In this document: positions 1 to 64,000 of the stretch, one piece after another
How the letters are laid out: the number at the start of each line of letters is the position of its first letter
How positions within the stretch are numbered: the stretch's first letter is position 1
Assembly: GCF_003121485.1 (NCBI RefSeq)
Contig: NZ_QAVX01000010.1
Coordinates: 62,001 to 126,000 of the forward strand
DNA from: Dyella sp. C11
Lineage (GTDB): Bacteria; Pseudomonadota; Gammaproteobacteria; Xanthomonadales; Rhodanobacteraceae
DNA length: 64,000 nucleotides
Direction: 5' to 3'
Position numbers and translations under genes: made by a program
The notes under the pieces: generated by a model
Told to the model about the DNA's origin: nothing
Seen by the model: the letters and a program-made list of their open reading frames with translations, nothing else
The model's database searches: none

Positions 1-552
1 GGGATCGCGGAACGCCAGCAGGCCATAGCCCAGCACCAGCGCGATGCAGGCATAACCGCCACGCGCACGCTGGTGCACGCCGGCGACGGCCTTGAAGATG
101 TGGTCCGGCGTCAACGCCATGCGGTCCTGGATCTGCAGCTCGTGCGCCAGCACGTTGAGCAGCACCTCGGAATCGGAATCGGTGTTGATGTGGCGGCGGT
201 CGTCTTCGAACATTTCGCGACGCAGCTGCTCGGTGTTCACCAGGTTGCCGTTGTGCGCGAACGCAATGCCGTAGGGCGAGTTCACGTAGAACGGCTGGGC
301 CTCGGTCGAGCCTTCCGAACCGGCCGTGGGATAACGGCAATGGCCGATACCGATGCGACCGCGCAGGCCGCTCATCGGGCCCTGGCTGAACACGTCACGC
401 ACGAGGCCGTTGCCCTTGTGCAGGCGCAGGCGCGAGCCGTCCACCGTGGCGATGCCGGCAGCGTCCTGCCCACGGTGCTGCAACACGGTCAAACCGTCAT
501 AGAGGGACGCGGCGACCTCACTGGTGCCGACGATGCCGATGATTCCGCACAT
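1..552 (-). CDS. purF: Amidophosphoribosyltransferase PurF, N-terminal 184 residues (cut by window edge)
   Basis: Catalyses the first committed step of purine synthesis, moving glutamine amide nitrogen onto PRPP in the cytoplasm. The protein starts MCGIIGIVGT, so the glutaminase nucleophile Cys2 is in place once the Met is removed. Other visible class II amidotransferase landmarks are the HRGQDAAG block (about residues 26-33), HCRYPT (71-76) and the HNGN loop (100-103). The phosphoribosyltransferase half lies beyond the window. It is the last visible gene of a minus-strand run folC-dedD-cvpA-purF, the same order as in E. coli. The family call is firm; the rest of the gene is unseen. Confidence 0.96.
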   Translation of the reverse strand, partial: MCGIIGIVGTSEVAASLYDGLTVLQHRGQDAAGIATVDGSRLRLHKGNGLVRDVFSQGPMSGLRGRIGIGHCRYPTAGSEGSTEAQPFYVNSPYGIAFAHNGNLVNTEQLRREMFEDDRRHINTDSDSEVLLNVLAHELQIQDRMALTPDHIFKAVAGVHQRARGGYACIALVLGYGLLAFRDP

Positions 553-568
553 GGTTGAAAGCCTGTAA

Positions 569-1126
569 TTAGTAAGTCGTTGCCGAGGCGGTCGTGGTAG
601 CGGCCGCGGGATGGGTTTCGTGTCCAGTCGCTGGGGAAGCGCCCGGCACGCCCGCCGGCAAGGCGGGTAAATGGTCCAGCAGAGGCTGCGGATTGAGGTA
701 GTGGCGGACGTTGTCCGGCACGCGCTCACCCAGCCACGCAGCCATTCCCTTGAACTGCGGCAATAACACCGAATCGTGCCACCACGGGTCCCGCGTGAAC
801 GCGGTGAACCCGAGCAGGAACACGGCAAGCGTCACCAGCAGCACGCCGCGCACGAAACCGAACACCATGCCCAGCAGGCGGTCGGTACCGGACAACCCAG
901 TGCCTTCCACCAGCTTGCTCACCAGGAAGCGCAGCAGCGCACCCAGGATCAGCACGACGATGAAGCAAATGCCGTAACCCACCAGAATCCGCGCCGAAGG
1001 CAGCGAGATGCTGTGTTCGAAATAACCCGCCACGCTGGGGCCGAATGTCCAGGCCACCCAGAACGCGGCAATCCAGATGGCCAGTGCCAACACCTCGGAA
1101 ATGAGGCCACGCCACAGCCCGATCAA
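569..1126 (-). CDS. cvpA: CvpA family membrane protein, start codon problematic
   Basis: CvpA/colicin V production family inner-membrane protein with four predicted hydrophobic segments and the family block LVEGTGLSGTDRLLG in the middle; the C-terminus is an Ala/Thr-rich tail. The first canonical start in frame is TTG at 1126, but the reading frame upstream (to 1171) encodes NWADYIILAVLGVSVL, which matches the expected first membrane segment (E. coli CvpA begins MVWIDYAIIAV). Directly before that segment stands GGG (1174-1172) where a start codon is expected, and no ATG, GTG or TTG occurs between the upstream stop and 1126. A single substitution from GTG would explain it; a rare start or a sequence error are alternatives. 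Lies between dedD and purF. Confidence 0.88.
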   Translation of the reverse strand: MIGLWRGLISEVLALAIWIAAFWVAWTFGPSVAGYFEHSISLPSARILVGYGICFIVVLILGALLRFLVSKLVEGTGLSGTDRLLGMVFGFVRGVLLVTLAVFLLGFTAFTRDPWWHDSVLLPQFKGMAAWLGERVPDNVRHYLNPQPLLDHLPALPAGVPGASPATGHETHPAAATTTASATTY

Positions 1127-1207
1127 GACCGAGACGCCCAGGACGGCAAGAATGATGTAGTCGGCCCAATTCCCCGGGTCAGCACCGTGAAAGGTTCAGG
1201 TTGAAGT

Positions 1208-2290
1208 TCACGGAGCGGTGACGACGTTGCCGTCCACGCCCAGCTTGCTCTTGATCTGGTCGCGGATGCGCACGGCATCGGCGCGCTGCGTCTGCGGGCC
1301 GGCCCGCACGCGCCACAGCTGCTTGCCGTTGGCGTTCACGGTGTCCACGTAGCCATCGAAGCCGTTGGCGCGCAGCTTGTCGCGCAGCGCATTGGCATCG
1401 CCCTGGCTGCCCATGGCAGCCACCTGAACGGCCCAGCCACCGGCGCGCGACGACGAGGCGGCGGTATTGGCCGCGGCGGCAGCGGGCTTCGCGGCAGGCG
1501 CGTCGTCCTGCGTCGGCGTGGAAGCCGAGCTTTCCAGGCGCGCCGGGGCACCCGGAATGGTCTGCGTGATCTTCAGGCGGGCGGCTTCCGCCGCGGCGCG
1601 GGATTCAAACGGTCCCGCAGTCACCATGGTCAGCGCCTTGCCACCCTGGTTGATGGCGCGGCCATTGGCCGGATAACCCAGGCCACGCACGCGGGTGATC
1701 AGGTTCTGCGCACTGGATTCCGACGCATAGGCGCTGAGATTGATCGAGTACGCACCGTGGGCTGCCGTGGCAGGTGCTGCCGCCGGTTCGGCCTGCGCCG
1801 GAACGGCCGGCGTGCCGGCGGTCGGCTTGGTCGCAGCTGCCGTGGTGGTGGCGCTGCCCGTCACGCTAGCCGCGCCCTTGCCCTGAACCGGAATCATCGG
1901 CTGCGCGGCGCTGGAGCCGGGGCGCGTCACCGTGGTGGGTTCAGGCTTCTGGCCCGCGGTGGGGTCGGTTTCCACGTCCTTGGGACGATTGGAACCGATA
2001 TTCACCGTGGCAAGCTGATCGGTGGAACCCACCGGCGCCGCACTGGCGGTCGGCGTGGGTACGGCCGGCTTGGGCGCCGGTGCCGCCGTGGATGACGGCG
2101 ACGCACCCGGCGTCAGGCTCATGGTCTTGGTCTGCAGGTCGCGATCCGGTGCCGGCGGAATCGCCAGGCTTACCGATTCGTCGCCACTCGTGGTCGGCGG
2201 ATTGCTGGAGATGAACATCGGCACGATAAGCACAGCCAGCGCGATGAGAACGGCAGCTCCCAGCAGACGTGTTTTCAAGACGGGCTCCAA
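1208..2290 (-). CDS. dedD: SPOR-domain inner-membrane protein (DedD-like) with two SPOR repeats
   Basis: 360-residue protein with one N-terminal membrane anchor (about residues 8-27), a long Pro/Ala/Thr-rich linker and two C-terminal SPOR-like domains. The first begins near AYSINLSAYAS and the second near GWAVQVAAMGS; both have the typical hydrophobic strand, an ALRDKLRANGF-type helix and a final strand ending in V-x-A-G-P. SPOR domains bind denuded peptidoglycan glycan strands at the division septum, so a periplasmic role in cell division is expected. E. coli DedD has one SPOR domain; the duplication is notable. Position between folC and cvpA supports the DedD assignment. Confidence 0.88.
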   Translation of the reverse strand: MEPVLKTRLLGAAVLIALAVLIVPMFISSNPPTTSGDESVSLAIPPAPDRDLQTKTMSLTPGASPSSTAAPAPKPAVPTPTASAAPVGSTDQLATVNIGSNRPKDVETDPTAGQKPEPTTVTRPGSSAAQPMIPVQGKGAASVTGSATTTAAATKPTAGTPAVPAQAEPAAAPATAAHGAYSINLSAYASESSAQNLITRVRGLGYPANGRAINQGGKALTMVTAGPFESRAAAEAARLKITQTIPGAPARLESSASTPTQDDAPAAKPAAAAANTAASSSRAGGWAVQVAAMGSQGDANALRDKLRANGFDGYVDTVNANGKQLWRVRAGPQTQRADAVRIRDQIKSKLGVDGNVVTAP

Positions 2291-2337
2291 ACAGGGGGTG
2301 CGAGAACGGGCGCGATTATACCTGTCCGGGCCGCCGC

Positions 2338-3630
2338 TCAGGCCGCTTCGGGTCCAGTCGATTCAGCAAGTACGGCCGAGGCGACGAAAAAGGAACCGAA
2401 GGCGAGCACGCATTCGCCGGCATTCGCCGCGTTTTTCGCGGCCTTGAGCGCAGCCGGTACGTCGGCGTGGATGTCGAAGCGTGCGTCCGGCAGCGCCTCC
2501 ACCAGCCGTTCGGCGAGCGCCTGGGCCGGCAAGCCACGCGGCGTATCGCGTTCGAGTCCTGCCAGGTGCCAATGCGCAATGCGAGAACCCAGGGCCCGGA
2601 TCACGCCCGACACATCCTTGTCGGCAAGCGCGCCGTACACGGCGTGCACGGGCATGTCGGGGCGCGCGTCCAGCCATTCGGCCAGGGCGCGCGCCGCCTG
2701 CGGGTTGTGACCCACATCGACCACGAGCATGGGATCGCCGCCCAACACCTGGAGGCGGGCTGCCACGCGTGCGGTGGCCACGCCGGTGGCCGCGGCCGTC
2801 GCCAGATCGCGGCCTGCCAATACGGGATCGATCCGCTGCAACGCATGCAGCGCCGCGATGGATGCGGCTGCATTCGCGTACTGCACGGGAGCGGTGAGCG
2901 CCGGATCGGGCAGCGAAAGGGTCAGCCCGTCGCGATGGCGCCATTGCCAGCCGGCAGGCTCGCGCTCAACGCTGAAGTCCATGCCGGCGCGCTCCATGCT
3001 GGCACCGATGCGCACCAGCGCCTGCAGCAAGCCGCCGGGTGGCTCGGATTCACCCACAATGGCCGGGCGCCCTGCCCGCGCAATGCCGGCCTTCTCCACA
3101 CCAATGGTGTCGCGATCCGGCCCCAGCCAGTCCATGTGATCAAGATCGACCGTGGTGATCACCGCCACATCGGCGTCGATGATGTTCACCGCATCGAGGC
3201 GTCCGCCCAGCCCCACTTCCAGCACGGCGACATCCAGCGCCGCTCGTGCGAAAAGATCGAGTGCGGCCAGCGTGCCGAATTCGAAGTACGTGAGCGGGAT
3301 ATCCCCACGCGCCGCCTCGATGCGTTCGAAGCTGGCCACCAGCATCTCATCGCTCGCGTCGCGGCCATCGATGCGGATGCGCTCGTTGTAGTGCAGTAGA
3401 TGCGGGGAGGTGTAGCAGCCCACGCGCTGGCCCATTGCCGTGAGCATGGCCTCGAGCATGGCCACGGTGGAACCCTTGCCGTTGGTGCCGCCCACGGTGA
3501 TGACGCGACGGGCGATCGCCGGCGCGCCCATGCGCTGCCACACGTCGCGTACGCGATCGAGGCCAAGCTCGATGCTGCGCACGTTCACGCGTTCCTGGTA
3601 GGTCAACCATTCGTCGAGAGTACGGGTCAT
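2338..3630 (-). CDS. folC: Bifunctional folylpolyglutamate synthase / dihydrofolate synthase
   Basis: Mur-ligase-family enzyme that adds L-glutamate to dihydropteroate and to reduced folates using ATP. The P-loop ITVGGTNGKGSTVAM sits near residues 44-58, followed by FolC-typical TSPHLLHYNERIRIDG and GLGGRLDAVNI. The C-terminal ligase domain includes VDVGHNP. About 430 residues, normal for the family. ATG at 3630 (MTRTLDEW) is preferred over a TTG two codons upstream. It is followed on the same strand by dedD, cvpA and purF. Its usual upstream neighbour accD is not here but at the far end of the window. Confidence 0.95.
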   Translation of the reverse strand: MTRTLDEWLTYQERVNVRSIELGLDRVRDVWQRMGAPAIARRVITVGGTNGKGSTVAMLEAMLTAMGQRVGCYTSPHLLHYNERIRIDGRDASDEMLVASFERIEAARGDIPLTYFEFGTLAALDLFARAALDVAVLEVGLGGRLDAVNIIDADVAVITTVDLDHMDWLGPDRDTIGVEKAGIARAGRPAIVGESEPPGGLLQALVRIGASMERAGMDFSVEREPAGWQWRHRDGLTLSLPDPALTAPVQYANAAASIAALHALQRIDPVLAGRDLATAAATGVATARVAARLQVLGGDPMLVVDVGHNPQAARALAEWLDARPDMPVHAVYGALADKDVSGVIRALGSRIAHWHLAGLERDTPRGLPAQALAERLVEALPDARFDIHADVPAALKAAKNAANAGECVLAFGSFFVASAVLAESTGPEAA

Positions 3631-3642
3631 GGGCAAAGGTGC

Positions 3643-4239
3643 TCAGGCATCCAGCGGACGCAGCCAGAAACGCAGGTGATGGGGCGTGGGTTGGTCGGCG
3701 CCGGTTTCGGTCCAGTCCAGCGTGCAGAACATGTTGTCCTGGCGCTGGTAGCCGCGCTTGATCCAGAACGCGTCGTTGGGCCGGTAGTCGTCGGGCCGGC
3801 GAGGATCGTCCAATGCACGCTCCACGGCGCAAAAAGCCGTCCAGCGATAGCCGTGCAGCGACTGCGCATGATGCTCGCGCGCATCGAAGAAGCGATGGCC
3901 GATGCCTTGCCCGCGATACGCCGGCAACAGCACGGATTCACCGAAATAGAAGACCTCACCCAGCACCATGCCGCGCTGCACGAACGGCTGCTGGATGGCG
4001 GGCGTTTCGTCGACCAGGGGAATGCCGGTGGAACAGCCCACGACATGGTCACCGTCCAGCGCCAGCACGAACACGCTGCGGCGCGAGCACGCATACGCTT
4101 CGAGGTAGCGTTGCTCGTACGCCATGTCGCCGTCGTAGAGATACGGGTAGTCGCGGAACACCGCGATGCGAAGACGGGCCAACGCGTCCAGATGCGGCCT
4201 GACGGCTTCGCCCACGCTGGTGAGGATGCGCACGCTCAC
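3643..4239 (-). CDS. GNAT family N-acetyltransferase
   Basis: 198-residue GCN5-related acetyltransferase. The acetyl-CoA pyrophosphate-binding motif is visible as AYRGQGIGHRFF (about residues 112-123), preceded by the beta-strand YFGESVLLP. The substrate cannot be inferred. It ends 12 bases before the folC start on the same strand, and its own start lies 2 bases after the NTF2-like stop codon, so these genes may be co-transcribed. Confidence 0.85.
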   Translation of the reverse strand: MSVRILTSVGEAVRPHLDALARLRIAVFRDYPYLYDGDMAYEQRYLEAYACSRRSVFVLALDGDHVVGCSTGIPLVDETPAIQQPFVQRGMVLGEVFYFGESVLLPAYRGQGIGHRFFDAREHHAQSLHGYRWTAFCAVERALDDPRRPDDYRPNDAFWIKRGYQRQDNMFCTLDWTETGADQPTPHHLRFWLRPLDA

Positions 4240-4241
4240 GC

Positions 4242-4649
4242 TCAGCTTCCGGACACCTGGGCGATCCAGTCCTGCAGGTTGTAGTAGTTGCTGATGCGTG
4301 CGATGCGACCGTCGCGGATGTCGAAGAACGCGCCACCCGGCAGCACGTAGCGCTGGCCATGGGCCGGCGGCAGACCTTCGTCATCGGCAAGGTACTGGCC
4401 GTGCACCACGTACTCGGCCGCGGCGCGCGAACCGTCGGTGCTTGCCATCAGCACGACATCGCGGAGTTCTTCCCGGTAGCTGCGCTTCATGCGTTGCAGG
4501 AACGCGCGGAACGTGTCGCGGCCCGTTTCGCGATGGCCCTGGTTGATGTCGTGGGCCACGTCATCGGCAAGGCAATCAAGCATGCCTTCCCAGTCCCCGC
4601 GATTGAACGCGTCGTAGTAACGGGCAACAAGGGCAACGCTGGCGGACAT
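4242..4649 (-). CDS. SnoaL/NTF2-like (ketosteroid isomerase-related) protein
   Basis: 135-residue single-domain protein with the cone-shaped NTF2-like fold pattern: an N-terminal helix ARYYDAFNRGDWEGM, then LADDVAHDIN, and a C-terminal strand RIARISNYYNLQDW. Members include small isomerases, hydrolases and binding proteins, and the function here is unknown. ATG at 4649 is chosen because a good Shine-Dalgarno (GGAGG) lies about 7 bases upstream. It overlaps no neighbour but sits 2 bases from the GNAT gene on the same strand. Confidence 0.8.
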   Translation of the reverse strand: MSASVALVARYYDAFNRGDWEGMLDCLADDVAHDINQGHRETGRDTFRAFLQRMKRSYREELRDVVLMASTDGSRAAAEYVVHGQYLADDEGLPPAHGQRYVLPGGAFFDIRDGRIARISNYYNLQDWIAQVSGS

Positions 4650-4737
4650 GGCGGCCTCCGGGGAAACGGGGCGCACAGCTTAAAGCAATGGTGCCGCCGT
4701 GATCACCCGCTGCAGGCCCGTTTGAGCGCGACCGGCA

Positions 4738-4899
4738 TCAGAAGTGGATGCCGGTGGCCTTGAGCGCCCAGTACATGCCGAACATGGTCCAGAACATCTT
4801 CTTCAGCATGCGGCCGGCCAACAAGGCGATAAGCAGGCCCAGCAGCAGGGGCATGTGCTTTTCGAGGGTGCTGCGTGCGTCGTTGATGATGGTGTTCAT
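4738..4899 (-). CDS. Small 53-residue membrane protein, unknown function
   Basis: Short reading frame starting MNTIINDARSTLEKH and ending ALKATGIHF. It has one hydrophobic segment (LLLGLLIALLAG) followed by a basic/aromatic tail. A strong Shine-Dalgarno (GGGAGGA) stands 7-9 bases upstream of the ATG. It lies 97 bases downstream of the copper ATPase on the same strand, so it could be the last gene of that operon, but no family is recognised. The ribosome-binding site and the coherent membrane segment make it more likely real than not. Confidence 0.6.
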   Translation of the reverse strand: MNTIINDARSTLEKHMPLLLGLLIALLAGRMLKKMFWTMFGMYWALKATGIHF

Positions 4900-4996
4900 G
4901 ATGACGTCCTCCCGCACCCCATCGGTGCAGGCAAATCATCCGCCCTGCCCCGTTGTCGAGGCAGGGCACGGCGTCAGGCATCGCGGGTGACAACCA

Positions 4997-7441
4997 TCAC
5001 AAGGGCGTTCGGCGCAGTCGCAGTGCATTGCCGACCACGGATACCGACGACAGGCTCATCGCCAGCGCCGCCACCATCGGGGACAGCATGATGCCGAGCA
5101 GCGGATACAGCAGGCCGGCGGCCAGCGGCACGCCCACGGCGTTGTAGACGAAGGCGAAGAACAGGTTCTGCCGGATGTTGCGAACCGTGGCACGGGAAAG
5201 CACCAGCGCCCGCAGGATCGCCTGCAGTTCCCCCTTCACCAGCGTCACCTGCGCACTTTCCATGGCGATGTCGGTGCCGCCACCCATGGCGATGCCGACA
5301 TGGGCGACGGCCAGCGCGGGGGCATCGTTGATGCCATCGCCCGCCATCGCAACGCGGTGCCCTTGCGCCTGCAATCGCTGGATCACCTCGGCCTTGTCGG
5401 CAGGCGACATGTCGGCGTGCACCTCGTCGATGTCGAGCACGCTGGCAACGGCTCCTGCGGTGGCAAGGTTGTCGCCGGTCAGCATGACGATGCGCAGCCC
5501 TTGTGCGCGCAGTTCGGCCAGCGCCTGTGGCGTGCTCGGCTTGATGCGGTCGGCCACGGCGATGAGCCCTGCGAGCGCACCGTCCACCGTGAGGAACATC
5601 ACGGTGGCGCCTTCGCCACGCAACGCGTCGGCGCGCGCGGCCACGCCATCGTCGAGCGAAACGCCAGCGTTGGACAGCAGGCGATGATTGCCAAGCGTTA
5701 CCGCATGCCCATCGACCTCGCCTTCCACGCCCGCCCCCGTGACGGTGCGAAAGTGCGAAGCCAGCGGCACCGCGATGTCCTGTGTTTTCGCGCCATCGAG
5801 GATGGCCCGCGCCAGCGGATGCTCGCTGAGCCGTTCCAGCGCCGCGGCCATCGCCAGCAACTGCTCACCCGGCACATCGCCCAGACTCACGACGGTCTTG
5901 AGCGTGGGCTTGCCCTCGGTCAACGTGCCGGTCTTGTCGACAACGAGCATGTCGATGTCGCGCAACGATTCGATAGCTGCGGCATCGCGGAACAACACGC
6001 CGTTCTGCGCGGCACGACCGCTGGCCACCATGATCGAAATGGGCGTGGCGAGACCGAGCGCGCACGGGCACGCGATGATCAGCACGGAGACGGCCGAGAT
6101 CAGCGCGTAGGCGAGTCTGGGATCAGGCCCCAGCCATGCCCACAGCGCGAACGCCAGCACGGCCACCGCCACCACTGCGGGGACAAACCACGCGGCGATG
6201 CGATCGGCCACGCGTTGCAAGGGCGCCTTGCTGCGCTGGGCTTGCGCCACCAGCGAAACGATTTGCGCGAGCATGGTCTGCGCGCCCACTTTTTCCGCGC
6301 GCATCAGCAGCGCGCCGTCCTGGTTCACGGTGCCGCCGGTCACGTGATCGCCCTTGGCCTTGCGGTTTGGCAGCGGCTCGCCGGTGAGCATGGATTCGTC
6401 GACATGGCTGCTGCCTTCCAGCACCACGCCATCCACCGGTACCTTTTCGCCGGGCCGCACACGCAAGTTGTCGCCGGCATGCACGGATTCAAGCGGCACA
6501 TCGTGTTCGCTGCCATCCGCGTCGATGCGATGCGCGGTCTTCGGTGCCAGCCCCAGCAACGCCTTCAGCGCCGCGCCCGTGCGGCGACGCGCACGCAGTT
6601 CAAGGAAATCGCCCAGCGTTACCAGCGTGACGATGACAGCGGCGGATTCGAAATACACGCCCACGCGACCGTGCATGTCGCGGAAGCCGGCGGGGAACCA
6701 CCCGGGCACGAGGAAGGCGATGGCGCTGTACAACCAGGCCACGCCGGTGCCCAGCGCGATCAGTGTGTACATGTTCGGTGACCACGGCCTGAGCGAATGC
6801 CCGCCGCGCGCGAAAAACGGCGCGCCGCCCCAAATCACCACGATGGTGGCCAGCACGGCTTCCACCCAGGCCGCCACAACGTGCCACGGTGCCGGCAGAT
6901 GCCAGCCGAAAAGATGCGGCCCCATGGCCAGCACGAAGACCGGTGCCGTCAGTACGGCAAGCAGGCCGAGGCGACGCGACATGGCGCGCAGTTCATGGCC
7001 GTCGTCTTCGTCCAGGCTCGGCATCATCGGCTCCAGCGCCATGCCGCACTTGGGGCAATGGCCCGGCCCAACCTGCTGGATCTCGGGATGCATCGGGCAG
7101 GTGTAGATGGCGCCCGCGACGACAGGTTCCTCGACGGCGGGGCTGAGGTAGCGCATCGGATCGGCGAGGAATTTTTCCTTGCAGCGCGCTGCGCAGAAGT
7201 AGAACGACTGCCCTTCGTGTTGCGCCGTGTGTTTCGCCGTGGCCGGGTCAACCGTCATGCCGCACACCGGATCTTTCACGGCCGATGCGTCGTGGTGCAA
7301 AGGCGCGTGATGATCGTGGGCGCCCGCGTGATGGTGATGATCATGCGTCGCCGAATTGCCACCACCACAGCACGACGTCGCCTCCACGGCTGCCGGTTGC
7401 GCTTCCTTGGCGCTGCAACAGGCGTGCTTTTCCTCGCTCAT
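4997..7441 (-). CDS. copA: Heavy-metal (copper-type) translocating P1B ATPase with YHS and CPMHPE domains
   Basis: 814-residue inner-membrane ATP-driven metal exporter. Instead of N-terminal HMA domains it carries a His/Cys-rich leader, a YHS metal-binding domain (about residues 56-100, [10 protein letters not shown]) and a heavy-metal-binding CPMHPE domain (115-140, ending [11 protein letters not shown]). The catalytic core has the intramembrane CPC motif (near 459, the Cu+ signature), DKTGTLT (near 501, phosphorylated Asp), [13 protein letters not shown] and [10 protein letters not shown] (near 704). The start ATG overlaps the stop of the MerR regulator gene, so the two are translationally coupled and presumably induced together. 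Cu+ is the likeliest ion; Ag+ is possible. Confidence 0.93.
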
Positions 7442-7863
7442 GCCTGGTCCTCCTGATCAGTAAGCGCCTTCAGGATCGGGCACTGCGCCGGCGAACCGTG
7501 CCCCGGGCATGCATCGATGAGTTGCTCCAGGCCGTTGCGCACGCGCGTGAGCTCGGCGATGCGCTCATCGATGGCCGCAAGGCGTTCTTCGGCACGCTGC
7601 TTCACCGCTTTCACGCCGCGCTTGCGATCCGCGGACAGCGCCAGCAGGTCGCGAATTTCCTCCAGCGTGAAACCCAGGTCCTTCGCGCGCCGGATAAAAC
7701 GCAGCTGTCGCACGGCGCCTTCGTCGTACGTGCGATAGCCGGACGCTCGCCGCAGCGGCTCGGGCAGCAAACCCTCGCGCTCGTAATAGCGGATGGTGTC
7801 GATGGCGACGCCGACGCGGCGAGCGACAGCACCGATGGTCATGGAGGTGTCGGAGGTAGTCAT
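7438..7863 (-). CDS. MerR family metal-responsive regulator (CueR/HmrR-like)
   Basis: 141-residue MerR-type activator. The N-terminal winged helix reads [26 protein letters not shown], followed by the long dimerisation helix. The C-terminal metal loop has two cysteines in [10 protein letters not shown], spaced by eight residues. CueR has seven between them, so Cu, Ag or another soft metal is possible. It is the first gene of the operon with the P-type ATPase (ATGA overlap). ATG at 7863 was chosen; an internal ATG at 7842 would start directly at the DNA-binding domain. A MerR-type promoter with a 20-bp spacer lies immediately upstream, indicating autoregulation. Confidence 0.9.
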
Positions 7864-7870
7864 GGCCACA

Positions 7871-7902
7871 AGTCTAGACCTTTGATCAAGGTCTAGAGTC
7901 AA
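7871..7902 (-). promoter_or_regulatory. MerR-type promoter/operator for the regulator-ATPase operon
   Basis: On the minus strand a -35 TTGACT (7902-7897) and a -10 TAGACT (7876-7871) are separated by 20 bases, the over-long spacing typical of MerR-controlled promoters. The spacer is filled by a perfect inverted repeat of 10-bp arms (7873-7882 and 7888-7897, TCTAGACCTT and its complement) with a 5-base centre. It ends 8 bases upstream of the regulator start codon. Confidence 0.85.
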
Positions 7903-8040
7903 GCGTTGCGTAAAGGCGTCGTCTTCACCCCGCACCGGCCTATGCTGATCACGCGTGGGGACGCGTGCAGGGCGCGGTGTAACCCCCAGGGGCCGCCGGA
8001 CGAAGTCAGAACATCCAATCTGCCACTCAGGGAGTGCCGT

Positions 8041-9123
8041 ATGACCGACCCGTCCCTTCAGCCGCCGTCGAACCTGCTTGGGAGGTGGGCGGTGATCGGC
8101 CTCGCCGTGGCAGCGCTCGCGCTCGCCTTTGCCTATGTCGCGGGATGGCTTACGCCGCAGCGCCTGAGCTCGCGCGGCATCGTGAATGCGCTGCAGGCCA
8201 ATAGCGGCGTGTTCCCCGGTTATCGACGCAATCACGCCAAAGGCGTGTGCGTGTCGGGTTATTTCGAAGGCAATGGTGCTGCGTCTGCGTATTCCAGTTC
8301 GAGCGTATTCGCGCCGGGTCGCACGCCCGTCGTGGGGCGCTTCGCCCTGCCCGGCGGCAACCCTTACGCGCCTGACAGCAGCGTTCCCATTCGCAGCTTT
8401 GCGTTGCGCTTTTCACTGCCCAACGGCCAGCAGTGGCGCACCGGCATGAACAGCATGCCGGTGTTTCCCGTGGCGACGCCGCAAGCGTTTTACGATCAGG
8501 TGGTGGCCACGCGCCCGGACCCGGCCACCGGCAAACCCGATCCGAAACGCGCGGGCGCGTTTTTCGCGGCGCACCCGGAAACCGCTGCTTTCCTCAGCTG
8601 GATAAAGACGGCCAAACCGTCGGCCAGTTTCGTCACCGAGACGTACGAAGCGCTCAACGCTTTCTATTTCGTCGATGCCAGCGGCAAGCGCCATCCGGTG
8701 CGCTGGAAAGTAACGCCGGAGGCACCGGACGACGCCGGCACCGGTCCGCAGGCGGGTGATCCCAACTATCTCGCCCAGGACATCGAGCAACGCATGGCGA
8801 AAGGTCCGCTGCGCTGGCATCTGATCGTCACGCTTGGCGAACCGGGCGACCCGACCAACGATGCCACGAAGGTGTGGCCAGCCGACCGTCCCACGGTCGA
8901 TGCGGGTACCCTCGTGATCGAGAGCGAACAGCCGCAGGACAGCGGCCCGTGCCGCGACGTGAATTACGACCCGACCATCTTGCCGCCGGGCATCGAGATC
9001 TCCGACGACCCGCTGCTGCCCGCACGCTCATCCGCCTATGCGGTGTCGTACCTGCGACGCACCAGCGAGGAAGCCCATGTCCCTGGCACGGCACGCGCCA
9101 CTTCGCCTTCGGAGCACCCGTGA
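8041..9123 (+). CDS. Catalase-family heme peroxidase, membrane-anchored
   Basis: 360-residue member of the small catalase-related peroxidase (SrpA-like) group. The distal catalytic His lies in RRNHAKGVCVSGYF and the proximal heme-ligand Tyr in SSAYAVSYLRR near the C-terminus. An N-terminal hydrophobic segment (about 12-36) suggests export with a membrane anchor, unlike cytoplasmic catalases. ATG at 8041 has GGGAG upstream. The stop overlaps the start of a cytochrome b561 gene, so the b-type cytochrome is the probable electron donor, using quinol to reduce peroxide or an organic peroxide outside the membrane. The partnership is inferred from context. Confidence 0.87.
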   Translation: MTDPSLQPPSNLLGRWAVIGLAVAALALAFAYVAGWLTPQRLSSRGIVNALQANSGVFPGYRRNHAKGVCVSGYFEGNGAASAYSSSSVFAPGRTPVVGRFALPGGNPYAPDSSVPIRSFALRFSLPNGQQWRTGMNSMPVFPVATPQAFYDQVVATRPDPATGKPDPKRAGAFFAAHPETAAFLSWIKTAKPSASFVTETYEALNAFYFVDASGKRHPVRWKVTPEAPDDAGTGPQAGDPNYLAQDIEQRMAKGPLRWHLIVTLGEPGDPTNDATKVWPADRPTVDAGTLVIESEQPQDSGPCRDVNYDPTILPPGIEISDDPLLPARSSAYAVSYLRRTSEEAHVPGTARATSPSEHP

Positions 9124-9734
9124 TGAATACCTCCAACGCTTTTCATCCGCTGGCGCGCCTGCTGCACTGGCTCATGGCCGTGTTGATCCTGACGATGCTG
9201 TTTATCGGCGTGGGCATGGTGTCCACCGTCTCCGAGAAACACGAATGGTTGCTGGCCATCCACAAGCCGCTGGGTGCCACCATCTTCGTGTTGGCGCTTA
9301 TCCGCCTTGGCGTGCGCTGGCGCCATCCTCCGCCGCCGCTGCCGGCGGGCATGCCACCACTGATGCAGTTCATGGCCCATGCCTCTCACTGGTTGCTTTA
9401 CGGCTTGATGCTTGCCTTGCCCCTGGTGGGCTGGGCCATGCTGTCCGCAGGCGGCTACCCCATTTCACTGGGTGGCTCGCTGCATCTGCCACCGCTGATG
9501 TCCGCGAACTTCGAAGCCTTCGCCTGGTTGCGTCTCACACATCGCTATCTGGCGTACCTGCTGTTTCTGACCGTGCTGGGACATATGGGCGCCGCGCTGT
9601 ATCACGGCCTGATCCGTCGCGATGACGTGCTGGCGAGCATGACGTTTCCCCGCAAACCGCTCGCACCCGCCGTTGCGCCGGTTGTCGTGGAAGTCGTTGA
9701 ACCGCCGTCTTCGTCGATACCGCCTCAGGTCTAG
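9123..9734 (+). CDS. Cytochrome b561 family membrane protein
   Basis: 203-residue di-heme b-type cytochrome with four membrane helices. Candidate heme ligands are the His residues in LARLLHWLMA, LAIHKPLG, ASHWLLYG and LTHRYLAYLL. The C-terminus is a Pro/Val-rich cytoplasmic tail. It shares one base with the catalase-family gene (TGATG), indicating translational coupling. Cytochromes b561 pass electrons from the quinone pool to periplasmic acceptors, consistent with a peroxidase partner. A strong hairpin follows the gene. Confidence 0.9.
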   Translation: MNTSNAFHPLARLLHWLMAVLILTMLFIGVGMVSTVSEKHEWLLAIHKPLGATIFVLALIRLGVRWRHPPPPLPAGMPPLMQFMAHASHWLLYGLMLALPLVGWAMLSAGGYPISLGGSLHLPPLMSANFEAFAWLRLTHRYLAYLLFLTVLGHMGAALYHGLIRRDDVLASMTFPRKPLAPAVAPVVVEVVEPPSSSIPPQV

Positions 9735-9760
9735 GCGCCCGACGGTTTCACACGCATGAA

Positions 9761-9803
9761 CAGCCGGCATCGCCATGGCACTACGCACTTGCGATGCCGG
9801 CTG
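9761..9803 (+). terminator. Hairpin after the cytochrome b561 gene
   Basis: Perfect 13-bp stem (9761-9773 with 9791-9803, CAGCCGGCATCGC and complement) around a 17-base loop. No T-run follows, so it may act as a Rho-dependent or RNA-stabilising 3' end rather than a classic intrinsic terminator. Confidence 0.55.
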
Positions 9804-9809
9804 TCAATA

Positions 9810-9827
9810 GTATGATTGATATCATAC
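9810..9827. promoter_or_regulatory. Inverted repeat, probable operator of the TetR regulator
   Basis: GTATGAT and ATCATAC form a 7-bp inverted repeat with a 4-base centre, ending 18 bases before the TetR start codon. Location and symmetry fit an autoregulatory TetR operator. Confidence 0.6.
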
Positions 9828-9845
9828 GAATTACGTGGAGCCGTC

Positions 9846-10439
9846 ATGCGCTACGACGCCGAACACAAACAGAAAACCCGCAGCAAAGTGCTGGAAGTCG
9901 CCGCCAAGGCCATCCGCGAGGAAGGCCCGGATCGCATCGGCGTGGCCAGCGTGATGGCGGAGGCCGGCCTCACCCACGGTGGTTTCTACGCGCACTTCAA
10001 ATCGAAGGATGAACTGGTGGCCGCTGCCATCGAGCAGATGTTCGAGCAGTCGCGGGCGCGCCTGAAGCACGAGATGGAAGGCCGCGAGCCCGCCGCAGGG
10101 CTTTCCGCGTACATCGATTTTTACCTGTCCAAGAAGCATCGCGATACGCGTGGCGCCGGCTGTCCCATGGCTGCACTGGCATCGGACCTGCCGCGCCTTC
10201 CCGAGGAAACGCGCGCACTCTTCGCCGACGGCGCACGACGCCTGAGTGATGCCATGGCTGAGCGGCTCGACGCCATGGGTTACGCCGATCCGCAGGCCTT
10301 GGCGCGTTCCACGGTGTCGGAACTGGTGGGTGCGTTGTCGCTTGCCCGCATCGAACCCGACGCGAAGCGCTCCGACGCCATCCTCGCCGATTCAAGTCAT
10401 GCGCTGAAAGCGCGCCTGGGACTGGAGTCTGCCTCGTGA
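9846..10439 (+). CDS. TetR/AcrR family transcriptional regulator
   Basis: 197-residue TetR-type repressor. The DNA-binding helix-turn-helix is near the N-terminus (GVASVMAEAGLTHGGFYAHFKSKDEL). The C-terminal ligand domain contains GAGCPMAALASDL, a block common in TetR proteins that respond to electrophiles or quinones, although the ligand is not known here. ATG at 9846 has GGAG at good spacing; an earlier in-frame start lies inside the palindromic operator and is less likely. The stop overlaps the start of the thioesterase gene. Confidence 0.9.
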   Translation: MRYDAEHKQKTRSKVLEVAAKAIREEGPDRIGVASVMAEAGLTHGGFYAHFKSKDELVAAAIEQMFEQSRARLKHEMEGREPAAGLSAYIDFYLSKKHRDTRGAGCPMAALASDLPRLPEETRALFADGARRLSDAMAERLDAMGYADPQALARSTVSELVGALSLARIEPDAKRSDAILADSSHALKARLGLESAS

Positions 10440-10885
10440 GCATGATCACCGAGATCGGTCACGGCCTGAATGGGCTTGAGCAGCTGCGCGCGTTCATCGC
10501 CTCGGGACAGCGGCCCGGCATTGGCGACTCGCTGGATTTCGACCTGGTGGATGTCGGCGACGGCTTCGCGGCGTTCGAGGGCATGCCTGGTGCGCATGCC
10601 TACAACCCCATGGGCATCGTGCACGGCGGCTATTTCGCCACCCTGCTCGACTCCGCCTGCGGTTGCGCCGTGCATTCCAAGCTTACGGCGGAGCAGGCCT
10701 ACACGTCGCTGGAACTGAAAATCGTGTTCCACAAGGCGATGACGCGTGACACCGGCCGCGTGCGCGCCGAAGGTCGCGTGCGCACCATCGGCCGCCGGGT
10801 GGCCTTTGCCGAGGCGAGTCTTATCGACGCCGCAGGCAAGCTCTACGGTTCGGCAACATCCACACTTCTGGTGTTCGACCGCTGA
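10436..10885 (+). CDS. PaaI family (hotdog fold) thioesterase
   Basis: 149-residue hotdog-fold protein with the signature NPMGIVHGGYFATLLDSACG (about residues 57-76), which supplies the catalytic or binding elements for acyl-CoA hydrolysis in the PaaI group. GTG at 10436 overlaps the TetR stop (GTGA), and ATG two codons later is an alternative start. Co-transcription with the TetR gene suggests that regulator controls this enzyme. It ends one base before the convergent DUF6496 gene. The acyl substrate is unknown. Confidence 0.87.
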   Translation: MSMITEIGHGLNGLEQLRAFIASGQRPGIGDSLDFDLVDVGDGFAAFEGMPGAHAYNPMGIVHGGYFATLLDSACGCAVHSKLTAEQAYTSLELKIVFHKAMTRDTGRVRAEGRVRTIGRRVAFAEASLIDAAGKLYGSATSTLLVFDR

Positions 10886-11425
10886 TCAGCCGCCACGCCC
10901 GCGTGCGCGCATGGTGCGCGTGCGTGCGGCGCGAGCCGCGCCGGTAGCCCGATTGGTGGCGCGAGTGCGTGCCGCCTTCTTGGCCGATGCCTTGCGCTTG
11001 GCCGGCCCCTTCGTCCGCACGGCCTTGCGCGCCACCGCGGAACGTTCAGCGGGCGAACGTTCTGCCGCAACTTCCCGTGCATGCTCGGAAAGCGCCGCGG
11101 TCGATACTGAAGCTGTGCCCTCGCGCTTGAGCGCATTCAGGGCTGCGCGACTTCGACGCGCCGTGGCGACCTTGCTGGCCGATGTTTTCTTCGAAGCCGG
11201 TTTCTTGCGCACGACCTTGCCGCCCTGCTTTTCCGGAATGGCTATGCCGGCGCGACGCGCGTGCGACAACCCGATGGCGATGGCCTGCTCGGGAGATCGC
11301 GCGCCATGCACGCCGTCGCGAATGCGCTCGATTTCCTCACGCACAAACTCTCCGGCCTGCGTACTGGCCGATTTGCCTTCGCGCTTGTCCTTGCGCGCGC
11401 GTGCCAAGGCGCGTTCGGTAGGCAT
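10886..11425 (-). CDS. DUF6496 domain protein with a histone H1-like basic tail
   Basis: 179 residues. The N-terminal 60 residues (MPTERALARARKDKREGK, then REEIERIRDGVHGARSPEQAIAIGLSHARRAG) match the small domain known as DUF6496. The rest is Lys/Ala/Arg/Ser-rich low-complexity sequence with AKK and RTR repeats like bacterial histone H1-type proteins, suggesting nucleic-acid binding. GGAG stands 8 bases before the ATG. Function unknown; DNA compaction or RNA binding is an inference from composition only. Confidence 0.75.
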   Translation of the reverse strand: MPTERALARARKDKREGKSASTQAGEFVREEIERIRDGVHGARSPEQAIAIGLSHARRAGIAIPEKQGGKVVRKKPASKKTSASKVATARRSRAALNALKREGTASVSTAALSEHAREVAAERSPAERSAVARKAVRTKGPAKRKASAKKAARTRATNRATGAARAARTRTMRARGRGG

Positions 11426-11564
11426 GTCGCGACTCCGGGATGGGGCGGGGAAGACGATGCTGCGGCCTGGGCCGTGAAATGGACAGCAAATAAAGCTTCA
11501 ATCGCAGCACGAGTATTCTGAGCCATGGCAACGACTGATGCGGCACGCATCGGCCATGCAGGCA

Positions 11565-13424
11565 TCAGGCCAGCGCGCTGTCTTCCGCAGGATCTTCCGC
11601 AGCGACGAAACCACCGGTCTGTCGTTGCCACAGACGCGCGTACAAACCGCCTCGGGCAATCAATTCCGCGTGCGTGCCTGTTTCAACGATCTCGCCCTTG
11701 TCCATCACCACCAGGCGATCCATCCGCGCGATGGTGGAGAGGCGATGCGCGATGGCGATGACCGTCTTGCCGCGCATCAGCACTTCCAGGCTGTCCTGGA
11801 TCGCCGCCTCCGCATCCGAATCCAGCGCCGAGGTGGCTTCATCAAGGATCAGGATGGGCGCGTCCTTCAGCAGCACGCGCGCAATGGCGATGCGCTGGCG
11901 CTGCCCGCCGCTGAGCTTCACGCCGCGCTCGCCCACGTGGGCGTCGAAACCGACACGACCTTCGCCATCCACCAGTTGCGGGATGAATTCCTCCGCACGC
12001 GCCTTGCGTACGGCCTCGATCACCTGCGCCTCGCTGGCGTCGGGGCGGCCGTACAGCAGGTTGTCGCGGATGGATCGATGCAACAGCGAGGTATCTTGCG
12101 TGACCACGCCGATCTGCGCCCGCAGGCTTTCCTGCGCTACCTGCGCAATGTCCTGCCCATCGATGAGAATGCGGCCGCCTTCCAGGTCATACAGGCGCAG
12201 CAACACGTTCACCAGCGTGGATTTGCCCGCGCCCGACGGCCCTACCACGCCGATTTTCTCGCCGCCGCGCACCGTCAGGTTGAGGCCGGAAATCACCCCG
12301 CCCTTCTTGCCGTAATGGAAATGGATGTCGTCAAAGCGCACACCGCCTTCGGCGACTTCCAACGGCATGGCGCCTTCGCGGTCCTGCACGGTGCGTGGCT
12401 TGGAAATCGTCTCGATGCCGTCCTGCACGGTGCCCACGTTCTCGAAGATGCCGTTGATCACCCACATGATCCAGCCGGACATGTTGTTGATGCGGATGAC
12501 CAGGCCGGTGCTGAGCGCAATGGCACCCACCGTCACCTTGCCCTGGCTCCACAGCCACAACGCCAGCGCCGACGTGCCGACAATCAGGAAACCATTGAGC
12601 GTGGTGATGGTGGCGTCCAGAGCGGTGGTCAGGCGCGTCATGGAACGCATGCGCTGGATCTGCTCGCCCATCGCATCGGCGACGTATTGTTCCTCCCGCT
12701 GCGTATGCGCGAACAGCTTGAGCGTGAGGATGTTGCTGTAGCCGTCGACGATGCGGCCCATCAGCCGCGAGCGCGCCTCGGACTGCTTCCACGAGCGCTC
12801 CTTGGTACGCGGCACGAAGTAACGCAACGTGGCGACATACAGCACCAGCCACACGATCAACGGCACGGCCAGCCAGACATCCGCCTTGGCGAACATCACG
12901 ATGGCGCTGCCGGTGTAGATGGCCACGTACCAGATGGCATCCACGATCTGCACGGCCGATTCACGCAGCGCGCCCGAGGTCTGCATGATGCGGTTGGCGA
13001 TGCGGCCGGCGTAGTCGTTCTGGAAGAAGCCCAGGCTCTGGCGAATGACGTAGCGATGGTTCTGCCAGCGGATGCGATTGGTCAGGTTCGGCACGATGGC
13101 CTGGTTCACCAGCAGATCGTGCAGGCCAATCAGCACGGGGCGTGCGATCAGCGCCACGAAGCCCATCCACAACAGCTCGTTGCCATGCACGCGGAAGAAA
13201 TCGGCCGCCGGCGCACCCTTGGCCATGTCCACGATGCTGCCGATAAAGCCAAACAGCGACACCTCCACCAGCGCCACGCCAAACCCCACCACCAGCGCAG
13301 CCGCAAACACCGGCCACACCTGGCGCAGGTAGAACACATAGAAGCGCCACACCGACTGCGGCGGCATGCCGTCGACGGGTTCCTTGAACGCGTCGATCAG
13401 CGACTCGAACCAGCGGAAGAGCAT
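11565..13424 (-). CDS. ABC exporter, fused membrane and ATPase domains (multidrug/lipid type)
   Basis: 619-residue half-transporter with a six-helix membrane domain (about 1-330) and a C-terminal nucleotide-binding domain. Walker A GPSGAGKST, the signature KLSGGQRQRIAIAR, Walker B PILILDEATSALDSD and the H-loop AIAHRLSTI are all intact. It resembles MsbA/multidrug-type exporters that act as homodimers; the substrate is unknown. ATG at 13424 has AAGGA upstream, and the reading frame further upstream runs into a REP-like palindrome and is not coding. A PadR regulator diverges from it about 260 bases away. Confidence 0.9.
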   Translation of the reverse strand: MLFRWFESLIDAFKEPVDGMPPQSVWRFYVFYLRQVWPVFAAALVVGFGVALVEVSLFGFIGSIVDMAKGAPAADFFRVHGNELLWMGFVALIARPVLIGLHDLLVNQAIVPNLTNRIRWQNHRYVIRQSLGFFQNDYAGRIANRIMQTSGALRESAVQIVDAIWYVAIYTGSAIVMFAKADVWLAVPLIVWLVLYVATLRYFVPRTKERSWKQSEARSRLMGRIVDGYSNILTLKLFAHTQREEQYVADAMGEQIQRMRSMTRLTTALDATITTLNGFLIVGTSALALWLWSQGKVTVGAIALSTGLVIRINNMSGWIMWVINGIFENVGTVQDGIETISKPRTVQDREGAMPLEVAEGGVRFDDIHFHYGKKGGVISGLNLTVRGGEKIGVVGPSGAGKSTLVNVLLRLYDLEGGRILIDGQDIAQVAQESLRAQIGVVTQDTSLLHRSIRDNLLYGRPDASEAQVIEAVRKARAEEFIPQLVDGEGRVGFDAHVGERGVKLSGGQRQRIAIARVLLKDAPILILDEATSALDSDAEAAIQDSLEVLMRGKTVIAIAHRLSTIARMDRLVVMDKGEIVETGTHAELIARGGLYARLWQRQTGGFVAAEDPAEDSALA

Positions 13425-13520
13425 GGGGGTCGTCCTTGGGAGGGGTGCGCAGGGTAGCGGGTGCGATGTCTTTGGGGTGAAGGCATGCGAAGGCAGTTTC
13501 AAGGTAAGCAAAGGCCTTCC

Positions 13521-13599
13521 TGTGGGAGCGCACCCTGTGCGCGACGGGTGAAACCTCGACGCCGCGCCCTGCCCGTCGCGCACAGGGTGCGCTCCCACA
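13521..13599. repeat. REP-like palindromic element, copy 1 (perfect 28-bp arms)
   Basis: Perfect 28-bp inverted repeat (13521-13548 and 13572-13599) with a 23-base centre; the arm begins TGTGGGAGCGCACCCTGTGC. A near-identical element occurs at 18792-18854. It sits between the ABC exporter and the divergent PadR gene. Such extragenic palindromes are common in pseudomonads and xanthomonads and are often mobilised by RAYT transposases; none is seen in this window. Confidence 0.85.
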
Positions 13600-13642
13600 A
13601 GAGAACGAAAAACTCGCCGGGCACTTGCAATCCCGAAAACTC

Positions 13643-13677
13643 ACGATATATCTTAAGACTGTTACTTACGATATATC
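13643..13677. promoter_or_regulatory. Tandem ACGATATATC sites, probable PadR operator
   Basis: The decamer ACGATATATC occurs at 13643-13652 and 13668-13677; its core GATATATC is itself palindromic. The two copies are 25 bases apart, and the second ends 10 bases before the PadR start codon, overlapping the promoter region. An AT-rich palindromic repeat in GC-rich DNA just before a PadR gene suggests autoregulation. Confidence 0.6.
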
Positions 13678-13687
13678 GGAGTTAGTC

Positions 13688-14350
13688 ATGGGATTTCGTC
13701 ATTTCTTTGATCACCACCATTCCCACCACGGCCGCCACGGCCATTGCCGGGACGGTTTCGAAGGCCGCGAGGCCTGGATGCGCGAGGCCATCGGCCGTGG
13801 CCGTGGACGCGGTTTTGGCCGCGGTTTCGGCGACGACGAGGGTGAAGGCGGCGGCTTCGGCGGCATGGGCGGGCGCTTCCGCGGCGGACGCGTGTTCGGC
13901 CACGGGGACCTCAAGCTGATCCTGCTGGCCCTGATCGCCGAGCAGCCGCGCCACGGCTATGAACTCATCCGCACCATCGAGGAGATGTTCGATGGCGCCT
14001 ACGCCCCCAGCCCCGGTGCGGTCTACCCCACGCTCACCCTGCTGGAAGAGCTGGGCCACGCCAGCGTGCAGAACGACGACGGCAAGAAGCTCTACACCAT
14101 CACCGATGCCGGCAACGCTTTCCTCGCCGAGAACAAGGAGACGGTGGACGCGGTGATGTCGCGCATGGAACAGACCGCGAAGATGTTCGCCCGCGCGGCT
14201 GCACCCATGGCCCTGCGTGAAGCAATGCACAACCTCAAGCGCGCGCTGTTCATGCATGGCGGTCCGTGGAATGCGGACGAAGTGAAGCGCATCCGCGACA
14301 TCATCCAGAAGGCTGCGGACGAGATCGTCAAGGGCCGCAAGGATGCCTGA
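13688..14350 (+). CDS. PadR family regulator with His-rich N-terminus (YqjI-like)
   Basis: 220-residue regulator. Residues 6-20 are His-rich (HFFDHHHSHHGRHGH), followed by a Gly/Arg-rich linker to about residue 70. The PadR winged helix follows: LILLALIAEQPRHGYELI, then the strongly conserved APSPGAVYPTLTLLEELG and a wing with KKLYTITDAG. The C-terminal helices mediate dimerisation. The layout resembles E. coli YqjI, a Ni/Fe-responsive PadR repressor with a His-rich N-terminus, so metal sensing is a reasonable inference. A GGAG site precedes the ATG. Its end overlaps the start of a Fur-like gene. Confidence 0.87.
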   Translation: MGFRHFFDHHHSHHGRHGHCRDGFEGREAWMREAIGRGRGRGFGRGFGDDEGEGGGFGGMGGRFRGGRVFGHGDLKLILLALIAEQPRHGYELIRTIEEMFDGAYAPSPGAVYPTLTLLEELGHASVQNDDGKKLYTITDAGNAFLAENKETVDAVMSRMEQTAKMFARAAAPMALREAMHNLKRALFMHGGPWNADEVKRIRDIIQKAADEIVKGRKDA

Positions 14351-14714
14351 GGCCATGCCCACCGCGCCGGCCGATGTGCATCAACTGCTGGCGCAGGTGG
14401 GCTTGCGCGCGACGCCACCTCGCGTGGCGATCTGGCAGGTACTGGAAGCCGCGGGCGACGAATGCGATGCGGTGGCCGTCCTGCAACGCGCGCAATCGCT
14501 CGAACCACGTACCAGCCTGGGCACGGTCTACCGTTTCCTGCGCGAACTGGAACAGCACGGGCTGGCCAGTTCGCGTCCGGTCGCGCATGCACGAGCGCGC
14601 TGGCGACTGGGCACGTCCGTCGAGTCCACCTCGCGAAACCTGGATGCCCTGGCTGCGGTCACCCGATTGGCAGCCGCTTTCGGCTTTCGACTGGTGCCCG
14701 AGCGAGGCTCCTGA
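14343..14714 (+). CDS. Fur-like winged-helix protein lacking the metal-binding domain
   Basis: 123 residues. The N-terminal 75 residues match the Fur-family DNA-binding domain: GLRATPPRVAIWQVLEAAG, then SLGTVYRFLRELEQHGLA and a basic wing. The usual C-terminal dimerisation domain with its His/Asp/Glu metal ligands and CxxC motifs is absent; the tail is about 45 unrelated residues with no cysteine. ATG at 14343 overlaps the PadR stop; ATG at 14355 is an alternative. It may be a DNA-binding partner or an antagonist of Fur-family proteins. The call rests on the wHTH pattern alone. Confidence 0.65.
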   Translation: MPEAMPTAPADVHQLLAQVGLRATPPRVAIWQVLEAAGDECDAVAVLQRAQSLEPRTSLGTVYRFLRELEQHGLASSRPVAHARARWRLGTSVESTSRNLDALAAVTRLAAAFGFRLVPERGS

Positions 14715-14724
14715 ACCGATCCAC

Positions 14725-15402
14725 TCACCGACGCGATGCCAGCTTGTCGGCCAGGCGCGTCGGTTCCGGCAAGCGATATGTTGTCCCGAACGCCATCACC
14801 AGTTCGGGCGCGGTCGACATGCTCACGCGATATCCCGGCGACACGATCAGCGGTCGAACCTTGTCCTTGCTGCGAAGCACGCAGCCGATCACCTCGCCCT
14901 TGTATTCCAGCGGCTGGCGATCGCCACGATGCGGCCCCACTTCCTGGTGCACGCCCACGAGAATGGATTTGGCCACGCCTACCGTCGGCAAGCCGGTAAC
15001 CACGCCCAGGTGCGCGGCAATGCCAAGCCGTCGCGGATGTGCCACGCCCTGCCCGTCCACGAACACCATGTCCGGTGTCTTCGGCAGTTCCGAGAGCGCT
15101 TGCAGCAAGGCGGGCAATTCGCGAAACGAAAGCAGCCCGGGGATATACGGCATGCGCGTAGGTTGTCGCGATACGACCTCGGCGATGGGCGCCAGCGTCC
15201 TGGCATCCAAAAGCACCGCTGCTGCACGCGTCACCGCGCCGTTGTCTTCGAAACCCACATCCACGCCGGCCACGTGGTGCAACGGCGGATAGTCGTCCAC
15301 CAGCCGAAGTTGAGCCGCCAGTTCCGTTTGAAGCCTGCGCGCCTTGGCTACATCGCCGTCCCACGGCGGCACGGCGCGAGCCATATCGATGGATATCGTC
15401 AT
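14725..15402 (-). CDS. nfi: Endonuclease V
   Basis: Repairs deaminated DNA bases (hypoxanthine and others) by nicking one base 3' of the lesion. Family motifs are all visible: [10 protein letters not shown] (first catalytic Asp), [12 protein letters not shown] (catalytic Glu and lesion-binding wedge), [16 protein letters not shown] (catalytic Asp), VGVAKS and the C-terminal [14 protein letters not shown] at 15402 gives about 225 residues, normal length; a TTG at 15441 would add 13 unsupported residues. It converges on the Fur-like gene and diverges from the mechanosensitive channel. Confidence 0.95.
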
Positions 15403-15480
15403 CACGAAAGCGTGAATGCGCGCCGCTGAAGGGCGCGTCAAGGCATTTATTCATTGACCCGTTCAGGGTCGGTCCGGATC

Positions 15481-17922
15481 ATGCCCCGCATGCCTATTCT
15501 TTTTCGCCTGCTGTTGATCCTCGTTGTCGCCATGGGCGGCGTCACTTCCGTATTCGCGCAGGACGCGCAAAACAACGGCCAGAGCCAGCAGGCGCCACTG
15601 GCCACGCCCGACCAGCTGAATGCGCAGCTCGACCAGATCAAGCAGACGCTCGCCAGCAAACAGCTGACCGATGAAATGCTCTCCACCGCGCGCACCAAGG
15701 CGCAATCGGTGCAACAGCAGGCCGACGCACTCACCGCAAGCCTCACGCCGCAAGCCGATGCGCTGAAGGCGAAGATCGATGTGCTCGGCCCCGCACCGGA
15801 AAAAGGCGCACCGGCTGAAGCACCGGAAGTCGCAAGCCAGCGCAAGCAACTGCTCAAGGATCAGACCGACCTCACCGGCCAGGTGACGCAGGCCAAGCTG
15901 ATCAGCAAGGAAGCCCAGCAACAGGTGACGAGCATCACCGCGATGCGCCGCAACCTGTTCCAGACCCAGCTAAGTCAACGCAGCGCATCGCCGCTGAGTC
16001 CGACGTTCTGGAGTCGACTCGCGCAGAACGCACCGGCGGATCGCGCCGCCTTCAGCGCGTTGTGGCAATCGATCAAGGGCGCCGCCGCGCAGGCATGGCA
16101 ACCCGACAATCGCGTTCCCTTCATCGGCTGCCTGCTGGCTGCCATCGCGTTGCTGGCAGGCGGTCGTCGCGTACTCGAACACCAGATGCTGGACAAGGCG
16201 GCGCGCTACCTGCCGTCGGGTCACTTGCGCCGCAGCGTCATGGCCGTGCTGGTGACGGTAGGCACGACGTTCATCTACGGCGTTTCCGCCTGGCTGCTCT
16301 ATCTGGCGTTCAACTGGAACGGCGTGTTCGACCAGGACCTGGACGACCTGGTGCATCCGCTGGTCCGGTTGATGGTGATCATCGCCACCATGGCGGGCCT
16401 GGGGCGCGCGCTGTTGATGGTGCGACACCCCTCCTGGCGTTTGCCGCCGATCTCCGACGACCTGGCCAAGCGCCTGTGGCCGTTCCCCACGCTGATGGCT
16501 TACAGCGCCTTGCTGCTGGGCGTGATCGAACGCGTCACCAACAGCATCGGTGCCAGCCTGGCCACGACCATGGCCGCCAATGCGCTGGTCGCCACCGTGA
16601 TCGGCGGCCTGGTCGCCTACGCGCTGGTGCTGATGAGCCGCGCGCGGCGCGCCATGCTTGCCAGCGGCGAAACCCCGGCCAAGCGTCCGTTGTGGGTCGG
16701 CATGGTGGTCCTGTGCGCATCGCTCGCCATGCTGGCCACGTTGCTGGCCGTGGTGACGGGCTATATCTCGGCCGGCTTCTATGTGGCCCGCCAGATGATC
16801 CGCGCTGGCTTCCTCATTTCCGCGCTCTATGTGCTGATGCACCTGATCAACGATCTCTGCGAATCGTTGATCACGCCCGATTCGCATACGGGCCAGCGTC
16901 TGCAACAGAACTTCGGCGTCGATCCGGCCCGCCTTGAACAGAGCGCCACCATTCTTTCGGGCGTCGGCCGTGCACTGCTGTTGCTGTTCGCCATCCCGTT
17001 GATCCTCGCACCCTATGGCGCCGGCCCCACCGAGCTGGTGGATCGCGGCACGCATTTCTTCACTGCGCTCGAACTGGGTTCGCTGAAGATCAACCCGACC
17101 AGCATTGCCCGCGCCCTGATGGCGCTGGTGGTGGGCGGCATCATCGTTCGCCAGATCAAGCTGTGGCTGAGCAACAAGCTGCTGCCCAAGACGTCGCTGG
17201 ACAAGGGCATGCAGATGTCCATTGTCACGCTGCTGGGCTACGTCGGCGGCATCATGGTGTTCCTGCTGGTGCTCGGCGCGCTCAACGTGGACGTGCAGAG
17301 CATTGCTTGGGTCGCCAGTGCCCTGTCGGTGGGTATCGGTTTCGGCCTGCAGGCGATCGTGCAGAACTTCATCTCCGGCCTGATCCTGCTGGCCGAGCGT
17401 CCTGTGAAGGTCGGCGATTGGGTGAGCCTGAGCGGCGTGGAAGGCGACATCAAGCGCATCAATGTGCGTGCCACGGAAATCCAGCAGGGCGACCGCTCCA
17501 TCGTCATCGTGCCCAACTCGCAATTGATCACGCAGAACGTGCGCAACGTGACGCTGGCCAACGCGCAAGGTCGCGTGCAGATCCGCCTGCCGATGCCGCT
17601 GAGCACGGATGCCAGCAAGGTCAGGCAGATCATCTTCGACATCCTGCGCAACCACACGGTGACGCTGAATGCGCCGTCGCCGAGCGTGATCCTCGACAGC
17701 ATCGATTCGGGTTCGATGATGTTCGTGTGCACGGCCTATGTGAGCAATCCGCGCGACGCCGGCACGGTGAAGAGCGACCTGCTGTTCGAGATCATCGACC
17801 GCCTGCGCAAGGCCGATCTTCCGCTCACCACGCCGCAGGACATGGTGGTGCGCAGCATGCATCCCGACCCTTCCACGGCACCTGCGCCGTCGACCACGAT
17901 ATTTCCCGGCCAGAAAACCTGA
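15481..17922 (+). CDS. Large MscS-type mechanosensitive channel (DUF3772 family)
   Basis: 813 residues. A signal peptide (cleavage after SVFA) is followed by a periplasmic coiled-coil-rich DUF3772-like region (about 25-185), roughly eleven membrane segments, and the MscS core near the C-terminus (SVGIGFGLQAIVQNFISGL, LAERPVKVGDWVSL, VPNSQLI). These large MscS relatives release solutes under hypo-osmotic stress. ATG at 15481 is preferred because the signal peptide follows directly. A hairpin immediately downstream may end the transcript. Confidence 0.92.
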   Translation: MPRMPILFRLLLILVVAMGGVTSVFAQDAQNNGQSQQAPLATPDQLNAQLDQIKQTLASKQLTDEMLSTARTKAQSVQQQADALTASLTPQADALKAKIDVLGPAPEKGAPAEAPEVASQRKQLLKDQTDLTGQVTQAKLISKEAQQQVTSITAMRRNLFQTQLSQRSASPLSPTFWSRLAQNAPADRAAFSALWQSIKGAAAQAWQPDNRVPFIGCLLAAIALLAGGRRVLEHQMLDKAARYLPSGHLRRSVMAVLVTVGTTFIYGVSAWLLYLAFNWNGVFDQDLDDLVHPLVRLMVIIATMAGLGRALLMVRHPSWRLPPISDDLAKRLWPFPTLMAYSALLLGVIERVTNSIGASLATTMAANALVATVIGGLVAYALVLMSRARRAMLASGETPAKRPLWVGMVVLCASLAMLATLLAVVTGYISAGFYVARQMIRAGFLISALYVLMHLINDLCESLITPDSHTGQRLQQNFGVDPARLEQSATILSGVGRALLLLFAIPLILAPYGAGPTELVDRGTHFFTALELGSLKINPTSIARALMALVVGGIIVRQIKLWLSNKLLPKTSLDKGMQMSIVTLLGYVGGIMVFLLVLGALNVDVQSIAWVASALSVGIGFGLQAIVQNFISGLILLAERPVKVGDWVSLSGVEGDIKRINVRATEIQQGDRSIVIVPNSQLITQNVRNVTLANAQGRVQIRLPMPLSTDASKVRQIIFDILRNHTVTLNAPSPSVILDSIDSGSMMFVCTAYVSNPRDAGTVKSDLLFEIIDRLRKADLPLTTPQDMVVRSMHPDPSTAPAPSTTIFPGQKT

Positions 17923-17932
17923 CAGGCGTATG

Positions 17933-17975
17933 CCATCGGCCTAGACTCCGGATGTCACCCGGAGTCAGCCGATGG
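17933..17975 (+). promoter_or_regulatory. Hairpin covering the RBS and start codon of the AraC gene
   Basis: Two nested inverted repeats: outer arms CCATCGGC (17933-17940) with GCCGATGG (17968-17975), inner arms GACTCCGG (17944-17951) with CCGGAGTC (17959-17966), 7-base loop. The 3' inner arm contains the GGAG ribosome-binding site and the 3' outer arm contains the ATG (17972). Folded RNA would block translation initiation. It also lies 11 bases after the channel stop codon and could serve as a 3' end for that transcript. Confidence 0.6.
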
Positions 17976-18790
17976 GTTTCCACGTTCTCCAGCCCGCGCC
18001 ACCCCTCGATGCGCTCGTGTCCCGCCTGTGGGATTGGGACATGCCACCGGCATCCCATCACCTTGAACGCGTGCTGCCGGTACCGGGCGCGGCGCTGATC
18101 ATCAACCTTCACGAGAACGAAACGCGCGTCTACAGCGACGATGTCGAACGGCGTTGCGTGCGCTCGGCCGCATCGGTCATCGGCGGCCCGTGCCTGCGCA
18201 GCCAGATCATCGATACCTCCGAGCAGGTGCGCGTGCTGGGCGTGGTGTTTCGTCCCGGCGGCGCGCACGCCTTCACTGGGGAAGATCACGAAGCACTGGT
18301 GGATCGTGACATCGGGCTGGAAGACATCTTCGGCAGCAGTGCCCACCAACTTCGCGAGCGGTTGCTTGACACGCCCTGCCCGCATCGACGGCTGGCCCTG
18401 CTTGAACAATGGCTGCTCGCGCACATGCGCATGCCGCAGCTTGCGCCCGAAGTGCTCTACGCGCTGGCGGACATGGGCGCCAGGCCGCAGGTGGCGCGTA
18501 TCGGCCGACTGGTGCGTGACACCGGACTTTCCGAATATCGCTTCGGACGCCTGTTCCGCCGACAGGTGGGCATGGGTCCCAAACGCTATGCGCGACTGAT
18601 GCGTTTTCGTTACGTGGTGGATGCCGTGTATCGCTCATCGTCAGTGAACTGGAGCGCCGTTGCCATCGATGGCGGCTACGGCGACCAGGCGCATCTTGTG
18701 CATGAATTTCGCGATTTCGCCGGCATGACGCCCACGGCATTCATGGCCGCCCGCGGTCCCTATCTCAATCACCTGCCACTGGACCCATGA
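17972..18790 (+). CDS. AraC family transcriptional regulator
   Basis: 272-residue regulator. The N-terminal part (PVPGAALIINLHENE, VIGGPCLRSQIIDTSEQVRVLGVVFRPGGAHAF) fits the beta-barrel sensing domain found in DUF6597-type AraC proteins. The C-terminal AraC DNA-binding region has the first helix-turn-helix near VARIGRLVRDTGLSEYRFGRLFRRQVG and the second near SAVAIDGGYGDQAHLVHEFRDFAGMTPTAF. The target is unknown. Translation may be limited by the hairpin at its start. A REP-like palindrome directly follows the stop codon. Confidence 0.88.
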   Translation: MGFHVLQPAPPLDALVSRLWDWDMPPASHHLERVLPVPGAALIINLHENETRVYSDDVERRCVRSAASVIGGPCLRSQIIDTSEQVRVLGVVFRPGGAHAFTGEDHEALVDRDIGLEDIFGSSAHQLRERLLDTPCPHRRLALLEQWLLAHMRMPQLAPEVLYALADMGARPQVARIGRLVRDTGLSEYRFGRLFRRQVGMGPKRYARLMRFRYVVDAVYRSSSVNWSAVAIDGGYGDQAHLVHEFRDFAGMTPTAFMAARGPYLNHLPLDP

Positions 18791-18791
18791 C

Positions 18792-18854
18792 TGTGGGAGC
18801 GCACCCTGTGCGCGACTGCGGGGGCCCGAGTCGCGCACAGAGTGAGCTCCCACA
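18792..18854. repeat. REP-like palindromic element, copy 2
   Basis: 26-base inverted repeat (18792-18817 and 18829-18854) with two mismatches and an 11-base centre. The left arm is identical to the copy at 13521 over its first 25 bases. Located between the AraC stop and the DUF72 gene. Confidence 0.85.
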
Positions 18855-18925
18855 TTGGCACGGTTCGCACGCGTTCCTTCACCTTCGCCGTGGCATCATG
18901 CCGGTCCTTTTGCGAGGCCTTCCCC

Positions 18926-19768
18926 ATGCCCAGCGACCTGTTCTCGTCCGCCCCTGCCCAAGGTCCGGCATCACGTGTACGCGTGGGCATTGGCGGCTGG
19001 AATTTCGCGCCGTGGCGCAACAACTTCTATCCGTCCGGCCTGGTGCAGCGACGCGAGCTGGAATACGCGAGCCGCCACCTGCGCGCCATCGAGATCAATG
19101 GCACTTACTACGGTGCGCAGAAACCGGCAACCTACGCGAAATGGGCGTCCGAAACGCCGGACGGCTTCGTGTTCTCGCTGAAGGCACCGCGCTATGTCAC
19201 CGAGACCAAGCGCCTGGCCGATGCAGGCCGCGGCATCGATGGTTTCGTGTTTGGCGGCCTGGCTGAATTCGGCGATCGGCTGGGGCCGGTGCTGTGGCAG
19301 TTCACGCCATCGCGCGTGTTCGATGCCAACGACCTGGCTGCGTTCCTCGATCTGCTGCCGCGCGAACTCAATGGCCAGCCCATGCGCCATGTTTTGGAAG
19401 TGCGACACCGCAGCTTTCTCGACGAAGGCTACGTGGAGCTTGCGCGCTCCTACCGCATTCCGACCGTATTCACCGATTCGCCGCAGTACCCCTCGCTGGC
19501 CGACCTGACCGGCGATTTCGCGTACGCGCGACTGATGCGCAGCGAATCGCACATCGAAAGCGGCTACGCACCGGACGACCTGGCTGCGTGGACGACGCGC
19601 GCCCGCGCCTGGGCCGACGGTAACGATCTGCCGGAACTGCCGCACGTGGCGCCCACGCTGAAAACCGCATCGCCACGCGACGTCTTCATCTACTTCATCA
19701 GCAGCGCCAAGGAACGCAATCCCGCCGCTGCCATGGCGTTGCAGCAGCGGGTCGACGACGCCGGCTGA
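18926..19768 (+). CDS. DUF72 family TIM-barrel protein
   Basis: 280-residue member of the DUF72 (YecE-like) family. Recognisable blocks are RVGIGGWNFAPWRNNFYP at the N-terminus, RAIEINGTYYG, FVFSLKAPRYVTE, GPVLWQF, VLEVRHRSF and AYARLMRSE near the C-terminus. These proteins have a TIM-barrel fold with a conserved acidic/aromatic pocket, but no accepted activity. The start at 18926 leaves the REP palindrome untranslated. Confidence 0.85.
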   Translation: MPSDLFSSAPAQGPASRVRVGIGGWNFAPWRNNFYPSGLVQRRELEYASRHLRAIEINGTYYGAQKPATYAKWASETPDGFVFSLKAPRYVTETKRLADAGRGIDGFVFGGLAEFGDRLGPVLWQFTPSRVFDANDLAAFLDLLPRELNGQPMRHVLEVRHRSFLDEGYVELARSYRIPTVFTDSPQYPSLADLTGDFAYARLMRSESHIESGYAPDDLAAWTTRARAWADGNDLPELPHVAPTLKTASPRDVFIYFISSAKERNPAAAMALQQRVDDAG

Positions 19769-19830
19769 CGCTGGCGTGCCAGCGCGCTGCCGAAGCCCTA
19801 AACTCGCAACACTTTGGCGAGGCATTCGCG

Positions 19831-20250
19831 ATGCGTGCACTCAAACCTGTTCTTCTGCTGGTCGTGCTGGCCGTCGCCGCGTTCTTGTGGGGGCGGCATA
19901 CCTCGGAACCCACACCAGGGCCCGCTGCCACGGCACCCGGAATTTCAACGCCGCGCACGGCGGATGCGGGCACCCTGCCTTCGTTCCTGCCGCCCGAAGC
20001 CGCGGATATCCTGCGTCGCATCGCCAGCGGCGGACCATTCGAACATCGCCAAGACGGCGTGGTGTTCCAGAATCGCGAAGGCCGCCTGCCGGCCAAGCCC
20101 GAGGGCTACTACCACGAGTACACGGTGGATACGCCGGGGCTCGACTACCGTGGCGCACGCCGCATCATTACCGGTGGTACGCCGCCGCAGATCTATTACT
20201 ACACCGATGACCACTACCGTACGTTCCGTTCCTTCGAGGTATCCCGATGA
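19831..20250 (+). CDS. Barnase-family secreted ribonuclease (RNase N1/T1 fold)
   Basis: 139-residue protein with an N-terminal signal or anchor (about 5-22) and a C-terminal microbial ribonuclease domain. Family landmarks in order: LPPEAADILRRIASGGPF, DGVVFQNREGRLP, GYYHEYTVDTPG (candidate general-base Glu), DYRGARRIITGG (catalytic Arg) and YYYTDDHYRTF (catalytic His). The family cleaves single-stranded RNA, often at guanosine. The start of the next gene overlaps its stop (ATGA), and that gene encodes the cognate inhibitor barstar, as required to protect the cell before export. Confidence 0.93.
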   Translation: MRALKPVLLLVVLAVAAFLWGRHTSEPTPGPAATAPGISTPRTADAGTLPSFLPPEAADILRRIASGGPFEHRQDGVVFQNREGRLPAKPEGYYHEYTVDTPGLDYRGARRIITGGTPPQIYYYTDDHYRTFRSFEVSR

Positions 20251-20681
20251 GCGCGCAATTTGATCTCGACTTCGGCGCTGCCGACGATGGCGGCATTTTC
20301 TTCGTCACCAGCGAAGACCTCGAACCGTTGGCGGAAGCCGCCGGCATGCAGGGCCTGCGCGTGTGCCGCGTCAGCCTTGCCGACTACACCGACCACGAAG
20401 CGCTGTTCGACCGCCTGACCCAGGCGCTGCAACTGCCGGCCGACTTCGGCCGCAACTGGGATGCGCTGGCCGACAGCATGCGCGACCTTTCGTGGCTGAA
20501 AGCCAGCGGCTACATCCTGCTGTTCGACCGCGCCGAAGACATGCGCGAGCGCAACGAAGACGACTTCGACACGCTGCTCGACATCCTGGAAGAAGCCGTG
20601 GACTACTGGCAGGAAGCCGACGCCCCGTTTTTCGTATTCATCGCGCTGCCCGAAAGCGCCTTCGACGACACTGAAGCCTGA
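20247..20681 (+). CDS. Barstar family ribonuclease inhibitor
   Basis: 144-residue acidic protein with the barstar core: LRVCRVSLADYTDHEALFDRLTQAL, then LPADFGRNWDALADSMRDLSWL, the inhibitory helix and loop that plug the barnase active site. It ends in an acidic tail. Four-base overlap with the ribonuclease gene indicates translational coupling and tight stoichiometry. It lacks a signal peptide, consistent with cytoplasmic protection. The pair may be an antibacterial effector/immunity set or a self-regulated nuclease. Confidence 0.94.
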   Translation: MSAQFDLDFGAADDGGIFFVTSEDLEPLAEAAGMQGLRVCRVSLADYTDHEALFDRLTQALQLPADFGRNWDALADSMRDLSWLKASGYILLFDRAEDMRERNEDDFDTLLDILEEAVDYWQEADAPFFVFIALPESAFDDTEA

Positions 20682-20695
20682 GCACCCATACCGAC

Positions 20696-20917
20696 ATGCA
20701 AGAACTGGAAATCGAACTGGACCGCGAATACGTGGAACTCAATCAGCTGCTGAAGCTGGTGGGGTTGTGCGACAGCGGCGGCGCAGGCAAGGCCATCGTG
20801 GCCAGCGGCATCGTCTACGTCGATGGCGAACAGGAGCTGCGCAAGACCTGCAAGATCCACGTCGGCCAGGTGGTGCAACTGGAAGACTTTGTCATCCACG
20901 TGCGCGGGCTGGACTGA
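20696..20917 (+). CDS. Small S4-domain RNA-binding protein (YbcJ-like)
   Basis: 73 residues, essentially one S4 domain: VELNQLLKLVGLCDSGGAGKAIVASG, then IVYVDGE and the strand VVQLEDFVIHV. Related to E. coli YbcJ and Bacillus YaaA-type RNA/ribosome-binding proteins. It is 14 bases downstream of barstar on the same strand and probably co-transcribed with the barnase-barstar pair. Ends directly against the convergent N-acetyltransferase gene. Confidence 0.85.
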   Translation: MQELEIELDREYVELNQLLKLVGLCDSGGAGKAIVASGIVYVDGEQELRKTCKIHVGQVVQLEDFVIHVRGLD

Positions 20918-21745
20918 TCAGCTCGTTTCAGGCATCGGCAACGCGTCGAGCTTGGCATCCAGCAAGGACGATGCTGGCAGCCGGATGCCGAACTGTTCTT
21001 CGATCACGCGCTTGATCTCGTCCGTGTGCTGCAAGGTGCGGCGCACGGACTCCTCCCCCAGCGTATGCACTACGAATTCCCGATTGCGCAGGCCCATGCG
21101 TCGATCCGCCAGCGTTCGCGCCACGATCAGTCCGTGACGGAAATGGGATTCGGGATAGGTCGAGGTGAAGTGGTTGCCGACCACGTAATCGATCGCTTCA
21201 GCGGGCTGAAGGCGAAACCGGTAGAGCGTGCGCCACTCGTCGCGCACCAGCGCCTGCGTACGCCATTGCACACCATCCGAGACAAGACGAAACGGTTCCA
21301 ATGACGTGGGCTGCGCTTCGTCCACGACCAGGCGCAATGCGCCACCCAGCGCCATGCTGCCAAACCCCACATCGGCCAGCCAGCTTTCGCCCCCCACTTC
21401 CACGCGCAGCAGCATGTGCGTCTGTGCCGATTCCGCGTCTTCCGGCTGGTTCCACAACACGCGGGCAATAAGCCCCGTCACATCGAAACCGATGGCCCTG
21501 AGCACAGCGAGGAACAAGCCGTTCTGCTCGAAGCAGTAACCGCCGCGATGGTTCTTCACCAGCTTGTTTTCGATGGCCGCCAGATCCAGCGATACCGGCG
21601 TGCCCGTCAGCGGGTCCAGGTTTTCGAACGGAATGGCCGCAATATGGGCCACGGCCAGTGCCCGCAGCGTCGCCACGTCGGCCCTGGGGTCGCCGACGAA
21701 ACCGATGCGCTGCAGGTAACCGTCGAGATCGAGCGTGTGTGACAT
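20918..21745 (-). CDS. Arylamine N-acetyltransferase
   Basis: 275-residue NAT enzyme that transfers acetyl from acetyl-CoA to aromatic amines and hydrazines. The thiol-protease-like triad is visible: Cys in HRGGYCFEQN (about residue 70), His in QTHMLLRV and Asp in LADVGFGS. IPFENLDPLTG near residue 40 is also typical. ATG at 21745 (MSHTLDLDGYLQRIGF) gives normal family length. It converges on the S4-domain gene with no gap. Confidence 0.93.
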   Translation of the reverse strand: MSHTLDLDGYLQRIGFVGDPRADVATLRALAVAHIAAIPFENLDPLTGTPVSLDLAAIENKLVKNHRGGYCFEQNGLFLAVLRAIGFDVTGLIARVLWNQPEDAESAQTHMLLRVEVGGESWLADVGFGSMALGGALRLVVDEAQPTSLEPFRLVSDGVQWRTQALVRDEWRTLYRFRLQPAEAIDYVVGNHFTSTYPESHFRHGLIVARTLADRRMGLRNREFVVHTLGEESVRRTLQHTDEIKRVIEEQFGIRLPASSLLDAKLDALPMPETS

Positions 21746-21921
21746 GGCAAAGCCCCCGGCCCGGAAGGCCGAACCATAACACCGCCTTGCCGCGGCCTTC
21801 GCGCGCGGCCCCGCGCCGGCTGGCAGGATGGAGGTAACCCCACGCAGCCCGGCGGCGAATACATAGGCAGAAGCCGCCACACCGTGGTGGCCAGGTCACC
21901 CTACCGATGGAGCGTTTCCGT

Positions 21922-22632
21922 ATGCGCATCCGCCGCTTCAAGCTATTCCCTGCCCTTATCGCCAGCGCCATGCTCATGACGGGCCTGGGCGCCTGCACAC
22001 TCGCCAGCGCCGGCAACGACGGCGCCCCGCTTCCCGACCCCACCGTGGACGCCGCACTGCCTCAGGGCGACCAGGTTGCCGTGCTGGCTGGCGGCTGTTT
22101 CTGGGGCTTGCAGGACGTGTTCGAGCACGTGAAGGGCGTAAAGAAAGTATGGGCCGGTTATTCCGGCGGCGACGCCCGCACGGCCGATTACGATCGCGTC
22201 AGCGACGGCGACACCGGCCATGCCGAGTCCGTGAAGATCGTCTACGACCCCACCAAGGTCAGCTATGGCCAGTTGCTGAAGGTGTACTTCTCCGTCGCCA
22301 CCGACCCCACCCAGCTCAATCGCCAGGGCCCCGATGCGGGCACGCAATACCGCGGTGTGATCTTCTACGGCAACGACGACCAGAAGCGCATCGCCACCGC
22401 GTACATCGCGCAACTGAGCGCCGCGCACGCGTTTGCCGATCCCATCGTGACGCAGGTGGTGCCGCTCAAGGGTTTCTACCCGGCCGAGTCCTATCACCAG
22501 GACTACGCCAAGCGTCATCCTGACGAGCCTTACATCGTGATCAACGATGCACCGAAGGTGGTGCACCTCAAGCAGCAGTTCCCGACGCTGTATCAGCCCG
22601 ATCGCGAAGTGGTAAGCGTGACGCTGCACTGA
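21922..22632 (+). CDS. msrA: Peptide methionine-S-sulfoxide reductase MsrA, exported lipoprotein form
   Basis: 236 residues. The catalytic motif AGGCFWGLQDVFEHVKGV is intact, followed by GYSGGDARTADYDRVSDGDTGHAE, GTQYRGVIFY and FYPAESYHQDY, all MsrA signatures. An N-terminal hydrophobic segment ends in LGAC, a lipobox, so the enzyme is probably anchored in the envelope and repairs oxidised Met in exported proteins. ATG at 21922 has GGAG 9-10 bases upstream and is preferred over ATG at 21907, which would contain that site. Confidence 0.93.
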   Translation: MRIRRFKLFPALIASAMLMTGLGACTLASAGNDGAPLPDPTVDAALPQGDQVAVLAGGCFWGLQDVFEHVKGVKKVWAGYSGGDARTADYDRVSDGDTGHAESVKIVYDPTKVSYGQLLKVYFSVATDPTQLNRQGPDAGTQYRGVIFYGNDDQKRIATAYIAQLSAAHAFADPIVTQVVPLKGFYPAESYHQDYAKRHPDEPYIVINDAPKVVHLKQQFPTLYQPDREVVSVTLH

Positions 22633-22790
22633 GCGACATGCCTGCGATGACTTCGTGTGTATGCATTTCCACAAGGAATGCTGCACGAAACCCTACATAG
22701 TCGTGGTCGCAAGCTTGTTATGGTGGTCGTGCTGCTCGCAGGGTCTTCGGACGGGGTTTGCGAGCGGCCAGCAGCAATGCTGTGAGTAGC

Positions 22791-22825
22791 GCGGGTCGCA
22801 TGGGCTGGAACCCCATACGACCCGC
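22791..22825 (+). promoter_or_regulatory. Long hairpin in leader of a small ORF
   Basis: 14-bp stem with one mismatch: 22791-22804 pairs with 22812-22825 around a 7-base loop. It ends 19 bases before an AAGGAG site and a start codon at 22856. It could be a translational control element or the 3' end of the msrA transcript. The rest of 22633-22855 shows no gene that I recognise. Confidence 0.4.
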
Positions 22826-22855
22826 TGACCATCAACAACTAACAAGGAGTTGATC

Positions 22856-23173
22856 ATGGCTACGCCGGATCATACGGCACGCGCACGCGCGTCTTTCCTG
22901 CAAGACGGCTACCTCGCTTTCATCCCCGACAGTTCGCATAGGGCGAACCTGACACGGCACCCGCACGGCACCGCGCCACCCGCACTTTCGACCCGCTTAG
23001 GTGACAACCACGTTGTCCACGGACGGCGGCGTGTGACTCTGCATGCAACACATCAGGGACGGCATGCAGGGACGGGCGAATCATCGATGCGTGCGAGGCC
23101 GACCATCACGGCTGGCGCGAATCGTGCGGTGCGCTATCGGTACGAGGAATCAGCCAGCCGCAGGCTGGCATGA
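22856..23173 (+). CDS. Hypothetical small protein, doubtful
   Basis: 105-codon frame starting MATPDHTARARASFLQDGYL with a strong Shine-Dalgarno (AAGGAG) 7 bases upstream. The first 30 codons look like normal coding sequence. After that, rare codons (AGG, TTA, ACA) and His/Arg-rich composition appear, as in non-coding DNA or a degraded gene. No family is recognised. It could be a short real peptide, a leader peptide or a pseudogene remnant. Confidence 0.3.
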   Translation: MATPDHTARARASFLQDGYLAFIPDSSHRANLTRHPHGTAPPALSTRLGDNHVVHGRRRVTLHATHQGRHAGTGESSMRARPTITAGANRAVRYRYEESASRRLA

Positions 23174-23200
23174 GGTTGTTGCGAGCCCGTTGATCGCCCC

Positions 23201-23233
23201 TGTGGCGCACCGTGTTGCATGCGGTGCGCCACA
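23201..23233 (-). terminator. Hairpin downstream of the GGDEF/EAL gene
   Basis: Perfect 12-bp stem (23201-23212 with 23222-23233, TGTGGCGCACCG and complement) and a 9-base loop, located 15 bases past the stop codon of the minus-strand gene. No U-run follows. Confidence 0.5.
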
Positions 23234-23248
23234 CCTCGAAGGCACCCG

Positions 23249-25996
23249 CTAGGAAGCCTCGGGAGGCACCAGCCGCAAGTGGGAGTTCTGGCGGCGATCG
23301 GGTGCGATCAGCTGCGCGATGACTTCCGGCTCCACGGGTCGCGAATAGAGGAAACCCTGCGCTTCGGTGCAACCGGCGCGCAACAGGAAGCGGTGTTGTT
23401 CTTCCGTTTCGATGCCTTCGGCAATCGGGCTGATGTCCAGTCGGCGGCACAGCGTAAGCATGGCTTCCACGATGGCGCCGTCGCTGCTGTCTTCGGGCAG
23501 GCCGGCGACAAAGCTCTGGTCGATCTTCAGATAGTCGATGGCGCGCAATTTCAGGTAGCTCATCGACGAATAGCCGGTGCCGAAATCGTCGATGGCCACA
23601 CCCACGCCCAGCGCGTGCAATGCGTGCAGCACGCGCTCCATTTCCTCGCCCAGGCGCAGGATGGCGCCTTCGGTGATTTCCAGCATCAGGCGTTCCGGCG
23701 CCAGGCGGCGTGATTCCAGCAGCGCGCGTATCTCGTCGACGAAGTTGGCCTGCCCGAACCAGTTGGCGGACACGTTCACCGCCATGCGCAACGGCGGCAG
23801 GCCCGCCTTGTCCCACAAGGACATCTGCTCGCACGCAGCATTGAGCACCCACTGGTCGATGCGGCGGATCAGACCCAGCTTTTCCGCCATGGGAATGAAC
23901 TCGCCCGGCGAAATCAGTCCGCGCAGCGGGTGATGCCAGCGCAGCAGCGCTTCCACCGCCACGATGCGACCGGTGCGCATTTCGATGGTGGGCTGGTACA
24001 TCAGGCGGAACTCGGACTCGGCCAGCGCCTTGCGCAGTTCGGACGCGAGCGCAATGCGGCGACGTGCATCCGCCTGCATGCGCGGCGAGTAGAAGCGGAA
24101 CGCGTTGCGCTCTTCCGTCTTGGCCGCGTACATGGCCGCGTCGGCATTGGTGATGAGGGTGGGCACATCGGTGCCGTCCAGCGGAAAACAGGCAATGCCG
24201 ATGCTCGCGCTGAGCGCCAGTTCGTAATCACCCACGGCAAACGGTGCCGACAACGTGGTGAGCAACCGGCCGGCCAGCGCGCTGGCCTGTTCGCGCGAAT
24301 GCAGGTCCGGCACCAGCACGGTGAATTCGTCGCCGCCGATGCGCCCCGCCACGCCGTGGTCGCCCAGTTCGTAGGCGATACGCTCGGCCACCTTCACCAG
24401 CAGGTGATCGCCGATGGCGTGCGTGTAGCTGTCGTTCACCGCCTTGAACGCGTCCAGGTCGATGAAGATTACCGCCGCCATGCCGCGCTCGCGCTCGGCG
24501 ACCGTCACGGCCTGCACGCAGCGACGCTCGAACTCGGCGCGGTTGGCCAGGCCGGTCAGCGTGTCGTGCGCGGCCATGTATTGCAGGCGCTGCTCGTTCG
24601 CCTTGGCCGCGCTGATGTTGTTGATGACGGCCACGTAGTGCTGCACCAGGCCTTCCGGGTTGCGGATGGCACTGATGCTCAACAGCTCGGGATAACTGGT
24701 GCCATCCAGGCGCCGGCTGCGCACTTCGCCGACCCAGTTGCCCTCCGCCTCGATCACGTCCCACACAGACGCAGGCAATGGCGATCCGTCGGCCATGTTG
24801 CGCAGGTCGTCGAAGCGCACGCCCTGCAAGGCCTGCACGGTGAAGCCGGTCATGCGGATGTGCGCAGCGTTCACGCGCGTCACGCGTCGCTCGGCGTCGG
24901 CAATGATCACGCCTTCGGCAATGCCGGCCAGCGCTTCGGAAGCAATGCGTCGCTGCTGTTCCAGGTTCACGCGTTCAGTGATGTCGCGCAGGATCGACTG
25001 GCGCACGCTGCGCGTACCCCAATGCGTGACGCTGCTGCGCATTTCGACGGGACGCAGCTCGTCGCCTGGCCCGCGCAGTTCGCCGGTAACGGCGCCATCG
25101 GCGCGATGCAGCAACGGCGCGAAGAAATCCGCGATTTCCTTGCCGGTGAGGTCGTCCAGTTCGCGACCGATCCAGCGCGCGGCGGTGCGGTTGGCCTCAA
25201 GGATGCGACCGCTTTCCTCGTCCACCATGAGAATGGCGTCGGCGGCGCTATTGAACAGCAGGCTGTAGCGTTCTTCCGTGCCACGGATGCTGGTCAGGAT
25301 GCGTTGCGCCATGCGCAACCAGATCAGCGAAGCCACGAACGCCGTCAGGAATACGGCGGCAAACAGCACCTTGCCCAGCCAGATGGCGCCCTGCGCCACT
25401 TCCAGCGAGAAGCCGTTGGTCAGCGGTTCCAGCTCGGAATTGAGGCCGTTGATGCGGTCCAGTTGCCATTGCAGCCATGGGCGATCGGGCTGGCCGCGGC
25501 CGTAGGCATCGCGCAGCTCGGTGGCCACGCCGTCGAGCTGGGTCAGCGGACGGTCCGCCTCGCGCCACAGCTTCACGGCTTCGCCCATGTGGGGTGCCGC
25601 CGTGCAGCAGCGCAGCATGAAGATCATGCCGGGTTCGGCCTGCGACAGGATCTTGCCGCGCTGAAAGGCCTGGTGAATCTGGCCGCTGTCGTAATGACCC
25701 GAGGCAATGGCGTCGCGCGCCCAGCCGTCGGAACGAAGCAGCTCGTAGTTTTTGCGGTAAGCGGCCAAGCGTGCGGGGTCGCCGGTCTGCGCATAGCCGA
25801 GCAGGTCGACCACCGCCTGCTTCTGGGCCTTGCTCCAGACACTCTCGCCGTTGAGAAAACCGGCGAGAGTGACCTGGACCTGGAGGGCTCCCCAGGTAAG
25901 CATGAGAATCAAGCCGATGACAGCCACCAGCCCATAGGCCAGTGGCCTCAAGCGTCGGGACAGCGGTCTTGGCGAGGTGCTACGGATCAAATCCAT
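23249..25996 (-). CDS. Membrane c-di-GMP protein: sensor region, two PAS, GGDEF and EAL
   Basis: 915 residues. TM1 (about 20-42), a periplasmic sensor region, TM2 (about 205-228), PAS 1 (near 245-345), PAS 2 (near 365-475), GGDEF (near 480-640) and EAL (near 660-905). The cyclase signature is intact as RIGGDEFTV, and the phosphodiesterase keeps EALLRW, NVSANWF, EITEGAI, DDFGTGYSS and the downstream E of AEGIET. Both synthesis and breakdown of c-di-GMP are therefore possible; in such hybrids the EAL activity often dominates. ATG at 25996 has AAGGA upstream. The sensed signal is unknown. Confidence 0.92.
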   Translation of the reverse strand: MDLIRSTSPRPLSRRLRPLAYGLVAVIGLILMLTWGALQVQVTLAGFLNGESVWSKAQKQAVVDLLGYAQTGDPARLAAYRKNYELLRSDGWARDAIASGHYDSGQIHQAFQRGKILSQAEPGMIFMLRCCTAAPHMGEAVKLWREADRPLTQLDGVATELRDAYGRGQPDRPWLQWQLDRINGLNSELEPLTNGFSLEVAQGAIWLGKVLFAAVFLTAFVASLIWLRMAQRILTSIRGTEERYSLLFNSAADAILMVDEESGRILEANRTAARWIGRELDDLTGKEIADFFAPLLHRADGAVTGELRGPGDELRPVEMRSSVTHWGTRSVRQSILRDITERVNLEQQRRIASEALAGIAEGVIIADAERRVTRVNAAHIRMTGFTVQALQGVRFDDLRNMADGSPLPASVWDVIEAEGNWVGEVRSRRLDGTSYPELLSISAIRNPEGLVQHYVAVINNISAAKANEQRLQYMAAHDTLTGLANRAEFERRCVQAVTVAERERGMAAVIFIDLDAFKAVNDSYTHAIGDHLLVKVAERIAYELGDHGVAGRIGGDEFTVLVPDLHSREQASALAGRLLTTLSAPFAVGDYELALSASIGIACFPLDGTDVPTLITNADAAMYAAKTEERNAFRFYSPRMQADARRRIALASELRKALAESEFRLMYQPTIEMRTGRIVAVEALLRWHHPLRGLISPGEFIPMAEKLGLIRRIDQWVLNAACEQMSLWDKAGLPPLRMAVNVSANWFGQANFVDEIRALLESRRLAPERLMLEITEGAILRLGEEMERVLHALHALGVGVAIDDFGTGYSSMSYLKLRAIDYLKIDQSFVAGLPEDSSDGAIVEAMLTLCRRLDISPIAEGIETEEQHRFLLRAGCTEAQGFLYSRPVEPEVIAQLIAPDRRQNSHLRLVPPEAS

Positions 25997-26067
25997 GGCG
26001 TCCTTTTACACGACCACTCCATAAAGCTACATCGCGTCCCGTCACCGTGTCGACGACAAGACCTCCT

Positions 26068-26841
26068 TTACGCGGCCTGCTCTTCCATTTCGCCGACCGG
26101 GTGGCGCATCAGGCAGCGCTCGAGGCCGTAGTGCAGGCTCACGTAGCTGCGTTCGATGCACTCGCGCACATGCTCCACTTCCTCCGGGGCCGGCTGGCTA
26201 CCCATAAGGGTACAAACGATCTCCAGCGCCTCCCAGGGATGAGTATCGTCATAGGCGGCGTGAAGCTGAAGCCACCGAAGGGTCGACTTGCGGCCAGTCG
26301 CCGGCAGGCTGTTGGCATAGGCCACGCTGTCAAACACCTTCTGGGACCATTCGCCCGTGACGCCTTCGATGGCGTAGTTGGTGGCAGCGATGCCGGCGGC
26401 CAGCGTGTCGCGGCCGCACACGTCGTGGCACCACTCCGCCGCCGTCTGCGTACCGCGCGGTGGCATGCCGTCGATGATTTCTTCACGTGACACGCCTGCA
26501 CCCTCGGCCCAGTCCAGCCAGTACTCCGCGTGGTTCTGCTCGACACGAATGTTACGTACCAGCCAGCGCCGGGCCATGTTGTCGCCGGCACTGCGTCCAT
26601 AACGCGTCTTGAGCAAATTCAACGCCATGAAGGAGGGGAATTGCTCGATCAGCGACCACGTGCCCACCATGAAGTTGCGCATGGTGGAGAGGTCGATGCT
26701 GCCATCGGCCATCATGTCCCACATCACGTGATCGCGGACGCTCCGGCGGGCGGGTTCGCAGGCCTCGATCATGTCACGTGCCCATTTCGGGTAGCTGGAC
26801 AGTTCGGTCAGCGAGCCGGTGCGTACAGTGTTGGTGTTCAT
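26068..26841 (-). CDS. Heme-oxygenase-fold (TenA/PqqC/CADD-like) protein
   Basis: 257-residue helical protein of the TenA/PqqC/CADD superfamily. Candidate metal or substrate ligands are His and Glu in RNIRVEQNHAEYWLDW (about residues 92-107) and in LQLHAAYDDTHPWEALEIV near the C-terminus, a pattern shared with iron-containing redox enzymes of this fold. Genuine TenA thiaminase cysteine chemistry is not evident. A PqqC/CADD-type oxidase role is more likely, for example the CADD-type p-aminobenzoate route known from chlamydiae, but unproven. GGAG precedes the ATG. A GC-rich hairpin lies in its leader. Confidence 0.7.
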   Translation of the reverse strand: MNTNTVRTGSLTELSSYPKWARDMIEACEPARRSVRDHVMWDMMADGSIDLSTMRNFMVGTWSLIEQFPSFMALNLLKTRYGRSAGDNMARRWLVRNIRVEQNHAEYWLDWAEGAGVSREEIIDGMPPRGTQTAAEWCHDVCGRDTLAAGIAATNYAIEGVTGEWSQKVFDSVAYANSLPATGRKSTLRWLQLHAAYDDTHPWEALEIVCTLMGSQPAPEEVEHVRECIERSYVSLHYGLERCLMRHPVGEMEEQAA

Positions 26842-27176
26842 GCAGTTTCTCCAGTCAATCAGGGAATTCCGCCGGACCCTGCCGGCGGTCCGGCGCACGC
26901 TGCGCCGGACCTGCAGTGTGGTCACGCTGGAGATGCCTTGCGAACGCTCCGCCTCAGACCCGTTCGCGAAGACGGGCACAAGGCATTGACATGACTGAAG
27001 AAAACAAAAGTTATATGACGTTCCCGGCGGGCCTGCCTGCCATAAAAATGGCGACAAAATATTGGCGGACGTCGGACTTTTGACGCCCCGGGCCAGGCCC
27101 GCTCCTCATCAGGACAGGACAAATGGACGTCCACGCGAGCCATGGCAACCTGCCCGCCCAGGAGTTTGAAACCGGC
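26842..27176. other. Intergenic region with GC hairpin and an AT-richer block
   Basis: No gene is recognised. A perfect 11-bp hairpin with 3-base loop lies at 26887-26911 (GGTCCGGCGCA and complement), 46 bases upstream of the minus-strand heme-oxygenase-fold gene. Bases 26985-27080 are unusually AT-rich and probably hold the promoter; a 30-codon frame (26990-27082, MTEENKSYMTF) is present but has no ribosome-binding site. Confidence 0.5.
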
Positions 27177-27575
27177 TCAGTGGGCGCCGATGAGGCCGGA
27201 CAACACCATGATCAAACCGGCCACCGACGCCATCCACACCAGCGTGCGCACATAGGGAATGCCGATCGCGTAGACCGGCAGGTAGACCAGGCGAGCCCAG
27301 AAATACAGCTCCGCTCCGAGCGCGGTGGTGCTGTTGGTGCACTGCCCCACCAATACGGCAAGTACCGCGGCAGCGAAGAAGGCAAACGTTTCCAGGAAAT
27401 TCCGCTGGGCACGCTCGGCGCGCGCGGCCATGCCCGTCAGCGGTGTACACGCGCCGTCGCGGTTGCTGGCATTCCAGGCCATGCCTCGCTGTCCAGTCAT
27501 CAGCACCGCGGCAAAGCACAGGTAAACCAGGCCCAGTACTGTCGACCAACCCAACATCTTCAGTTCGACCGGCAT
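27177..27575 (-). CDS. MAPEG family membrane protein
   Basis: 132 residues with four membrane helices and the MAPEG pattern: RAERAQRNFLETFAFFAAAVL in the middle, then ELYFWARLVYLPVYAIGIPYVRTLVW. Eukaryotic relatives are glutathione-dependent; bacterial members of this group are mostly uncharacterised. ATG at 27575 (MPVELKMLGW) has GAGGAG upstream. It lies downstream of the beta-lactamase-like gene on the same strand, with 75 bases between. Confidence 0.85.
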   Translation of the reverse strand: MPVELKMLGWSTVLGLVYLCFAAVLMTGQRGMAWNASNRDGACTPLTGMAARAERAQRNFLETFAFFAAAVLAVLVGQCTNSTTALGAELYFWARLVYLPVYAIGIPYVRTLVWMASVAGLIMVLSGLIGAH

Positions 27576-27650
27576 GTCGCACTCCTCGTGGGATGTGGCG
27601 ACATGATGCGCGCCGCGGGCGTGCGGCACCACCAACGGCCCGACCGGGGA

Positions 27651-28664
27651 TCAGGGCTGCGTATGGCTCACCACGTTACGCGCAAGGTCGGCAAACAGCG
27701 CGTCGCGCGCCTTGTCCGTCATGGGCGAGTCCATCAGGAAGGCCGCGACCAGCACCGTGTGTCCGTTGGGCCAGGTGATGATGCCGATGTCGTTGAATGC
27801 GCCACGGCGATCCTCGAACGACGCCGAAGTACCGGTCTTGTCGGCGAAACGGACATTCGCAGGAAGCCCCGCGCGAAGCCGGTTGGGAATGGTTTGCGCC
27901 GCCATCATCGCCAGCAGGCGTTGCGTTGAAGCGGGTGACAGCAACTCCTGTTTCACCAGCTTGTGCAGGAAATCGATGGCGGCTTCCGGCGTGGAACGAT
28001 TGCGCGGATCGGCCAGGAACGCCTCGTAACCCCGACGATAACGTTGCCGCGCCGCTTCGGCACTTTCGCAGGCAGGCGGTGTTTCGCCCGGCCTCAAGCC
28101 TTCGAACACCTGCGCCACGCCGGCCTCGTCCATGTCCACCCGCATGCCGTTGATGCCGTGCGCATGCAGATAACCCGTGACTACCGAAGCGCCACCCACG
28201 GCGCGTATCAATGCGTTGACGGCCGTGTTGTCGCTTTCAGTCACCGCCGCTTTCAAAAGCTGTTCGACGGTGAACGTCATACGCTCGCCGCGAAAATGCG
28301 CACCGACCGAAGGAATGGCCGAGCCGCCCTGCACCTGGTCGCGTGTGATGGTTACCGACTGCTTCAGCGACATCGACCCGTCATCGATGCGCGACAACAC
28401 CGCAGCGGCCACCGGCGCCTTGAACATGCTCATCATGGGAAAGTCGCGGCCCGCATTCACATGCGCGGATGCTCCCGTGGACAAGTCCAGCACCGCCACG
28501 CCGAGCGTCGCCGGCTGGGCACGTTGCGCCAGTGCATCCAATGCTTGCTGAAGTGAATCGCCGGGCACTGCCGGGCCAGCCATCGAAGACATGGGCCATG
28601 CACCGAGGCACGCGATGGCGAAAACGGCCGCGCCCAGTGCGCGGCGTGCTTGCGGGAGAAACAT
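27651..28664 (-). CDS. Class A beta-lactamase family protein
   Basis: 337 residues with a signal peptide (cleavage near SSMAGP). Active-site motifs: SMFK (Ser70-x-x-Lys73), the SDN loop in AVTESDNTAVN, and KTG in FADKTGTSAS. Between SDN and KTG the omega-loop region (GLRPGETPPACES to RNRSTPEAA) is longer than in TEM-type enzymes, and I cannot place the usual Glu166/Asn170 with normal spacing before the RNRSTP block. It may be a divergent beta-lactamase or a related serine hydrolase. The chromosomal setting, between MAPEG and hutU, shows no mobile element. Confidence 0.85.
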   Translation of the reverse strand: MFLPQARRALGAAVFAIACLGAWPMSSMAGPAVPGDSLQQALDALAQRAQPATLGVAVLDLSTGASAHVNAGRDFPMMSMFKAPVAAAVLSRIDDGSMSLKQSVTITRDQVQGGSAIPSVGAHFRGERMTFTVEQLLKAAVTESDNTAVNALIRAVGGASVVTGYLHAHGINGMRVDMDEAGVAQVFEGLRPGETPPACESAEAARQRYRRGYEAFLADPRNRSTPEAAIDFLHKLVKQELLSPASTQRLLAMMAAQTIPNRLRAGLPANVRFADKTGTSASFEDRRGAFNDIGIITWPNGHTVLVAAFLMDSPMTDKARDALFADLARNVVSHTQP

Positions 28665-28789
28665 GGGGAATCCCTGCGTGTCGGTAACCGCCGGACACTC
28701 TTGCAGCGGCATGTGGCAATCCCGGGGCAGCCACCTGCCCGGCTGCGGACAACCGGAGCCCGGCGCAGCGCGCCAGGCTCCGTCACGCG

Positions 28790-30460
28790 TTACAGCATGG
28801 GCAGGTTCAGCCCCTGCTCTTTCGCACACTCGATGGCGATCTCGTAGCCGGCGTCGGCATGACGCATCACGCCCGTGCCCGGATCGTTCCACAGCACGCG
28901 CGCGATGCGCTTGTCGGCCGCTTCGCTGCCATCGCATACGATGACCACGCCCGAGTGCTGCGAGTAACCCATGCCCACGCCACCGCCGTGGTGCAGCGAC
29001 ACCCACGTGGCACCGCCGGCCACGTTGAGCATGGCGTTGAGCAGCGGCCAGTCGCTGACCGCATCCGAACCATCACGCATAGCTTCGGTTTCGCGGTTGG
29101 GGCTGGCAACGGAGCCGGAATCGAGGTGATCGCGACCGATCACCACCGGTGCCTTCAATTCACCGTTGCGCACCATTTCGTTGAACGCCAGGCCCAGCTT
29201 GTGGCGCAGCCCCAGGCCCACCCAGCAGATGCGCGCCGGCAGGCCCTGGAAGCTGATGCGCTCCCTGGCCATGTCCAGCCAGCGGTGCAGGTGCGGATCG
29301 TCGGGGATCAGCTCCTTCACCTTCTGGTCGGTCTTGTAGATGTCTTCCGGATCGCCCGAGAGCGCCACCCAGCGGAACGGACCCACGCCGCGGCAGAACA
29401 GCGGACGCACGAACGCGGGCACGAAACCCGGGAACGCAAAGGCATTCGCCAGGCCTTCGTCCTTCGCCATCTGGCGGATGTTGTTGCCGTAGTCGAAGGT
29501 GGGAATGCCCTGCGCATGGAACGCGAGCATGGCTTCCACATGCTGCTTCATCGACTGCTTGGCAGCCTTTGCCGTGCCGGCCGGATCGCTCTTGCGACGC
29601 TCGAACCACTCGTCCACCGTCCAGCCCAGCGGCAGGTAACCGTTGACCGGATCGTGCGCGCTGGTCTGGTCGGTGACGGCATCGGGGCGCACGCCGCGAC
29701 GCACGAGTTCCGGCAGCACTTCCGCGGCGTTGCCGAGCAGCGCGATGGACTTGGCTTCGCCGGCAGCCGTGTACTTGGCAATGCGTGCGAGCGCGTCGTC
29801 CAGGTCGGTGGCCTGCTCGTCGACGTAACGCGTCTTCAGGCGGAAATCGATGCTCTTCTGCTGGCATTCGATATTGAGCGAACAGGCGCCCGCCAGCGTG
29901 GCCGCCAATGGCTGCGCGCCGCCCATGCCGCCCAAGCCGGCGGTGAGAATCCATTTGCCCTTCAGGCTGCCGTTGTAGTGCTGGCGCCCCATTTCCACGA
30001 ACGTCTCGTACGTGCCCTGCACGATGCCCTGCGAACCGATGTAGATCCACGAGCCGGCCGTCATCTGGCCGTACATCATCAAGCCCTTCTTATCGAGCTC
30101 GTTGAAGTGCTCCCAGTTGGACCACGCCGGCACCAGGTTGGAATTGGCCAGCAACACGCGCGGCGCATCGGCATGGGTCGGGAACACGCCCACCGGCTTG
30201 CCGGACTGGATCAGCAACGTCTCGTTGTCGTTGAGCTCGCGCAGCGCCCGCAGGATCGCGTCGAAACATTCCCAGTTGCGCGCCGCACGACCAATGCCGC
30301 CGTAAACAACCAGCTCGGCCGGGTTCTCGGCCACTTCCGGGTCGAGGTTGTTCTGCAACATGCGGTACGGCGCTTCGGTGAGCCAGCTCTTGCAGGTCAG
30401 CTCAGCGCCGCGCGGCGCGCGGATGGTGCGGGTGGTGTCGATAAGGGTGGGAGCGGTCAT
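28790..30460 (-). CDS. hutU: Urocanate hydratase
   Basis: Second step of histidine degradation: urocanate to imidazolonepropionate, NAD+ dependent, cytoplasmic. The 556-residue protein has the family's NAD-binding block [21 protein letters not shown] and the C-terminal region [21 protein letters not shown] and [19 protein letters not shown]. Length matches the family. It stands apart from hutF (49.6 kb) and hutI (54.1 kb), and no hutH is in the window. The ribosome-binding site is weak. Confidence 0.97.
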
Positions 30461-30615
30461 GGGAAGCGTCACAGCCAGGGGAAAACCCGATTGTGGCGAG
30501 GCGCGACGACGCCCGCAAACCGCACTGCGGCAAAGCCCGGCCGGGCGGCCTTCCGGCACTGTTGTGCGCCAGCGCCGCAAGGACATGCTTGAGCCCCCGC
30601 CACGGAGACATGCCC

Positions 30616-31179
30616 ATGCTGCGTTCCCTGGTTCTGCTCGCCGCCTCCGCCGCTGCGTCGGCCAGCCATGCGCAAACGCCCGCGCCGGATACGCCGCGCT
30701 GCGCCGTCTGGCAACGAGAGCTCTCGTTCGCCCACGCGGTGGAGCAACACGACGCGGCAGCGTTCGCCCAGCACATCGAGACCGACGCCGTTTTTGCAGC
30801 GAACACGCCGCATCCGCAGCGCGGCCGGGCCACCATCGTGGAGCAATGGAAACCCTTGATCGAAGGCAAACGCCTGCGCGTACGCTGGTATCCGGCGATC
30901 GTGATCCAGGCGGGCGACCCGAACATCGTGCTGTCCAGCGGACCTGCGCTGCTCGAAAACCTCGCGCCGAACGCGAACCCGCACTACACGCTGATCGCGT
31001 TCAGCACCGTATGGCATCGCGGCACCGATGGAACGTGGCGCGTGATGTTCGATGGCGGCGATGAAGGTCGCCCCGCGACGGCGAAGGATGTGTCGGACTT
31101 TGAAGCGGGGCGGCGAACACAATGCTCTTCCGATCTCGCCTCGCTTGCGACCATGCACGGAAAGCCCGACGGGTATTGA
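30616..31179 (+). CDS. Secreted SnoaL/DUF4440-like protein
   Basis: 187 residues with a clear signal peptide ([20 protein letters not shown], cleavage near residue 20) and an NTF2-like domain ([48 protein letters not shown]). The fold is shared with DUF4440 proteins; activity unknown. ATG at 30616 is preferred over 30610 because GGAG then has proper spacing. Diverges from hutU. Confidence 0.72.
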
Positions 31180-31228
31180 TGTCCGAAAACGGCGAGTCAG
31201 CCCGGGAACGCGGTGCTAGCCTTGTCCC

Positions 31229-32725
31229 ATGACATCCATCCACGACCAGCTGATCCCGGACGACAAGACCTGCGAGCAGGCGCGCCTGAGCCGCGACGCC
31301 CGCTTCGACGGGCTGTTTTTCACGGCGGTCACCAGCACGCGCATCTATTGCCGGCCGGTATGCCCGGCGCCACCGCCGAAGCCTGAAAACGTTCGCTACT
31401 ACGAAAGCGCGGCGGCGGCGGAAGCGGCAGGTTTTCGTCCCTGCCTGCGCTGCCGTCCGGAACTCGCTCCCGGCAACGATGCGTGGCAGCGCGGCGATCA
31501 CGTGATTGCCCGCACGCTGAAGCTGATGGACAGCGGCGTTTTCGATGAGCTGTCCGTGGACGACATGGCCGAACGCGTGGGCCTTGGTGCACGCCAATTG
31601 CGTCGCGTGTTCGTGGATCGCCTCGGTGCGCCGCCGATCAGCGTGCACACCACGCGCCGTCTTCTGTTTGCCAAGCAGCTGCTCACCGAAACGACGATGC
31701 CAGTGACGGATGTGGCGCTGGCGTCCGGTTTTCGCAGCCTGCGCCGCTTCAATGCCGCGTTCCTTCAAGCCAACCGCATGGCGCCGCGCGACTTGCGTCG
31801 CCATCCCAGCGCAGCCACACCGGATGCCATCACGCTGCGGCTCGGCTACCGGCCGCCTTACGATTTCGAAGCCATCCTTGCGTTCCTGCGTGGGCGCGCC
31901 CTGCCCGGGGTGGAGCATGTGGATGAGCACAGCTACGCGCGTGTGTTCGGCGCACCCGATGCGCCGGGCTGGCTGCGCCTGAGCGCATGGCCCAAAGGCG
32001 ACCACGCGTTGCGACTGGAACTGCATTGCCCGCAACCGGCGCAGATGCTCGGCGTGGTCGGCAAGCTGCGACGCATGTTCGATCTGGATGCGAATCCGCG
32101 TTCCATCGGCGATGCGCTGAAGGAAAGCCCCGTGTTGCGACCGTTGCTGCGCAAGCGGCCAGGGTTGCGGCTGCCGGGTGGCTGGGACGGTTTTGAAATC
32201 GCGGTACGCGCCATTCTTGGACAGCAGGTGAGCGTGGCTGCCGCGCGCACGCTTGCGATACGCATCGTGCAGCGCTTTGGCACGCCGGTGGTATCGCCTA
32301 TTCCGGGACTTGAGCGACTGTTTCCCGGGCCGGAAGCGCTGGTCGACGCCGACCTGCGCGCCGTAGGCCTTACCACTGCACGTGCAGCCACCGTGCGTGG
32401 CGTGGCGCAGGCCCTGCTCGATGGACGCATCGATTTCCGCAGCGAACAACCGCTGGATGAATTCGTCGAACGCTGGGTGACGCTTCCGGGTATCGGCGAA
32501 TGGACCGCGCACTACATGGCGATGCGCGCGCTCAGTCATCCCGATGCCTTCCCTGCCGCCGATCTGATCCTGCGTCGCGCAGCGGCAGGTGATGGTCCGG
32601 AGCTGTCGACGAGAGCGCTGACATCACTGGCGGAAGCGTGGCGTCCGTGGCGGGCGTATTCCGTGATGCATCTGTGGCGCAGCGCCTCGGACGCCGCCAA
32701 GCCGACCAACACGAAGGCAGCGTGA
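31229..32725 (+). CDS. Ada-AlkA fusion: methylphosphotriester sensor plus 3-methyladenine glycosylase
   Basis: 498 residues in three parts. An Ada-type zinc domain (about 1-85) has cysteines in RIYCRPVCPAPP and RPCLRCRPE, the first pair supplying the methyl-accepting thiol. An AraC-type helix-turn-helix region follows (95-195). The C-terminal AlkA glycosylase has a helix-hairpin-helix (TLPGIGEWTAHYMAMRAL) and a catalytic Asp in FPAADLILRRA. It would sense alkylated DNA, activate repair genes and excise alkylated bases. The stop overlaps the start of the Ogt gene, so sensor, glycosylase and alkyltransferase form one unit. Confidence 0.93.
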   Translation: MTSIHDQLIPDDKTCEQARLSRDARFDGLFFTAVTSTRIYCRPVCPAPPPKPENVRYYESAAAAEAAGFRPCLRCRPELAPGNDAWQRGDHVIARTLKLMDSGVFDELSVDDMAERVGLGARQLRRVFVDRLGAPPISVHTTRRLLFAKQLLTETTMPVTDVALASGFRSLRRFNAAFLQANRMAPRDLRRHPSAATPDAITLRLGYRPPYDFEAILAFLRGRALPGVEHVDEHSYARVFGAPDAPGWLRLSAWPKGDHALRLELHCPQPAQMLGVVGKLRRMFDLDANPRSIGDALKESPVLRPLLRKRPGLRLPGGWDGFEIAVRAILGQQVSVAAARTLAIRIVQRFGTPVVSPIPGLERLFPGPEALVDADLRAVGLTTARAATVRGVAQALLDGRIDFRSEQPLDEFVERWVTLPGIGEWTAHYMAMRALSHPDAFPAADLILRRAAAGDGPELSTRALTSLAEAWRPWRAYSVMHLWRSASDAAKPTNTKAA

Positions 32726-33258
32726 TGTCCAGCGAAACCCTCTGGTACGACAACATGCCCACCCCCATCGGCACATTGATGCTGGTGGCGGACGACACAG
32801 GCCTGCGCGAAGTGTGGTTTTCCACCGGCCGCCAGCAGCGCACGCCGGACGAGAACTGGGTGCGTTCACGCGAACCGCTGGCCGAGGCCAGGCGACAACT
32901 CGATGAATACTTCGCGGGCGAACGCCAGCACTTCGACCTGACGCTGCGTCCGCATGGCACGCCGTTTCAGCAACAGGTGTGGTGGGAGCTGGCACGCATT
33001 CCGTATGGCACCACCATCAGCTATGGCGAGCTCGCACGACGCATCGATCACCCCCAAGCCATGCGTGCGGTGGGTGCGGCCAACGGACGAAATCCGCTGC
33101 CCATCATCCTGCCCTGCCATCGCGTCATCGGCGCCAACGGCAGCTTGACCGGTTTCGGCGGAGGCTTGCCGACCAAGCGTTTCCTGCTGTCGCTGGAAAG
33201 CCAGGTCAACGAAGGTGATCTGTTCGGCGTGCCGGCAGATATCGCCCGCGCACGCTGA
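32725..33258 (+). CDS. ogt: Methylated-DNA-protein-cysteine methyltransferase
   Basis: 177-residue suicide repair protein that removes O6-alkyl groups from guanine. The acceptor motif LPIILPCHRVIGANGSLTGFGGG is intact, as is the DNA-binding helix TTISYGELARRI with its Arg finger in QAMRAVGAANGRNP. It shares one base with the Ada-AlkA stop (TGATG), indicating translational coupling within an adaptive-response operon. Confidence 0.95.
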   Translation: MSSETLWYDNMPTPIGTLMLVADDTGLREVWFSTGRQQRTPDENWVRSREPLAEARRQLDEYFAGERQHFDLTLRPHGTPFQQQVWWELARIPYGTTISYGELARRIDHPQAMRAVGAANGRNPLPIILPCHRVIGANGSLTGFGGGLPTKRFLLSLESQVNEGDLFGVPADIARAR

Positions 33259-33288
33259 CTACGCGCGCTGGCAACTTGCGCAGGTTCA

Positions 33289-33594
33289 TCAGCGATCCGT
33301 GGCCACCGGTGGCGGCGTGACGGCGTTCTGGTAGGAGTCGAGGCGATGCGCCCCGTGCGAAAGCGTGTAGTTCTCGCGAGCGGGCGCCGGCTTGCTGCCC
33401 TTCGACGCCGAAGGTGCCTTCGCAGTGTCGTGCGATGAAGACGCATGGATTTGCGAAGCGGGCGTCGCAACGACAGCGCGATCCGCTTTTACACTTCTGG
33501 ATGCGCTGGCAGGCACGCTCTGCGCGCCCGCGATGACGGGCGATGCCATGCAAGCGACGAGCGTCGCGTAAAAGAAAAGACGTGTAATGGTCAT
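33289..33594 (-). CDS. Hypothetical small secreted protein
   Basis: 101 residues with an N-terminal signal peptide (ATLVACMASPVIAGAQ) and a Ser/Ala/Lys-rich mature part of low complexity ending HGAHRLDSYQNAVTPPPVATDR. No family is recognised. It diverges from the phosphodiesterase gene at 33643 and converges on ogt. Base composition matches its neighbours. Confidence 0.6.
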   Translation of the reverse strand: MTITRLFFYATLVACMASPVIAGAQSVPASASRSVKADRAVVATPASQIHASSSHDTAKAPSASKGSKPAPARENYTLSHGAHRLDSYQNAVTPPPVATDR

Positions 33595-33642
33595 ACGCCT
33601 GGGCGATCATACGGCCTTTGTATCGATACTAAGCCATTGCGT

Positions 33643-34938
33643 ATGAAGATCTTGTTTCGCCCGCTGCTCTGCACGCTCATCGCGGTAGCAGCAGGTTGTG
33701 CCACACCCTCGCACACGTCCACGAACACGGCGTCATCCGCGCCTTCGGCACCGAAGGCAGCAACCATCAAGGCGGCCCCCGCGCCGCTGTTGCTGATTTC
33801 CATCGACGGCTATCGCACCGACTATCTCTCGCGTGGCCTCAGCCCCACGCTGCAGTCGCTGGCCGACCATGGCGTGCATGCCACCGATGGCATGCAGCCG
33901 TCGTTTCCGTCGCTGACCTTCCCCAACCACTACACCATCGTCACCGGCTTGCGCCCTGATCACCATGGCATCGTCAACAACACGATGAGCGATCCGGTGC
34001 TTGGCAAGTTCTCGCTCGGCAATCGCGATGCGGTGAGCAACGGCCGCTGGTGGAGTGAAGGCACGCCGCTGTGGGAAACCGTGCAGAAGAACGGCATGAC
34101 CAGCGCCACCATGTTCTGGCCCGGCTCCGAGGCCGACATCCACGGCGAACATCCGCGTTTCTGGAAGCCGTACGACGGCAATGTCACGGCGACGGAGCGC
34201 GTCGACCAGGTGCTGTCGTGGCTGGATCTTCCGGTGGCCGAGCGGCCCAAGTTCATCACCTTGTACTTTGACGAAGTGGATCACGCCGGCCACGACTTCG
34301 GCCCCGATTCGCCGCAGGTCAACGAAGCCATCTCCCACACCGACGCCGCTCTTGCGCGCCTGGTCGACGGCCTGAAAAAGCGCGGCCTGCTCGACCGCAT
34401 CAACATGATCGTGCTGGCCGATCACGGCATGGCGCCGGCGCCGTCACGCAATGTCGTGGTGGTGGACAAGCTCATCCCGATCAAGCATGTGGATGTAGTG
34501 GCTACCGGCGTGCTCGCGGGCTTCAACCCCAAGCCGGGCTACGACTTCGCCCGCATCGAAGCCTCGCTGGAAAAGCCGCAGAAACACATGACGTGCTGGG
34601 ACAAGACCCGCGTGCCGGAACGCTTCGCCTACGGCAGCAACCCGCGCGTGCCGCAGCTGCTTTGCCTGGCCGATGTGGGCTGGCGCATTTCCACCAGCGA
34701 TTACCTGGCGAAGAAAAAGAAGCAGTCGCAAGGCGACCACGGCTACGACAATCAGGCGCCGCAGATGCAGGCCCTGTTCATCGCGCATGGCCCCGCTTTC
34801 CGCGAAGGCGCGCAGGTGCCGTCGTTCCCGAACGTGGACGTCTATCCGCTGATGACGCACCTGCTGGATGTACCGGCGGCGCAGAACGATGGTGACTACA
34901 ACGCCGTGAAGGACATGCTGAAGCCGGACGCGCAGTAA
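33643..34938 (+). CDS. Ectonucleotide pyrophosphatase/phosphodiesterase, lipoprotein
   Basis: 431 residues of the alkaline-phosphatase superfamily, NPP branch. The signal ends in the lipobox VAAGC, so it is probably an envelope lipoprotein. Two-zinc site residues are visible: Asp in LLISIDGYRTDYLSRG, the nucleophile Thr in PSLTFPNHYTIVTGL, Asp/His in YFDEVDHAGHDFG, Asp/His in VLADHGM and His in GDHGYDN. It likely hydrolyses phosphodiester or pyrophosphate bonds of nucleotides outside the cytoplasm. A hairpin follows the gene. Confidence 0.93.
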   Translation: MKILFRPLLCTLIAVAAGCATPSHTSTNTASSAPSAPKAATIKAAPAPLLLISIDGYRTDYLSRGLSPTLQSLADHGVHATDGMQPSFPSLTFPNHYTIVTGLRPDHHGIVNNTMSDPVLGKFSLGNRDAVSNGRWWSEGTPLWETVQKNGMTSATMFWPGSEADIHGEHPRFWKPYDGNVTATERVDQVLSWLDLPVAERPKFITLYFDEVDHAGHDFGPDSPQVNEAISHTDAALARLVDGLKKRGLLDRINMIVLADHGMAPAPSRNVVVVDKLIPIKHVDVVATGVLAGFNPKPGYDFARIEASLEKPQKHMTCWDKTRVPERFAYGSNPRVPQLLCLADVGWRISTSDYLAKKKKQSQGDHGYDNQAPQMQALFIAHGPAFREGAQVPSFPNVDVYPLMTHLLDVPAAQNDGDYNAVKDMLKPDAQ

Positions 34939-34952
34939 GGCGTCTCGCCTGC

Positions 34953-34979
34953 CGCAGGAGCGTGCAACGCGCTCCTGCG
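34953..34979. terminator. Hairpin between convergent genes
   Basis: Perfect 10-bp stem (34953-34962 with 34970-34979, CGCAGGAGCG and complement) and a 7-base loop between the NPP and VOC genes. No T-run; it may be a small extragenic palindrome. Confidence 0.5.
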
Positions 34980-34986
34980 ACGCAGG

Positions 34987-36677
<1,691 letters not shown>

Positions 36678-36902
36678 GTTGCTGACGCCTCGATACTGCA
36701 GGGGTACAAGCATAAGACTTGCCGCGATTGTGTTCGACCCGCGGCTCGCTCAGGAAAGGGGTTGCAAGGCCAAAAGGCGCCCGGACCTGACAAAAAGTCC
36801 ATATCACGAGGGGAACGTGATACATAAAGGCGCCGGGGCGACGTCCGAAGGATGGACCACCCCCGATGGCCGGTAACAGGGGACCGGCAGACAAGGGGGG
36901 AT

Positions 36903-38618
36903 ATGTCGTTTCGCGAACCCGTCGTGGTGGTCGTCGCGTGGATATGCGCGTTGTTCGTTGCGTTCACCGCACATGCTGCACCCATGCCTTCCCGCCTGCC
37001 CACGCTGCAGGTGGCTGCGCTTGCGCCATTGAAGCCCGCGCCACTGCCGGAGCAGGTCATCCACGGTGGCATGGATGCCAGCTTCACACCCAGCCCGACC
37101 ACGCACACACCCAACGCCGTGGAAACGCAACGCTGGTATCGCCTTTCCATCGACCACGACTGGAATGAATCGAGCTCGCCGGTGCTCAGCTTTACCGGCG
37201 CCATGTACATCCGCATTACCGTCTTCGCGCCACCAAGCTATCGCCCGCGCGAATTGTGGTTTGCACAAACGGATGAGCAGGCGCGCTTTTCCCGTCACCA
37301 CCTGGCACTGGAACTTCCGCACGATCTGCAGGCGAACCAACCCATCTACGTGCGCATTGCCGCGGACAGCTTCACGCGCCGCATTCGCGCCGACCTTACC
37401 GACATGGCGACGTATCAGGCGCAAGACCTGACGCACGTTCGCCTGGTCACGCTTTACGCCAGCGTGCAGTTCACCATGATCCTCGCGGCGTTCTGCCTGT
37501 GGCTGGTGCTGCGCGATCGCGTGCTTCTCTACTTCATCGGCTATACGGGTTGCCAGCTGCTCAACCAGCTGCTGATCAGCGGCGAGATGTATGAATTGCC
37601 GGGTGCGTCGCTGCTGGTCCCGCTGGGTACGCATGCACCGTGGCTGTTCACCGTGCTCAGTGCGCCCCTACTGCTGTCCTTCATCCTGGAATTCTGCGAG
37701 TTGCGCACCATCACGCCGCGCCCTGCCCGCGTGCTCAGCCTTGCTCGCTGGCCCTACCCCGTCATCGCGGTATTGCTGTGCTTTCCGTTCGCCGAACGCA
37801 TGCATCTGCTGGCCAGCACGTACAACGTCTGGTTCATCCTGTCGTCGTTGTGGGCGCTTGGCACGGTGATTCTTGCCACCACGCGCCATGGTCGACAAGC
37901 GCGTTTTTTCCTGGTCGCCTGGCTTCCGCAGGTCATGCTTACCGTGCTCAGGCTGAGCCAGGTGCTGCTGTCGCTCGACCTGCCGCGCTGGCTGGAATAC
38001 GGACTGCCGTTTGCACAGGCATTCTGCAGCGTGGTGGTGACCATTGGACTGGCCGACCTGTCGCTACGCGCACGCCGCGAACGCGACATGGCGCATCATC
38101 TGGCAGACCACGACGCGCTGACCGGCGTGCTTAACCGGCGCGCCCTGGTTCGTCGCTTGCAGGAGGCCGTGCTGCACGCTCGCCTGCAGCACCAGCCGCT
38201 GGCGCTCATCTTCCTGGACATGGATCACTTCAAGTCCGTCAATGACCGCTATGGACACCAGACCGGCGATGCCTGCCTGCGCGCCGTGGCCGAAACGATT
38301 GGCGACGAACTGAGGCCCACCGACAGCCTGGGGCGCTACGGTGGCGAGGAATTCGTGGCCATGTTGCCGGGCACGACGCTGGACAACGCCATGGCCGTGG
38401 GCGAGCGCATTCGCCGCGCCATCGAAACGCTGCACGTGCACGCGCGCGGGAACAGCTTGCAGACCACGATCAGCATGGGCGTCTCCAGCCTTACCGGCCC
38501 CGCCGATACGGCCGACGACCTGATCGCGCGCGCGGATGCCGCGCTCTATCGCGCCAAGACGCAGGGCCGAAACTGCGTCGTGGCGCATGTGCCGTTCGCG
38601 GCGGTTGTCGCAGGCTGA
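36903..38618 (+). CDS. 7TM-DISM diguanylate cyclase
   Basis: 571 residues. A signal peptide is followed by a periplasmic beta-sandwich (about 60-175, 7TMR-DISMED2-like), seven membrane helices (about 185-380) and a C-terminal GGDEF domain (about 400-560). The cyclase motif is GRYGGEEFVAM, an active form; DHDALTGVLNRRAL opens the domain. No RxxD inhibitory site is seen before it. It would produce c-di-GMP in response to an extracellular, possibly carbohydrate-type, ligand. GGGGG precedes the ATG closely. Confidence 0.9.
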   Translation: MSFREPVVVVVAWICALFVAFTAHAAPMPSRLPTLQVAALAPLKPAPLPEQVIHGGMDASFTPSPTTHTPNAVETQRWYRLSIDHDWNESSSPVLSFTGAMYIRITVFAPPSYRPRELWFAQTDEQARFSRHHLALELPHDLQANQPIYVRIAADSFTRRIRADLTDMATYQAQDLTHVRLVTLYASVQFTMILAAFCLWLVLRDRVLLYFIGYTGCQLLNQLLISGEMYELPGASLLVPLGTHAPWLFTVLSAPLLLSFILEFCELRTITPRPARVLSLARWPYPVIAVLLCFPFAERMHLLASTYNVWFILSSLWALGTVILATTRHGRQARFFLVAWLPQVMLTVLRLSQVLLSLDLPRWLEYGLPFAQAFCSVVVTIGLADLSLRARRERDMAHHLADHDALTGVLNRRALVRRLQEAVLHARLQHQPLALIFLDMDHFKSVNDRYGHQTGDACLRAVAETIGDELRPTDSLGRYGGEEFVAMLPGTTLDNAMAVGERIRRAIETLHVHARGNSLQTTISMGVSSLTGPADTADDLIARADAALYRAKTQGRNCVVAHVPFAAVVAG

Positions 38619-38639
38619 GACTGGGCCCGCCGTGAGATG

Positions 38640-39614
38640 TCACGGCGAGCCGTAAGCCCACACGAGAAACACCGGCAACATCCGCTTCCACGTTGCCTGG
38701 TTGTGTTCGCCATCGGGGAAAAGCTCGTAAGCCACGTCGTCATCGCGCGATGGATGTGCCGCGTAGTCCATGTCGACGCGATAGCCGAGATCGCGAAGGC
38801 CACGACGATGCGTGCCGTCCGGCGCCGTGAAACCGGTCAGCAAGTCCTGCACATCTTCGACGGCATCGATGGTGCCGTTGTGATTGCGGTCGTTGGTCTC
38901 CTCGCGGCCGCCGACAGCGAACCAGAACCGCAGCGGCTTGCGTTGCCCTGCCCGGTCCACCATCGCCTGCGCCAGTCGCGTGTTTTCCACGGTGTTCGCA
39001 TCAGTGCGATCCGCAGCAAGCCAGAACGACGGCGAGAACGCACCGACCTGCGCAAAGACGTCCGAGTATTCCCAGCCGAGGCAGAACGCATTGAGCGCAC
39101 CCAGCGACCAGCCCAGTACGGTACGCCCCCTGGCATCGGGCTGCGTGCGGTAATGGGCGTCGATATACGGCACGAGTTCGCCCGCCACCCACGCGGCATA
39201 GTCATAAGCCCTGGCCCCAATGGGCCCGATGCGCGAACCGCCCACCACACTCTGTCGACGGGCGCGGTCGAACAGGCCATAGCCGGACGCGCGATCCTTC
39301 AGCATGTCCACGGCAACCACGATCACCGGCGCGATGGCATGCCGTGCGTACAGGGCATCCAGGGTCGGCTGCAGACCAACCGCCTCCATGTCCTGGCCGT
39401 CATTGGCGTAGAGCACGGGATAGCGTTTGCCCGATGTCGCGTAATCCGGTGGCAGATACACCGTGACCTTGATCGATTCGGGCGCAAACGCCTTCGCTTC
39501 CAGGACAAGTTTTTCGGGAGCCGGCGCCTGCTCCGATGCTGCATGCGCCACCGATGAAGCAGCCAGCACGCCCACGCATAGCCATCGGGCAACCTTGTTC
39601 CAACCTGCACGCAT
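38640..39614 (-). CDS. Secreted esterase of the Fes/esterase D alpha/beta-hydrolase type
   Basis: 324 residues with a signal peptide (cleavage near SSVAHA). The hydrolase nucleophile Ser is in RTVLGWSLGALNAF, preceded by KRYPVLYANDGQDME, and the C-terminal catalytic His is probably in FPDGEHNQATW. The family includes enterobactin esterase-like and xylan/feruloyl esterases. It starts 5 bases after the stop of the large glycosidase-like gene, on the same strand, suggesting joint action on polysaccharide. Confidence 0.85.
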   Translation of the reverse strand: MRAGWNKVARWLCVGVLAASSVAHAASEQAPAPEKLVLEAKAFAPESIKVTVYLPPDYATSGKRYPVLYANDGQDMEAVGLQPTLDALYARHAIAPVIVVAVDMLKDRASGYGLFDRARRQSVVGGSRIGPIGARAYDYAAWVAGELVPYIDAHYRTQPDARGRTVLGWSLGALNAFCLGWEYSDVFAQVGAFSPSFWLAADRTDANTVENTRLAQAMVDRAGQRKPLRFWFAVGGREETNDRNHNGTIDAVEDVQDLLTGFTAPDGTHRRGLRDLGYRVDMDYAAHPSRDDDVAYELFPDGEHNQATWKRMLPVFLVWAYGSP

Positions 39615-39619
39615 CGTCG

Positions 39620-42600
39620 TTACTCCACCACGATCAACCAGCCCTTGCCGGGCTGCACGGGAATGGCATCGCCTGGCTTGAACACGGCTTCCGGCTGGAA
39701 GCCCGCGATCGCCGGGGCATGCAACGTCACTTTCGAGGGCGACAGGCCAAGTGCCTTCCAGTCGATCATCAGTCTGGCATCCACCTTGTCCGGTGCCCAC
39801 GAGGCAAGCGCGATCAGCGTCTTGCTGCCCTTGCGCACGTAGCTGGTCGCGAGCACGTCGTCGCGATTCGTTTTCACCGGGGTGTCGTGCACCCACCAGC
39901 CGATCATCTCGGCCTGTTCGATGCCGAACGCATCCCACAGTGTCCACAGCCCGCGCGGATCACTGCCCGGCGACCAGCCGAGGCGATTGGTCATGCCGAA
40001 CAGCATGCCGCGCCATGGGTTGCCGTCGTGTTCCAGCATTTCACCCATCAGGCCATAGGGAATACCGGAAATCTCGGTGAGCCAATACGTGGGCGAAGTC
40101 TTTTCGTAATCGAACTCCTCGCCAAACCAGAGTCGATCGATGTACGGGAACAGCTCCATGTACAGCAGCACGCTGTTGATGTAACCGTCGCGCGGGTTGT
40201 ACTGGCTTGCCGAGTGCAGGTCGATCAATGGATCGGGGCGATGCGCCTGCAGCACCTTGCGCACGCGCTTCATGGTGGTGCGGTCGTAGGCCACGTCATC
40301 GAGGTAAAGGCCATCGATGCCCACGTTGCGCGCAAGCCAGTCCAGCCCTTCGATATAGTAGTTGTGCCAGCGACTCTGCCCCGCGTTGATGACGGCAGCA
40401 TCGCGGTTTTCCGGCACGTGCCACGCGGCGATGTAGTCACCGTCCAGGTGCTCCTGCAACCACGAGAAGCCGCCACCGTTGCCCGCGCTGATCACCTCGT
40501 GACCCAGGCTTTCGAGCATCGGCAGTTCCGGTGCGCGGTCGCTGACTTCACGTACCGTGTCGTAGATCTTCACCCGCATGCCACGCTGATGCGCGGCATC
40601 GACATAAGCGCGCATGGCGGCCGGTTCGAGGAACGGGTAGTTGATCCACGGATTGATCGGCGTGGCGTGATGGATATTCACTACATTCGCGCCATCGGCC
40701 TTGATGGCGTCGAGATCGCCGTACTTGTGGAAGAAGCGCTCGGCGAAATGTTTCGCCGGATCGATGGTCTTGAACGGCGTCACGCGCATGACGATGTCGT
40801 AGTGCAGCGTTTCGCCGGCTTTCATCTGACGCGGGCCGCTGAAGGCCTCAATGAGATACGCCTTGCCGCTGCCGTGAAGATGGATGCCGCCTTTTCCACC
40901 GTTGTCCCATGACACTGGCATGCGCAAGGGTTGCTGGTGATAGAAGTTGGTATTGAGTGGACGCCGATAGTTTTCATCGCGCAGATGGAATTCCAGGCCT
41001 GCATTGACCGAACCCACCCACGCGCCGTCCTGGTTGTTCTGCACGTTCCACGTCCAGCTGAAGTCCGCCGGCGCGAGATCACCTTGCCGCCCGAGACCCA
41101 ACTGGTATTGCGCGACATCGCGCTGCAGGGGAACGGAGAGGCGAATGTCGCGCAACGACACATCCTGTCTGGCCGTCAGTGCCACCGCATAGACCAGGGT
41201 GCCGTCAGCCTCCAGGCTGGCGTCCACATTGCCCTGCAACGCACCGGCCTGTGCCGCCACCTGCCAGTGAACCTTGCCCGGGCCATCCGACTGGACTTGC
41301 GGAGCATGCGCACCCGCAAGCGCGTGCGACCCGGTGCCGTCCTCGACCATCAGCTGGATGGGCGCAGTGAGCATGGGTTTCCATGCCGGCGCGAAGCCCG
41401 TCATGCGCTCGTCAAAACGACTGCTGATCTGGCGCGGCAGACCGCTGCTGTCCAACCTGATCTCGCGCCCAAGGATGTCCAGCGTGTCGCCGCGCGTTTC
41501 AATCGGCGTAAGCGGCTTCACCACCGAATCATCCTGCGCGAGCGTGGAGTTGAGCCAGCGCAGGCGTGTGAGCTTGAACGGATCGTCGTCCCCATGCGCA
41601 ACGGCTTCACCGTCGCCCACCGTGATCACCAGGGGGATCGATTGTGCGGCGACGCTATCCGCCGACACCGTCACTTCGCCGCGATACACGCCGGGCTTCG
41701 CGGAAGCGGGCACGTCAAGCCCCATCCACAATGGCTGCACACGGCCCTGTGCCACATCCACGCGCGTCGTGAAGGGCTTGGCGTCGTAGCCGATGCCACC
41801 GAGGTTGAAGCACGTCAACGCACTGGCAGGCAGCGTGGAACCGTCATCGGCGTGGAGGTCGCTGAAATTCACGCGAACATTGTTGATCGGCGAACGCGGT
41901 GCCCAGGCGCCGATCTGGAAGCTCAGGTACTCGCCACGCCGGGCCGTATCGCTGAACGCGCCGCCAGGGCCGCGCGTTGCCCAACGCTCAGGCAACGCAT
42001 CGAACATGCGGACGGGGTTGGATCGCGTTTCCGGGAACAGCAGCCATGCGTCGGAAGGATGCTTCGCCAGCAGTGCCTGCACTTCATCCGGCGTTGCGGT
42101 GCGCTCCATGTCGGTGTACGCGTCGAAATCATCGACGGCGTCATAGCGCAGCACGGTTGCCTGCGGCAGGTGCGACCAGTGTTTCGCATCGCCTGTCTTC
42201 TTCGCCCAGCTCGCCTCGGCCGTGTCTTTCGGTGCGGCGTAGGTCACGGTGGGATAGTTGCTGCGTCCCTTGCTGAGATAGGGCTGGTAGTAGATCGCGT
42301 AGGTGCCGGCCGGCTTCGCTTCGAACACCAGCTCGCCGCTGGCCTGGTCGATATGCCCGCGCAACACATTGGCGACGGCGGCGCCGTCGGGCGCGGCGAC
42401 AACCACTGCCACGTTTTCCGGGTGGGCATCGCGGCGACGCCACGGAATCACCACGCGCACGGCGGGCGCAGCCGCATCAACCTTGACGAGATAGCGATGG
42501 TTGCCAAGCGCATCGGCGCTCCAGCGCAACGGTTGTTGGGAGAGGGGCGTTTGCGCATATCCGACGAATGCCGCGCCCAGCACCGCACCCGCCACGATCC

Positions 42601-42622
42601 CAGCACTGTTCCGATGCCCCAT
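39620..42622 (-). CDS. Large secreted glycoside-hydrolase-like protein (DUF6067 type)
   Basis: 1000 residues with a signal peptide (cleavage near GYAQT). The N-terminal half is beta-rich and contains an NEW-galactosidase-like or Ig-like region (GVYRGEVTVSADSVAAQSIPL). The C-terminal half looks like a TIM-barrel glycosidase: DYIAAWHVPENR, GIDGLYLDDVAYDRTTMKRV (candidate catalytic Asp pair), FPYIDRLWFGEEFDYE. I assign it to the DUF6067/uncharacterised glycosidase group with moderate certainty. ATG at 42622 is chosen because the long upstream open frame is the antisense of the DMT transporter. The esterase follows 5 bases later. Confidence 0.75.
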   Translation of the reverse strand: MGHRNSAGIVAGAVLGAAFVGYAQTPLSQQPLRWSADALGNHRYLVKVDAAAPAVRVVIPWRRRDAHPENVAVVVAAPDGAAVANVLRGHIDQASGELVFEAKPAGTYAIYYQPYLSKGRSNYPTVTYAAPKDTAEASWAKKTGDAKHWSHLPQATVLRYDAVDDFDAYTDMERTATPDEVQALLAKHPSDAWLLFPETRSNPVRMFDALPERWATRGPGGAFSDTARRGEYLSFQIGAWAPRSPINNVRVNFSDLHADDGSTLPASALTCFNLGGIGYDAKPFTTRVDVAQGRVQPLWMGLDVPASAKPGVYRGEVTVSADSVAAQSIPLVITVGDGEAVAHGDDDPFKLTRLRWLNSTLAQDDSVVKPLTPIETRGDTLDILGREIRLDSSGLPRQISSRFDERMTGFAPAWKPMLTAPIQLMVEDGTGSHALAGAHAPQVQSDGPGKVHWQVAAQAGALQGNVDASLEADGTLVYAVALTARQDVSLRDIRLSVPLQRDVAQYQLGLGRQGDLAPADFSWTWNVQNNQDGAWVGSVNAGLEFHLRDENYRRPLNTNFYHQQPLRMPVSWDNGGKGGIHLHGSGKAYLIEAFSGPRQMKAGETLHYDIVMRVTPFKTIDPAKHFAERFFHKYGDLDAIKADGANVVNIHHATPINPWINYPFLEPAAMRAYVDAAHQRGMRVKIYDTVREVSDRAPELPMLESLGHEVISAGNGGGFSWLQEHLDGDYIAAWHVPENRDAAVINAGQSRWHNYYIEGLDWLARNVGIDGLYLDDVAYDRTTMKRVRKVLQAHRPDPLIDLHSASQYNPRDGYINSVLLYMELFPYIDRLWFGEEFDYEKTSPTYWLTEISGIPYGLMGEMLEHDGNPWRGMLFGMTNRLGWSPGSDPRGLWTLWDAFGIEQAEMIGWWVHDTPVKTNRDDVLATSYVRKGSKTLIALASWAPDKVDARLMIDWKALGLSPSKVTLHAPAIAGFQPEAVFKPGDAIPVQPGKGWLIVVE

Positions 42623-42726
42623 GTCCCCCCCATATAGCCGAAAAGCCGGCTCTTGCGCCGCCGAAGCAGCGTGTTTAACCCGACGGGATGGAAAGGGGCA
42701 AGTTCCGAAAGGGGCAGCAGTGCGCG

Positions 42727-43713
42727 TCAGGCGCCGCGGTCGGTGCGCAGCGTGCGCACTTCTTCCACATGTCCCGCTGCGGATCGGCCACTTACCCAGC
42801 CAAACAGCGCAATGCCCACCACGATCATCAATGCGCCCAGCGCAGAAAAACCGTGCGGCCAGGATTCGCCCAGCAAGGTCGCGCCAATCACGGTGGCAAA
42901 CAGCAGTTCCGCGGCCTGCATGGCTTCCACCGCGGCGAGGGCCGTCGGTTCGGTGCGAACCATGTCGGTGGCGCGGAAGAACAGCACCGTGGCGATGACG
43001 CCCGACGACAACGCAACACCACCCGCCAACAGGATTTCGCGCCATCCCGGCGGCCCCACCCTCCCCCAGGTCACCGCGGCCAGCACCAGCCACAGCGGCC
43101 AGCTGCACAGCGTCATGCCGAACACGCGCTGCGTGGCCCCGATGCGCGCACCACTGCTCTCCAGGTGCAACAACACCATGCGATTGCCGAGGGGATACAT
43201 GAACGCGGAAAACACCACCGCCGCCATGGCCAGCCAGTCGCTGGTGCGCAACTGCCCTTGTGCGTGGCCCCATTGCAGCGAAAACACGCCCGCCACGATC
43301 AATACGCCAATGGCCACGCTGCGCCATGCCAGGTGCCTGCGCGCGTCGCGATAGATGAAGGGCGCCAGCAACGGTCCTGCCAACACCGTGGTCTGGAAGC
43401 TGCCTGCCACCAGCCACGACGGCCCGCTATTCGCCGCCCAGGTCAATGGCAGGCCGAACAGGACGAAGCCCACGGCGCTCCACAGCAGCCATGTGCGTGG
43501 ATAACGACGCAGTTCCTGCGGCAGCTCGCCAAGGCCGCCCTGCCACGGCAACGCCACGGTCAACAACGGCAACGTGATCAAGTAGCGAAGAATCACCGCC
43601 CACGCCCAGTGGCCCCCACCAGCGACAAGGCTGCGGTTGAGCACGTAGGTCATGGTGAAGAACAGCGCCGCGCACAGCGCCAGTCCCACCGCGGCGACAG
43701 CGTTGGAGCGCAT
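42727..43713 (-). CDS. EamA/DMT-type multidrug exporter
   Basis: 328-residue membrane protein with ten predicted helices in two EamA-like halves. Recognisable blocks are LVAGGGHWAWAVILRYLITLP near the N-terminus and TEPTALAAVEAMQAAELLFATVIGATLLGESWP near the C-terminus, as in multidrug-resistance efflux transporters of the DMT superfamily. ATG at 43713 (MRSNAVAAVG) is chosen over TTG at 43731. Substrate unknown. Confidence 0.83.
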   Translation of the reverse strand: MRSNAVAAVGLALCAALFFTMTYVLNRSLVAGGGHWAWAVILRYLITLPLLTVALPWQGGLGELPQELRRYPRTWLLWSAVGFVLFGLPLTWAANSGPSWLVAGSFQTTVLAGPLLAPFIYRDARRHLAWRSVAIGVLIVAGVFSLQWGHAQGQLRTSDWLAMAAVVFSAFMYPLGNRMVLLHLESSGARIGATQRVFGMTLCSWPLWLVLAAVTWGRVGPPGWREILLAGGVALSSGVIATVLFFRATDMVRTEPTALAAVEAMQAAELLFATVIGATLLGESWPHGFSALGALMIVVGIALFGWVSGRSAAGHVEEVRTLRTDRGA

Positions 43714-43803
43714 GCCAGGCAGCCTGTTCAAGACATCGGGCTATCGAGTGTCGCAGACACGCGGGCGTTTTCGAAGGCCATCTGCGGCGATGGCCCGGCT
43801 CAA

Positions 43804-45165
43804 TCAGCCCTGGGGCGCCAGCGGCAACTGCAAACGCACGAGCAGGCCGCCGCCGTCGGCATTCTCGGCGTGGATGTCGCCGCCGTGCGCTTTCACCACA
43901 CGCTGCACAATGGCCAGGCCAAGGCCGTGACCGTCGGCGCGCGACGCATTGGTGCCGCGAAACAAGGGGCGGAACAGTGAACCCAGCTCGCCTTCGGGCA
44001 CACCCGGACCGTTGTCGCGTACCGACACATCGACCTTGCCGTCCGTCGTTTCCGCAGCGAGATCAACGCGACCGCCCTGTGGACTGAACTTGATGGCGTT
44101 GGCGATGAGGTTGTCGAATGCACGCTCCAGCAACAGTGCGTTGCCCGAGACAATCGCCGCGCCGCCATCGGCGAGGTTCAGCGCAATGTGGCGCGCGCCT
44201 GCTTCCACATCGGCGCGGCGCACGCATTCGCGCAGCAGCTCGGCGACGTCCACCGGCTCGCGATTCACACCGGGAATGCCGCCTTCCAGCCGCGACAGCG
44301 CGAGCATCTCGCCGGTCATGGTGTCGAGGCGGCCGATTTCCTGCTCGGCCTGCAGGAAGTAACGCGCAGCCTCTTCCGGCGTCGCGCTGCGCTGGGCAAG
44401 GTCGAGAATCAGATGCAGGCGTGCGAGCGGCGAACGCAATTCGTGCGAGAGATCCTGCAGCACGCTGCGATCGTGCGCGATCAGCGCGCCGATGCGTTCG
44501 GCCATCGCGTCGAAATCGCTGGCGAGCTGGGTCAGTTCTTCAGGTGCACGCCGTCCTGGCAGATCCACACGCGCGGACAGTTCCCCCGATGCCATGCGCC
44601 GTGTGGCGCGACTGATTGCCTCCACCGGCTTGGCCACGCTGCGCGCTACCCACCAGCCGACGAAGCCGATGAACAGCAGCGACAGGCCACCCTGGATGGC
44701 GAGGAAGATGGTCTGTCGCGTCTGCTGGCGCAGTCGCGAATGCGTGCGGCTCAGCGCCACCAATTGGCGTGTATGACCGTCACTGCCCTGCACCTGCTGC
44801 ACGGCGAGATAAAGGTTGGGCCACGGCTGAAGCACCACGTCGCGCTTTTCATCGAGCCAGGTGTGCAGCGATTCCTGCACCGACGGCGGCATGCGCATGG
44901 GCGACAGCGCCTGGCCGTTTTCATACAGCGTCGCCTCGATGCCTTCGCGGCGCTGCTGCAGCGACCACTCGGTGAGCGACGCGGAACCACCCGCTTCGTA
45001 GGCCTGGTCAGCCCCCTGCGCGAGCGCGGACCAGTTGATCTCCACCGCCGTGCTGTATTCGATGAAGCTCTGCGTGAGAAAGATGCCCAGTCCCAGCGCC
45101 AGCAGGTTGGCGGCGCAGAAGCTGATCAGCACGCGCCAGTAGAGCGAACTCTTGAAGGGACTCAC
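43804..45165 (-). CDS. cpxA: CpxA-like sensor histidine kinase
   Basis: 453 residues: TM1 (about 10-32), a periplasmic sensor (33-160), TM2 (165-187), HAMP (190-242), HisKA with the phospho-acceptor His in LQDLSHELRSPLARL (near residue 243), and HATPase with N box LLERAFDNLIANAIKF, G1 VRDNGPGVP and G2 GHGLGLAIV. The start overlaps the response-regulator stop (ATGA). Assignment to Cpx is supported by the CpxR-type box and the divergent Spy/CpxP gene. Confidence 0.88.
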   Translation of the reverse strand: MSPFKSSLYWRVLISFCAANLLALGLGIFLTQSFIEYSTAVEINWSALAQGADQAYEAGGSASLTEWSLQQRREGIEATLYENGQALSPMRMPPSVQESLHTWLDEKRDVVLQPWPNLYLAVQQVQGSDGHTRQLVALSRTHSRLRQQTRQTIFLAIQGGLSLLFIGFVGWWVARSVAKPVEAISRATRRMASGELSARVDLPGRRAPEELTQLASDFDAMAERIGALIAHDRSVLQDLSHELRSPLARLHLILDLAQRSATPEEAARYFLQAEQEIGRLDTMTGEMLALSRLEGGIPGVNREPVDVAELLRECVRRADVEAGARHIALNLADGGAAIVSGNALLLERAFDNLIANAIKFSPQGGRVDLAAETTDGKVDVSVRDNGPGVPEGELGSLFRPLFRGTNASRADGHGLGLAIVQRVVKAHGGDIHAENADGGGLLVRLQLPLAPQG

Positions 45166-45848
45166 GCGCCACCCGCCACAAGGCTGTAGCCCGCACCACG
45201 CACGGAGTCGATGCGCGGCGCCTGTGGCGAGGCTTCCGCCAGCTTATGGCGCAGACGGCTCACATGAACGTCGATGCTGCGATCGAAGCGCTCCAGTTCA
45301 CGCCCCAGCGCCATGCGCGTCAACGTAGCCTTGTCCACCAGTTCACCCGTGCGTTGCGCCAATGCCAGCAGCAACTGGAATTCCGCGCCGGTGAGCGTGA
45401 GTTCCTGCTCCCCGACATAAGCACGACGTTCGCCGGGCTCCAGCCGCAACACACCCACCTGCAAGGTGCCTGCGCTGACCGGCGCATTGCGGCGCAACTG
45501 CGCGCGCACGCGGGCCAGCAGCTCGCGCGGCAGGCAGGGTTTGGTGAGGTAGTCATCGGCACCCAGCTCCAGCCCGATCACGCGATCCACCGGTTCTCCC
45601 TTGGCCGACAGCATGATCACCGGCAAGCGATGCTTGAGCCGCACTTCGCGCAGGGTTTCCAGGCCGTCGCGGCCCGGCATCATCACGTCGAGGATGAGCA
45701 GGTCCGGTCGTGTGGAGGGATTGTGAAGCTGGGCGAGGCCGCTGTCGCTGTCATGCGCCACGTCCACCACAAAGCCTTCGCGCTGCAGGTATTCGGCCAG
45801 CAGCTCTGCCAGCGCGCGGTCGTCGTCAACAATGAGGATTCTGGGCAT
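45162..45848 (-). CDS. cpxR: CpxR-like OmpR-family response regulator
   Basis: 228 residues: receiver domain with acidic pocket VDDD and phospho-acceptor Asp54 in LLILDVMMPG, Lys in YLTKPCLPRELLARV, then an OmpR/PhoB winged helix (LTGAEFQLLLALAQRTGELVDKATL, DRSIDVHVSRLRHKL, VRGAGYSL). ATG at 45848 matches known family starts (MPRILIVDDD); ATG at 45881 would add 11 residues. The gene is first in an operon with the kinase. A perfect direct repeat GTAAA-N5-GTAAA lies upstream, so it probably regulates itself and the divergent spy gene. Confidence 0.9.
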   Translation of the reverse strand: MPRILIVDDDRALAELLAEYLQREGFVVDVAHDSDSGLAQLHNPSTRPDLLILDVMMPGRDGLETLREVRLKHRLPVIMLSAKGEPVDRVIGLELGADDYLTKPCLPRELLARVRAQLRRNAPVSAGTLQVGVLRLEPGERRAYVGEQELTLTGAEFQLLLALAQRTGELVDKATLTRMALGRELERFDRSIDVHVSRLRHKLAEASPQAPRIDSVRGAGYSLVAGGA

Positions 45849-45913
45849 GTGCGGGGGAATGATTTCTTGCGAGGTGACCATTCAATCGGGGCACAAAGGC
45901 GGTCTCCACCGGC

Positions 45914-45928
45914 TTTACCCTTCTTTAC
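45914..45928 (-). promoter_or_regulatory. CpxR box GTAAA-N5-GTAAA
   Basis: On the minus strand GTAAA (45928-45924), GAAGG, GTAAA (45918-45914) exactly matches the E. coli CpxR consensus. It lies between cpxR and the divergent Spy/CpxP gene, in position to control both. Confidence 0.85.
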
Positions 45929-46010
45929 CTTCCCGCAAAGAACATACACATAGCGCTGTCGTCAAATAGGCACCACGCAAGACCACTCCACAACGACACA
46001 GGTAATCCCC

Positions 46011-46499
46011 ATGCGCAAGAACATCTCTCTCGCTCTGGTGCTCGCTTCCGCTGTTGCCCTCGCTCCGTTCGCCATCGCTTCCGCGCAAGACGGCGGCCCG
46101 CACGGCGGCCACGGTCATGGCCACGGCGCGTTTGAGGCGTACAGCAAGCTGAACCTGAGCGATTCGCAGAAGGCCAGCATCAAGCAGATCATGCAGACCT
46201 CCTTCTCGCAGGGTAAGGCCCAGCGCGAGGCGCTGCACCAGCAGCGTGAAGCCTTCGAACAGATGGCCCCGAACGCTTCGGGTTACCAGGCTGCGGCTAC
46301 CGCCCTTGCCCAGGCCGAAGGCGCCGCGATGACGGCCCGCGTGCAACAGCGTGCCGCCATCCGCGCCCAGGTCTACGCCATCCTGACCCCGGCGCAGCAG
46401 TCCCAGCTGGCCACGCTGAAGGCCCAGCGTGAAGCCCGTCACCAGCAGTGGGAACAGTTCAAGGCCACGCACCCGGCCGGCTCCAGCTCGGCCCAGTAA
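46011..46499 (+). CDS. Spy/CpxP family periplasmic protein
   Basis: 162 residues with a signal peptide (cleavage after AIASA) and a His/Gly-rich stretch (GGHGHGHG, possible metal binding). The mature all-helical body contains two LTxxQ-like motifs: LNLSDSQKASIKQIM and LTPAQQSQLATLK. Spy/CpxP proteins act as periplasmic chaperones or Cpx feedback inhibitors. Divergent from cpxR with a CpxR box between them. Followed by a strong intrinsic terminator. Confidence 0.9.
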   Translation: MRKNISLALVLASAVALAPFAIASAQDGGPHGGHGHGHGAFEAYSKLNLSDSQKASIKQIMQTSFSQGKAQREALHQQREAFEQMAPNASGYQAAATALAQAEGAAMTARVQQRAAIRAQVYAILTPAQQSQLATLKAQREARHQQWEQFKATHPAGSSSAQ

Positions 46500-46553
46500 T
46501 AGTTCGGACGACGTCATAAGCAACAACGGCGCCTTCGGGCGCAGGCAAGAAAC

Positions 46554-46589
46554 ACGGCGCCGGCCTGCATGCCGGCGCCGTTCTTTTTT
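46554..46589 (+). terminator. Rho-independent terminator of the Spy/CpxP gene
   Basis: Perfect 11-bp GC-rich stem (46554-46564 with 46571-46581, ACGGCGCCGGC and complement), 6-base loop, then a T-tract TTCTTTTTT ending at 46589. A short T-rich stretch on the opposite strand could allow partial bidirectional use. Confidence 0.9.
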
Positions 46590-46597
46590 GGTGGTCA

Positions 46598-46660
46598 GGA
46601 GCTCGCCCTGCCCGCGACGGCAGGCCCCCGCCCTTACCTGTCGTTGGCAGGGCGGGCTCC
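46598..46660. repeat. REP-like imperfect palindrome, copy 3 (divergent)
   Basis: Arms 46598-46612 and 46646-46660 (15 bases, one mismatch; GGAGCTCGCCCTGCC against GGAGCCCGCCCTGCC) with further inner pairing. It lies just downstream of the terminator and before the aldo-keto reductase stop. Sequence is related only loosely to the copies at 13521 and 18792. Confidence 0.55.
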
Positions 46661-46672
46661 CTTCCACATGGA

Positions 46673-47788
46673 TCAGTCGGTCTTGAAGCCAGCCTGCTGC
46701 AGCGCAGGCACGAAGACCGGCGGCGCGTAGCTGCTGGGCTTGCTGCCCACCGCCACGCCGCCATGAATGCGCGACTGCTGCACGTCGCCGAAGAACCAGT
46801 ACGGGAACGTCGGCTCCAGTGCGCTTGCCTGGTCCAGGCGAGCGCGAAGCTCGGCGGGAATATCGAAAGCCAGCGCGGCCAGGTTGTCATCCAGCTGCAC
46901 CAGCTTGCTCGCACCGATGATCACGGAAGCGATGCCCGGCTGCGTGGCCACCCAGTTGAGCGCCACCTGCGCCATCGGCTTGCCCATCGCCACGGCGACC
47001 TCTTCGAGTGCGGCGACGATAGTCCAGTTGCGCTCGGTGAAGCGGTCAAAGCCAGGCATGCCGGCGATCTTCTGCAGGCGGCCCTCGCCTTCGCCACCGG
47101 TCTCGCTGGGCTTGTACTTGCCCGACAGCAGGCCCATTGCCAACGGGCTCCATGCCGTGATGCCCATGCCCAGCTCGGTCGCCATCGGCACGAATTCATG
47201 CTCGATATGACGCTCCGCCAGCGAGTATTCCAACTGCAGGTTCACCAGCGGCGTGAGCGCGTGCGCCTCGGCAAAGGTCTGCGCGCGCGAGGCGTACCAC
47301 GCGGGCACATCGGACAGGCCGGCATAGCGGATCTTGCCCGCGCGAACCAGGTCATCGAACGTGCGCATCACCTCTTCGGCCGGCGTAAGGCGATCCCACG
47401 TGTGCAGGATGTAGAGGTCGATGTAGTCCGTGCGCAGCCGGCGCAGCGACGCGTCCACCGCGCGCATGATGTTCTTGCGGCCGTTGCCGCCTGAGTTGGG
47501 ATTGCCGGGCTGGCCGTTGTAGGTGAACTTGGTGGACAGCACCACGCGGTCGCGCGTGCCGCTGGCTTCGACGAACTTGCCCAGCAGTTCTTCGCTGGCG
47601 CCGTCGGTATAGAGATCGGCGGTGTCGATGAAGTTGCCGCCGGCTTCCAGGTAGCGGTCGAACATGGCGCGGGCGGTGTCCTCTGCTGCGCCCCAACCCC
47701 AGTTGTCACCAAAGGTCATGGTGCCCAGGGCAAGGCGGCTGACGCGAAGGCCGGAACGGCCGAGGGTGTAATAGGTGTCGAGTGACAT
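46673..47788 (-). CDS. Aldo/keto reductase
   Basis: 371-residue NADPH-dependent oxidoreductase with the TIM-barrel tetrad: Asp/Tyr in NFIDTADLYTDGASEELLG (about residues 52-70), Lys in RVVLSTKFTYNG and His in DLYILHTWD. The cofactor-binding end includes VIIGASKLVQLDDNL. It resembles YajO/Tas-like reductases of aldehydes or ketones. CGGGAG precedes the ATG. Divergent from a LysR regulator, which probably controls it. Confidence 0.93.
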   Translation of the reverse strand: MSLDTYYTLGRSGLRVSRLALGTMTFGDNWGWGAAEDTARAMFDRYLEAGGNFIDTADLYTDGASEELLGKFVEASGTRDRVVLSTKFTYNGQPGNPNSGGNGRKNIMRAVDASLRRLRTDYIDLYILHTWDRLTPAEEVMRTFDDLVRAGKIRYAGLSDVPAWYASRAQTFAEAHALTPLVNLQLEYSLAERHIEHEFVPMATELGMGITAWSPLAMGLLSGKYKPSETGGEGEGRLQKIAGMPGFDRFTERNWTIVAALEEVAVAMGKPMAQVALNWVATQPGIASVIIGASKLVQLDDNLAALAFDIPAELRARLDQASALEPTFPYWFFGDVQQSRIHGGVAVGSKPSSYAPPVFVPALQQAGFKTD

Positions 47789-47872
47789 GGCGAACTCCCG
47801 TAGATGGATGAGTGGAGCGGATGGGTGAAGTCTGCTCCTTGCCATTACTCGGAAAAATCCGCATCTTGTGCA

Positions 47873-47886
47873 TGCTTTATTAAGCA
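47873..47886. promoter_or_regulatory. Inverted repeat TGCTT-N4-AAGCA, candidate LysR site
   Basis: TGCTT (47873-47877) and AAGCA (47882-47886) flank TATT, 10 bases before the LysR start and in the shared region with the divergent reductase gene. It is a T-rich/A-rich dyad of the LysR type. Confidence 0.5.
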
Positions 47887-47896
47887 CGGCTAATCA

Positions 47897-48808
47897 ATGG
47901 ATCACACCACCGCCCTGCGTGCCTTTCGCCTGATTGCCCGCCACGGGAGCTTTACCCGTGCTGCGGCGGAGCTGGAAGTCACCGCCTCCGCGCTCAGCCA
48001 GACGCTGCGCCAGCTGGAGGACCACGTGGGCGTGCGCCTGCTCCACCGCACCACGCGGCGGGTTGGCCTGACGGAAGCCGGCCAGACGTTCCTGGAACGC
48101 ATCTCGCCCGCACTCAACGACATCGATGAGGCCATCGAGGCCATGCGCCAGCACGGCGATCGCCCGGCCGGCACCCTGCGCATCGCGTTGCCGCAAATGG
48201 TGCTGGATCACCTGATTGCACCCTGCCTTGCTTCCTTCATGCAGGCATGGCCCGACGTGCGGCTCGACATTCACGTCGAAAACCGGCTGACGGACCTCAT
48301 CACCGAAGGCTTCGACGCCGGCATCCGGCTGGGCGAGCGACTGGCGCGCGACATGGTGGCCATCCCGCTGGGCGGGCGACAGCGTGCCGTGGTGGCAGGC
48401 TCACCGGCCTATTTCGCCCGCCACGGACGACCCGGCGAGCCACGCGACCTGGCCCACCACGACTGCGTGCGCTTTCGGCTGGGCAGCCACGCCATCTATC
48501 GCTGGGAGTTTGCGCAACCTACCGGCAAGTCAAAGGGCCAGTGGTTTGAGCTGGATGTGGACGGCCCCATCACCACCAACGATCCGGCGCTGTCCATCCG
48601 CGCCGCCCTCGATGGCATCGCCCTGATGTACATGCTGGAAATCTCGGTGACCGACGCGCTGGCGGATGGACGGCTGGAACGCGTGCTCGACGACTGGCTG
48701 CCGCCGTTCGACGGCATCTATCTCTACTATCCCAGCAGGCTGCAGGTTCCGCCCAAGCTGCGCGTCTTCATCGAACACATGCGCCAGCACATCGCCAGCC
48801 TTTCCTGA
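47897..48808 (+). CDS. LysR family transcriptional regulator
   Basis: 303 residues. The N-terminal winged helix is typical (ALRAFRLIARHGSFTRAAAELEVTASALSQTLRQLEDHVG, LLHRTTRRVGLTEAG), followed by the two-lobed periplasmic-binding-like inducer domain from about residue 90. It belongs to the group of single-gene regulators next to oxidoreductases. It is divergent from the aldo-keto reductase with a dyad between them, and is 20 bases from a thioesterase gene on the same strand. Confidence 0.93.
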   Translation: MDHTTALRAFRLIARHGSFTRAAAELEVTASALSQTLRQLEDHVGVRLLHRTTRRVGLTEAGQTFLERISPALNDIDEAIEAMRQHGDRPAGTLRIALPQMVLDHLIAPCLASFMQAWPDVRLDIHVENRLTDLITEGFDAGIRLGERLARDMVAIPLGGRQRAVVAGSPAYFARHGRPGEPRDLAHHDCVRFRLGSHAIYRWEFAQPTGKSKGQWFELDVDGPITTNDPALSIRAALDGIALMYMLEISVTDALADGRLERVLDDWLPPFDGIYLYYPSRLQVPPKLRVFIEHMRQHIASLS

Positions 48809-48828
48809 TCGATTTGCACGGAGTTCCC

Positions 48829-49242
48829 ATGGACGACATGCAGGCCTTTGCCCGGCAGGTGTTCGACGCGCAGCCCTTCAGCCGCTTCATCGGTGCGACG
48901 CTCGCCGCATGCGGCCCCGGACATGCGGAGATCCACCTGGCCATCGTCGATCATCTCAAGCAACAGCACGGCTTCGTGCACGGGGGCGTGTTGAGTTATC
49001 TCGCCGACAACGCGATCACGTTCGCGGGCGGGCTCGCGCTGGGTGGCGATGCGCTTACGTCCGAGTACAAGATCAATTACCTCAGGCCGGCGAAAGGCTC
49101 GCGCCTGATCGCGCGAGCCCACGCCAAGGGAAAGGGAAAGCGTCAGGCGGTGTGCCTGTGCGATGTGATCGCCGTCGACGAGGACGGCGCGGAAATGCTA
49201 TGCGCCATTGCACAGGGCACCGTTGTCGCTGTCACCGTCTGA
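48829..49242 (+). CDS. PaaI family thioesterase
   Basis: 137-residue hotdog-fold protein with HGFVHGGVLSYLADNAITFAGG (about residues 44-65), the acyl-CoA thioesterase signature, and INYLRPAKGSRLIARA. ATG at 48829 has GGAG upstream and follows the LysR stop by 20 bases, so it may share that transcript. A second hotdog protein occurs at 10436; the two are only distantly similar. Confidence 0.88.
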   Translation: MDDMQAFARQVFDAQPFSRFIGATLAACGPGHAEIHLAIVDHLKQQHGFVHGGVLSYLADNAITFAGGLALGGDALTSEYKINYLRPAKGSRLIARAHAKGKGKRQAVCLCDVIAVDEDGAEMLCAIAQGTVVAVTV

Positions 49243-49249
49243 CAACGCA

Positions 49250-49417
49250 TCAGGAATGCCAGTGACCGGATACGTACACGCCGCCGCTGTAATAGGCCGG
49301 CACCCAGACGCGTGCGGCATAGTGCGGCCGCGGTGCAACCACCACGCAGCCAGTGAGTGACAGGCTCGCGCTGAACATGACGGCGAGGCCGAGACCGATC
49401 AGCATGAGTCGACGCAT
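49250..49417 (-). CDS. Small lipoprotein, 55 residues, WxxxxxxGxW-like tail
   Basis: Short gene with a strong AAGGAG and ATG at 49417. The signal ends in LSLTGC, a clean lipobox, leaving a mature lipoprotein of about 32 residues: VVVAPRPHYAARVWVPAYY followed by SGGVYVSGHWHS. The aromatic, Gly-rich tail resembles the YXWVPGHW repeat lipoproteins common in proteobacteria, here only one repeat long. It converges on the thioesterase gene with 7 bases between. Function unknown; envelope location is a firm inference from the lipobox. Confidence 0.72.
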   Translation of the reverse strand: MRRLMLIGLGLAVMFSASLSLTGCVVVAPRPHYAARVWVPAYYSGGVYVSGHWHS

Positions 49418-49550
49418 GGGCATTCTCCTTCGGGTGGACTTGACCCGGAAAACGCTGGCGCTGGATGTTGGTCGACGACATCGCCGGAAACCGATGGCTG
49501 CGATTCATGCAAATCGCAGCTGCCATTCATGCTGACGGCACGCTTGCGCT

Positions 49551-50921
49551 TCAGTGCTGCCGCGCGAGCTTTTCCATCACGGTGCGATAGCGTGCGGCAA
49601 TACGGTCTTCGTCGCGGTGCGTGAAACCGCGCACCGCCCATTCGCCACCCACCATGACATCGCGCACCAACGGAACGTTGCCGGCAAACAGGAAGCTGTC
49701 GATCAGCGAGCGCTCGTCGCGTGCGGCGAGCAGCGGTGCGCGATCATCCAGCACCAGCAAATCCGCCCGTGACTGTGCACGCAGTTCGCCGATGGGTAGT
49801 CCCGATGCCTGAGCGCCGCCACGCAATGCCGCGCGCCACAGCGTTTCGCCCACGCTGTCGCCCTGATGACGGGACGCAATGTTTCGGTGGCGCGTGGATA
49901 GCCGCTGGCCGTATTCGAGCCAGCGCAACTCTTCCACGGGCGATACGGAAATGTGGGAATCGGAACCGATACCCAGCGTGCCGTTCGCGTCGATGAAATC
50001 CGCCAGCGGAAACAGGCCATCACCCAGGTTCGCTTCCGTGGTGGGACACAGGCCGGCAACGGCACCACTGCGTGCGATCTGCGCCACTTCCTTCTCGCTC
50101 AGATGCGTGGCGTGCACCAGGGTCCAGCGCTTGTCCACGGGTGCGTGATCGAACAGCCACTCCACGGGTCGGGCACCACGCGTAGCGAGGCAATCCTGCA
50201 CTTCGCCGATCTGCTCGGCGATGTGGATATGAATGGGTCCGCCTCGCGGTCCGTCGACGGCGAGCACCTGGCGCAATGCGTCCTCCGGCACCGCACGCAG
50301 CGAATGCAGGGCGATCCCCACGCGCAGCTTGTCGCCTTCGTGCGCGCGCAAGGTTTCAAGCAAACGCAAGTACGCATCCACGTCGTGCCCGAAGCGACGC
50401 TGGCGCGGCGTGAGCGGGCGCCCATCGAAGCCGCCCGTCATGTACAGCACCGGCAACAGGGTGAGTGCGATACCGGTTTCGCGCGCTGCCTCGATCAGGG
50501 CAAGCGACATGGCTTCCGGCTGGGCGTAAGGCGTGCCATCGGGCTGGTGATGCAGGTAGTGGAATTCGCACACCTGCGTGTAGCCGCTCTTCAACATCTC
50601 CACGTAGAGCTGCGCGGCAATGGCCTGCAATTCATCCGGCCCCACGGTGGCGGCGAATGCATACATGGTTTCGCGCCAGGTCCAGAAGCTGTCGTCACTT
50701 TTGCCCTTGCGTTCGGCAAGACCGGCCATCGCGCGCTGGAATGCATGCGAATGCAGGTTGGGCATGCCTGGCACCACCCATCGACCGAGGCGCTCGCCCT
50801 CGCCCTGCCCCACGTTTCGCACCGCGCCCCCGTCGTCGACTTCCAGCTGTGCATCCTGCGTCCAGCCTTGCGGTGTCCACAGACGGTCGGCGGTATAGCG
50901 GGTGGGAATGGTGGCAGCCAT
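49551..50921 (-). CDS. hutF: Formimidoylglutamate deiminase
   Basis: 456-residue amidohydrolase converting N-formimidoyl-L-glutamate to N-formyl-L-glutamate and ammonia, the fourth step of the five-enzyme histidine pathway. Metal-site motifs: MPNLHSHAFQRAMAG, HIHIAEQIGEVQDC, LVHATHLSEKE and GIGSDSHISVSPVEEL. WTWRETMYAF near residue 80 is characteristic of HutF. AGGAG precedes the ATG. It diverges from the GNAT-nitrilase gene, which leads a coupled run ending in hutI. Confidence 0.95.
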   Translation of the reverse strand: MAATIPTRYTADRLWTPQGWTQDAQLEVDDGGAVRNVGQGEGERLGRWVVPGMPNLHSHAFQRAMAGLAERKGKSDDSFWTWRETMYAFAATVGPDELQAIAAQLYVEMLKSGYTQVCEFHYLHHQPDGTPYAQPEAMSLALIEAARETGIALTLLPVLYMTGGFDGRPLTPRQRRFGHDVDAYLRLLETLRAHEGDKLRVGIALHSLRAVPEDALRQVLAVDGPRGGPIHIHIAEQIGEVQDCLATRGARPVEWLFDHAPVDKRWTLVHATHLSEKEVAQIARSGAVAGLCPTTEANLGDGLFPLADFIDANGTLGIGSDSHISVSPVEELRWLEYGQRLSTRHRNIASRHQGDSVGETLWRAALRGGAQASGLPIGELRAQSRADLLVLDDRAPLLAARDERSLIDSFLFAGNVPLVRDVMVGGEWAVRGFTHRDEDRIAARYRTVMEKLARQH

Positions 50922-51022
50922 GGGGCGGCTCCTGGGGGACAAGCCACGAGTTTAACCGCCATGCGTTGCCATGAAGCCAACGCCACGCCGCCCCGTTCAC
51001 ATCCGTGCGGCATAATGTGGAA

Positions 51023-52597
51023 ATGGCCAAGAAAAATCAGGAACACACTCCGAAGCTGCTGGTCCGGCAGGCCAAGCCCGCCGATGTGCCCGCACTGGTC
51101 GACCTCACCGCACGCGTCTACACCCCCGAGTGGGGGCATTCGGCGGAAATGCTGCGCTCACAGCAAACGCACTTTCCCGAAGGCCAGTTCGTGGTGGAGT
51201 ACGAAGGCAAGGTCGTCGGCTATTGCGCCACCTTCCGCATCGACGAGGCAGCCGCGCTGGCGCCGCATACGTGGATGCAGATTACCGGCGGCGGCATGGC
51301 CTCGCGCCATCGCCGCGACGGCAACTGGCTCTACGGCATGGAAGTGGTGGTGCACCCGGACTACCGCAACATGCGCATCGGCCAGCGCCTGTACCAGGCG
51401 CGCAAGCGCGTGTGCACCGACCTGAAGCTGCGCGGCATCGTCTTCGGCGGCCGCATGCCGGGACTGGCGCGCAACCTGCACCGCTATGGCAGCGCTGATG
51501 CGTATGTGCAGGCGGTGGCCGAAGGCAAGCGCCGCGATCCCACGCTGAGCTTCCAGCTCAGCAACGAATTCGAAGTGATCGGCCTGCTGCGCGGCTATGT
51601 GCCTTCGGACTATGAATCGCTGGGTTATGCCGCGCACCTGGTGTGGCGCAATCCGCAACTGCTGGATCATCCGGACATTCCGTCGATCCCCTCGACGCAG
51701 CGTTTGCCCGACCTGGTGCGCGTGGCGTCCGTGCAATACCAGCAGCGACGCATCCGTTCCTTTGACGAATTCGCCACGCAGGTGGAGTACTTCACCGACA
51801 TCGCGGCGGATTACAACGCGGACTTCGTCACCTTCCCCGAGCTGATCACGCTGCAGCTGCTGTCGATCGAGAACGAGGAACTCTCGCCGGTCGAATCCAT
51901 CCGCAAGCTCAGCCAGTACACGCCGCAGGTGAAGGAACTCTTCAGCCGGCTGGCGGTGCACTACAACATCAACATCATCGCAGGTTCGCATCCCACCGAG
52001 CAGGCCAACGGCGACATCCACAATGTCTGCTACGTGTGCCTGCGCGACGGTTCGATCCACGAGCAGGAAAAGATCCACCCCACGCCCAGCGAGCGCACGG
52101 TGTGGAGCATTACCGGTGGCGACACCGCAGCCACCATCCAGACCGACTGCGGACCCATCGGCGTGATGATCTGCTACGACTCCGAATTCCCCGAAGTCGC
52201 GCGTCATCTCACCGACCAGGGCGCATTGATCCTGTTCGTGCCGTTCTGCACGGACGTGCGCGAAGGCTATCTGCGCGTGCGTTACTGCTCGCAGGCGCGC
52301 GCCATCGAGAATCAGTGTTACGTCGTACTTTCCGGCAACGTGGGCAATCTTCCCGGCGTGAACAATTTCGACATTCAATACGGGCAGAGCTGCATCCTCA
52401 CGCCCAGCGACTTCCCGTTCGCGCGCGACGGCATTGCGGCCGACTCCACGCCGAACATCGAAACCGTGCTGTTCGCCGACCTTCACCTTGAAAGCCTGGC
52501 ACGCGCACGCAACGCCGGCGCGGTACAGAACCTCAAGGACCGTCGCTTCGATCTCTACGAAACGCGCTGGACCCGCAAGTCCGAGGCTTCCTCGTGA
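51023..52597 (+). CDS. GNAT acetyltransferase-nitrilase fusion
   Basis: 524 residues. The N-terminal GNAT domain (about 10-200) has the CoA-binding stretch PDYRNMRIGQRLYQARK. The C-terminal carbon-nitrogen hydrolase domain (about 230-515) shows the Glu-Lys-Cys triad: Glu in FVTFPELITLQ, Lys in EQEKIHPTPSE and Cys in VMICYDSEFPE. The same architecture is known from Bacillus YhcX-type proteins, whose substrate is unknown. The stop overlaps the ClC gene start (GTGA), which in turn overlaps hutI, so a link to histidine-derived amides is possible but speculative. Confidence 0.9.
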   Translation: MAKKNQEHTPKLLVRQAKPADVPALVDLTARVYTPEWGHSAEMLRSQQTHFPEGQFVVEYEGKVVGYCATFRIDEAAALAPHTWMQITGGGMASRHRRDGNWLYGMEVVVHPDYRNMRIGQRLYQARKRVCTDLKLRGIVFGGRMPGLARNLHRYGSADAYVQAVAEGKRRDPTLSFQLSNEFEVIGLLRGYVPSDYESLGYAAHLVWRNPQLLDHPDIPSIPSTQRLPDLVRVASVQYQQRRIRSFDEFATQVEYFTDIAADYNADFVTFPELITLQLLSIENEELSPVESIRKLSQYTPQVKELFSRLAVHYNINIIAGSHPTEQANGDIHNVCYVCLRDGSIHEQEKIHPTPSERTVWSITGGDTAATIQTDCGPIGVMICYDSEFPEVARHLTDQGALILFVPFCTDVREGYLRVRYCSQARAIENQCYVVLSGNVGNLPGVNNFDIQYGQSCILTPSDFPFARDGIAADSTPNIETVLFADLHLESLARARNAGAVQNLKDRRFDLYETRWTRKSEASS

Positions 52598-54084
52598 GTG
52601 GTCCTCAAGACGAGCATCCCAACCCGGCGAAAAAGATGGCAGGACGTTTCCAGGAGCTGACCGATTCGGACCTGTTCTCGCCCGTGCAATGGCGCCGCCG
52701 TGTGCTGTTCTGGGGCGGCGCGGTGCTGGTGGGCCTGGCTGCCATCGGCTTTGCCCAGGCGGCGGACTGGGCGTCGGATGTGTTTCGTCGCGTGGTCGAT
52801 CACAACCGTTTCTGGGCGTTCCTGATCACGCCCACCATCTTCGCCGTGCTCGCCTGGCTCACCAGTGGCGTGCTCAAGCCCACGCGTGGCTCGGGCATTC
52901 CTCAGGCCATTGCCGCACTCAAGGTTGAAGACGAAGGTTTCCGGCAAAGCCTGCTGTCGTTGCGCATCGCCGTGGGCAAGATGGCGTTGACGCTCGCCGC
53001 GCTGTTGGGCGGTGCATCGGTGGGACGCGAAGGACCCACGGTGCACGTGGGTGCGGGCCTGCTCTACACGCTCGGTCGCCGCTTCGGCTTCGCCGAACCC
53101 GCCGCTGCTGGGCGCTTCATCCTGGCCGGCGCGGCAGCGGGCCTCGCTGCCGCGTTCAACACGCCACTCGCCGGCATCGTGTTCGCCATCGAGGAAATGA
53201 GCGGCTCGTTCGAGCACCGCATGAGCGGCATCCTGCTCACCGCCGTTTTCGTCGCAGGCCTGGTGTCGCTGGGCATCCTTGGCAACTACGCGTACTTCGG
53301 TCATTTCGACATCGGCCTGCCGCTGGGCAAGGCATGGTGGGCCGTGCTGGCCACCGGCATCGTGTGCGGGCTGGCCGGCGGCCTGTTCGCGCGGCTGATT
53401 CTGCCGAGTGACACGGGTTTCCGCGGCTTCGTGGGCCGAATGCGCGCGCGCCAGCCGGTGGCCTTCGCCGCAGCTTGCGGCCTGGCGCTGGTGCTCTTGA
53501 GCCAGCTCACGCACACCGGCCTCTACGGCACGGGTTACGCGCAGGCCAAGGACATCCTGCAAGGCCATTCCGACACCGTCATGAGCGTCGGCGTGCTGAA
53601 GTTCTTCGGCAACATCGCTTCGTATTGGGCGGGCATTCCCGGTGGCATCTTCTCGCCTGCCCTGGCGGTGGGTGCGGGTCTGGGCAACAACCTCAGTGCC
53701 ATGCTTCCCGGTGTCGACACGTCGGCCGTCGTGCTGCTGGCGATGGCGGGTTATCTGGCTGGCGTCACGCAGGCACCGCTTACGGCGACCGTGATTTCCA
53801 TGGAGCTCACCGACAACCAGCAGATGGTGTTGCCCATCATGGCCACCTGCCTGCTGGCACGCGCGATGTCGGCCCTGCTCTCGCGCAAGCCTGTTTACCG
53901 CGCGCTGGGCGACAAACTCATCGAAGGCTATGAGGCCGAACTCGCCCGTCGCGCCGCCGAACATGGCGACGCCGACGAAACCGTCGCCGAACGCCCGATG
54001 GTGGAAGATCCGGCCACGCCGATTCCGCCGGCCAGCGATGCACCGGATGCTGCTGCCTCCTCACCTGATCATCGACCTTCATGA
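52594..54084 (+). CDS. ClC family chloride/proton antiporter
   Basis: 496 residues with about ten to twelve membrane helices. Selectivity-filter motifs: [29 protein letters not shown] (gating Glu) and [27 protein letters not shown] carries a Glu at the internal proton-glutamate position, which points to H+/Cl- exchange rather than a passive channel. The C-terminal 60 residues are Ala/Glu/Pro-rich without CBS domains. GTG start overlaps the nitrilase stop; its stop overlaps the hutI start (ATGA). Confidence 0.92.
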
Positions 54085-55316
54085 CGCCACGCTGGGATCA
54101 CCTGCTCACCAACGCCACACTCGCCACGTTTGCCGGCGATGCGCCGTATGGCTTGATCGAACGTGGCGCCGTCGCCCTGCATGACGGTCTTGTCGCGTGG
54201 GTCGGGCCACAGGATGCTTTGCCCGGCGATCCCGCGTCGCTGGCTTCCCACGTCGAGGATCTGGCTGGTGCCGTCGTGACGCCGGGTTTGGTCGATTGCC
54301 ACACGCATCTCGTGTTCGGTGGCAATCGCGCGCATGAATTCGACATGCGGCTAAACGGTGCGACCTACGAAGAGATCGCGCGCGCTGGCGGTGGCATCGT
54401 CTCCACGGTGAAAGCCACGCGCGCCGCCGGTGAAGACGAGTTGTTCGCACAAGCCTTGCCGCGCGCACACGCATTGATGGCCGACGGCGTCACCACGCTG
54501 GAAATCAAATCCGGCTACGGGCTGGATCTGGACACCGAGCGCCGCATGCTTCGCGTCGCGCGGCGACTTGGCAAGGCGCTGGGCATCACCGTGCGCACCA
54601 CGTTCCTTGGCCTGCATGCACTGCCGCCGGAATACCGCGACAACTGCGACGACTACGTCACCCTGGTGTGCGACGTGATGCTCCCCGCCCTGGCGGCCGA
54701 AGGGCTGGTCGATGCGGTGGACGCCTTCTGCGAGAACATCGGATTCACCTACGCCGAAACGAGCCGCGTGTTCGACAAGGCCGCGCAACTGGGCTTGCCG
54801 GTAAAGCTGCATGCCGAGCAGCTGTCGGATCTCGATGGCGCGGCACTGGTGGCGCGTCATGGCGGTTTGTCCGCCGATCACCTGGAATACCTCAGCGACA
54901 ACGGCATTCGCGCCATGGCCGCTGCCGGCACCGTCGCCGTGTTGCTGCCCGGCGCGTTCTACGCTTTGCGCGAGACGAAACTTCCGCCCATCGCCGGATT
55001 GCGCGAGCACGGCGTGGCCATGGCCGTAGCCACCGACTGCAACCCGGGCACCTCGCCGCTGCTTTCGCTGCGGCTGGCCGCCGGCATGGCGTGCACGCTG
55101 TTCCGTCTCACACCGGAGGAAGCGTTGCGCGGTGTCACCGTCAACGCAGCGAAGGCTTTGGGTCTCACTGACCGTGGCACGCTGGAAGCCGGCAAGCGGG
55201 CGGATCTCGCCGTCTGGAACCTGAACCAGCCGGCCGAGCTGTGCTACTGGATCGGCGGCACGCATGCCCTGCGCAAGGTGTTTGTCGGCGGCGCCGAGTC
55301 ATCCCCGGCAGGCTGA
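54081..55316 (+). CDS. hutI: Imidazolonepropionase
   Basis: Third step of histidine degradation: hydrolyses imidazolonepropionate to N-formimidoylglutamate. 411-residue amidohydrolase with metal ligands in [14 protein letters not shown], substrate residues in [12 protein letters not shown] and [10 protein letters not shown], then KLHAEQLSD and [13 protein letters not shown]. Normal length. Four-base overlap with the ClC gene indicates translational coupling. A bidirectional terminator follows. Confidence 0.96.
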
Positions 55317-55324
55317 TCCCATCC

Positions 55325-55354
55325 ATAAAAAAACCCCGCCGGAGCGGGGTTTTT
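55325..55354. terminator. Bidirectional Rho-independent terminator
   Basis: Stem of 9 bp (55331-55339 with 55344-55352; AAACCCCGC and complement) and a CGGA loop, with A-run on the left and T-run on the right. It would end hutI on the plus strand and bTHX on the minus strand. Confidence 0.93.
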
Positions 55355-55373
55355 CTTCGAAGCGTCAGGCGGC

Positions 55374-55532
55374 TTAGGCCGACTTCTTCTTCGGCGCGGC
55401 CTTCTTGGCGGCAGCCGGCTTGGTCACGGTCGACTTGCCAGCGACGGCCGGCTGCAGCGAGTGCAAGCGGCTGTTGCCGTAGCTGCCACGGTAAGTCTTG
55501 CCACGACGGGTCCTACGATCGCCCTTACCCAT
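55374..55532 (-). CDS. Small ribosomal subunit protein bTHX with a Lys/Ala-rich tail
   Basis: 52-residue basic protein. MGKGDRRTRRGKTYRGSYGN matches the THX family, which binds at the top of the 30S head. The remaining 30 residues extend beyond the Thermus protein (about 26 residues) and end in a Lys/Ala-rich tail (PAAAKKAAPKKKSA). AAGGAG stands 5-6 bases before the ATG. Shares the bidirectional terminator with hutI. Lies downstream of the CDF transporter on the same strand, 71 bases away. Confidence 0.9.
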   Translation of the reverse strand: MGKGDRRTRRGKTYRGSYGNSRLHSLQPAVAGKSTVTKPAAAKKAAPKKKSA

Positions 55533-55602
55533 GGGGAACTCCTTGATTCGTTGGGGTGAACACGGCCGTTCATCGTATCAGCGACCGCCCAAAGCGCAAT
55601 AG

Positions 55603-56577
55603 TCAGCGGCAACCGGGCCCGGCGCAATCGCGCATCTCGTCCGGGCAGGGTTCGGACTCGATCTGCACCGTGACGTGCTGGATGCTGAAACGCTCCGCCA
55701 GCAGCTGGTTGATCGCCCGGATCGCCGTGCCGCTGCTCGCCCCGTCGTGTAGCTCGGCGTGCAAGGTCGCCATGCGCGAGCCCGAAGCCAGCTGCCACAC
55801 ATGCAGGTGGTGCACATCGCGGATGGAGGCATCCGCACCGCGCAGCGCCTGCGCGACATCATCGGTATTCATGCCCTCGGGCACGCCTTCCAGCAGAATG
55901 TGCGAGGAACGGCGCAACAGGCGCCACGCGCTGTTGAGTATCAGCAGCGACACCAGCAGCGAGAGCACCGGGTCGGCCCAGTTCCAGCCCATCCAGCGCA
56001 CCAGCAATGCGGCCACCACGGCGGCGACGGAACCCAGCAGGTCACCGATCACATGCAATGTGGCACCTGCGAGGTTCACGTCATCGTGGGCATGCCCGTG
56101 CAGCGTGCTCAGCACCAGCAGGTTCACCACCAGGCCGACCAGCGCGACGACCAGCATCATCCCGGAAAGAATGTGCGTGGGTTCGAACAGCCGCGTCACC
56201 GCTTCATACGCAATGAAGGCGACCAGCACGAACTGGGTGAGCGCATTGACGAAACCGGCCAGGACTTCCAGGCGGCCATAGCCATACGTGCGTCGGGCAT
56301 CCGCCGGCCGGCGCGCAAACCATGCGCCGGCGATGGCAAGCAGCAACGCCAACGCATCGATCAACATGTGGCCGCCGTCGGCAACCAGCGCGAGCGAACC
56401 CGACCAGAAACCGCCGACCATCTCCACCACCATCATCAGCGTGGTGAGCACGAAGGCAAAAATCAGCTTCTTTTCCTTGCCGCTGACGTTGGCGTGCGAA
56501 TGGTCGTGGCCGTGCGCATGACCGTGGTCGTGGTCATGGCCGTGATGATCGTGGGAGTGCGCGTGCGTGGAACTCAT
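55603..56577 (-). CDS. CDF family cation-efflux transporter (CzcD/ZitB-like)
   Basis: 324 residues. A His/Asp-rich N-terminus (residues 5-28) is followed by six membrane helices and a C-terminal cytoplasmic domain. Zn-site motifs are ALVADGGHMLIDALAL in helix 2 (HxxxD) and NLAGATLHVIGDLLGS in helix 5 (HxxxD), typical of Zn2+/Cd2+/Co2+ antiport. ATG at 56577 used; a GTG 21 bases upstream is possible. It follows the MerC-like gene by 60 bases on the same strand, downstream of a Zur box. Confidence 0.93.
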   Translation of the reverse strand: MSSTHAHSHDHHGHDHDHGHAHGHDHSHANVSGKEKKLIFAFVLTTLMMVVEMVGGFWSGSLALVADGGHMLIDALALLLAIAGAWFARRPADARRTYGYGRLEVLAGFVNALTQFVLVAFIAYEAVTRLFEPTHILSGMMLVVALVGLVVNLLVLSTLHGHAHDDVNLAGATLHVIGDLLGSVAAVVAALLVRWMGWNWADPVLSLLVSLLILNSAWRLLRRSSHILLEGVPEGMNTDDVAQALRGADASIRDVHHLHVWQLASGSRMATLHAELHDGASSGTAIRAINQLLAERFSIQHVTVQIESEPCPDEMRDCAGPGCR

Positions 56578-56637
56578 GGCGCGAATGCTAGGAATCACCC
56601 AGCCCGTTACACAATCACGACGGCAATCGCCGCGATG

Positions 56638-57063
56638 TCAGTGCGCACACTGGGGGCCGTGCACGTGCATCGCACGGTGCGTGCGCAGGTTGACGAAATG
56701 CGCGCCCGCCACAAGCAGGCCACCGCATGTCACCAGCACGCTGTGCAGGCCCACGGAATACTTCTCGGCGAAGGTGACGCCAATGATGAGCAGCGCAAGC
56801 CCGGGCAAGGCGAGCAACAGGGGCAACGGACGATGGTGGTGGCGATAGCCGCTGATCAGGCTGATCAGGGCCAGCGCGCAGGCGAACATGACAAAGCCGC
56901 GCTCGAACGCGTGATCGGCGAGAAAACCCAGGCCGAAAAACGGCAGCAATGCCAGCACGAAGGGAAGCGCAGCGCAGTGGATGGCGCAGAGGAAAGACGC
57001 GGTTGCGCCTACCCTGTCAGCCAGGGACCACCAGCGGTTCTTGTTCTGTCGGGGAGCATCCAT
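56638..57063 (-). CDS. MerC domain membrane protein
   Basis: 141 residues with four membrane helices. The MerC motif FLCAIHCAALPFVLALLPF in helix 1 carries the Cys and His used for metal binding or transport; the C-terminus is His-rich (HVHGPQCAH). MerC proteins import Hg2+ in mer operons, but stand-alone MerC proteins near zur are predicted to handle zinc. A Zur-type box lies 60-75 bases upstream. Probably co-transcribed with the CDF gene. Confidence 0.85.
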   Translation of the reverse strand: MDAPRQNKNRWWSLADRVGATASFLCAIHCAALPFVLALLPFFGLGFLADHAFERGFVMFACALALISLISGYRHHHRPLPLLLALPGLALLIIGVTFAEKYSVGLHSVLVTCGGLLVAGAHFVNLRTHRAMHVHGPQCAH

Positions 57064-57123
57064 CGGATCGGGGACCGGAGCGGAGCGGAGCACATGCCAG
57101 GCCGGGGCGGCCAGTTCGACGCA

Positions 57124-57138
57124 TGTTACATTATAACG
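57124..57138. promoter_or_regulatory. Zur box upstream of the MerC-CDF genes
   Basis: TGTTACATTATAACG matches 12 of 14 specified bases of the gammaproteobacterial Zur consensus TGTTATAnTATAACA. It lies between the zur stop codon and the MerC start, an AT-rich island in GC-rich DNA. Confidence 0.7.
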
Positions 57139-57186
57139 CCACGAACGCAAGCCTGCCCTGCCCGGGCCGTTCAGATCGGCGGGCGG

Positions 57187-57696
57187 TCAGCTGTTGCGGC
57201 AGTTCTTGCAGAGGCCGTGCACTTCCAGCGTCTGCGCCTGGGGGCGGAATCCGAACGACTTGGCCTGGGCCTCAATCAGCTCGGCCACGCGCTCGTCGCA
57301 CACTTCCTGCGCGCTGGAGCAGTTGTCGCAGATGAGGAAAGGCACCTGGTGCGCCTCGGCCGGGTGATGGCAGGAGACGAACGCGTTGATGGATTCCAGC
57401 TTGTGGATGAAGCCGTGCTCGAGCAGGAAGTCGAGCGCGCGATACACCGTGGGTGGCGCGGCGTTGCCATGGCGTTCGCGCAGCTGGTCGAGCAGGTCGT
57501 ACGCCTTCACGGGCTTGCCCGCGGCGGCGACCAGTTCGAGCACTTCCTTGCGCAACGGGGTGAGCCGCAAGCCACGTTCTTCGCTGGCATGCTCCACCGC
57601 ACGAACGAAGCTTTGCGCGTCGTCGTGATCATGGTGGTGGTGCGCGTGCGATTTGTCAGCGGTATGGCTCAACGGATTCACCTCGGAAGCCATCAT
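57187..57696 (-). CDS. zur: Zur, zinc-responsive Fur family regulator
   Basis: 169 residues. A His-rich leader (SHAHHHHDHDD) precedes the Fur-type winged helix (RGLRLTPLRKEVLELVAAAGKPVKAYDLL, PPTVYRALDFLLEHGFIHKL). The C-terminal half has two Cys pairs for structural zinc (LICDNCSSAQEV and GLCKNCRNS) and VSCHHPAEAHQVPFL. Unlike Fur, the spacing and Cys content fit Zur. ATG at 57696 or 57693 is the start. Upstream of the MerC-CDF pair with a Zur box between. Confidence 0.9.
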   Translation of the reverse strand: MMASEVNPLSHTADKSHAHHHHDHDDAQSFVRAVEHASEERGLRLTPLRKEVLELVAAAGKPVKAYDLLDQLRERHGNAAPPTVYRALDFLLEHGFIHKLESINAFVSCHHPAEAHQVPFLICDNCSSAQEVCDERVAELIEAQAKSFGFRPQAQTLEVHGLCKNCRNS

Positions 57697-57744
57697 ACAC
57701 CGACGCTTATGTGAGGCCTGCGACAAGCCATCGCAAGCATCTGT

Positions 57745-58020
57745 TCAGCGCCGGCGCGGCAACGGTGGCGGCACACTGGGGCGCGGCTTCATGAACACGA
57801 CGATCCAGCCGATGGGCCCGAGCACGGCGGCCCACACGATGCCTTCCACCGTGCGCCCGCGCCACCAGCCCACCAGCGCGCCAACCGCCAGGAAGAACAC
57901 GCTCCACCAGAACAATGCGCCCCAGGGCACCAGCCCCATGAGGTTCATGAAGATGTGCAGGAAGGCGCCGGGCGAATCCGGATCGACGCCTTGCGTGGCC
58001 TTGGCGAGCAATTCGTCCAT
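57745..58020 (-). CDS. Hypothetical small membrane protein
   Basis: 91 residues: an N-terminal amphipathic part (MDELLAKATQGVDPDSPG), two hydrophobic segments (about 25-50 and 58-76) with a WWRGRT loop between, and a Pro/Arg-rich C-terminus. No family is recognised. It lies 35 bases downstream of gltX on the same strand. Confidence 0.68.
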   Translation of the reverse strand: MDELLAKATQGVDPDSPGAFLHIFMNLMGLVPWGALFWWSVFFLAVGALVGWWRGRTVEGIVWAAVLGPIGWIVVFMKPRPSVPPPLPRRR

Positions 58021-58055
58021 GGCGGTTCAGTGGTGGCCGCGCATGGAAGGAATGA

Positions 58056-59456
58056 TCAGCCCTTCGCCTTGGCGATGGCGTCGTCGATGCGCTTGAGCGC
58101 CTCGTCGCGGCCGGCCAGGTAGATGGTGTGATCGATCGACGGCGACACCTGCGTGCCGGTCATGGCCACGCGCAGCGGCTGCGCGATCTTGCCCATGCCC
58201 AGCTCCAGCTTGGCGGCGACCTGCTCGATCACGCCGTGGATCGGTTCGGGCTTCCACTCGACATTCGCGATCAGGCCTTTGGCCTCTTCGAGCACGGCGA
58301 TGGCGCTGTCGTTCTGCAGATGCTTCGCGACGGCCTTGTCGTCCCATTCGGTGATCGGGCCGTACCAGATCTTGGCGCGCTCGGCCATTTCCTTCAGCGT
58401 CTGCACGCGATCGCGCAGCGCGACGATGACGTCGGCCGGGTTCGGTCCCTTGCTGAAGTCGATGCCGGCCTGCGTGAGGTGCCACTCGAATTCCGGTGCG
58501 ATGACCGTGGGCTCTTCCGTCTTGAGGTAATGCTGGTTGAGCCACGACAGCTTGGTGACGTCGAAGCGCGAGGCCGCCTTGTTGACGTCGGACACGTCGA
58601 ACAGCTTGACCATCTCCTCTTCGGAGAAGATTTCCTGGTCGCCATGCGACCAGCCAAGGCGCACGAGATAGTTGAGCAGCGCGTGCGGCAGGAAGCCGTC
58701 GTCGCGGTACTGCATCACGCTCACCGCGCCGTGGCGCTTGCTGAGCTTCTGGCCATCGGGGCCAAGGATCATCGGCAGGTGCGCGAACTCCGGCACGGGC
58801 TTGCCGAGTGCATTGTAGATGTTGATCTGGCGGGGCGTGTTGTTCACGTGGTCGTCGCCGCGGATCACTTCGGTGATGCCCATGTCGATGTCGTCCACGA
58901 CCACGGCGAAGTTGTAGGTCGGCCAGCCATCGGAACGGAAGATCACCAGGTCGTCGAGTTCGGCATTGGCCCACTCGATGCGTCCCTTCACCTTGTCGTC
59001 GAACACCACCGATCCTTCCAGCGGATTCTTGAAGCGCATGACGCGGTTCGGATCATCGCGGTAGGGCTCGTTGCGGTCGCGGTAATAGCCGTTGTAGCGG
59101 GGCTTTTCGCCCTTGGCATACGCAGCCTCGCGCATCGCCTCGATCTCTTCCTTGGACTCATACGCGTAGTACGCCAGGCCAGCCTTCAACAGCTGGTCGG
59201 CCACTTCTTTGTAGCGCTCAAGACGCGCAGTCTGGTAAACCGGACCCTCGTCGTGCGTGAGGCCAAGCCAGTTCATGCCATCAAGGATGGCCTGCACGGC
59301 TTCCTCGGTGGAGCGCTCGCGGTCGGTGTCCTCGATGCGCAGCACGAATTCGCCGCCACGGCGACGCGCCTCCAGCCAGCAGTACAGCGCCGTGCGGGCG
59401 CCGCCGATATGCAGGAAACCGGTGGGACTGGGAGCGAAACGGGTGCGGACGGTCAT
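58056..59456 (-). CDS. gltX: Glutamyl-tRNA synthetase
   Basis: 466-residue class I aminoacyl-tRNA synthetase that charges tRNA-Glu. The HIGH-type motif is [19 protein letters not shown] near residue 5 and the KMSKS-type motif is GQKLSKRHG near residue 240. [23 protein letters not shown] and [27 protein letters not shown] are further class landmarks. Length and architecture are normal for a bacterial GluRS; no zinc-binding Cys cluster is evident. A transporter-like gene diverges 28 bases from its start. Confidence 0.98.
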
Positions 59457-59484
59457 GGGCTGCTTGAACGGGGACGATAAGGAA

Positions 59485-60315
59485 GTGCGGAATTTTAGCC
59501 GATACGGTGGCAAGAACCGACCAAGGACGCACACGGCGCTGCGCTGGGCCGTTTTTGCGGCCGCACTGGGCTGCGCCATCGGCGCGCGCCCTGCCCTGGC
59601 GGACGACGACAACACCAACCCCGGCTACGACCGCCCGGGACTGGGCTTCACGCCCGTGGTGCTGCGCCCTGGCGACGTGACCATCGAACAAGGCCTGCCC
59701 ACCTGGACGCGCGACAACTTGGGCGGCGGCCAGATGCAATCCCAGTACACCACCGACAGCCTGATACGCGTGGGCCTGGGCGGCCCTTTCGAAGCCCAGC
59801 TCGGCACGTCACCCTTCAACGCCATCCACACCACCGGACCGGGTCTTGATACATGGGGCCAGGGCCATGGCGACACGATCCTCGCCCTCAAGTTTGCCCC
59901 CAACCCCTCCGATGCCAAGGTGACGGGGGGCTTCCTTGGCAGCGTGGAATTCACCGACGGCGCGCGCGAGGTGCGCAACGACCAGCGCCAGTACCTGCTC
60001 GGCTTCGACCTCAACTGGCAGGTCACGGACAACGACGGCGTAGGTGCCTACCTGGAACAGACCCGGCAAGGCAGCGACGGCCAGACCACGCTCGCCGTCA
60101 ACGAAAGTCACGTGCTCAACAAGGCCACGGTGGGTTATGTGGAACTCGCGCAGGTGCATGAGACCGGCGAGCGCAGCGGCACCGAGGCAGGCACCGGCGT
60201 GGCCTGGCAGGTGAATCGCCGCGTACAGCTCGACGGTGGCGTGCGTGCACGCATTGCAGGACACGCCGAGCTGTGGATGGTCAGCCTGGGCGTGTCGGTG
60301 TTCCTGGGGCGCTGA
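59485..60315 (+). CDS. Outer-membrane beta-barrel, phenol-degradation MetA-like transporter
   Basis: 276 residues with a signal peptide ending near RPALADD and alternating beta-strand pattern ([75 protein letters not shown] at the C-terminus, which ends in Arg rather than the more usual Phe). It fits the family annotated as MetA-pathway-of-phenol-degradation transporters. The GTG at 59485 places the start close to the signal; an ATG at 59455 would overlap the gltX start region. Confidence 0.68.
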
Positions 60316-60340
60316 GCGTCGGCCCGGCGCCCCATCGATA

Positions 60341-60775
60341 TCACTTCACGGTAATGGTGATCGGCTTGGACACGATCGCCGGATCGAACGGGATGTGGTT
60401 CTCGTCAGCCAGCTCGAGCTGCAGGGTGTGCTTGCCCGGCGCCAGCTTCAGCGTGGTTTCGGTCTGGCCGTTGCCGAAGTGCAGGTGCTGGTCGTCCTTC
60501 GGAATGGGCTGGCCGGCGGCCGGAAGGTCCTTCACGTCCACCAGCAGGTGGTGATGGCCGGTGCCGTCCTTCTTCACGCCTGCCGGTGCCACGCCCATGC
60601 CCTTGAGGCCGAACTGCACGGTGACTTCCTGGCCGACGATGGCGCCATCCTTGGGTGAAATGATGTAGACCTCGGCGCCTGCCGGTGCCTTGGTGACAGG
60701 CAGGCCCGGGGCATCGGCGGCCATGACGCCGCCCGTCAGGCCGGCGAGTGCTACAGCAAGCAGAAAGCGCTTCAT
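60341..60775 (-). CDS. DUF4399 periplasmic protein
   Basis: 144 residues with a signal peptide (cleavage near GVMAAD) and a beta-rich domain of the DUF4399 type: VYIISPKDGAIVGQEVTVQFGLKGMG, GHHHLLVDV, DDQHLHFGNGQTET and LELADENHIPFDPAIVSK. The three conserved His (HHH) and the later His residues could bind metal. GGAG precedes the ATG. It converges on the beta-barrel gene. Confidence 0.85.
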   Translation of the reverse strand: MKRFLLAVALAGLTGGVMAADAPGLPVTKAPAGAEVYIISPKDGAIVGQEVTVQFGLKGMGVAPAGVKKDGTGHHHLLVDVKDLPAAGQPIPKDDQHLHFGNGQTETTLKLAPGKHTLQLELADENHIPFDPAIVSKPITITVK

Positions 60776-60942
60776 CGACGTTTCTCCGCAATGACAAGTT
60801 TCCCGAGTGTACCCGCGAAGGCGTGCAAGTCGCCTGGGCATGCCTGCGACTGTTACCACCGTCACGCACGCGTCATACATACGCCACGGACCCGCAACGC
60901 CGCCGGAGGAACCTACGCCGGGCCAGCAAACGGTATGTCCTA

Positions 60943-62103
60943 GTGCGCATCGGCATTGTCAGCGAAACGTATCCACCCGAAATCAACGGCGTGGCACTGA
61001 CCGTTCATAGCCTCGCCGCCGGACTCGCGTCGCACGGGCACACGGTCGACCTTATTCGTCCCCGCCAGAAGCAACCCTTCAAGGACGAGCCCGGCATCGT
61101 GACGCTTGAAGTACGTGGCGCCTCGCTTCCCCGCTATCCCGGCCTGCGTTTCGGCCTTCCCGCCGGCGGTGCGCTGCGCAAGCGCTGGTCGCGGCTGCGT
61201 CCGGACGTCATCTACGTGGCGACCGAAGGCCCGCTGGGCTGGTCGGCCGTTCGCACGGCCAGGCGCATGGGCATTCCTACCGCCACGGGTTTCCACACAC
61301 GCTTCGATGCGTATGCCGATCACTACGGCGTCGGGTTCCTCACACCCGTGGTGCGCAACTATCTGCGCAACTTCCACCAGCGCGCGGCGGCAACGCTGGT
61401 GCCTACGGAAGCACTCGCCGCCGAGCTCACCGCGCTGGGCGTGGACACCGCAAAACTGCTGCGCCGTGCGGTGGATACGCGCCTGTTTCATCCCCGCCAT
61501 CGCAGCGTGGCCATGCGTGAATCCTGGGGCGTGGACGGCAACACGCCGGTGATCCTCTATGTGGGCCGCATCGCACCGGAAAAGAACCTTGATCTCGCCG
61601 TGCGCGCCTTCCGCGCCGCGCAGCAGCAGGTGCCGAACGCGAAGTACGTGTGGGTGGGCGATGGCCCGGCACGCGCTGCGCTGCAGGAAGCCAATCCCGA
61701 TTTCATCTTCGCCGGCATGCAGCGCGGCGACGCGCTCGCACAGCACTACGCCAGCGCGGATCTGTTCCCGTTTCCCAGCCTCAGCGAAACCTTCGGCAAC
61801 GTGATCCTCGAAGCGCTGTCTTCCGGCCTGCCGGTGGTGGCCTACGAAGAAGGTGCGGCGCGCGAGCACCTGCACACCGGCCAGAACGGTTATCGCATCG
61901 ATGCCGGCAATGAAAAGGCCTTCATCGATTCCACCGTGCTGCTGGCGTCCAACGCCAGCCTGATCCGCCACATGGGGCGTGCCGCACACGCGAGCATCGC
62001 CAACCTTTCACCGGACGCTGTGATCAACGAGTTCGAAAACCTGCTGCGTAAACTGGCCGAGGAGAACACGCATGAGCACCATGCCGCCGCTGCACACGCC
62101 TGA
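60943..62103 (+). CDS. GT4-family glycosyltransferase
   Basis: 386-residue GT-B fold enzyme. The N-terminal half starts RIGIVSETYPPEINGVALTVHSLA, a glycine/asparagine pattern typical of GT4 acceptor-side domains, with TGFHTRFDAYADHY. The C-terminal donor domain has VILYVGRIAPEKNLDLAVRA, WVGDGPARAAL, FAGMQRGDALAQHYASADLF and the EX7E motif in PSLSETFGNVILEALSSGLPVV. It resembles PimB- or sulfoquinovosyl-type lipid glycosyltransferases. GTG at 60943 is used; the ribosome-binding site is weak. It overlaps the PAP2 gene by 32 bases. Confidence 0.88.
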   Translation: MRIGIVSETYPPEINGVALTVHSLAAGLASHGHTVDLIRPRQKQPFKDEPGIVTLEVRGASLPRYPGLRFGLPAGGALRKRWSRLRPDVIYVATEGPLGWSAVRTARRMGIPTATGFHTRFDAYADHYGVGFLTPVVRNYLRNFHQRAAATLVPTEALAAELTALGVDTAKLLRRAVDTRLFHPRHRSVAMRESWGVDGNTPVILYVGRIAPEKNLDLAVRAFRAAQQQVPNAKYVWVGDGPARAALQEANPDFIFAGMQRGDALAQHYASADLFPFPSLSETFGNVILEALSSGLPVVAYEEGAAREHLHTGQNGYRIDAGNEKAFIDSTVLLASNASLIRHMGRAAHASIANLSPDAVINEFENLLRKLAEENTHEHHAAAAHA

Positions 62104-62644
62104 CCTTCGCACGGGCCCGCGTTTCGCCATTGACCGCCGCATGTGCGTGGCGGCGAATCGCTGGGGCACACGCCGCGCTGTCGGTGTCTTTTTCGGCATC
62201 ATCAGCCGTCTTGGCGATGGTGTGTTCTGGTATTCGCTGATGGCCGTGCTTGCGCTCGTCGATGGACGGCGCGGCCTGTTTGCCGCGTCGCAGATGGCGA
62301 TCACCGGCCTCACCGCCCTGCTGCTTTACCGCCTGCTCAAGCGCTGGACGCGTCGCCCTCGCCCGTTCCGCGCCTGCCCCGGCGTGATCGCGCATGTGCC
62401 GCCGCTGGACGAATTCAGCTTCCCCTCGGGGCACACACTGCAGGCGGTGAGCTTCACCGTCGTCGCGCTTGCCTGGTATCCGCTGCTTGCACCGCTGCTG
62501 CTCGCGTTCACCGGATTGGTGGCTGCTTCGCGCGTGATCCTGGGGCTGCACTATCCGAGCGATGTCATTGCTGCCACCGCCATCGGCGGCGCACTCGGCG
62601 CGCTGTCGCTGTGGCTGCTGCCGTTCCACGCGCTGCTTGCCTGA
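62072..62644 (+). CDS. PAP2 family membrane phosphatase
   Basis: 190 residues with five to six membrane helices. The phosphatidic-acid-phosphatase signature is complete: KRWTRRPRPF, FPSGHTLQAV and SRVILGLHYPSDV. It probably dephosphorylates a lipid phosphate (undecaprenyl or phosphatidate type). GAGGAG stands 7 bases before its ATG, which is inside the end of the glycosyltransferase gene. Co-transcription suggests the two act on one lipid-linked product. Confidence 0.92.
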   Translation: MSTMPPLHTPDLRTGPRFAIDRRMCVAANRWGTRRAVGVFFGIISRLGDGVFWYSLMAVLALVDGRRGLFAASQMAITGLTALLLYRLLKRWTRRPRPFRACPGVIAHVPPLDEFSFPSGHTLQAVSFTVVALAWYPLLAPLLLAFTGLVAASRVILGLHYPSDVIAATAIGGALGALSLWLLPFHALLA

Positions 62645-62649
62645 TACGC

Positions 62650-62667
62650 GCTGCACATTTGTGCAGC
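62650..62667 (+). terminator. Small hairpin after the PAP2 gene
   Basis: 7-bp perfect stem (GCTGCAC with GTGCAGC) and a 4-base loop, 5 bases past the PAP2 stop. No T-run follows; weak terminator or RNA end. Confidence 0.45.
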
Positions 62668-62682
62668 AGCGTGTCGTGGTTG

Positions 62683-62725
62683 CTTTGACATCAGTGAGAT
62701 AGAACACCTATCCACAAGCTTTTCC
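62683..62725 (+). repeat. 43-bp direct repeat, left copy, with TTGACA
   Basis: 43 bases identical to 63123-63165 except for two positions; the copies are 440 bases apart. Each contains a perfect -35 hexamer TTGACA (62685-62690 here) followed after 18 bases by TATCCA, so each could be a sigma70-like promoter overlapping the first DnaA-like box of modules 1 and 4. Confidence 0.85.
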
Positions 62726-62753
62726 CGCACGCGTCCACATTGGCTGTGGAAAA
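62708..62753. repeat. DnaA-box-like module 1
   Basis: Three 9-mers related to TTATCCACA: 62708-62716 (+, CTATCCACA), 62731-62739 (+, GCGTCCACA, weak) and 62745-62753 (-, TTTTCCACA). Start offsets are 23 and 14 bases, the same as in the three other modules of this intergenic region. Confidence 0.8.
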
Positions 62754-62837
62754 CATGGGGCGAGCACTTGCCTGCAACGCTGGGCAAGAAGTGATCACGA
62801 TGTCGCGATCACCTTGCGCGACAGAACGTTAGGGCAC

Positions 62838-62883
62838 TTTTCCACAGGTTTGCGCCTTTCGCATCCACAAGCGCTGTGGAAAA
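62838..62883. repeat. DnaA-box-like module 2
   Basis: 9-mers at 62838-62846 (+, TTTTCCACA), 62861-62869 (+, GCATCCACA) and 62875-62883 (-, TTTTCCACA). The outer boxes form a 10-bp inverted repeat and fit the relaxed consensus TTWTNCACA. Offsets 23 and 14 bases. Confidence 0.85.
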
Positions 62884-62951
62884 CATCGATGTGCTGATCA
62901 GTAAATCAGCAGCACGTAGCAAGTGTCTGTCGACAAAGGCCGATATCGTGC

Positions 62952-62997
62952 TTGTCCACAGGGTTATGCGTGGGAAATCCACACGTGCTGTGGAAAA
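62952..62997. repeat. DnaA-box-like module 3
   Basis: 9-mers at 62952-62960 (+, TTGTCCACA), 62975-62983 (+, AAATCCACA) and 62989-62997 (-, TTTTCCACA). Offsets 23 and 14 bases. Confidence 0.85.
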
Positions 62998-63122
62998 CAG
63001 GCAGCGTCGCATCGGAAAGAACGCGCCATTGATTTCATCGCATGCGCATCGGTGCCATTTCAATCGGGGCGTGATGTCCACGCACGACGGTTGCGCATTT
63101 GCACACCAGCACGTCGCGCCCT

Positions 63123-63165
63123 CTTTGACATCAGTGGGATAGCACACCTATCCACAAGCTTTTCC
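63123..63165 (+). repeat. 43-bp direct repeat, right copy, with TTGACA
   Basis: Second copy of the repeat at 62683-62725 (41 of 43 bases identical), including TTGACA at 63125-63130 and the start of module 4. Confidence 0.85.
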
Positions 63166-63193
63166 AAGCTGCATCCACATGAGCTGTGGAGAA
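63148..63193. repeat. DnaA-box-like module 4
   Basis: 9-mers at 63148-63156 (+, CTATCCACA), 63171-63179 (+, GCATCCACA) and 63185-63193 (-, TTCTCCACA). Offsets 23 and 14 bases. It ends 10 bases before the accD terminator. Confidence 0.85.
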
Positions 63194-63202
63194 CTTCGCG
63201 CA

Positions 63203-63229
63203 TAAAAAAACAGCGCCCGGAGGCGCTGT
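63203..63229 (-). terminator. Rho-independent terminator of accD
   Basis: Reading the minus strand: 8-bp stem (63229-63222 with 63217-63210, ACAGCGCC and complement), CGGA-type loop, then seven T residues (63210-63204). It lies 27 bases past the accD stop, so accD transcription ends here and does not continue into folC. Confidence 0.9.
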
Positions 63230-63255
63230 CTTCATCATGCATGTGCGAATTCCGA

Positions 63256-64000
<745 letters not shown>

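Follow-up and report, generated by a model that had tools for sequence, protein, structure and literature searches.

Four 46-bp modules between a PAP2-superfamily gene and accD of Dyella sp. C11 carry DnaA boxes in a fixed geometry and most likely (with a probability of roughly 0.55) are multiplied variants of the E. coli DARS sites, at which DnaA would exchange ADP for ATP. Recharging of DnaA at the modules is what we infer by analogy with DARS1 and DARS2, and it may contribute to the timing of DNA replication. The same modules recur at two other loci of this genome and in many genomes of the order.

The array beside accD

A gene-free stretch of 611 bases (62645-63255) of the window, that is, of the whole 64,000 nucleotides analysed, separates a PAP2-superfamily gene from accD, both supported by Pfam. 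It holds four 46-bp modules, starting at 62708, 62838, 62952 and 63148, each with three sites in plus, plus, minus orientation at offsets of 23 and 14 bases; the three TCCACA/TGTGGA cores of a module are identical at 18 of 18 positions in all four. A previous sequence-only reading had described this stretch and these modules in the same way, and both descriptions were confirmed, as was its count of four 9-mers out of twelve fitting TTWTNCACA (at 62838 and, on the minus strand, at 62745, 62875 and 62989). A weak box between sites 1 and 2, and two further loci elsewhere in the genome, were beyond its reach. Read on the minus strand, a module consists of box I, 5 bp, box II, 2 bp, a weak box III, 3 bp and box IV. 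The features are as follows.

62072..62644, plus strand: PAP2-superfamily gene (PF01569), its stop ending at 62644, directed at the array
62689..62701, plus strand: IHF-like site CATCAGTGAGATA, a weak candidate adjoining module 1, 7/9 to WATCARNNNNTTR
62708..62753, minus strand: module 1; box I 62745-62753 TTTTCCACA; II 62731-62739 GCGTCCACA on plus; weak III 62720-62728 TTTTCCCGC; IV 62708-62716 CTATCCACA
62838..62883, minus strand: module 2; box I 62875-62883 TTTTCCACA; II 62861-62869 GCATCCACA on plus; weak III 62850-62858 TTGCGCCTT; IV 62838-62846 TTTTCCACA
62952..62997, minus strand: module 3; box I 62989-62997 TTTTCCACA; II 62975-62983 AAATCCACA on plus; weak III 62964-62972 TTATGCGTG; IV 62952-62960 TTGTCCACA
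63129..63141, plus strand: IHF-like site CATCAGTGGGATA, a weak candidate adjoining module 4, 7/9 to WATCARNNNNTTR
63148..63193, minus strand: module 4; box I 63185-63193 TTCTCCACA; II 63171-63179 GCATCCACA on plus; weak III 63160-63168 TTTTCCAAG; IV 63148-63156 CTATCCACA
63204..63229, minus strand: terminator-like hairpin ACAGCGCC-TCCG-GGCGCTGT followed by T7, between accD and the array, spotted by eye
63256..64000, minus strand, continuing beyond the end of the window: accD (PF01039 and PF17848), its stop at 63256, directed at the array

The equivalent of the IHF-like position scores 6 and 5 of 9 at modules 2 and 3, respectively. A promoter and terminator scan found none, and the terminator-like hairpin was not reported by it either.

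Rigid spacing and DnaA boxes

The spacing was evaluated in 47 stretches (385 kb) picked for holding modules and counted without deduplication, three Dyella modules being included twice (L074 and L256 are apparently one contig). Gaps of 0-60 bp from TCCACA to TGTGGA measured 5 bp in 122 cases, 28 bp in 128 and any other length in 5, and same-strand start distances were 23 bp in 112 cases and different in 6. The 40 fetched stretches were drawn from among the matches listed and lean to family f1, with 7 of them coming from two f2 genomes. Throughout the genome of C11, TCCACA-N0-28-TGTGGA occurs at 26 places, with a gap of 5 at 10 of them (nine modules and the priA site treated below), a gap of 28 at 6 (outer pairs of modules) and scattered gaps at 10; the reversed control gave 8. 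Module-to-module distances revealed no clear period of helical phasing.

A logo was built from 135 distinct modules in 46 stretches; its seed was limited to the three hexamers, of which at least 17 of 18 positions had to match. Bases outside the seed showed preferences, with site 1 starting in T (0.73) and T (0.97) and site 3 ending in A (0.93) and A (0.78); they yield TTATCCACA at site 1, TTWTCCACA at site 3 and a TT-T-CA element in the middle. This element, between sites 1 and 2, shows TT (0.99, 0.84), A 0.44, T 0.66, C 0.85 and A 0.50, reads TTATGCA in one genus, and can be taken as a degraded TTATNCA, a putative weak DnaA box. In the same 135 modules the TT that opens a DnaA box is missing from site 2, the would-be box II (T 0.09 and 0.41). 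The DnaA of Dyella sp. C11 and that of E. coli share the residue at each of 12 positions checked, and their domains IV are identical at 61 of 94 positions; the readings relied on were this protein and, among relatives, those at L299 and L301.

According to the available part of PMC11317965, E. coli DnaA favours pairs of boxes in the same direction 2 or 3 bp apart, and one base added to the 3-bp gap greatly lowers binding, whereas one base removed does not. Boxes II-III and III-IV of the module likewise face the same way at 2 or 3 bp, but compared with the double boxes of that excerpt the module has one weak box joining two others, plus the opposed box I. The sequence-only reading had taken the rigid spacing as a sign of selection on protein binding or RNA folding. 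Judged from sequence, DnaA binding is well supported as the reason for the fixed geometry, because unseeded bases complete the boxes at sites 1 and 3, the DnaA residues are conserved and the 2- and 3-bp gaps fit.

Copies in the genome and distribution among relatives

The draft genome of Dyella sp. C11 (4.73 Mb, 46 contigs) contains 11 modules at three loci (4, 2 and 5 modules), all three arrays located between convergent genes, with 33 strong sites as counted from the module search. The second locus has two modules between a LysR gene and trpF, about 4.3 kb on from the accD array in the same contig, and the third, on contig C44, has five modules flanked by a DUF4124 gene and an SDR gene. The sequence-only reading had asked whether the 46-bp pattern would be found once, next to accD, or at hundreds of loci as a scattered generic repeat; it is found neither once only nor by the hundreds.

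When 250 genomes of the order were searched with the 18-base hexamer geometry, allowing up to 1 mismatch, 86 of them matched, including 84 of the 195 rated good, and the matches span 21 of 77 genera; the reversed pattern had 0 hits in the same 250 genomes. Among the matches listed, two array-bearing genomes (G185 and G224) fall outside families f1 and f2, and genus-mates carry modules at the same loci. Arrays are not essential to the order, since 164 of the 250 genomes are without them. Class-wide, the pattern was present in 9 of 185 genomes, three of them members of the order, and the reversed control gave 1 hit (G317). Outside the order, five of the six matching genomes (G306, G349, G394, G427 and G446) show a DARS core extended by a fourth box that carries one mismatch in each case; they constitute a weak hint because about one such match is expected by rough arithmetic. 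In the sixth (G391) the match to the array pattern is found on the opposite side of the DARS core.

A screen of named accD loci for the fixed geometry (at least 16 of 18 matching positions) revealed modules beside accD in 5 of the 80 loci kept, among the matches listed, those of Rhodanobacter sp. C03, C01 and B05, a Rhodanobacter MAG and Dyella marensis; the other 75, including one Luteibacter, had none. In 17 of 46 module-bearing stretches, accD and a module are no more than 1 kb apart, and the accD of the window shares 89% identity with its counterparts in Dyella marensis and Rhodanobacter sp. C03. One genus-mate, G008, has a dispersed repeat, roughly 1 kb long, with one module per copy (L248, around 2317-3345; L249, around 2545-3556); its copies are 89% identical, lie on opposite strands and have inner repeats.

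Likeness to DARS1 and DARS2

The E. coli sites DARS1 and DARS2 have three boxes each, at equal spacing, with box I opposed to II and III (PMC5742627, available part), and boxes opposed in this way are said to favour a head-to-head contact by which ADP is released (PMC8682772, in excerpt). The DARS2 core is described as conserved among gamma-proteobacteria related to E. coli (PMC4245941, likewise in excerpt). In MG1655, by our own reading of the sequence, both sites place box II at +14 and box III at +26 relative to box I, the I/II pairs being TTATCCACT-5-TGTGGATAA in DARS1 and TTATTCACC-5-TGTGGATAG in DARS2; for the II-III pairs this reading is the same as in the excerpted PMC11317965, and the assignment of box I is that of the present analysis.

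The modules have in common with DARS1 and DARS2 the opposed I/II pair with its 5-bp gap, further boxes on the side of box II facing as box II does, and a non-coding location far from oriC along the replichore. In DARS, however, box III is strong and lies at +26 from box I, whereas the strong third box of the module lies at +37 and only a weak box is present at about +25, poor in all modules of the window (TTTTCCCGC, TTGCGCCTT, TTATGCGTG and TTTTCCAAG). Box II of the module is weak, in contrast to the TTATCCACA or CTATCCACA of E. coli DARS, and the modules, unlike DARS1 and DARS2, occur in tandem at several loci, with an IHF-like site in one subtype only. They are not strict members of the DARS class, because box III, a defining feature, differs; a strong box III 3 bp beyond II (+26) is absent from the modules and present in a core beside priA.

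G000:C44:77883-77912 (L067:9884-9918): exact DARS-geometry core TTATCCACA-5-TGTGGATAA-3-TGTGGATGG, adjoining priA (Pfam)

This core, situated about 7 kb from the five-module array of C44, has the same I/II pair and 5-bp gap as the modules but differs in its strong box III at +26 and its near-consensus boxes. The DARS-geometry pattern, with at most 1 mismatch, was found in 243 of the 250 order genomes, most of them with one hit (reversed control, 2 hits in 1 genome), and class-wide in 146 of 185 genomes (reversed control, 1 hit), which suggests that DARS geometry is widespread in Gammaproteobacteria. Among the matches listed, 60 such loci (30 from the order and 30 from the class) had priA in the fetched flank in 25 cases, rnpA in 1, and none of the 18 proteins tried, priA among them, in 34; these 34 loci point to at least one further recurrent place. 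No paper was found in the open-licence literature on DARS with Xanthomonas, DnaA boxes with Xylella repeats, or a DARS core at priA, under those names.

By analogy with the E. coli sites, DnaA would bind boxes I and II head-to-head across the 5-bp gap, and more molecules would continue the assembly head-to-tail across the 2- and 3-bp gaps, on the weak box III and on box IV. The head-to-head contact may loosen ADP from ADP-DnaA, and the emptied DnaA would depart and take up ATP, raising the level of initiation-competent ATP-DnaA. Repetition of the module (4, 2 and 5 at the three loci) would multiply this activity, and the location between convergent genes may keep promoters away. The boxes, their geometry, their recurrence and their positions are read from the sequence; the binding of DnaA, the release of ADP, a role for IHF and an effect on the cell cycle are what we infer.

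Chromosomal position and gene context

Positions were taken from 13 closed relatives, out of a set of 15 from which G109 (no exact length) and G240 (6 contigs) had been dropped. Their 32 clusters span 0.22-0.86 of the replichore, and 23 fall into one of two zones, 0.29-0.40 and 0.75-0.82. In 29 of the 32 clusters the orientation of the modules opposes that of the fork, the exceptions being three lone modules (binomial P 3e-6, to be read with caution, as is the Fisher value below, because kinship and shared gene order make clusters dependent). An overlapping hit in G243 and a lone hit in G114, both co-directional, were left out and would give 29 of 34. The priA-side cores are located at 0.16-0.44 of the replichore in 11 genomes. 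For E. coli we take the corresponding fractions, which depend on the position of dif, to be about 0.66 for DARS1, 0.41 for DARS2 and 0.20 for datA.

Of 52 array clusters, 36 are flanked by convergent gene pairs; among the other gaps in these stretches that measure 60 bp or more, 14 of 136 are (Fisher P 4e-15). A further 15 clusters lie between tandem genes and 1 between divergent ones. Gene context was obtained with a codon-usage caller, whose calls were checked against Pfam at the three arrays of C11. In the available part of PMC5010248, transcription through DARS1, DARS2 and datA is reported to harm them, and their positions to matter. The modules do not adjoin dnaA/dnaN or gidA/mnmG, as an oriC would: dnaA of C11 is on contig C41, and the modules are on C1 and C44.

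IHF-like site and subtypes

Matches to WATCARNNNNTTR peak 19 bases before site 1, with a mean of 4.79 of 9 against 2.85 (sd 0.11) in shuffles that ignore relatedness, and 14 of 135 modules score at least 8; offset -34 has a nearly equal mean (4.72) with 0 modules at 8 or more. The IHF-like site is confined to one subtype, which includes the window, where the modules score 7, 6, 5 and 7. It is treated as a lead only; in this subtype a bend introduced next to box IV could serve to time the module. DARS2 of E. coli is activated through IHF and Fis sites. In a second subtype (genus g25 and family f2; e.g. L264-L273), a AAGTNNTTG..CAAG-like motif was seen by eye before box IV in place of the IHF-like site.

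Alternative explanations

The leading idea of the sequence-only reading was a datA-like locus for DnaA titration or regulation. The DnaA part of this idea was upheld by the boxes, the DnaA residues and the gaps, and the comparison with datA proved less apt. Titration or datA-like activity, in which the arrays would soak up DnaA or trigger its ATP hydrolysis so that free ATP-DnaA falls as they replicate, is the main rival, though considered unlikely. In its favour, the arrays concentrate many near-consensus boxes, the 33 strong sites of C11, in few places, and there is support for DnaA being titrated on the chromosome in E. coli (PMC12371093, in excerpt). Like the modules, datA groups DnaA boxes in non-coding DNA, together with an IHF-like site that one module subtype also has. 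However, the essential boxes of datA run in one direction, flank the IHF site and lie near oriC (PMC5742627, available part), whereas the most rigid element of the modules is an opposed pair, as in DARS, and the clusters are spread over 0.22-0.86 of the replichore, mostly in the two zones given above. Titration alone, moreover, does not need exact spacing.

DnaA bound at the modules might instead serve chromosome organisation, fork passage or termination of transcripts between convergent genes, a clearly less probable reading than titration. The prevalence of convergent flanking genes and the orientation against the fork agree with such a job, but the 15 tandem clusters and the divergent one do not, and the DARS-type I/II pair and the 2- and 3-bp gaps are left unexplained by it. 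Still less probable is a REP-like family of hairpin-forming or RNA repeats with folding TCCACA/TGTGGA arms, the other candidate of the sequence-only reading, which found no support. The arms could pair, and the dispersed repeat of G008 carries a single module, but 11 copies at three loci, the same loci in genus-mates, differ from the many dispersed copies of a REP family, and box-like bases fall outside any arm. No convincing covariation was detected at variable pairs of either hairpin in the 135 modules: of 14 pairs, columns 23/45 gave a shuffle P of 0.004 and 2/43 of 0.053, signals that were not counted because the slid control 25/45 gave 0.021, and most columns of the arms are invariant, hence uninformative on compensatory change. 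Rfam had no match over the modules, and hits below the curators' cut-offs fall around a hairpin at 63195-63300 or elsewhere.

Implications

The DARS-variant reading bears on a process, DnaA recharging, about which little is known outside E. coli and its relatives. As a candidate site the modules are compact, repeated and easy to recognise, and many genomes keep their geometry, which would make recharging directly testable. From the side of evolution, their 2- and 3-bp gaps also put the pair-spacing rule of E. coli DnaA to an independent test. A broader and more tentative proposal, which we put below even odds, is that the fork-oriented arrays of four-box DARS variants and the canonical DARS-type site beside priA together form a graded DnaA-recharging system of the family, its dosage changing as forks pass about 0.35 and about 0.77 of the replichore. 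By the same proposal the DARS core would be ancient in Gammaproteobacteria and often retained next to priA, and no speciality of the relatives of E. coli.
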